Positions 1 to 34,681 of a stretch of DNA of 34,681 nt are shown one piece after another (within the stretch, counting starts at the first letter, position 1; each line of letters begins with the position of its first letter). The stretch covers positions 1 through 34,681 of the forward strand of contig JAISEQ010000361.1 of the NCBI GenBank assembly GCA_031264045.1. The letters run 5' to 3'. Source of the DNA: Deltaproteobacteria bacterium (GTDB taxonomy: Bacteria; Desulfobacterota; Desulfarculia; Adiutricales; Adiutricaceae). Both the position numbers and the translations under genes were made by a program. Below the pieces are notes generated by a model. It did not search any database. It saw only the letters and a list, made by a program, of their open reading frames with translations, and was not told where the DNA came from.

Positions 1-162
1 GGGGAGCCGGAGGGCTGCGGGGCCCCTGCGGAACGGACGGCGAGCCGGTTTTCGCGGTGCGCGCCGGCCCTGTTCGCTTCCGCGCCGGGGTCGTCCAGGA
101 CGAAGGGGCCGTTCCTGAAATTTAGTGCATCCGCGCCCCGTCGGCACATGGGCCGTCCGGGC

Positions 163-1320
163 CTAACCGGCGTTCTTGTCCGGACGGAAGTCCACCGAGA
201 GTATCCTCGCGAGCCTCCAGGCCGCATCCTCCAGGACGGGCGCGGCCGCCCGGAGCGACTGCGGGTGGCTCATGGGGGAGGGGAGCATGCTCATGATGGC
301 GGCCATGCCGTTGTCGTAGAGGCGCTGGTAGCCCTGTTCCAGGCAGGCGGCAATCGCTACGGCGGGTATTCCCATCTCGCGCCCCGCGTCCGAGACGCCC
401 AGGGGGGCCTTGCCCCACCAGACGGTCTCGATGTCGGTCTTGCCCTCGCCGGTTATGATCAGATCCGCGCCCCTCGCCTTCTCCCGGAAGCCGCCCCGGC
501 GGAGGATCACCTGGACCCCCTTCTCGAAGACGGCTCCGGTGAAGAGCATGAGCGCCGCCCCCACGCCGCCGGCGGCCCCGGCGCCCTCGTTGGAGGAGAC
601 GTCCCTTCCGGCAAGCTTGCCCGCCACCTGGTGGAAGCGGCCCAGGGCCTCGTCCATGGACGGTATGAGGAGGTTGGTGGCGCCCTTCTTGGGACCGAAG
701 ATCCTGGACGTGCCGTCCGGGCCGGTGAGCTGGTTCTTCACGGCGCAGGCGACGGTAATCTCCACCTCCCTGAGCCTCGGGTGCAGTTCCGACGCGTCCA
801 CGGAGGCGAGCTCCAGAAGACCCAGGGGTCCGGGTTCCACGGGGGCGCCGTCGGCTTTCAGCAGCCTCATGCCCAGCGCCTCCAGCATGCCCGCGCCCGC
901 GTCGTTGGTGGCGCTCCCCCCCAGGCCCAGGACGAGCCTCTCCGCTCCCCGGTCCAGGGCGTCCCTTATCTGCTCCCCGAAGCCGCGGGTGGAGGCCCGG
1001 CCGGGGTTCAGGTCCTTGGGCGCGATCCTCCACAGCCCGCAGGCGGAGGCGAGCTCCACCGCCGCGGTCCTGCCGCCCTCGAGAAGCCCCCAGGAGGCGT
1101 CCACCCTCCTTCCCAGGGGATCGCGGACCTCGCTCTTCACGATTTCCCCGCCCTCCAGGTGGACAAGCGATTCGGCGAAGCCCTCCCCCCCGTCCGAGAC
1201 CGGGAAGAGCACGTACTCCGCGTCGGGCCAGACGTTCACGAGTCCCCTCTTGATGGCGGTCGCGGCCTGGAGGGGGCTGAGGCTCCCTTTGAAGGAGTCG
1301 GGGGCGATAACTATCTTCAC
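163..1320 (-). CDS. glxK: Glycerate kinase (GlxK/GarK family)
   Basis: N-terminus MKIVIAPDSFKGSLSPLQAATAIKRG, internal GLGGSATNDAGAGMLEALG and ITGEGKTDIET motifs are typical of the glycerate 2-kinase GarK/GlxK family; full-length ORF. Confidence 0.93.
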   Translation of the reverse strand: MKIVIAPDSFKGSLSPLQAATAIKRGLVNVWPDAEYVLFPVSDGGEGFAESLVHLEGGEIVKSEVRDPLGRRVDASWGLLEGGRTAAVELASACGLWRIAPKDLNPGRASTRGFGEQIRDALDRGAERLVLGLGGSATNDAGAGMLEALGMRLLKADGAPVEPGPLGLLELASVDASELHPRLREVEITVACAVKNQLTGPDGTSRIFGPKKGATNLLIPSMDEALGRFHQVAGKLAGRDVSSNEGAGAAGGVGAALMLFTGAVFEKGVQVILRRGGFREKARGADLIITGEGKTDIETVWWGKAPLGVSDAGREMGIPAVAIAACLEQGYQRLYDNGMAAIMSMLPSPMSHPQSLRAAAPVLEDAAWRLARILSVDFRPDKNAG

Positions 1321-1461
1321 GGGGAAATCCTCCTGTGGATCCCAGCGGCGTCCGGCGGGCGCCGGAGCCCGCGGGTTCCGGGGAAGGCGGAGCGGCGGGG
1401 ACCGGCGCCGGGCAGGCCGGCCGGGGCGGGAGTACGCCGGAACGGTGGTGCGCCGCCGGCG

Positions 1462-2430
1462 CTAGAGGAGGTTCCTGGGCGTGCCGGCCAGGAAGAGCCG
1501 GAGGTTCTCCGCCGCCTCGGAAATCAGCCTCGCCCTGGTCTCCCTGGGCGCCCAGGCGATGTGGGGGGTGATGATGCAGCCGGGCTCCGATATCAGGGGG
1601 TTCGAGTCGTCCGGCGGCTCGGACTCCATCACGTCCAGGCCGGCGGCGTAGATCTTGCCGGACTTCAGGGCGGCGTCCAGATCCCTCTCCACGACGAGCC
1701 CCCCCCGCGCCGTGTTTATGATTATGACCCCGTCCTTCATTCCCGAGATGGACGCGCGGTTTATGATGCCCCGGTTCTCGGGCCTGAGCGGGGCATGCAG
1801 GCTTATGACGTCCGAAACCGACAGGAGCTCCGTGAAGTTCACGAGGGGATCGTTTCTTGCGGACTCCTCCGTCTTCGGCGGCCTGTCCCCGTTGTAGGCC
1901 ACGACCCGCATGCCGAGGGCCCTGGCGATTGCGCCCACGGCCCGCCCTATCGCCCCGTAGCCCACGATGCCCATGACCTTGCCCTCAAGCTCGATGAGCG
2001 GGCGGTCCCAGAAGCACCAGTCGGGGGCGCTCTTCCACCTGCCGCGCCTTATGGCCTCGGAGTGCAGGCCCGCGCGGCCGGCAATCTCCAGGAGGAGGCC
2101 TATGGCGTACTGTGCCACGGCCATGGTCCCGTAGCGGGGGACGTTCGTGACGGCTATCCCCAGCCCGCTGGCCGCCTCGATGTCCACGTTGTCGGATCCG
2201 GTGGCCAGAATCCCCACGTACCTGAGCCTGGGGGCGGCCTCGAGGGTCTCCCGCGAGAACGGGGTCTTGTTGGTGAGCGCGAGCTCGGCGTCCCCTATCC
2301 TTGGGAGGATGTCGGCCGGGTCCAGGGTCCGCTCGTGGACCGCGAAGCCGTCCGCGATTGAGCTTATTGGCGACCAGTCCAGATCCCCCGGATTGATAGT
2401 GTGGCCGTCTAGGATAACGAGATTTGGCAT
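1462..2430 (-). CDS. D-2-hydroxyacid dehydrogenase (glycerate dehydrogenase/hydroxypyruvate reductase-like)
   Basis: MPNLVILDGHTINPGDLDWSPI start (track ORF is over-extended upstream to 2643); Rossmann motif GIVGYGAIGRAVGAIARALGMRV, INTARGGLVVERDL, PHIAWAPRETR catalytic region. Confidence 0.92.
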   Translation of the reverse strand: MPNLVILDGHTINPGDLDWSPISSIADGFAVHERTLDPADILPRIGDAELALTNKTPFSRETLEAAPRLRYVGILATGSDNVDIEAASGLGIAVTNVPRYGTMAVAQYAIGLLLEIAGRAGLHSEAIRRGRWKSAPDWCFWDRPLIELEGKVMGIVGYGAIGRAVGAIARALGMRVVAYNGDRPPKTEESARNDPLVNFTELLSVSDVISLHAPLRPENRGIINRASISGMKDGVIIINTARGGLVVERDLDAALKSGKIYAAGLDVMESEPPDDSNPLISEPGCIITPHIAWAPRETRARLISEAAENLRLFLAGTPRNLL

Positions 2431-3564
2431 GTGGCAACCGATCATGCCTGCCCGGAGCGGGGAGGGGAGTTTTCGGGGGGGCGGCGCCCCGAGGCGGGTT
2501 CGGGCCGGGGGCGGGCGGGGCGGACGTCCGGCGAGGGGCAGGACGGAAAAAAAAAATCGCCCCGGAACGGGCCCGGGACGGCGGAGAGGGGTGAGCGGGA
2601 CGGGCGGACGCCCGGACCGGGGGTCCGCGCGGGGCTCGTACACGGCGTTCGGCGGGAGCGGCCCGCCGCTCGGGGCGCCTTCGAATATAAGGCCCGGCCG
2701 GAGGAAATGTCAAGAACGCCCCCGAAGCCGCGGGCGGCGCGGGGTTTCGCGGGACCGCGGTGGGCGGGGCGCGCGGGGGAAGCGCGTGAGGACGGCGTAA
2801 GCCGCCCGTGAACCGTGAGGCAAATTTCCCTTGCCTCCATACGTCGGGATCCGTGCCGGGACGGCGCGGGGGATCTCCGTGGCGGCCCCGCCCCGATGTC
2901 GTCCGCGTCCGCCGTGAAGCAGCCTTTTCGGACTTCAGCGGCACCGGCATTCCGTCGACGTCTTGGGCGGCGGAAGCGCGGGGCATGAAATCTCCCGGCC
3001 CGGAATCCCGCATCCCCGCAGGAGATCCGGCGCGTCCGGTACAGGGGCGTCTCCCGGCGGGGCAGAGTGGACGCCGCGCGATCCGTCCGGGGCGTTGCAG
3101 CCAGGTTCCGGGCGAGGTGCCGAGCTTTCGCGTGATTGCGGCTCGACGGCCATGTTCACTGCATAATTGTCAGGACGATGCGTTTGCGGAAGCAGACATT
3201 CACGGTATCGCAAAATAATTATCCGGCTCTGAGGTCAATATAACTCTCCGGCGCAAACGTCAACGATTAGGCAAAATATATATGAAACATGTTGTCATTT
3301 AAACCGTTACGGAACAATGTGACGCGATCTGCGCTAATGCTCGTCAATGCCGCAGTCTGAAACGCAGTTTCCGTTTACGGAGCCTCTGAATAACGGTTCG
3401 TTGAGGCGAGATGTCATACTCGACATGACGAAAGCGCAGGTCCGCGGGGCGGGCGTCCGGCCGGGGAATCATGGATTCCGGGGATCATTCATGGATTACG
3501 GGACTCATGGATTCGCGGAAGCTTCCCGTATCCCCTTCACGCTCCGGGTTTCCAGCTCTTCATG

Positions 3565-3628
3565 TCTCAATGCCTTCAGGTCTTAATGTCTTCAGGTCTC
3601 AATGTCTTCAGGTCTCAATGTCTTCAGT
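3565..3628. repeat. Four tandem copies of a 16-bp unit, consensus TCTCAATGTCTTCAGG
   Basis: Direct reading: 3565-3580, 3581-3596, 3597-3612, 3613-3628, with one or two substitutions per copy. Confidence 0.9.
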
Positions 3629-3717
3629 CCTGCAGGTTTCAGATCTCCTGCCTGTCCTTCCCGAACGCGGTCTCCAGGAAATTTTCCGCCTTAGTGTGCA
3701 GTGTCCCCCGGAAACGC

Positions 3718-3752
3718 GGAAGCCCCGCGGCCTTGCGGGCGGCGGGGCTTCC
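3718..3752 (-). terminator. Hairpin 3' of secF (putative terminator, no strong U-tract)
   Basis: Perfect 11-bp inverted repeat GGAAGCCCCGC (3718-3728) / GCGGGGCTTCC (3742-3752), 46 bp downstream of the secF stop. Confidence 0.5.
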
Positions 3753-3797
3753 GGGAATCCGTCCCTGTCCACGGGCAAGCCCCGGGGGGCGTGAGCG

Positions 3798-4931
3798 TCA
3801 GGCGGCGGCGGGATTGGGCTTGCTGAGCTTGGAGCCGCCGGTCTTGGGGGCGTCGGTCCTGGAGGCGTCGGCCGCGGGACTGTCCGTCTTGGGCGTTTCC
3901 CAGAGAAGCAGTATGGGGGAGGCTATGAAGATGGAGGAGAACGTCCCGACGGTGATTCCGATGGTCAGCGCCAGCGCGAAGTCCTTGTTGACGGGCCCCC
4001 CCAGGAAGTACAGGCTGAAGAGGGCCATGAGGGTCGTGCCCGAGGTGAGGATGGTGCGCGACAGGGTCTCGTTTATGCTGCGGTTTATGATTAGCGGGTA
4101 GTCGCCCCGGCGGTTGCGGGCATGGTTCTCGCGGATGCGGTCGAAGACGATGATGGAGTCGTTCAGCGAGTACCCGATGATCGTCAGGATGGCCGCCACG
4201 AACGAGAGGGTTATCTCCTTATCGAGGAGGGAGAAGGCCCCGGTGGTGATGATGACGTCGTGCATCAGCGCCAGGATGCCCCCCAGGGCGAAGGTGAAGC
4301 GCATGAAGTAGCACGTTATGCAGGTGACGATGAGGGAAGTGATGATGAGCGTCCCCACCCCGACCCCGAAGAGCGAGACCAGGTAGATGGCCCCGATCAG
4401 TATCGAGGCGAAGAGGACGGCCGTGCCCCACCTCTTCTCGAAGCGGCCGGTGATGTAGATGATGATGATGAGCACCGAGTAGTAGACGGCGTACAGGGCC
4501 TTCTGCCTCAGGTCCGCCCCCACCTTGGGGCCCACCATCTCCTGGCGGCGTATCTCCACCCCGTCCGCCCCGAAGGCGGCGCTGAGGGCGTCCACCACCC
4601 TCCCGGAGAGTCCGGTGTCGCCCGAACCCTCGGAGTTCTGGACGTTTATGAGGTACTCGCGCTCCCCGCCCTCGCCGTAGTACTGGACGCTGGAGACGTT
4701 GAAGCCGGCCTCGGCCAGCGCCTCCCGGACGGCGTACGGGGTGGCGGAATCTTCGGCGAAGCGGGCCTGGATGAGCGAGCCGCCCTGGAAGTCCACCCCG
4801 AGGTTCAGGCCCTTGTGGGCTATTATCGAGATGACCGATATGAGGATCATGGCCCCGGAGAAGAGGAATGCCCACTTCCGGTTGCCGATGAAGTCCACGT
4901 TCACGCCGGGCTTTATGAGTTCGACTGTCAT
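3798..4931 (-). CDS. secF: Protein translocase subunit SecF
   Basis: MTVELIKPGVNVDFIGNRKWAFLFSG..., GLNLGVDFQGGSLIQ, SLNDSIIVFDRIREN, NRSINETLSRTILTSGTTL; follows secD. Confidence 0.96.
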   Translation of the reverse strand: MTVELIKPGVNVDFIGNRKWAFLFSGAMILISVISIIAHKGLNLGVDFQGGSLIQARFAEDSATPYAVREALAEAGFNVSSVQYYGEGGEREYLINVQNSEGSGDTGLSGRVVDALSAAFGADGVEIRRQEMVGPKVGADLRQKALYAVYYSVLIIIIYITGRFEKRWGTAVLFASILIGAIYLVSLFGVGVGTLIITSLIVTCITCYFMRFTFALGGILALMHDVIITTGAFSLLDKEITLSFVAAILTIIGYSLNDSIIVFDRIRENHARNRRGDYPLIINRSINETLSRTILTSGTTLMALFSLYFLGGPVNKDFALALTIGITVGTFSSIFIASPILLLWETPKTDSPAADASRTDAPKTGGSKLSKPNPAAA

Positions 4932-5106
4932 TTGGGATCCCTGGAGCTTTATGTGCCTTGACGCATTTTCCGGCCGGAGGCGTCCGGCCTCCGGGCTTCC
5001 GCTTTCGGCCTCCGGCCCTCGGCCCCGGGGCGGTCGTGCCCCGGCCCGCAGCCCGGCCGCGCCGCGGAACGTCCCGGGGGACGCGCCGCGGCGGGGCACC
5101 GGGCTT

Positions 5107-6705
5107 CTATATGCTGATTCTCTTGGGCTTGAGCTTGGAGACGGCCATGTCGAAGATCCACCTGGAGGCGAAGACCCCGGTGAACATGGAGGAGATGATG
5201 CCGATTATGAGCGTCACGGCGAAGCCCCGGATGGGGCCGCTCCCGAACTGGTAGAGGACCATGGCGGCCAGCACCGTGGTGATGTTGGCGTCGAAGATGG
5301 TCCAGAAGGCCCTGCCGAAGCCCGAGGAGACGGCGGCCCAGGGCGGGCGGTTCTGGCGGACCTCCTCGCGTATTCGCTCGAAGATGAGGATGTTGCAGTC
5401 CACGGCCATGGCGAGCGTCAGCACCAGCCCGAAGATGCCGGGGAGCGTCAGCGTGGCGCCCAGGGCGGCCAGCCCCCCCAGCACTATGGGGAAGTTCAGC
5501 AGCAGGGCGATGTCGGCCACGACCCCGGACCAGCGGTAGTAGAACAGCAGGAAGAGCAGTATGATGCCCAGGCCCAGCGCCCCGGCCCGGAGGCCCTGCT
5601 GGATGGAGTCCTGGCCCAGGGAGGGGCCCACGGTCCTCTCCTCCAGGATGGACACGGGGGCGGGAAGCGCCCCGGCCCGCAGGATCACCGAGAGCATCCG
5701 GGCCTCCTCCATGGTGAAGGAGCCCCTGATGTAGGCCTCCCCGTCCGGGATGCGCGACTCTATGTTGGGGGCGCTGTAGACGATGTTGTCCAGCACTATC
5801 GCGAGCCTGCGGTTCAGGTAGCGGTCGGTTATGTCCGAGAACTCCCGCGCGCCCCTGCCGTCGAAGCGGATGGAGACCCTCGCGTCCCCGAAGTCCCCCA
5901 TGTAGGCCCGGGCGTCCGTGAGCGAGTCCCCGGTCATGAGGGTCTGCTTCCTCAGGAGGATGGGCTGGAAGGTCTCGGTCCCTGTGGCCGTGTCGACGAA
6001 CTTCTCCTGGTAGACCTCGGTGCCCGGCGGGGGCCCGGTGCGGAGGGCCTCCTCGGCCGTCTTGGGGCCGTTGTCCACGAGCTTGAACTCCAGGACCGCC
6101 GTGCGGCCTATGAGCTCCACGGCCTTCGCCGGATCGTTGAAGCCGGGGAGCTGGATGAGGATCCTGTCCTCCCCCTGGGGCCTGATGTCGGGCTCCAGCA
6201 CGCCGAACATGTCCACGCGGTTGCGGATGGTCTCGAGGGCCTGGCGGCCGGTGAGGCTCCTGACGTCCGCCTGCTCCTCGGGGGTGAGTGTTAGGGTGAG
6301 GAGGCCGTCCTCGGACGAGCTCGCGCGGAGGCCGTAGAAGCTCTTCTTCAGGAGATCCTCCAGGGCCTCCCGCGAGGAGGGGTCGCCGAGCCTCACCAGG
6401 ATGTCCATGGAGTTCTCGTTCTCCACGGTGATCCCGGGGATTTTGGCGTCGGCCACGGCCCTCCTCAGCGTGTCGGCGGAGCGGCGGGCGCTGTTCCTGA
6501 GCGCCGCGTCCATGTCCACCTCCATCGTGAGCGAGATCCCGCCCTTGAGGTCTAGTCCCAGGCTTATGGAGCGCCCGGGCAGGAGGCTGCGGAGGAACGA
6601 GCTGTCCTCCCCCTTGGGCGCCATGAAGGTGGGGAGCATGGTGTAGATGCCGGCGCCCAGCACCAGGGCGAGGATGACGCCCCGCCAGGTCAGGTTCTGG
6701 ATCAT
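5107..6705 (-). CDS. secD: Protein translocase subunit SecD
   Basis: SLGLDLKGGISLTMEVD, VDMFGVLEPDIRPQGEDRILIQLPG, MAVDCNILIFERIREE, DANITTVLAAMVLY; adjacent to secF and yajC. Confidence 0.96.
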   Translation of the reverse strand: MIQNLTWRGVILALVLGAGIYTMLPTFMAPKGEDSSFLRSLLPGRSISLGLDLKGGISLTMEVDMDAALRNSARRSADTLRRAVADAKIPGITVENENSMDILVRLGDPSSREALEDLLKKSFYGLRASSSEDGLLTLTLTPEEQADVRSLTGRQALETIRNRVDMFGVLEPDIRPQGEDRILIQLPGFNDPAKAVELIGRTAVLEFKLVDNGPKTAEEALRTGPPPGTEVYQEKFVDTATGTETFQPILLRKQTLMTGDSLTDARAYMGDFGDARVSIRFDGRGAREFSDITDRYLNRRLAIVLDNIVYSAPNIESRIPDGEAYIRGSFTMEEARMLSVILRAGALPAPVSILEERTVGPSLGQDSIQQGLRAGALGLGIILLFLLFYYRWSGVVADIALLLNFPIVLGGLAALGATLTLPGIFGLVLTLAMAVDCNILIFERIREEVRQNRPPWAAVSSGFGRAFWTIFDANITTVLAAMVLYQFGSGPIRGFAVTLIIGIISSMFTGVFASRWIFDMAVSKLKPKRISI

Positions 6706-6941
6706 AAAGGAAGGCTCTTCCGAAGGGTGTGAGGCGCCCCGGTTCCGGGGGCGCCGGGCGGTCGGGCGCTGGGCCCGGGGCGTCCTGGGGGATGGTCCGG
6801 GAGGCCGGGGATCGGCCTCCGCTGCGGGTCGTAGGCTTAGGGGGGGCCTGCGGGGGCAGGGCCGGTCGGGGGACGGGCGTGTCCGGGCCGGGCGTCCGCC
6901 GCCGGGCCGGGGGCGCGCGGCGGGGCCCTGGCGCCGGGCTC

Positions 6942-7334
6942 CTACTTGGAGAGGGAGACCGGCTCCGCGGGGGCGTCGGCGGGCTTGTCGCCCTGGCGCA
7001 CGATGCCGTTCACGGCGGAGCGGGCTATCTTCACCCTCACCTCGGGGGCTATCAGGGCCGTTATCTCCCTCTGGTCCACGTGGGTGACGGTGCAGAGGAG
7101 GCCGCCGGTGGTCTGGATGCGGTCGCCCTTGCGGATGGAGTCCAGCATGTTCTGGCGCTCCTTCTGCTGCTTCTTCTGGGGCCTCAGCATCAGGAAGTAG
7201 AATATGAGGATGAAGCCCACTATGAAGATTATGAGCTGGGCTCCGCCTCCTCCTTGCTGGGCGCCTTCGCCTCCCTGGCCGGCGGGCGCCGCGGCGAAGG
7301 CTACGGCCGCGGACAGGTACAGGTTCGTGAGCAT
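6942..7334 (-). CDS. yajC: Preprotein translocase subunit YajC
   Basis: Single TM followed by FYFLMLRPQKKQQKERQNMLDSIRKGDRIQTTGGLLCTVTHVD; between tgt and secD. Confidence 0.95.
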   Translation of the reverse strand: MLTNLYLSAAVAFAAAPAGQGGEGAQQGGGGAQLIIFIVGFILIFYFLMLRPQKKQQKERQNMLDSIRKGDRIQTTGGLLCTVTHVDQREITALIAPEVRVKIARSAVNGIVRQGDKPADAPAEPVSLSK

Positions 7335-7568
7335 GTGTGATGGGACTCCTGGGGGTGTCGGCGGCTGGCGCGCGCCTGGGGAAGGGTGGGGCGGCGCTCC
7401 CGGGCCCCGCGGCCGGGCCGGAAAAAGGACGCCCAGGGACCTTGCCGCCCCTGGCCGGAAGCCAGCGGGGGGAGGCCCCGGGGCTCGGGGCGAGGCGCTG
7501 GGATGGGAGCGGGCGGCGGCCGGTGCGGACCTCGGCCCGGGGACGGCGTAAGGCCCGAGCCTGTCCGG

Positions 7569-8864
<1,296 letters not shown>

Positions 8865-9920
8865 TCAGTACTTCTGGACCAGGGCCACTCCGGCCAGGCT
8901 GAAGCCCAGGCCGGCCAGGACCGCGGCGGTCACGGCTTCCCCGTGGACGGCGGCCCCCGAGAGGAGCCCGAAGAAGGGCACGAAAGAGATGAAGATCCCC
9001 GCCTTGTGGGGACCCAGGGCCAGGATGCCCCTGTAGAAGAAGGTGAAGCCCAGGCCGGTCCCCAGAAGCCCCAGGAAGGCGAGCGAAATCCATGTCCGGG
9101 CCCCGAAGCCCGTGAAGGCCAGGACGGGCTCCCCGCTCAGGGCGGTCAGGGGCACGAGCATCGCCACCGCGGCCAGGGTGGACCAGGTGTTGGCGGCGAG
9201 GGGGCTCACGCGGCTCACCACGAGCTTGCCGAGGAGCGAGTAGGCCGACCAGCTCGCGATGCATCCGAGCATTACGAGATCGCCCAGGTTGAAGCGGCCC
9301 TCCAGCAGCGCCGCGGGCGATCCTCCGGACACCACCAGGAGCGTCCCGGTCACGGCCAGCCCCATGCCCAGGAGCCGCACCGGGGTGAGCTTCTCCCCGA
9401 AGAAGATCACCGCCCCCAGGTAGATGAACACGGGGTTCACGGTCACGATGACCGATCCCCGGCCCGCCCCAGTCATGGACAGGCCCTTTATGAAGAAATA
9501 GTTGTACAGGACCAGGCCCGTGAGCCCCGACAGCCCCAGGAGGGCCCAGGTGGCGGCGCTCCTGTCCCTGGGCAGGAGCCCCTCCCTGGACATCGCGCAC
9601 TGGGGCACCAGCACCGCGGCGGCGAGGATGAAGCGCCACATGGCGGAGGTGAGCGGGCCCGCCCCCTCGGAGGCGGACTTGCCCGCCGCGAAGGTGCCCC
9701 CCCAGATGGCCGCGGTCAGGAGGAGGAGCGCGCGCGTCGTCCAGAGGCTTCTCCCGGACGGGGGCGGGGAGGCGCCCTCAGGGCGCTTCCCGGGGTCCCG
9801 GCCCCCCGGGCCGGCGTCCGCACCGCGTTTCCGGTCCCGTCCCCGAGGAGCCCCGCGCCCCTCCGGGACGGGACCGGGCCCGTCCGTCAGGGCCCCTTCG
9901 GACATCGATCCTTCGGACAC
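8865..9920 (-). CDS. EamA/DMT-family transporter
   Basis: About ten hydrophobic segments, AAIWGGTFAAGKSASEGAGPLTSAMWRFILAA and second EamA repeat (TWISLAFLGLLGTGLGFTFFYRGILALGPHKAGIFISFVPFFGLLSGA). Start codon uncertain (low-complexity N-terminus). Confidence 0.88.
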   Translation of the reverse strand: MSEGSMSEGALTDGPGPVPEGRGAPRGRDRKRGADAGPGGRDPGKRPEGASPPPSGRSLWTTRALLLLTAAIWGGTFAAGKSASEGAGPLTSAMWRFILAAAVLVPQCAMSREGLLPRDRSAATWALLGLSGLTGLVLYNYFFIKGLSMTGAGRGSVIVTVNPVFIYLGAVIFFGEKLTPVRLLGMGLAVTGTLLVVSGGSPAALLEGRFNLGDLVMLGCIASWSAYSLLGKLVVSRVSPLAANTWSTLAAVAMLVPLTALSGEPVLAFTGFGARTWISLAFLGLLGTGLGFTFFYRGILALGPHKAGIFISFVPFFGLLSGAAVHGEAVTAAVLAGLGFSLAGVALVQKY

Positions 9921-9925
9921 CGCCC

Positions 9926-11185
9926 CTAGCCCCTCACGTGCCCGTCCCCCATCACCACGAACTTCCTGGCCGTGAGCTCTTTCAGGCCCATGGGCCCGTA
10001 GGCGTGGAGCTTGGAGGTGGAGATGCCTATCTCGCCGCCGAGGCCCAGGACGCCCCCGTCGTTCAGGCGGGTGGAGGCGTTCACCATGACGCAGGAGGCG
10101 TCCGCCTCCCGCGTGAAGCGGACGGCGTGGGCCAGGTGCGGGGTCATGATGCTCTCGGTGTGGTTGGACCCGTGGAGGCGGATGTGGTCGAGCGCCGCGT
10201 CGAGATCGGGGACCGAGGCCATGTTCAGCACGAGATCCAGGTATTCCCGGTCGAAGTCCCCGGGGGCGGCCTCGCTCAGGAGATCCTCGCCCAGGGGCCT
10301 CATCAGGTCCATGAGGCTCCTGGAGGCCCGGACGGCCACCCCGTTGTTCCTGAGTTCAGGGATGAGGGCCTCCGCGAGCTCGGGGGCGGCCTCCTCGTGC
10401 ACCAGGAGGCATTCCAGGGCGTTGCAGGTGGCGGGGCGGCTGGTCTTGGCGTCGATTATGACCCTGACCGACGAGGGGACGTCCGCGCCCCTGTCCACGT
10501 AGAGGTGGCAGACGCCCCTGTAGTGCTTCAGGACCGGGACGCGGGAGTTCTCCGCGACCAGGCGGATGAGGCCCTCTCCCCCGCGGGGGATGACAAGATC
10601 CACCACGCCGTCCAGGCGAACGAGCTCCAGCACCTCCTCGCGGTCCATGGAGGGCAGGACCGCCACCGCCTCCTCCGGGAGTCCGGCCTCGCGCAGGGAC
10701 CGCTTCATGATTGCCCCCAGGAACCTGGAGCTCCGGGCGCTCTCCTTTCCGGGCTTGCAGACCATGGCGTTCCCGCTCTTCACCGCCAGCGCCGCCGCCT
10801 CGGCGGCGGCCCCCGGCCTCGCCTCGCAGACGAAGGCGATGAGGCCCAGGGGAACCCGCATCCTTCCCACGGTTAGCCCCGAGTCCAGCCTCTCAGTTTC
10901 CTCGACCCCGTACAGGGGGTCCGGGAGCGAGGCCATCTGCAGGAGGCTCCTGACCAGCGAGTCCACCCGGTTCTGGTCAAGGGCCAGACGGTCGAGAAAG
11001 GCGTCCGTGCGGCCGGCAGAGAGCGACGCGGACACGTCCTCGGCGTTTTCGGCTATGAGCGCCTTGGCGCTCCTCCTGATGTTTTGGGCCATGCGCTCCA
11101 GGAAGGCGCTCCTCGCCGTTCCCGAGCTTCTCGCCAGCGCGGGGAGGGAGGCCCTGGCGGCCTCGGCGACTGCCCTGATGCTCAT
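9926..11185 (-). CDS. proA: Glutamate-5-semialdehyde dehydrogenase (gamma-glutamyl phosphate reductase)
   Basis: PLGLIAFVCEARPGAAAEAAALAVKSGNAMVCKPGKE, VDLVIPRGGEGLIRLVAENSRVPVLKHYRGVCHLYVD, STRLNDGGVLGLGGEIGISTSKLHAYGPMGLKELT. Confidence 0.96.
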   Translation of the reverse strand: MSIRAVAEAARASLPALARSSGTARSAFLERMAQNIRRSAKALIAENAEDVSASLSAGRTDAFLDRLALDQNRVDSLVRSLLQMASLPDPLYGVEETERLDSGLTVGRMRVPLGLIAFVCEARPGAAAEAAALAVKSGNAMVCKPGKESARSSRFLGAIMKRSLREAGLPEEAVAVLPSMDREEVLELVRLDGVVDLVIPRGGEGLIRLVAENSRVPVLKHYRGVCHLYVDRGADVPSSVRVIIDAKTSRPATCNALECLLVHEEAAPELAEALIPELRNNGVAVRASRSLMDLMRPLGEDLLSEAAPGDFDREYLDLVLNMASVPDLDAALDHIRLHGSNHTESIMTPHLAHAVRFTREADASCVMVNASTRLNDGGVLGLGGEIGISTSKLHAYGPMGLKELTARKFVVMGDGHVRG

Positions 11186-11426
11186 GTGCGGTCCTTTCCT
11201 GCCTTGGGCCTTTCAGGTCCGCTCCGCCCCGGGCGGGGCTGCGGGGGGTGCGGGGAGGCGCGGCGCCCGGCACTTCCGGGGCGGGGCCGGAAAAGGGCTT
11301 CCGCGCCGGAACCGGGCGGCAAGTCCCGCGCGGCCGGCCCGCCGCGGGCATGAGGTCCCGCGCGGGCGGCTTGCCGCGAGGCGGAGGCGCCCGGGGCGGG
11401 GACGCCCTTCCGGACGGGCTTCGCGC

Positions 11427-13208
11427 TCAGCCGCCCGCTTCCGGCTTCGCCGGCGCGCCGGGGGCCGAGGCGGCTTCCGGGTCGACCATGACGGCCTGGG
11501 CTATCACCACGGGCTTGCGGCTGATGTAGAGGCGGAAGAGGGACTTCACTTCCGACTGGAGGCGGCGCACGAGCTCCTCGGGCTCCCCGCTGGGGCCGGG
11601 GACCCAGGTGCCGGGCGCCTTGGCGAACTGGGCGCAGCAGTCCCAGGCCGCCTCCTGGACGGACAGGGTGAGGTCCTGCTCGTCGGAGTAGCGCACCCCC
11701 TGGATGGAGACGGCGGGCGGGGCGAGGGGGGCGAGCGTCTTCGAGTCCAGGACGGCGGACACGGTCACCACGCCGTACTCGGAGAGGCGGCGGCGCTCCT
11801 TCAGCACCGGGTCCGTGGGGGAACCCAGGCGCTTGCCCTCCACCAGGCGCCGTCCGGTGCGGACGCTCTTCAGCATCCTGTAGGAGCGGTCGCGGCAGAG
11901 GGCCACCCTCTGTCCGTCGGCGAGCAGGAGTATCCGGGAGCGGGGGATCCCCAGCTCCTCGGCTATCTCGCGGTGGCGGTGGAGGTGCCTCAGCTCCCCG
12001 TGCACGGGGATGAGGTAGTGCGGCCTGGTCAGCGACAGCATGAGCTTCAGCTCGTCCACGTGCCCGTGGCCGGAGGCGTGGATCGTCTCCGCGTGGGGGT
12101 CCACGACCTTGGCGCCCAGGTGCCTGAAGAGGTTCATGAGCTCGCCTATGGCGGTCTCGTTGCCCGGTATCGCCCGGGCGGAGAAGATGATGGTGTCCCC
12201 GCCCCTCACCTCCACCTGGCGGTGGTCGCCCGCGGCCATGCGGGCCAGGGCCGCCATGGGCTCCCCCTGGCTCCCCGTGGCCACGACCACGATCTCCCGG
12301 TCCTCGCAGTGCTCGGCGGTCTCGAAGTCGATCTCTATGCCCAGGGGGATGTCCAGGTAGCCGAGCTCCTGGGCCAGGGCCACGTTCCCGGTCATGCTGC
12401 GGCCGGTGAAGACTATCCTGCGCTCGGAGGCTATGGCCGCCTTCACTATCTCGCGGATCCGGGTGAGCGAGGACGCGAAGCAGGCGACTATTATGCGGCC
12501 GGGGGAGTCCCTGAAGAGCCGGGAGAGCGTGCGCCCCACCTCCTTCTCGCTCACGGAGTGTCCCGGAACGTCGGCGTTGGTGGAGTCGGAGAGGAGCGCC
12601 AGCACGCCCTCCTCGCCGTAGGAGGCGAACTTGAAGAGATCCGTGCGGTCCTCCTCCGCGGCGGACAGATCCATCTTGAAGTCGCCCGTGTGCACGACCG
12701 TGCCCGCGGGCGTGCGCACCGCCACGGCCACCCCGTCCAGGATGCTGTGGCTCACCTTGATGAACTCCAGCCTGAAGGGCCCCAGGGTCACGGTGCTCCT
12801 GGGCCTTATCTCCCGGTACTCGGGCACGGGAGCCTTCTGCTCCTGGATGCGGTCCCGCGTGAACTCCAGCGTCAGGCGCGTCCCGAAGACCGGGATTCGG
12901 GGCAGCTCGCGCATCAGGAACGGGAGCGCGCCTATGTGGTCCTCGTGGCCGTGGGTGAGCACCAGCCCCAGGATCTTGTCCTCGTTGGCCTTGAGGAACG
13001 AGAAGTCCGGGATGAGCAGATCCACGCCCGGCTGCTGGTCCGGGCGGGGGAACATGAGCCCCGCGTCGATGACTATCATGGATCCCTGGCAGGCTAGGAC
13101 CATGCAGTTCATGCCGATCTCCCCGAGGCCGCCCAGGGGTATTATCTCCAGCTGCGGTTCCTGGGCCGCGGCGCTGGCCTGGTCGGCCGGGGTCTGGTCG
13201 TCTGTCAC
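11427..13208 (-). CDS. rnj: Ribonuclease J (metallo-beta-lactamase / beta-CASP)
   Basis: EIIPLGGLGEIGMNCMVL, LTHGHEDHIGALPFLM, HTGDFKMD, ASGHGHVDELKLMLSLTRPHYLIPVHGELRHLHRHREIAEELGI. Confidence 0.95.
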   Translation of the reverse strand: MTDDQTPADQASAAAQEPQLEIIPLGGLGEIGMNCMVLACQGSMIVIDAGLMFPRPDQQPGVDLLIPDFSFLKANEDKILGLVLTHGHEDHIGALPFLMRELPRIPVFGTRLTLEFTRDRIQEQKAPVPEYREIRPRSTVTLGPFRLEFIKVSHSILDGVAVAVRTPAGTVVHTGDFKMDLSAAEEDRTDLFKFASYGEEGVLALLSDSTNADVPGHSVSEKEVGRTLSRLFRDSPGRIIVACFASSLTRIREIVKAAIASERRIVFTGRSMTGNVALAQELGYLDIPLGIEIDFETAEHCEDREIVVVATGSQGEPMAALARMAAGDHRQVEVRGGDTIIFSARAIPGNETAIGELMNLFRHLGAKVVDPHAETIHASGHGHVDELKLMLSLTRPHYLIPVHGELRHLHRHREIAEELGIPRSRILLLADGQRVALCRDRSYRMLKSVRTGRRLVEGKRLGSPTDPVLKERRRLSEYGVVTVSAVLDSKTLAPLAPPAVSIQGVRYSDEQDLTLSVQEAAWDCCAQFAKAPGTWVPGPSGEPEELVRRLQSEVKSLFRLYISRKPVVIAQAVMVDPEAASAPGAPAKPEAGG

Positions 13209-13347
13209 CTGGGTACCTGTAAAGACCTTTCCGTGATGCGGGTTCCGCCGATGCGGCCGCGGGACGCGGGGCGCGGCTTCGCGCCGTCCGATAACTGTTC
13301 GGGCGGGGGGCGCAGCGGGGGCGGCCCCGGCGCCCCGGGCGGCCAGG

Positions 13348-13971
13348 CTACTGCGGGAAGCGGTCCAGGCCGGAGAAGTCCACGCGGTTCACGGCCAGCG
13401 TTATGGCCTCAGAGAGGCTGTCGGCGCCGCCCATGTCGCCCACGAGCTTCCGCCTCGAGGCGTCGGCCTCCGCTGACGATCTGACCACCAGATCCATGCC
13501 GGGTCGATCCATCACGGCATCCAGGCGCACGTGGCTCGCGAGATCCGAGCCCTTGAGGTCTATCGAGAGGTCGACGATGTTGACGGTGACCCTCGCCTTG
13601 GCGCCGTTGGTCCCGGTCTGTGCGGTGATGCCCTGGAGCTTCAGCCTTTCGCTCACGGCCTCGAATACGGCGGCCTCTATGGTCAGCATGCTTCTGGAGA
13701 TGGTCTCGCCCGTGGGCAGGCTGACCTTGAAGTCCACGAGCCCGCTCTGGCTCCCGGTGAAGAGGTCGCGGTTCATCGCCTCGGGGCCGACGAGGTTCTT
13801 GGACTGCCTCCCGTCCACCACGACCAGCTGGACCGCGGCGCGGGAGAGCTGGGCTCCAGGGGACGGGCTGAACGAGAGGCCTAGGCGGCTGGAGCCGCCG
13901 AGGCACGATGTCGCGAAGAGGAGGGTCAGGGCCAGGGCGGGTATGATCGTCTGCGCTGCGCTGCGGGTCAT
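13348..13971 (-). CDS. Putative lipoprotein of unknown function
   Basis: MTRSAAQTIIPALALTLLFATSCLGGS has a signal sequence and lipobox-like ATSC; ATG at 13971. Possible distant YajG-like resemblance only. Confidence 0.65.
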   Translation of the reverse strand: MTRSAAQTIIPALALTLLFATSCLGGSSRLGLSFSPSPGAQLSRAAVQLVVVDGRQSKNLVGPEAMNRDLFTGSQSGLVDFKVSLPTGETISRSMLTIEAAVFEAVSERLKLQGITAQTGTNGAKARVTVNIVDLSIDLKGSDLASHVRLDAVMDRPGMDLVVRSSAEADASRRKLVGDMGGADSLSEAITLAVNRVDFSGLDRFPQ

Positions 13972-14664
13972 GTCGTTTCTCCTTGGCGTCCGAACGGGTG
14001 GCGTCCCGGCGGGCGGGGCTCTCCGCGTCCGCTGGCGGCCGTTAGGACAGTTCCGGATCCGGGGGGATCGTCCTGAGTCCGCAGGGGAACTTAAGAGGTC
14101 GGGTGGCGGGAGGGATATCGTCATGGCGGGGCGGCGCCGGCTCCGGCGCGTCCCGCCAGGAGACGTCGGGCTGAAGGGTCAGGCGACCGCGCCGGCGCGG
14201 AGGGCGGCCAGCGCCGGGGCGGAAGGGAACCCCGCGGGGGGGTGCCCGTTTCCGATAACGGCCCATTATGCTGAAACCGCACGCGTTTGTCTAGCGATTG
14301 GGCTCCGGGCCGGAGATCCCGCTTGCTTTTGGGGAGCCTTGCGTCCGGGAGGCCGGCCTCTTCCGGGCGGGGGCCCTGTCCCCGGCGCGGACGGAAGGCA
14401 CGGGCGGGCTCAGGGTCCCTTGCCGGGGCGGAGGAGGGGGCCGCCTGGGGGACGGCGATGCGGGCGGGGAAGGAACGCGGAACGGCGGGGGACAGACGGG
14501 GGCACGGCGTGGCCCGGCGTGCCATCGCCGGGGTGCCGCAAAGCGGGGTCACGGGGCCGCAGGCGCTTCCCTGACGGTCCGGCGGGCGCCGGTGTGGACG
14601 ATTCCCGTGCCGGCCCGCAGGTTTTCCCGGAGCTTCGGGCCCGCCCGGGCGGGGCCCGAAAGAT

Positions 14665-15285
14665 CTAGATGTATCGGTCCCTTACCGCAAGGAAGTATCC
14701 TATCGCCGCCAGCATGAGCGCGTGGGTGACGGCGCCCCCCCTGAAGCGCCTCTCCAGCTCGTCCACGGTCAGCAGGAGGGATTCGGCCTCCTCGTTCTCG
14801 TCGAAGCTCACGCCGAGGGTCTTCGAGGCGTTCCTGGCCACGGCCGTGGTGATGCCGTTCCAGAACAGGGCGGGGTTGGGGTTGAGCGTTATGAGCTCCT
14901 CGGCCGGATCCGCCGTGTAGCCGGTCTCCTCGGCGAGCTCGCGGACGGCCGCGTCCACCGGGCTTTCGCCGGGGCCGACCGCCCCGCCGGGGAGCTCCAG
15001 GGAGAAGTCCCTGGAGCCGTGCCGGTACTGGTTCACCATGACCACGCGGTTTTCAGGATCGAGGGCTATGATGTTGGCCCAGGAGGGGGCTGAAAGCACG
15101 GAGAAGGCCCTGACCCGCCCGTCCTTGGGCGACGCCGCCCGCCGTTCCACGGCCGTGAAGACGGGGGACTCGTAGACGGCCTCGTCCGAGATCCACCTCC
15201 ACGGGAGGATGCGGCCCGGGGCTGGGGCCGCGGCGGCGGGGACTTCCGGCTCCCGGTCCGCCGGCGGCTTCGCGGCCCCGCTCAC
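14665..15285 (-). CDS. NUDIX hydrolase (ADP-ribose pyrophosphatase-like)
   Basis: Nudix box GGAVGPGESPVDAAVRELAEETGYTA within ELPGG...; GTG start (15283-15285) overlaps the tyrS TGA (15282-15284) as GTGA. The longer track ORF is an artefact of reading through tyrS out of frame. Confidence 0.85.
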   Translation of the reverse strand: MSGAAKPPADREPEVPAAAAPAPGRILPWRWISDEAVYESPVFTAVERRAASPKDGRVRAFSVLSAPSWANIIALDPENRVVMVNQYRHGSRDFSLELPGGAVGPGESPVDAAVRELAEETGYTADPAEELITLNPNPALFWNGITTAVARNASKTLGVSFDENEEAESLLLTVDELERRFRGGAVTHALMLAAIGYFLAVRDRYI

Positions 15286-16583
15286 CCCGACACCTTGACG
15301 GTCTTGTAGCGCTTCTTCCCGGCCCTCAGCGTCACCTGGCCCCTGGCCAGCCACGGCGAGCCCTTCACGGGGGATCCCTCCGCGCCCGGGGAGAGCCTCT
15401 CCTCGTCCGCGTAGGCGCCTCCCTGCCTGATGAGCCTCCTGGCCTCCGACTTGGAGGAGGCCAGCCCCGCCATGACGAACAGGCCGGCCATGTCGGCGGC
15501 CTCCAGGGCCGCGAGATCGAACACCTCGGCGGGGAGCTCGGAGGCCGCGTCCGGGGGTGCGCACTCCGTTATGCGGGAGGAGGTCCTGACGGCCATGTCC
15601 GGGTCTGCTGCCCCGAAGGCCCCGGCCGAGGCGCGGAAGGCGTCGGCGGCCTCGGCGAAGCCGTGGCAGACGCTGGTCACCTCGAAGGCCAGGATCTCCT
15701 TCGCGCGGTTTATGAGGTTGCCCGGAAGGGTCGCGAGCGTCCTGCACTCCTCCTGCGGCAGGAAGGTGAAGAGGGAAAGGAGCCTTCCCGCCTCCTGATC
15801 GTCTATGTTGCGCCAGAACTGGTAGAAGTCGTAGACGGGGGTTCTGGCGGGGGAGAGCCACACGGCCCCGGCCGCGGTCTTCCCGAACTTCTCCCCGGTG
15901 CGGGGGTCGATGAGGAGGGGCATCGTGATGCCGTATGCCGAGCCTCCCGCCTCGCGGCGGATGAGCTCTATGCCCGCCACGATGTTCCCCCACTGGTCCT
16001 GGCCCCCCATCTGGAGGAGCGCCCCCTCCTCCCTGTACAGTACCAGGAAGTCGTAGGCCTGCATGATCATGTAGTTGAACTCCAGAAAGCTCAGCCCCTG
16101 CTCCAGCCTGCTCCGGTAGCTCTCGGCCGTGAGCATCCTGTTCACCGAGAAGTGCCTTCCTATGTCCCGCATGAAGCTCACGTAGTTGAGATCCTTGAGC
16201 CACGCCGAGTTGTCCCTCAAGACCCCGTTGCCCCTGGGCGGCAGGTCCACGAACCTTTCCAGCTGGGGCCGGATGCCTTCCGCGTTGGCCTCTATGTCTT
16301 CCAGGGAGAGGATCTTCCTGGCCTCCTTCCTCCCGGACGGGTCCCCCACCATGGAGGTCCCGCCCCCCAGGAGGGCGATGGGCCTGTGGCCCAGGCGGTT
16401 GAGCCAGCTCAGGGCCATGAGCGGGAGAAGGTGCCCCACGTGGAGCGAGTCCGCCGTGGCGTCGAAGCCTATGTAGGCCGACACCGGACCTTTCGCGAAG
16501 AGCTCCTGGAGCCCCTCCTCGTCGGTGACCTGGTAGTTGAAGCCGCGCTCCTGGAGCGCCCTGTAAGCGTTTTGGAGTTCCAA
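15282..16583 (-). CDS. tyrS: Tyrosyl-tRNA synthetase
   Basis: AYIGFDATADSLHVGHLLPLMALSWL (HIGH-like), GGGTSMVGDPSGRKEARK, GGQDQWGNIVAG, KFGKT (KMSKS-like), C-terminal S4 domain. Confidence 0.96.
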   Translation of the reverse strand: MELQNAYRALQERGFNYQVTDEEGLQELFAKGPVSAYIGFDATADSLHVGHLLPLMALSWLNRLGHRPIALLGGGTSMVGDPSGRKEARKILSLEDIEANAEGIRPQLERFVDLPPRGNGVLRDNSAWLKDLNYVSFMRDIGRHFSVNRMLTAESYRSRLEQGLSFLEFNYMIMQAYDFLVLYREEGALLQMGGQDQWGNIVAGIELIRREAGGSAYGITMPLLIDPRTGEKFGKTAAGAVWLSPARTPVYDFYQFWRNIDDQEAGRLLSLFTFLPQEECRTLATLPGNLINRAKEILAFEVTSVCHGFAEAADAFRASAGAFGAADPDMAVRTSSRITECAPPDAASELPAEVFDLAALEAADMAGLFVMAGLASSKSEARRLIRQGGAYADEERLSPGAEGSPVKGSPWLARGQVTLRAGKKRYKTVKVSG

Positions 16584-17008
16584 GATTCAGTCCGTCCGGT
16601 TGCTGGCGGCCCCTGCCCGGGAAACGCGGCCCGCGCGGGGCGGGAGGGCCGGGACGGGCGGGGGGCGGGAAGATTATGCGGGGAGCGGGGGAAGACGGGG
16701 ACGGGCGGGAGAGGGACTTCCGGCTTCCGGGCCGGCCGGGGCCGCCGTCGGCGCCCCGGAAGCCAGGCTTCCCGGAAACGGGCCGCTCCCCCCGTGAGGG
16801 GAGGCAGGGGCCATTGTATCAGCATGGGACGGGAGAGGATCGGGCAAAAAGGTCCGGAGGGGGGGGCCGGGCTGGAAGGGCCGGATTTTCGGGGAGGTTA
16901 CGGGGAAAGGGGCGGGATCGCGGCGGGAACGTTTCGGGCCTGCCGGTCCGGATGTGCCGTCCCGCAGGGGAGATCCGGCGCCGCGCGGCCGCCGGGTCCC
17001 GGAGGGGA

Positions 17009-17071
17009 TCCGGTTCGGTGCGGCGGGCCGGTCAGGCAGGAGGTCCGGTTCGGTGCGGCGGGCCGGTCAGG
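17009..17071. repeat. 28-bp direct repeat (period 35)
   Basis: TCCGGTTCGGTGCGGCGGGCCGGTCAGG at 17009-17036 and again at 17044-17071, identical. Confidence 0.9.
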
Positions 17072-17096
17072 AGGTACGGGCAGGGGGGGCGTCCGC

Positions 17097-18959
17097 CTAG
17101 TGGCGGAAGGGCGGGTCCTTGGGCGGGACGGGGACGGGTCGGCAGAATCCCTCTATTTCGCACTCGGAGCACTCGTCGCACTCCTCCTCCGGGTACTCGG
17201 GGCTCTTCGAGCACTCGTCGAAGGAGGCGCAGCCTTCGCAGTCCCCGCAGTCCGGCTCCTCGTCAGCCTCTTCCTCCCCGTCCCCTCCGCCTGGCGTCTC
17301 CCCGTGAGGGGGATCGGGAGGCGACCAGGGCTCCCAGCCGTCGGCTGCCGGTCGGCGGCCGGAGCCTGAAGCGGCGGCCGGGGCCTTGCCGGGCACGTCA
17401 CCGCAGGCGCCCGGGCCGTCGTCCTCCGGATGCCGCGAGGCGAAGATCCAGTCGGAGTCCGCCGGCATGTCCTCCGCGGCGGCGAGCTCCCCGGAGACCG
17501 GTCTCAGGCGGCGGTCCTGGCCGGGGACTGCGCGGTCCGGATCCCCGGAGGTTCCGGAGGTTCCGGACGCCCATGGGGCCCCGGAGGCGCCCCGCGGTCC
17601 CGAGGCCCCCGACGCGTACGGGGGGGGCGGCCCCGAGCCCGTTCCGGAAGGGGGGGCGTCCGCCGTTGGGGGGGGGGCGGCGAACCGGGCCCCGCACGTG
17701 CCGGCCGTCCGCGCGGCAGGGTTCCCCGACCCGCCGGAGGCCCGGGAAGAAGAGGCCGAAGCCGAAGGGGAGGCGGCCCCCGAGGCGGAAGCCGTCCCGG
17801 ATCCCGAGGACGGCGCCGAAGCCGCATCCCGGGCGCCGCGACCCGCCGCCCCGGGGCCGCTCCGCCCGTTCCCTGACCGGAAGCCCTCCGGCGGCGGTTT
17901 CGTTGCCCGCGCGGCATCCCCCGTCTCCCGGACCTCGCTGGCCAGCCAGGGGAGGACGTCAGCCCCGCCTATCGCCACGGGATCGGAAAGCGTTCTGGCG
18001 AGCCGCGGGTTGGGGGCCGTGGAGAAGCGGAAGAACTCGTCCCTGGCCGCGGCCGTCTCCGCCGGCGTGGCCCCGGGGCCGGGCCCGGCCAGTATCGAGA
18101 GGGCCCGCGCCCTCTCCATCATCATCCCGGGGGAGTTGTAGGCCCAGCTCAGGAAGAGCGCCGCCTCGCCTCCCCCCTCCTGCCAGATTCTGGAGCCGAG
18201 GAAGGCGTCCGCGTAGCTCATGGCGCTGTAGAAGAGGGCCCTGCCGTCCGGGAGGTTCCATGCGGGCACGGGACCGCGGGCGCGCCTCAGGACTATCTCC
18301 GCGACGTACGGCTGGGAAATGAAGGCGCGGCGCAGCACCTGGGCGGATTCGGCGTGGCGTCCCTGGAGGAATCTCAAAAGCGCCTCCCCGTAGGCGGACT
18401 CGTAGGGCATGGGAACGGGCGGGGTCACGAAGAACTCCTCCGCCTCGTCCAGCTTCCCCAGGATCAGGAGGAGGTTTCCGACGTAGGCCCTCGCGTCGTC
18501 GGGGTTCCTCGCGTCCCATTCGGCGTGCCTCCGGCACATGGCCAGCGCCTCGGGGTATTTCCCGGCGTTCACGGTGGCGGCTATGAGGGCGTTGTGGCAG
18601 CTCAGGAAATGGATGGAGAGCTCGTCCTCGGGGTCCAGGGCTCCCCTGAAGCCCCCTATGAGCCTGAGGAGAGGCCCCATGCGGGCCGCGACGTCCCTCG
18701 CGAACTCCCCGCGGCCTCTTCCCCGGCGCTCAGCGAGCCTCGCGTCCAGGTACAGTGAAAGGGCGTCCAGGCGAAGCGGGTCGACGGCGAGTATCGCTCC
18801 GGAGGCCTCGGCGCAGGCCCCGGCCGTCAGCTCATGGCGGTAGAGACCCGCCGCGAGCCGGTCGGTCTCTCCCTTGGCGCGGCGGAGGGCCGATGCGTCC
18901 TCGGGCCTGAAGGCCCCCGTGGCGCCGCTCTCCTGGGTAAAGGCGAAGCGCAGGGACAT
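17097..18959 (-). CDS. Uncharacterised protein: helical/TPR-like N-terminus, low-complexity G/S/A/P linker, acidic Cys-rich C-terminus
   Basis: 620-aa ORF starting MSLRFAFTQESG; helical repeat-like N-half (YPEALAMCRRHAEWDARNPDDARAYVGNLLLILGKLDEAEEFF), long disordered linker, C-terminal CGDCEGCASFDEC...CDECSECEIEGFC. Confidence 0.75.
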   Translation of the reverse strand: MSLRFAFTQESGATGAFRPEDASALRRAKGETDRLAAGLYRHELTAGACAEASGAILAVDPLRLDALSLYLDARLAERRGRGRGEFARDVAARMGPLLRLIGGFRGALDPEDELSIHFLSCHNALIAATVNAGKYPEALAMCRRHAEWDARNPDDARAYVGNLLLILGKLDEAEEFFVTPPVPMPYESAYGEALLRFLQGRHAESAQVLRRAFISQPYVAEIVLRRARGPVPAWNLPDGRALFYSAMSYADAFLGSRIWQEGGGEAALFLSWAYNSPGMMMERARALSILAGPGPGATPAETAAARDEFFRFSTAPNPRLARTLSDPVAIGGADVLPWLASEVRETGDAARATKPPPEGFRSGNGRSGPGAAGRGARDAASAPSSGSGTASASGAASPSASASSSRASGGSGNPAARTAGTCGARFAAPPPTADAPPSGTGSGPPPPYASGASGPRGASGAPWASGTSGTSGDPDRAVPGQDRRLRPVSGELAAAEDMPADSDWIFASRHPEDDGPGACGDVPGKAPAAASGSGRRPAADGWEPWSPPDPPHGETPGGGDGEEEADEEPDCGDCEGCASFDECSKSPEYPEEECDECSECEIEGFCRPVPVPPKDPPFRH

Positions 18960-20046
18960 GTGCGGTCCGGATGCCCGGCTGCCTCCGGGCGGGAAAGTGG
19001 TTTTCTGTCATGTCCGGGCCGAGGGGCCGGCCGGGCGGGGGGAGGGGGTTCCGGTCCCGGCCGCCGGAAGGCCCGCGAGGTCCGCAGTCCTCCGGAAGGT
19101 CCGGGAATCCGGGGGTCGGGCGGCCGGGAGATCCGCTGTCCGGGCTGTCCGGAGGGTCGCGCCCGCGCCGTGATCCTTGGATGCGTATCCGGGCATTTTC
19201 CTTCAACGCGGGGGCAATTGCAAGGGATCCGCAGTTTCGCCCCCTGCCGCTGAAAGCCGTGCTGGCGCCCGGTTTCCGGGGTTTTCCGGTGGGGCGGCAG
19301 GATATTTCGCGCGAAAATATTTACCCGCGCTCCCGTCCGCATGACGTCAAACAATTAGAGGATACGCGGCTTTGAAGTCTTGTGCGCTGCGGTCGGGCGT
19401 ATGGTTACTGGCATAACGTCCGCTTGCGCCGTCAAGAAATCCAGATTCCGCGTCGCCGGAATCGTCCGCGCCGCGGGATTTGCCGATGGATCACCCGTCC
19501 CGCCGGTGCATCGGCTAACGCCTGAGCGCGGGACGGGCCGTAAGGATGCTTTTAAGGCGACTGAACACCGCGCCGGGTTTCCCGCCTCGGGATTTCCATC
19601 CGGCTCGGCTGCCGGTCCCGTCGCGCGGGGGCGACGGGCGTAGGCATCGGGCGCGGGAGGGAGTTGCGCCGGGGCGGGGATCCTGCGGGAAGCCGCAGGC
19701 TCCTGAAGGGGGAGAGACTTCCGCCGGGACGTTATTGTCCTTGCCCGGGAGCCTTCGGTGCCTCGGCCTGAGCCGGCGCCTGCGTACCGGGGCCTTCCCG
19801 GAAGGGCGCGCGTTGACCGCCGGACTCACCAGGCGGCTCGGACGGCCCATCGGCGCCTGCCGGTGCCACGGGCGGCGGCTCTTCGCGGTCTGAGCTGGCT
19901 TCGGGGTTATCCGGGACCTTCCGGGGGCCTTCCGGGGTTCCGGAGTTCCCCGTTCCGCCTCCCCTTCGATCCCCATGGGCACTGACCCGAGGGCCGGTCG
20001 GGGAAGGGCCCGGGGAGCGGCTTGCGGGGTGGGGGGAGGAAAACCC

Positions 20047-20075
20047 TTGCCAATCGGTTTCTCACCGAGTAGAAT
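20047..20075 (+). promoter_or_regulatory. Sigma70-like promoter for tRNA-Pro
   Basis: TTGCCA (20047-20052), 17-nt spacer, TAGAAT (20070-20075), 17 nt upstream of the tRNA 5' end. Confidence 0.7.
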
Positions 20076-20092
20076 CTGTTGCCTTTGAATGT

Positions 20093-20169
20093 CGGGGCGT
20101 GGCGCAGCCTGGTAGCGCGGCTGCTTTGGGAGCAGTAGGACGGAGGTTCAAATCCTCTCGCCCCGACCA
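20093..20169 (+). tRNA. tRNA-Pro (anticodon TGG)
   Basis: CGGGGCG...CGCCCCG acceptor stem, discriminator A plus encoded CCA, anticodon arm gctgc-TTTGGGA-gcagt, T-loop TTCAAAT. Confidence 0.95.
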
Positions 20170-20173
20170 AGCC

Positions 20174-20196
20174 GAGCCCCCCGCTGGGGGGCTTCT
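20174..20196 (+). terminator. Hairpin downstream of tRNA-Pro
   Basis: agccccccgctggggggctt stem-loop followed by a weak cttctt tract. Confidence 0.5.
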
Positions 20197-20217
20197 TAAT
20201 CCGGAAGGTGACACACC

Positions 20218-20826
20218 ATGCCGCGCATCCCGAGGAAAACCATGATCATGCCGCTTCTCGCGGCCCTGGCCGTTGCGGCCGGGATCGCCGTAATAGCACC
20301 GTCCTCCGCCTCTGCCCAGGAGGCCCCCGCCGCCCGCCAGATCGCGGTCTTCGACACCACGATGGGCACATTCGAGGTGGAGCTCTACAACGACCTGGCC
20401 CCGAAGACGGCGGGCAACTTCGCGACGCTCGCCGAGCGCAAGTTCTACGACGGAACCATTTTCCACCGCGTCATTGACGACTTCATGATCCAGGGGGGCG
20501 ACCCCGAAGGCCGCGGCACCGGAGGCCCGGGCTACACCATCGAAGACGAGTTCGGCGAGGGGCTCAAGCACGATTCCGAGGGCATCCTCTCCATGGCCAA
20601 CTCCGGCCCGAACTCCGGCGGATCCCAGTTCTTCATAACGCTTGTCCCCACCTCCTGGCTGGACGGCAAGCACGCCATCTTCGGGCACGTCGTCTCGGGC
20701 ATGGACGTGGTGAAGAGCATAGGCAAGACCCCGGTTGACAGATCGGACAGGCCCAGGACCCAGGTGAAGATAAACTCCGTGACCATCAAGGGCGGCCCCG
20801 GCGAGGAGTCCTCGTCGGGCGAGTAG
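20218..20826 (+). CDS. Exported peptidyl-prolyl cis-trans isomerase, cyclophilin type
   Basis: Signal peptide (MPLLAALAVAAGIAVIAPSSASAQ) then FDTTMGTFEVELYNDLAPKTAGNFATLAERKFYDGTIFHRVIDDFMIQGGDPEGRGTGGPGYTIEDEF. Confidence 0.95.
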   Translation: MPRIPRKTMIMPLLAALAVAAGIAVIAPSSASAQEAPAARQIAVFDTTMGTFEVELYNDLAPKTAGNFATLAERKFYDGTIFHRVIDDFMIQGGDPEGRGTGGPGYTIEDEFGEGLKHDSEGILSMANSGPNSGGSQFFITLVPTSWLDGKHAIFGHVVSGMDVVKSIGKTPVDRSDRPRTQVKINSVTIKGGPGEESSSGE

Positions 20827-20975
20827 CCGCCGGGCGGCTGGTCGGCCGGACATAGGCGGCCGGTGCCTTCCGCCTGCAGGGCAGGCCGGCCTGCCCGGGC
20901 CCTCATGATCGGTCAGGGGACTTCGGGAACGGTCGGGAACGGCAGGAACCGGCACGACAGGACGAGACGATACGC

Positions 20976-21024
20976 GCAGGGGGACCTCCCGGAACAGCTC
21001 CGGCGGGTCCCCCTGCTTTTTTTT
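20976..21024 (+). terminator. Rho-independent terminator after the cyclophilin gene
   Basis: Long GC-rich stem gcagggggacc...gggtccccctgc followed by eight T residues (21017-21024). Confidence 0.85.
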
Positions 21025-21136
21025 CTGGGTGCCGGGGCACTCTCCGTTTTTTGTCGGTTCGGGAGCTGTCGTTGATATTTCTGATGTCCCCGCCATATGG
21101 TTGAAATGCGCATGGATGGCCACATCTGGTATTATT

Positions 21137-21169
21137 GCTGATATGAATATCTTTAGATATCAGCTTTTT
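21137..21169 (+). terminator. AT-rich terminator-like hairpin
   Basis: GCTGATAT (21137-21144) / ATATCAGC (21157-21164) perfect 8-bp stem followed by TTTTT. Confidence 0.45.
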
Positions 21170-21683
21170 ATATATTTTTGATGATTAAAATGCTATGTTA
21201 TTAAATTATTGCTGATGAAGCCCCGTCTGAGCTCCCGTTTGGGTGCCCTGCGGCCGCAAGGCGGATGCCGGCGTCCGGTCCGGACGGACGTGCCCGATTT
21301 CACCTTTAGGCTCCGGCAAATTTTGAGTTTCCGGACGGAGGGGCCTGGCATCATTTGCGGAGGCCTGCAGCGGCCCGTCCTGCGGTTCCGGCTGCCGGTC
21401 GGCGGGGAAAGTCGGGATCCGATAAAGAATGGAGAAAGACCGCACCGCCGGAGCCCAAACCGGACATCGGCACCGGGTACGGCGAAAGTTTGCCCGAATC
21501 GCTCAAAAAACGGGTCAACCGGACATCCTCCGTTGAAAGTCATATTCCGCTCCAAAGGGCCGTTATGGTATGACGGCGACATTTGGTGTGCCTGTGCAGT
21601 TCTGCGCCTGGGTCATGTGCGGCGGCGCATCGACTGCCGCTGTTTAATTTTTAACTACAAGACCTGCGATTCACGGGGACGGC

Positions 21684-22157
21684 ATGAAACTGGAAAATCT
21701 GTCGGTCACCGATCGGAGATTCCGGAATCTCAGGGATGGCAGTTTTCTCAACATCCACAAGACGGAATGCATCTGCAATATTCTTAACGTTTTCAATTGC
21801 AGTTTTTGCTTTCTGTCACGGCCCAGGAGGTTCGGCAAGACGCTTCTGCTTGATACCATACGCGAGCTGTTCCAGGGCGACCGGAAGCTTTTCAGGGGAC
21901 TCTGGATCGACAGAAGCGACTGCAGGTTCGAAAAGCACCCGGTCCTGAACTTCAACATGGCCTATGCAAAGATATCCTCCTCTGACGACCTTATCCGCAG
22001 GATCGCGGATGTTTTGAGAGATATGTCTGTTCAGCAGGACGTGAGCGTAACTTCGAATTCTTTCGACATGATGCTGGAGCAGCCTTCAGAAGGTATTTAC
22101 AGCAAGCAAGGTGTAGGCGTTTCCATCCTGGTTGACGAGTGCGATTTAAGCCTATGA
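21684..22157 (+). pseudogene. Truncated AAA-ATPase-like protein (N-terminal third of a PF09820/PF08011-type protein)
   Basis: Closely related to the N-terminus of the 22872-24611 protein (FLSRPRRFGKTLLL, FQGDRKLF.GLWID.SD..FEKHPVLNFNMAY, ILVDE) but homology stops at the Walker B-like VDE and the ORF ends a few codons later. Confidence 0.85.
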
Positions 22158-22740
22158 CCGGCAATCTGGTTCACTGCGGCATGGTCGGTAACGAGAGCGA
22201 GCCGGTTTCGGCTTGGCTCATGCGGATGGAACCTCCTCGCTATCGGGACCGATCGGCGTAAGGGACGAGAAGCGACCGGATGTTGAAATTTTCATCCGGA
22301 AACCTGTCTGACGTATCGGTCGACAATGTTGACATCCATCGGCCAGCGGAACTTATCCGGAGAGTTCGCTTCAGATATCTCGCTTGAGTCGTGCAGAGAA
22401 TGCCGAGAACGAAAGGGGGGGAGCCGGAGCTATCGAGAAGGCGTCCTGCGTTGCCGCAAGTCGGTGCCCGGACCGTGGCTCAGACATTAGAGTCGCTCCA
22501 GGCTCCAGTCTTTGAAGACGCGACCGATGCGGCCGAACTGACGGGTGGGACAGTCTCCTTGCAGGATACTTCAGAAACCTAATCCCGGAGATGCCAACCC
22601 GTCCCAGGGGAAAAGCATGTATCTGACAGAAGCTGGAAGTGCAGACTTAAAAGTGGAAGCCTGATGTCTCCGAGGATGCCAGCTCCGGCGGCTGATGGTT
22701 GTCAGCGCAAATCAAAAACCGTGCCAACTATTTAGCTTCT
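22139..22740 (+). mobile_element. Possible 5' remnant of a group II intron (domains I-III region), 3' boundary undetermined
   Basis: Paralogue homology breaks at GTGCG (22139-22143), matching the group II 5' consensus GUGYG; following ~600 nt lacks credible coding and has nested hairpins (e.g. 22195-22219, 22276-22299, GTCTT..AAGAC). No RT ORF and no recognisable domain V seen. Confidence 0.42.
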
Positions 22741-22871
22741 GATGCAAGTTATATGATGAATATTCGGCTTTTATATGTCATAATTAATTTGTCAGGATAA
22801 ACTGTTCCCTCCGGATCCTGGCGGCTACGTGCAGCGGCATCTCGTCAGCGACAGATTAATTTCGAACCCTG

Positions 22872-24611
22872 ATGCAGGAGCTCAACGAAAATATTATGGA
22901 ACTGGATAAATTGCCCTTAACTGATCGGTCATTTAGGGATATACGAGAGAATAATTATCTCTACATCGACAAGACTGAATATATCTACAAGATTCTTAAT
23001 GTTTTCAATTATAACTGTTGCTTTCTGTCCCGTCCCAGGCGCTTCGGCAAGACGCTTTTGCTTAAGACAATCAATGCCTTGTTTCAGGGTGACCGGAAGC
23101 TTTTCAGTGGGCTGTGGATCGACAAAAGCGATTACCAGTTCGAAAAGCACCCGGTCCTGAACTTCAACATGGCATACAGCGAGATCTACACCAAGGATGA
23201 TCTCATCTCAAGGATCAAGACGGACTTGCGGAACGCTGGTGATTTGGAGGAGATTAAGATAAACGCAACTTCCTACGGTGAGATGCTGGGGGAGCTTCTG
23301 AAAGGTATCTCGTTGAAGTATGGAGTCGATGCCGTCATCCTGGTGGACGAGTATGATGCTCCGGTGGCCAGAAATATATCGGATCGAACGCTTGCCGCTG
23401 CCAACCGGGACGTCCTGCATGATTTTTACCAGTCCATGAAAACCAACATTGACTCCATTCACTTCGTCTTCGTCACTGGTATAACCAGATTTGCCATGTC
23501 CAGCTTTGACTCCGGACCAAACAACTTCATGGACATTTCACTTCAACCTGAATTGGCAGGAATCTGCGGGTTCACCCCACGCGAGCTGGACAACTATTTC
23601 GGGGACAGGATGGAGCAGATTCTCCAAAAGCTGAAAGACGATGAGGCAGTTGCCGCGAACGCCGATGTTGATGATTTGAAGAAGATAATCTTTGATTGGT
23701 ACGACGGGTACAACTGGCTGGGGCCCGAGCACGTCCTTAATCCATACTCGATACTGTATTTTTTTGCTCGAAAAGAATTCGATGCATACTGGCCTGTTTC
23801 AGGATATACTTCCCACCTGAGAGCCCTCGTAAGGGAAAATCCGCAAAAGTTTCTTCAGCCTCGGCTGGACAGTTATACTTCAGCTGAACTCGGAATATCA
23901 CATCTCGACAATCTCAAACCTGTCCCCGTGCTGTTCCACAGCGGTTATTTGACAATTGACCGCAAAATATCCAATAATATCCGTTCTGAAGGCAGAACTA
24001 AGGTAGTCAAGACGTTCACTTTCAGGACACCCAACTGGGAAGTCGAACAAAATTTCAGAGCATCACTTTTCAAGGATGCTTTCGCCCCGGAAGAGTCGTA
24101 TTTAAGCGCTTTGACGGAGCTCCTTCCGGAAGCCCTGTTGGAGAAAAACTCCGAAAACGTGTCAGATCTTCTGCATGACCTTCTTTCCTCAATATCTTTC
24201 GGGCAGCACGCAAGTTCCGGACAGCGTATTTTTTCTGAAAAATATTACCATTCAATAATCCATGCCTCTTTGCTCGCGGCGGGTTTTGAAGTCTACAGCC
24301 AGGGGTCTGGTGCCCATGGCATGTCCGACATCACATTGTTCCTTACAGATAGAGTACGCGTTGTAATAGAGCTGAAATACTGCAGTGCTGACAGTGATGT
24401 ATCCGACTACTATTCATCCCAAGCCGGAAAGGCGCAGTCGGAAAATGAACGCTCGGCAAAGGAGTTTACTGCCGCTCTCGATAGGGCGGAAAAACAGATA
24501 ATTGCAAACGACTACGCCGGACCATACAGAGCGAACCGATGCGAGGTGATATGCATGGCCCTCGCGCTCCGGGGCAGGGACGAGGTGAAGGTCCGTTTTT
24601 TAGATCTTTAG
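22872..24611 (+). CDS. AAA-ATPase-like / PD-(D/E)XK nuclease superfamily protein
   Basis: SRPRRFGKTLLLKTINALFQG (Walker A-like), ILVDEYDAPVAR (Walker B), C-terminal GSGAHGMSDITLFLTDRVRVVIELKY nuclease-like core. Start may instead be MELDKLPL at 22896. Confidence 0.9.
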   Translation: MQELNENIMELDKLPLTDRSFRDIRENNYLYIDKTEYIYKILNVFNYNCCFLSRPRRFGKTLLLKTINALFQGDRKLFSGLWIDKSDYQFEKHPVLNFNMAYSEIYTKDDLISRIKTDLRNAGDLEEIKINATSYGEMLGELLKGISLKYGVDAVILVDEYDAPVARNISDRTLAAANRDVLHDFYQSMKTNIDSIHFVFVTGITRFAMSSFDSGPNNFMDISLQPELAGICGFTPRELDNYFGDRMEQILQKLKDDEAVAANADVDDLKKIIFDWYDGYNWLGPEHVLNPYSILYFFARKEFDAYWPVSGYTSHLRALVRENPQKFLQPRLDSYTSAELGISHLDNLKPVPVLFHSGYLTIDRKISNNIRSEGRTKVVKTFTFRTPNWEVEQNFRASLFKDAFAPEESYLSALTELLPEALLEKNSENVSDLLHDLLSSISFGQHASSGQRIFSEKYYHSIIHASLLAAGFEVYSQGSGAHGMSDITLFLTDRVRVVIELKYCSADSDVSDYYSSQAGKAQSENERSAKEFTAALDRAEKQIIANDYAGPYRANRCEVICMALALRGRDEVKVRFLDL

Positions 24612-24636
24612 TCTTTTGTTTTCTTTGAGGCGTTTT

Positions 24637-24697
24637 ATACTCTATGTTTCGCTGTAAATATTTTTTAAACAATAGTTTCTGTTTTTGTATAGAGTAT
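24637..24697. other. 9-bp inverted repeat spanning an AT-rich segment after the AAA-ATPase gene
   Basis: ATACTCTAT (24637-24645) and ATAGAGTAT (24689-24697). Confidence 0.5.
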
Positions 24698-25549
24698 TTG
24701 GGAAACCGGCAGTGTCATAAATCATATCCGGGTTTTCCATGTTGGGATGATCTGGAAATTTTCAGCATCATGACCGGGTGCCCTCTGATTTTGTTTGTCC
24801 AGTCTGAGGCAATGGGCTGGTTCGCGATAAGGGCGGCGCGGGGACTCTTCCGGCATCGGCGGCGTGTAGCTGAGCGGCCGGCCAGGCCGTTGTCCAGCGT
24901 TCCAGTATGAACCGGCGCTGAAATACGGATTTTCGGGAAAGCCTACCGTGACGGGATGCGGCGCTCATTCCTCCGTACGAAATCCCTCCGGGCGGATCAG
25001 AATCGTTCCTTCCGGGAGGAGCATCGATCCCCCGGGCTGAGCGCCGCGCTCCCTACGGGCGGAGCGGAAACGCTTTCCGGAACTGACCGGCATTAAGGCC
25101 GGTCCGTCCGGTTCGGCGTCATGGCATTGCGGTGCACGGTCATGTCCGGCGCATGCCCGGCGGCTTATTTCCGAGAGCCGCAAAGGGGAGCGCGAACAGC
25201 GGCGGCGAGAAATTCCCGGGTGCGCGCTGGCGGGCATTCCGTGATGCCGGGATCGAGCCGATCCTGTCCGGTATCCCGCATCGGCGCCTTTAGAGGGTGC
25301 CGAGGCGAGTTCCGGGAAGCCGAAGCATGTTCCTGGACGGTTCCTGAACCGGACGGGCTGGACCGCGCGGGACCGGGGCGGTCGTACGGCCCGAGCTTTC
25401 CAGGCCGGGCCGCTGGCGGCCTTCCGTTCCTCCGAGACCTTGAAAAGCGAGGCGTTTCCGGGTTCCGGGATTCGGGACCGGTGCCGGGAGCGGTGCCCCG
25501 CTTTTTAAGCCCTCGGAAGCGCCGGGCCGGTCGGGAGGACGGACGGCGT

Positions 25550-26467
25550 TCAGCCTTTCCCCCCGTTTTCCGGGATGACGGCTCCGCCGCCGACGGCGCC
25601 GGACTCCCCTCCGGCCGCGGCCCCCTTCCGCGCGGAGGCGTCCGGAAGGGTCAGGTTCATGCTGCCCGTGCGGTAGCCGGCCAGATCCACCGCCACGTAG
25701 CTGAAGCCCAGCCCCCGGAGCTTCGCGAGCGCCTCGCGCCTGGCCTCGGGCGACGAGAGCAAGTCCAGGCCCTCCTCGTCCGCCTCTATCCTCGCGAGAG
25801 TCCCCTTCTCGTGGAGGCGGACGCGCACCTGGCGGACGCCCAGGGCCATCAGGCACTCCTCGGCGGCGTCCACGCGCCTCAGCGCCTCCGGGGTGATGCG
25901 TTCCCCGTAGGGGAAGCGGGAGGCGAGGCAGGCGAAGCTGGGCTTGTCCCAGGTGGGGAGACCGTCCTCCAGGGAGAGGAGCCTTATCTCGTCCTTGGTG
26001 AGGCCGCACTCCCGGAGGGGGCTCAGGATCCCCATCTCGCTCACGGCGGCAAGCCCCGGCCGGTAGTCCCCCTCGTCGTCGACGTTGGAGGCCTCGAGCA
26101 CCCACCTGGCCCCCTCCTCCTCCGCGACGGCGCGGATCCTGGTGAAGAGACCCCTCTTGCACAGGTAGCAGCGGTGCGGGGGGTTGTCCGCGAAGCCGGG
26201 CTCGTCCAGTTCCTCGGAGTCCACGATTCGGTGGCGGATTCCGCGTTCGCCGGCGAACCTCCTCGCCTCCTCCAGCTCCCGCGGCGGGAAGCTAAGGGAG
26301 CGTCCCGTCACGGCCAGGGCGCCCGGGCCAAGGGCCTTCTGGCACTCGGAGAGGAGGAAGGTGGAGTCCACCCCCCCCGAGAACGCCACGGCCGCGGTGC
26401 CCAGCCCCGCGAGCCTCCTGGCTAGCTCCGCGCGTTTGATCCGCGCGGGGCCTGCGTCTGCCGTCAT
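25550..26467 (-). CDS. larE: ATP-dependent sacrificial sulfur transferase LarE-like
   Basis: PP-loop AVAFSGGVDSTFLL, NPPHRCYLCKRGLF, EASNVDDEGDYRPGLAA, LPTWDKPSFACLASRFPYGERIT. Confidence 0.9.
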   Translation of the reverse strand: MTADAGPARIKRAELARRLAGLGTAAVAFSGGVDSTFLLSECQKALGPGALAVTGRSLSFPPRELEEARRFAGERGIRHRIVDSEELDEPGFADNPPHRCYLCKRGLFTRIRAVAEEEGARWVLEASNVDDEGDYRPGLAAVSEMGILSPLRECGLTKDEIRLLSLEDGLPTWDKPSFACLASRFPYGERITPEALRRVDAAEECLMALGVRQVRVRLHEKGTLARIEADEEGLDLLSSPEARREALAKLRGLGFSYVAVDLAGYRTGSMNLTLPDASARKGAAAGGESGAVGGGAVIPENGGKG

Positions 26468-27033
26468 GCTTTCTCCTTTCGGGCGCCGTTCCGGCGCCGC
26501 GCGCGGCTCCTGCCGCGGACCGTTCCGGGAAAGTCCCGTGTTCCGGGCGTTCCTTCGGGATCGCGCGGGATCATTCGGGACAGTCGGATGGGACAGTAGT
26601 CGGATGGGACAGTCGGGGGGGGAACATGCCGCCGACGGCCTGGACCGGCGGTTCCCACCGCCCGAGGCCGGTCGGAGGGGTTGAGCTCCGCATGGCCCCG
26701 GCGGCGTCCGTCTGGCAATGCCAGTTCCTTCGCCAAGCCCCGGGCGTCCGGCCGCTGGACGATTCTAAGCTTTCGTCGGCCGTTTTAACAGACCGGGGCA
26801 CGAAAGCCGCCGGGAGCTGTTTTCCGGAGGGGGCGGAACGCGGGATATCCGTTCGCGTGCGGACGGTGCTGGCGGAGGGGAAGCCGGGAAGCAGGCGGAG
26901 GGAGCACGGGAAACGAGGGGGCAGGACGGTGACGGCGGGACGGCGAGCCACCCTGTGAACGGATATGAAGTATATTGGCAATTTGCATTTATTTATTCCT
27001 CTTTTATAGATTAAATATCATCTTTAATTTTTA

Positions 27034-27054
27034 ATAAATCTTTTTAAGATTTAT
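27034..27054. other. Perfect AT-rich hairpin inside an AT-rich intergenic island
   Basis: ATAAATCTT-TTT-AAGATTTAT. Confidence 0.6.
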
Positions 27055-27800
27055 AATGATTATTGCGACATCTATATATTAATTTTATGTTATTAAAATA
27101 ACTTATAACTCTAATAAGACTTAATTGCTCCAATACAGATTTGACATGTCCGGCGCCCTGCTTACCGAACCCCTTCTCCTCGGCCAGGCTTTCTGCCCTC
27201 TCCCATCGGGGTAATAGTGAGGGGCGGGGGCGGGAGCTGGATCGCCTTTCGGGCACCTGCGGACGGTCCCGCATCGCTTATTTCGCAAAGGAATATCCGT
27301 TTAGTATAATGTCAATGTCAATATGTGGGCAAGAAATAACACTTAGACATCTTAAATAACCATATTGATTATTAATGAGGTCTTTTAAACGTGAATAAAG
27401 CATAAAAAGAATCTTGGACGAGATCAAAGCAGACACATTTCTTCTTAAATAAAATGTAGGTACCAGAAAGTCTCGTTAGATCTCAAATAGCCTTATACAG
27501 TAATGCTTACATATAAAAGCTCTGCGGAAGTTCGGCCTCAGGGACCTGAGGGGGCGGCGGCCAGCTTCCCGACCGGCAGGCTCCGCAACGGCGCTCCGTG
27601 AAGCGCGGTGCGCCCGCTCCGGGCGGTTTCGCCCGACAGGAGCCGGACATGATCCCGGAACCGCTAGGCTGTCATGCCGGATCATCGGCGATTCGCCCGC
27701 CGCGCGGCCGTCTTCCGAGGGACGGTGACCGCCATGGGGCAAAGCCGTTACGATGTCCCGTGGAGACCGCGCTGGACCGTTCCGGAGCGGGCTCGTCCGG

Positions 27801-27899
27801 CACGGTTCCGGGGGGGGATGGTCACGGTGCCGGCGGGGGGAGTGTCACGGTGCCGGCGGGGGGCGGGTCACGGTTCCGGGGGGAGGGTCACGGTGCCGG
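27801..27899. repeat. Five imperfect ~20-23-bp tandem repeats (CACGGT[G/T]CCGG(C)GGGGGG..)
   Basis: CACGGTKCCGG begins at 27801, 27823, 27846, 27869 and 27889. Confidence 0.88.
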
Positions 27900-27931
27900 A
27901 CTCCGGTCCGTAGCCTCTTCATTCCCCCGGT

Positions 27932-29485
27932 TCAGAGTGGCCCCGTGCCAAGGATCGTCCCGCCGCCCACCACGATCTCCCCGTCGTAGAATACCGCGGC
28001 CTGACCCGGGGCCACGGCCGTCTGCGGCGTCCGGAAGGTGACGAGCGCCCTCCCGTCCGCCAGCGGCTCCAGGAGCGCCGGCGTTTCCGGCTGGCGGTAG
28101 CGGATCTTGCAGCCGATCTCCATGGGCCCCTGAAGCTCCCCGACGGATATTAGGTTCAGATCCCCCACCAGGGCAGAGGCGGACGCCAGATCCCCGTATC
28201 CCCCGACCGTCAGGGAGTTTCGGACGGGGTCTATCCTCAGCACGTATGAGGGCTCCGGGCCGGGGAGTCCCAGTCCCTTCCTCTGGCCCACCGTGTACCG
28301 CCAGACTCCCCCGTGCCTCCCTATGACCTTCCCATCCTTCGCTAGTATGTCGCCCGGACCGGGGAGTCCCGCGAAGGGGCCGGGTCCGGAGAGCCCGCAT
28401 GCCGCTTCACCCGCCGCCGCGCCCACGTCCCCCGCTGTCGCGCCGCGCTCCGCCGGCTTTCCGTATCCGCCCGCAGGCGAACCGAAGCCGGCGGGATCCG
28501 CACCCCGGAGTCCCAGGAGCGCCCGGTCCCCGTCCCGTCCAGCGCCCGGATCTCCGGCCTTTCCTTCCCTTCCTTGCCCTTCCCAGTTTCCTCGCCCTTC
28601 TTCGCTGCCTTGCCAGTCGCCTCCTCCCTGCCCCTCTTCCCCTCCTTCTCCTCCCGTTCCGCCTCCGCCTCCCCGCGGGCCCGGAAGCCCCTCGTTCCAG
28701 CGCCCCTCCGGCCCCGCCGGGCCGGCGGCGAGAAATCCCGCGTAGTCCCCGTCCGGAACGAAGCATATGTCCTGGCTCTCGGGCTTCATGGCCACCTCGA
28801 GCCCGGCCTCGGAGCACAGGGCCCGCGTCTCGGCCTTGGTGATGTCCCCGAGGGGGAACAGGACGGCCCCGAGCTCCTCCTGCGTCATGGCGTAGAGGAC
28901 GTAGCTCTGGTCCTTGGTCCGGTCCCTGGCCTTCAGGAGCAGGAGGCGGGAGCCGTCCCTTGCGATTCTCGCGTAGTGGCCGGTGGCTATCTTCCGGAAC
29001 CCCAGGATCCCTGCCCGCTCCCTGAGCCTCGCGAACTTCATGCGGCGGTTGCACAGGATGCAGGGGTTGGGGGTCCTGCCCGCCAGGTAGTCCTCCCGGA
29101 AGGGAACGACCACCTCCTCCCAGAAGGAGCGGGTGAAGTTGAAGACCATGTGGTCCATGTCCAGCTTCCCGCAGGCGGCCCTGGCGTCCTCTATGTCACG
29201 CCTGGAGCAGCAGCTCCTCCTGCCGGCGCAGTCCGCCCCGGCCGGATAGTCAAGGAGCTTCATCGTGGCGCCGGCCGCGTCCCATCCCGCCCGCTTCAGG
29301 AGAAGCGCGGCGCAGCCCGAGTCCACCCCCCCGCTCATGGCGACCAGGACGCGGCCGGGGGACTCGCGGGCAGCCGCCCCGGACAGGGCCGGGGAAGGGG
29401 AGCCGGAAGGGGCGTCGGGCGGAGCGCCGGACGTGCCGGGGGGAGGCGTGCGGCCGGGCGGGATCGGATTATGGATGGGAGGCAT
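27932..29485 (-). CDS. mnmA: tRNA-specific 2-thiouridylase MnmA with internal low-complexity insertion
   Basis: MSGGVDSGCAALLLKRAGWD PP-loop, TPNPCILCNRRMKFARL, ATGHYARIA, KDQSYVLYAMTQEELGAVLFPLGDITKAETR, SQDICFVPDGDYAGFL, WRYTVGQRKGLG. ATG at 29485 is one candidate start; the real one could be nearer the PP-loop. Confidence 0.92.
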   Translation of the reverse strand: MPPIHNPIPPGRTPPPGTSGAPPDAPSGSPSPALSGAAARESPGRVLVAMSGGVDSGCAALLLKRAGWDAAGATMKLLDYPAGADCAGRRSCCSRRDIEDARAACGKLDMDHMVFNFTRSFWEEVVVPFREDYLAGRTPNPCILCNRRMKFARLRERAGILGFRKIATGHYARIARDGSRLLLLKARDRTKDQSYVLYAMTQEELGAVLFPLGDITKAETRALCSEAGLEVAMKPESQDICFVPDGDYAGFLAAGPAGPEGRWNEGLPGPRGGGGGTGGEGGEEGQGGGDWQGSEEGRGNWEGQGREGKAGDPGAGRDGDRALLGLRGADPAGFGSPAGGYGKPAERGATAGDVGAAAGEAACGLSGPGPFAGLPGPGDILAKDGKVIGRHGGVWRYTVGQRKGLGLPGPEPSYVLRIDPVRNSLTVGGYGDLASASALVGDLNLISVGELQGPMEIGCKIRYRQPETPALLEPLADGRALVTFRTPQTAVAPGQAAVFYDGEIVVGGGTILGTGPL

Positions 29486-29607
29486 GAACCTGGGTGATCG
29501 CCCGCCGGGCGCGGCGAGCGGGCGCGGCTCCGGAGGCGCGTGTATTGCGGGGCGGGACGGTGGGGCCGGGGAGGGACGGGGGACGTGCCGGGGCGGCCCG
29601 GCCGCCC

Positions 29608-29910
29608 TCATGCCCCGGGCCGGACGTTCTTCTCCCTTTCCCTGTTCCAGTAGTGGATGTACAGGCAGATGTCGCATCCGACCAGGAGCGTGTTCGCGAC
29701 GTAGAAGATGAGGACGTAGTTTATCGTGTCCCCCAGGACCTTGGCCCCTATCCCGAACATGTAGCCGACGAAGACTATCGCGAGGAACGTGATGCTCTTG
29801 CCCCGGATGCTCTTGCTGCGCAGGGTGTGGAGAATGTTGGCGGGCCACGCGAAGCCGAAGGCCACAAGCATCCCGCTTTCCAGGAACTTGGAGATGTCCG
29901 ACGGGTCCAT
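29608..29910 (-). CDS. Small membrane protein, PQ-loop/SemiSWEET-like
   Basis: MDPSDISKFLESGMLVAFGFAWPANILHTLRSKSIRGKSITFLAIVFVGYMFGIGAKVL..., three hydrophobic helices; start ATG at 29910. Confidence 0.75.
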   Translation of the reverse strand: MDPSDISKFLESGMLVAFGFAWPANILHTLRSKSIRGKSITFLAIVFVGYMFGIGAKVLGDTINYVLIFYVANTLLVGCDICLYIHYWNREREKNVRPGA

Positions 29911-30092
29911 AGGCTTTTCCTCGGCTGTCTGCGCCGGCCGGCGTCCCGGCGGGCGTCTTCCGGGTCCCGCGCCCGGCCGGGCACGGGCGGTTCGGGAAGG
30001 GGAGGCGGCGGGCCGATCCTCGGGCGCCCGCGGGCGGATCGGCGGTAAGTCCCGCGGGTTTCGCGGGCCGGGTGGTCGGGGTCGGGGGGGCT

Positions 30093-31142
30093 TCACCCGG
30101 CCGGGTCGAAGCGGACGGGCCGGTAGCCCCGCGCGAACTCCCCCGCGCCGAGCCTCCTCTTGCCCTCGGGCTGGAGCTCTGAGACCGCCAGGATGCCCTC
30201 CCCCGTACCTATGGGGAGCCGACCCGACGCGTCGAGGGGAAGCGCCAGCCCGGGTTCGGCGGTCCCCGGGAGGGGGTATGCCCCGAAGAGCTTCACGGAT
30301 TTTCCGTTCAGGAGGCAGCGGGCACCGGGCCAGGGGTCGCAGCCGTTCACCGTGCCGGAAAGCTCCCCGGCCGGCCTGGTGAAGTCCAGATCCCCGTCGG
30401 CCTTGGCGAGCAGGCGGTTGACGGTGGCAAGCGCCCCGTCCTGCGGATGCGGGACGGCCCTGCCGTCCTTCAGGAGCGCCACCGTCTCCAGCAGCAGCTC
30501 CGCACCCATGACCGAGAGCTCCCTCTCCAGCTCCCCGGCCGGCCTGCCGGGCGGCACGGGGACGCGCGCCTGGGCCAGCACCGGCCCCTCGTCCATGCCC
30601 CTGTCAAGATGCATTACCGAGACCCCGGTCTCCGGGTCCCCCCTTATGACCGCCCAGTTGACCGGGGCGGGGCCACGGTGGCGGGGCAGCAGTGAAGGGT
30701 GGATGTTCAGGGGCGGAAGGGGGCAGAGGCCCAGGAGGCCGTCCTTCAGGAGGGAGCCGTAGGCGCAGACCACCGACAGGTCCGGCTCGAGTTCCCTGAG
30801 CTTGTCCAGGAATGCCGACGAGTTGGGCTTCGGCTCCTCCAGGACCGTGATCCCGAGCTCCCTGGCCCTGACGGCCGTGGCGGCCGCCCTGAGCCCCCTC
30901 CCCCTGCCGGCGGGCGCGGGCGGAGGGGCGACTACGGCGAGGAGGACGTCCGGGCCCGAGGCCAGGGCCTCCAGGGCGGGCAGCGCGAACGGCGCGGTCC
31001 CGAAGAAGAGGATCTTCCAGGGCCCGGCGGGGGATCCGCCGGCGGCGCGGCCCTCCCCGGGTGCGGGCATCTCCCGGCAGCCCCAGCCGGAGCCCCTTCC
31101 GCCGCCGCCCTCTCCGGGGCCGTCGGCGCTTCCGTCCGTCAC
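30093..31142 (-). CDS. fmt: Methionyl-tRNA formyltransferase
   Basis: KILFFGTAPFALPALEAL, PPLNIHPSLLPRHRGPAPVNWAVIRGDPETGVSVMHLDRGMDEGPVL; next to def. Start uncertain (internal MPAPGEG is an alternative). Confidence 0.94.
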   Translation of the reverse strand: MTDGSADGPGEGGGGRGSGWGCREMPAPGEGRAAGGSPAGPWKILFFGTAPFALPALEALASGPDVLLAVVAPPPAPAGRGRGLRAAATAVRARELGITVLEEPKPNSSAFLDKLRELEPDLSVVCAYGSLLKDGLLGLCPLPPLNIHPSLLPRHRGPAPVNWAVIRGDPETGVSVMHLDRGMDEGPVLAQARVPVPPGRPAGELERELSVMGAELLLETVALLKDGRAVPHPQDGALATVNRLLAKADGDLDFTRPAGELSGTVNGCDPWPGARCLLNGKSVKLFGAYPLPGTAEPGLALPLDASGRLPIGTGEGILAVSELQPEGKRRLGAGEFARGYRPVRFDPAG

Positions 31143-31158
31143 GCGGCCTCCCGGATCG

Positions 31159-31686
31159 TCACCTGCCGTCCCTGTCCTTGCTCCGGCGCTTCAGAAGGCT
31201 TTTCGTGTACATGGACCTCTTGAGGGGGCTCACGTGATCCAGGAAGAGGACCCCGTCCAGGTGGTCAATCTCGTGCTGGAGGATGACCGCCATGCGGCCC
31301 TCCGCCTCCACGGTGAAGAAGTTGCCGTCCAGGTCCTGGGCCTCCACCTCCACCTCCAGGTAGCGGGTGACGTCGCTCTGGAAGTCCTCCACCGACAGGC
31401 AACCCTCCCTGAAGACCTGCGATCCGTCGGCATGGACTATCTCGGGGTTCACGAGCACCAGGGGCTCCGGCCGGCGAACCTCGTCCTCCGGATCGGAGCG
31501 GTCCACGACGATGACCCTCAGGAGCCTCCCCACCTGAGGGGCGGCAAGCCCCACCCCGGGGGCGGAGATCATGGTCTCGCACATGTCGGAGGCGAGGGCC
31601 TTCAGCTCGTCCCCGAACTCCTCGACGTCCAGCGACTCCTCGGCCAGGCGCGGGTCGGGGTACTTCAGGATGGTCAAAAGTGACAT
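31159..31686 (-). CDS. def: Peptide deformylase
   Basis: PGVGLAAPQVG, REGCLSVEDF, LQHEIDHLDGVLFLDH: the three peptide deformylase motifs. Confidence 0.96.
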   Translation of the reverse strand: MSLLTILKYPDPRLAEESLDVEEFGDELKALASDMCETMISAPGVGLAAPQVGRLLRVIVVDRSDPEDEVRRPEPLVLVNPEIVHADGSQVFREGCLSVEDFQSDVTRYLEVEVEAQDLDGNFFTVEAEGRMAVILQHEIDHLDGVLFLDHVSPLKRSMYTKSLLKRRSKDRDGR

Positions 31687-31811
31687 GTGCCGTGACCGGC
31701 GGCGCCGGGTGCCGCGGAAGGTGGTGCGTGGGCGTGGGACCCGCCATGGCGAGGGACGCCCGCCGGGGACCCTGTGCCGCGCCGGCAGCGGGGGGTCTTC
31801 CGGAAGATCGC

Positions 31812-31817
31812 ATTATA
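31812..31817 (-). promoter_or_regulatory. Putative -10 box for def
   Basis: TATAAT on the minus strand 126 nt upstream of the def start; no convincing -35. Confidence 0.35.
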
Positions 31818-32018
31818 GACCAAACCCCCCTTTAAGGGAAATCACCGTCAGGCGCCGCGCCGGGGCCGGGGCGGCCGGGAAGGGCCCCGCCCCGCCGGTG
31901 CGGACGGCGGGGAGGTCAGGCGGCCGGAGCCGTTCCGGACGTGCGGAGGGTGCGCCCCCGCGGTCCGCCGGGGTCCGGTCCGTACTGCGGGAGCGATGCC
32001 CCGGACCCCCGCATGATG

Positions 32019-32024
32019 TATAAT
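32019..32024 (+). promoter_or_regulatory. Putative -10 box upstream of holA
   Basis: TATAAT preceded by TG (TGTATAAT), ~220 nt upstream of holA; no clear -35. Confidence 0.35.
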
Positions 32025-32122
32025 GCTGCCGTTTCCAGAGCACCCGCGCCTTACGCGGCCCGGCGCCCCCGCCCCGTGCCGGAGCCCGGGGCGGGCGCCC
32101 GCGAGTCCCTTCCGGGGCCCGC

Positions 32123-32223
32123 GCCGCACTCCGTTTCGCAGCAGCCAGCCGTCCGGGGCCACCGCGCCCGTGCCGTGCCGCATTCCGTTTCGCAGCAGCC
32201 AGCCGTCCGGGGCCACCGCGCCC
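32123..32223. repeat. 47-bp direct tandem repeat (period 54) upstream of holA
   Basis: GCCGCA[C/T]TCCGTTTCGCAGCAGCCAGCCGTCCGGGGCCACCGCGCCC at 32123-32169 and 32177-32223, one mismatch. Confidence 0.95.
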
Positions 32224-32247
32224 TGCCGGACGCGACGAGGAGCCGGC

Positions 32248-33297
32248 TTGACCCCAGAGGAGTTCCAGAAGGAGATCGGCACGGAGGGCAGGAAGCACTT
32301 CTACCTGGTGAAGGGCCCCGAGCCGCTGGGCGTCGAGGGGTGCCTGAAGGCGGCCATGGAGGCGCTGGACGAGAGCCAGAGGGTCTTCAACCTCCACGTG
32401 TTCCGGCTGGGGGACGACACCATAGACGACGTCATGCGGGCGGCCTCCACCTCCTCGTTCTTTTCTAGCGCTTCGAAGATCATAGTCGTCAAGGCCCCGG
32501 AGAGCCTCAGGCGTTCCGGCAAGGAGGTGACGGAGCAGCTGGCCTCCTGGGCTAAGGAGCCCGCGCCCGACGCCACCGTAGTGCTCTTCCAGGAGCATCC
32601 GGATTTGAGGCTCCGCTACGTGGAGGCGGCCAGGAAGGCGGGGACGCTGGTGGACTGCGCCGCTCCCGACAGGAAGCAGATGTCCGCCTGGATCGTGAAG
32701 GTCTTCAGGTCCAGGGGCCTCACGCTCGCCCCGGACGCCGTCAGGCTCGTCCAGGACAGGGCGGGCGACTCGCTCATGCTCATAATGAACGCGGCGGAGA
32801 AGCTCGCCCTGTGGCCGGGGGCCACCAGGGCGGTGAACGTCAAGGACGTCCGCGATCAGGTGCCCCTGGTCCCGAGCTCGCTCATCTACGAGCTGGGCGA
32901 GCCAGTGGGCGAGAGAAGGCCGCCGGGGACGGTGCCGGTGCTTCTGGATCTCATCCAGGGCGGGCAGGCCTTCGCTATAGTCTCCGCCCTGTCAGGCCAC
33001 ATGAGGAAGCTCCTCGCCCTCAAGGCGGCCGTCATGTCCGGCCCGGCGGACGGCAAGTCGGTTGACGACGTGGCAAGCGGTTTCGGCGTCAAGAGGGGCT
33101 ACTACATGGACAAGATGAAGGCCCAGGCGGCGCGCTGGTCGCTCCCTGAGCTCCGGGCCGCCGTCCGCAAGGCCGAGGTGGCCAACCGGATGCTGGTCAC
33201 GACCTCCGTCCCCGCCGAGATCGTGCTGGAGGAGCTCTGCATAGGGCTGTCCCTCCCCGCCCCCCCGAAGTCGGCCGCGGCCCCTCCCCGGCCGTGA
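32248..33297 (+). CDS. holA: DNA polymerase III delta subunit
   Basis: KHFYLVKGPEPLGVEGCLKAAMEAL, VNVKDVRDQVPLVPSSLIYELGEPVGERR, GVKRGYYMDKMKAQAARWSLPELRAAVRKAEVANRMLV; probable TTG start at 32248 preceded by GAGGAG (track start at 32023 lies in repeat DNA). Confidence 0.85.
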   Translation: MTPEEFQKEIGTEGRKHFYLVKGPEPLGVEGCLKAAMEALDESQRVFNLHVFRLGDDTIDDVMRAASTSSFFSSASKIIVVKAPESLRRSGKEVTEQLASWAKEPAPDATVVLFQEHPDLRLRYVEAARKAGTLVDCAAPDRKQMSAWIVKVFRSRGLTLAPDAVRLVQDRAGDSLMLIMNAAEKLALWPGATRAVNVKDVRDQVPLVPSSLIYELGEPVGERRPPGTVPVLLDLIQGGQAFAIVSALSGHMRKLLALKAAVMSGPADGKSVDDVASGFGVKRGYYMDKMKAQAARWSLPELRAAVRKAEVANRMLVTTSVPAEIVLEELCIGLSLPAPPKSAAAPPRP

Positions 33298-33602
33298 CCG
33301 GCCGGACGGGACGGAAGCGCCGGACCTGGCTGAGCCGGGCGGCCGTCCGCCGCGCGGGCTGTCCGCCCCGCCTTTTCCCGCCTGCGGCTTCGGTCTTCCC
33401 GACTTCCCGCCCCGGACGGACCCCGGCGCTTCCGCCGTCCGGGGCCTCAGGCGTTTCGCCGTCTCCGGCAGCCCGGCCGGATGCCTTTCCCCCGCCCGGC
33501 GGAAGCAGGGGCGGCACTGGCCTCGGGCCCCGGAGACACGCGGCCACCCCCGTCTCGGGGCACCCGCCAGGCGCCCCGCGCGAACCGGAAACGAGGTGCA
33601 GC

Positions 33603-34681
33603 ATGAACTCCCGCAAACTTACGATCCCCCCGCCGGCAGGACCCGCTTGGGCGGCACCGCTCACGCTGGCGACCACGGCGCTTCTGGCCGCCGTGTGCGC
33701 CTTCGCCCCTGCAGCCCTGGGGGAGGGCGAGGGCACCGCCGTCCCCCAGGGCGGGGCCGCCTCCCCCTCCGGGCAGACGGGCCAGTCCGGCGAGGTCTAC
33801 ACGCTGGCGGCCATGGGAGACATCATGCTCGGCACCGAGAACCTGCTCCCGCCCGACGGGGCGAAGGGCTTCTTCACGGACGTGAAGCCGTACCTGGAGG
33901 GGGCCGACATCATCTTCGGGAATCTGGAGGGGCCGCTCACCGATCGCGGGCGCCGCACGAAGGACACCTCCACGGGCCGGTCGTTCTGCTTCAGGACGCC
34001 CCCGTCCTACGCGGACGTGCTGAAGGACGCCGGCTTCAACATCATGTCCCTCGCGAACAACCACGCCATGGACTACGGCCCCGAGGGCCGCGCCCAGACC
34101 GAGGAGGTCCTGGGCGCCTCGGGCATCCTCCACACGGGGGCGCCCGGCCAGATAGCCCGCATGACGGTCAGGGGCAGGCCTTTCGCCTTCATAGCGCTCG
34201 CCCCCAACAACGGATGCCAGAACATAAACGACATCGATGGGGCCGTGGCCCTGGTGAAGGAGGCCATGGCCGACGATCCGTTGACCCTGGTCATCGTCTC
34301 CATGCACGGCGGGGCCGAGGGCACCGCCCACATGAGGGTCCCCGACGGGCCCGAGACCTACCTGGGCGAGAACCGAGGGAATCTCAGGAAGCTCTCGAAA
34401 GCCCTCCTGGACGCCGGGGCCGTCATGATCATAGGTCACGGTCCCCACGTTCCCAGGGGCGCAGAGATCTACGACGGGCACCTCATAGCCTACTCGCTCG
34501 GGAACTTCGCCACCGCGAACGGCATAAACGTGAAGGGAGCCACCGGCCTGGCCCCGCTCCTCCTGGCGAAGATTGCCCAGGACGGGACCACTCTGTCCTA
34601 CGAGTTCGTGAGTTTCCGCCAGCAGATGAACAGGGGGCCGAAGCTCGACCGGACGGACGAGGCCGCGCAGACCATCAGGCG
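33603..34681 (+). CDS. CapA-family (poly-gamma-glutamate capsule synthesis-like metallophosphatase) protein, truncated by window end
   Basis: ATG at 33603 after GAGGTG; signal sequence, then LAAMGDIMLGTENLL, GNLEGPLTDRG, MSLANNHAMDYGPEG, VIVSMHGGAE, GHGPHVPRGAEIYDGHLIAYSLGNFA. Absent from the ORF track because it has no stop in the window. Confidence 0.9.
   Translation, partial: MNSRKLTIPPPAGPAWAAPLTLATTALLAAVCAFAPAALGEGEGTAVPQGGAASPSGQTGQSGEVYTLAAMGDIMLGTENLLPPDGAKGFFTDVKPYLEGADIIFGNLEGPLTDRGRRTKDTSTGRSFCFRTPPSYADVLKDAGFNIMSLANNHAMDYGPEGRAQTEEVLGASGILHTGAPGQIARMTVRGRPFAFIALAPNNGCQNINDIDGAVALVKEAMADDPLTLVIVSMHGGAEGTAHMRVPDGPETYLGENRGNLRKLSKALLDAGAVMIIGHGPHVPRGAEIYDGHLIAYSLGNFATANGINVKGATGLAPLLLAKIAQDGTTLSYEFVSFRQQMNRGPKLDRTDEAAQTIR

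Follow-up and report, generated by a model that had tools for sequence, protein, structure and literature searches.

A 620-residue protein encoded in the window (the whole 34,681-nucleotide stretch of DNA analysed here, contig C302 of a 4.76 Mb genome bin that is 82.65% complete) ends in a cysteine tail with the pattern CX2CX2CX5C-X10-CX2CX2CX5C (17142-17249, minus strand), whose eight cysteines are invariant in all ten tailed homologues, drawn from five genera of one bacterial family. From the sequence comparisons, what appears to be new is the presence of so strongly conserved a Cys tail on a common TPR protein; the spacing itself is not new. The mapped parts of this gene, referred to below as the TPR-Cys gene, are listed in Table 1.

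Table 1. Position in the window of the TPR-Cys gene, its parts and its downstream neighbour
Feature	Position	Strand	Basis
TPR-linker-Cys-tail gene, 620 aa	17097..18959	-	ORF; homologous frames open in 5 genera
Predicted TPR-type alpha-helical core, residues 1-340	17940..18959	-	AF2 of orthologue L010; Foldseek; Pfam TPR
Low-complexity linker, residues 341-570	17250..17939	-	Conservation 0.27; pN/pS 0.79; orthologue pLDDT mostly <50
First CX2CX2CX5C motif CGDCEGCASFDEC, residues 571-583	17211..17249	-	ORF, alignment, shuffles
Second CX2CX2CX5C motif CDECSECEIEGFC, residues 594-606	17142..17180	-	Like iron-sulfur-flavoprotein sites
Conserved C-terminal end	17100..17141	-	K-[DE]-PP-[FY]-RH in same-genus orthologues (alignment)
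tyrS (tyrosyl-tRNA synthetase), conserved downstream neighbour	15282..16583	-	Pfam tRNA-synt_1b; synteny

Conservation of the cysteine tail

The preliminary description had reported a duplicated motif with identical spacing and ten residues between the copies, and the reading frame bears this out, the gap being exactly ten residues. When the last 60 residues were shuffled with their composition preserved, two copies of the motif arose with a frequency of 4e-5, and 0.7% of the shuffled sequences contained one copy or more; evolutionary conservation is the stronger evidence for the motif. The ten tailed proteins were those of the window, the copy on contig C43, four genomes of the same genus, and G006, G009, G012 and G016. 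While all eight tail cysteines were kept in every one of them, each of the five remaining cysteines of the protein was kept in only 1 to 9 of the ten. Also invariant in the tail were Gly572 and the Glu, Gly and Phe of E-C-E-x-E-G-F-C.

Within the genus, pN/pS was 0.24 in the tail as compared to 0.55 in the TPR core and 0.79 in the linker, a ranking that is more reliable than the values themselves, since saturation affects part of the synonymous differences and the tail spans just 40 codons. Mean column conservation was 0.61 in the core, 0.27 in the linker and 0.76 in the tail. The tail is thus the part of the gene under the strongest purifying selection.

A scan of 84,980 genomes for the tail pattern returned seven loci only, each of them a relative of the TPR-Cys protein, and a search with the tail profile found no further copy of the tail in the protein's own genome. 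One tailed homologue (L009, in G012) carries an extra cysteine stretch, CLSCESYKTCVDFDEKLDKC, just before the tail, possibly a third site.

The TPR core, its linker and relatives without the tail

The N-terminal part of the protein had been described as TPR-like, and structure prediction, Pfam and Foldseek agreed on this. In the AF2 model of a short-linker orthologue (L010), the first ~340 residues form a helical core with small strands at either end, predicted with a pLDDT mostly above 90. In a Foldseek search of the PDB the best matches were all TPR proteins (best E 2e-3, none below 0.001), the top hmmsearch match was an engineered TPR protein (E 5e-35), and the Pfam TPR models matched 14 of 15 family members, weakly in the case of the window protein itself. 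The N-terminal 340 or so residues are therefore confidently modelled as a TPR domain and can be placed in the TPR superfamily.

The linker that follows is strongly variable in length between orthologues. It is predicted to be disordered, as proposed in the preliminary description, from its low pLDDT in the orthologue and its low column conservation. In the full-length model of L010 both linker and tail had a pLDDT mostly below 50, and the tail modelled alone by AF2 reached 65, so a fold cannot be claimed for it. No signal peptide was evident by eye, and the protein was taken as cytoplasmic.

Homologues from 12 further genomes of the bacterial family came up in a genome search. The family is probably Candidatus Adiutricaceae of termite guts, a placement that follows the literature on such MAGs and the taxonomy entry, the named homologue records being 'Deltaproteobacteria bacterium' MAGs. 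A second TPR-Cys gene, 55% identical over residues 1-467, lies on contig C43 (L076, 101-4519) of the window's own genome bin (G000), together with a second tyrS (88%); this second pair probably reflects either two species mixed in the MAG or a duplication. The five homologues of genus g6 have the TPR core and different, acidic ends, namely ECGCGCGA, GCGCGCGGHDHRH, (CG)n-DPDHKH, ECGCGYDA, or an end without any cysteine. The homologue in G028 (L016), in which a long (CG)n run is followed by DPDHKH, likely carries a metal-binding tail of another type. In a tree built from the core, the proteins with the two tail types lie on opposite sides of one branch, supported at 100/100.

Further afield, TPR proteins of Geoalkalibacter (WP_040202829.1), E. 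coli (WP_000999851.1) and Rhizobium (WP_203021066.1) align end to end with the same core of about 340 residues, from the N-terminal strand to a shared C-terminal PW motif near residue 338, which marks the limit of the alignment; unlike the TPR-Cys protein they stop there, with neither linker nor Cys tail. The E. coli relative (L158, L160) is present in about a third of the complete genomes of that species (1,951 of 5,426), and in strain C it adjoins an integrase at tRNA-Sec. More distant relatives (L152-L154) gave profile alignments at E 4e-13, where generic TPR controls gave 3e-7 to 2e-3; one of these relatives, L153, also carries a SEC-C motif and matches ST7. Membership of the window protein in ST7 (PF04184) was rejected, as it has no Pfam match above the cut-off; the ST7 model matched nothing in 63 genomes of the class, and the control genomes gave no match either.

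The preliminary description had named homologues lacking the cysteines as evidence against it. Such proteins do exist, in g6, E. coli, Rhizobium and Geoalkalibacter, but only among the more distant relatives, all ten tailed homologues having kept the full set. Judging from the tail-less relatives and the g6 ends, the Cys tail was added, in this lineage specifically, to a TPR protein that is widespread in bacteria.

Genome neighbourhood

The gene belongs, in genera g1, g2, g5 and g8, to the cluster def-fmt-(SemiSWEET)-mnmA-larE-ppi-[TPR-Cys gene]-tyrS-NUDIX-lipoprotein-rnj, although not all of these genes were visible on each contig, and SemiSWEET and the lipoprotein were named by eye. The distance to tyrS is about 35-75 nt in some relatives, in which the two genes may be co-transcribed, as compared to ~500 nt in the window. 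In two g6 genomes trxB (thioredoxin reductase) lies upstream of the TPR homologue, while in two others of that genus, G017 and G025, trxB and tyrS are immediate neighbours and the TPR gene is missing. Likewise, most of the family's other genera showed no TPR gene before tyrS. Since it is missing at its locus in related genomes, the TPR-Cys gene is dispensable, and because it sits in a housekeeping cluster as well, the neighbourhood says little about its function. A functional tie to MnmA and LarE (sulfur transfer) or to TrxB was dropped on the same grounds, given that two genomes of g6 have no TPR gene separating trxB from tyrS. A defence system and a phage origin were also considered and discarded, PADLOC returning nothing and no phage match being found.

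Relatives have ppi and larE side by side; in the window the two are separated by an AAA-ATPase_like/PDDEXK_9 gene and a truncated paralogue (21684-22157 and 22872-24611, plus strand), probably an insertion. In the product of the MnmA gene (27932-29848, minus strand), some 130 residues of Gly-rich, low-complexity sequence are inserted after the HUP domain and before the PRC barrel; insertions of low complexity seem to be frequent in the genus.

Candidate metal sites and the role of the tail

The tail gave no match above threshold to Pfam, NCBIfam or PDB families, and PDB and Pfam searches of the tails found no known zinc-ribbon or ferredoxin family, in agreement with the preliminary description. 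A PDB sequence match to scytovirin (E 0.67) was judged to be due to chance, known zinc fingers were matched only below threshold, and zf-CXXC (PF02008) scored 11.3 bits against a cut-off of 26.5 (E 0.36) in one of the ten tails. A literature search under the spelling CX2CX2CX5C found nothing. In iron-sulfur flavoproteins, the compact motif CX2CX2CX5-7C has been reported as the likely ligand of a [4Fe-4S] cluster (PMC3164229). The tail contains two copies of the compact CX2CX2CX4-7C arrangement of these proteins (Isf; FMN_red, PF03358). Of the new metal-binding adaptor initially proposed, the TPR-linker-tail layout and the constraint on the cysteines stand, while the spacing can no longer be called new, and metal binding is inferred.

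The likeness to Isf extends beyond spacing. Outside the family, the best matches of the tail profile were weak ones to FMN_red proteins (L108-L111, L113, L117 and L119; C[QK]ECG[TAN]CE[RK][EK]GFC), at E 0.0007-0.007 per genome; apart from weak matches, the 395 genomes of the phylum yielded no further copy of the tail. Sites of the form C-x-E-C-x-x-C-E-x-x-G-F-C in other Desulfobacterota, of which CQECGTCEREGFC is an example, are locally near-identical to the second copy. L108, L109, L110, L111, L113, L117 and L119, all from other Desulfobacterota, combine in one chain the FMN_red domain, with its CX2CX2CX5C motif, and a low-molecular-weight phosphatase/arsenate-reductase-like domain. The TPR-Cys protein, in contrast, has no FMN_red or flavodoxin match, its core being an unrelated TPR domain, and carries the motif twice, X10 apart, at a C-terminus predicted to be disordered. 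In the host's own bacterial family, 22 of 30 FMN_red loci contain CX2CX2CX5-7C, in keeping with a cluster site; most of these have X7 and different flanks, so the resemblance may be convergent.

Catalogued 2[4Fe-4S] ferredoxins follow CX2-7CX2-4CX2-3CX14-42CX1-2CX2-8CX3C (PMC8928951, PMC11430716). The tail likewise consists of two symmetric four-Cys copies opening with CX2CX2C, but has CX5C in place of CX3C, X10 in place of X14-42 and no proline after the fourth cysteine, which confirms the difference from classical spacing noted at the outset. No Fer4-type profile matched the ten tails at E up to 1 and no ferredoxin appeared in the PDB search; a classical 2[4Fe-4S] ferredoxin was thus rejected. 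SEC-C/SecA-type domains (PF02810), YecA and YchJ similarly place a small Cys-rich metal-binding element on a flexible connection. Their cysteine pattern is another one, with three cysteines plus His/Cys in SEC-C as opposed to eight cysteines in the tail; the link to them is L153, which joins a SEC-C motif to a distantly related TPR core.

The Isf spacing and the likeness to FMN_red proteins favour [4Fe-4S] as the bound species. The reading we tentatively prefer, at somewhat less than an even chance, is a TPR adaptor with a tethered tail of two [4Fe-4S] sites serving as a redox- or metal-responsive handle. The helical core would bind a partner, and to this core the long linker would tether an acidic, mobile tail whose two equivalent four-Cys sites would each carry one cluster in the compact Isf mode without a flavodoxin domain. 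The tethered clusters could then act in docking or in one-electron exchange with a client, an arrangement that may be likened to the small metal-binding tail of SecA and SEC-C proteins. The invariant cysteines, the low pN/pS of the tail, the confident model of the TPR core, the two symmetric copies that recall the duplicated ferredoxin layout, and the hosts, which are probably anaerobes of termite guts, are all consistent with this. Against it stand the weakness of the profile matches and the possible convergence with Isf, the lack of a confident AF2 fold or of any sign of a hydrophobic core sheltering the clusters, and the absence of the gene from several related genomes. What speaks most strongly against a cluster role that depends strictly on geometry is the replacement of the tail in g6 by (CG)n or Cys-less ends, which suggest a general metal or thiol capacity over a precise cluster geometry. 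A bolder version, in which a duplicated Isf cluster motif was freed from flavodoxin to form a double [4Fe-4S] handle of ~36 residues for mobile electron transfer or redox sensing, unlike catalogued ferredoxins, appears unlikely.

The main rival, possible though also short of probable, is that zinc (or single Fe2+) occupies both four-Cys sites, which fold a small structural tail for docking, with no redox cluster. Precedents are the mobile metal-binding domain at the extreme C-terminus of SecA, which binds SecB (PMC8076867), and the Cys-rich, zinc-binding C-terminus of class II ribonucleotide reductase (PMC5704485). The SEC-C motif of L153 points the same way, as do the acidic, CXXC-rich composition of the tail and the (CG)n tails of g6, two of them with His-containing ends, which would suit Zn or Ni. 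The SEC-C pattern CXCX8C[HC] is, on the other hand, not present in the tail, which has no Pfam SEC-C match and no zinc-finger match above the cut-off. Zinc knuckles usually pair two CXXC units, and a CX2CX2C triplet with a fourth cysteine is more typical of [4Fe-4S].

A lesser rival is a thiol module without defined sites, operating through reversible disulfides or metallothionein-like metal buffering. That g6 orthologues have short (CG)n runs in its place, or have lost the cysteines, would fit such a role, as would the thioredoxin reductase gene directly upstream in some genomes of that genus. This neighbour occurs in g6 only, and the exact spacing, together with CGDC and ECEIEGFC, is kept across ten diverged homologues beyond what a disordered thiol store would need, making this explanation improbable. 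That the tail is a non-functional by-product of GC-rich expansion, akin to the linker and to insertions such as that in MnmA, is very improbable and already contradicted by the strong purifying selection on it and by the retention of all eight cysteines in every tailed homologue, those of the short-linker genera (L009-L012) included.

If the tail did carry the two [4Fe-4S] clusters of the preferred reading, it would represent a natural double Fe-S module of very small size that lacks a ferredoxin fold, and would bear on the movement of Fe-S motifs between proteins and on minimal redox peptides. If it bound zinc instead, it would add another example of a TPR adaptor with a swappable metal tail at its C-terminus. 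With either metal, the tail would offer a testable handle on the function of a common, uncharacterised bacterial TPR family.
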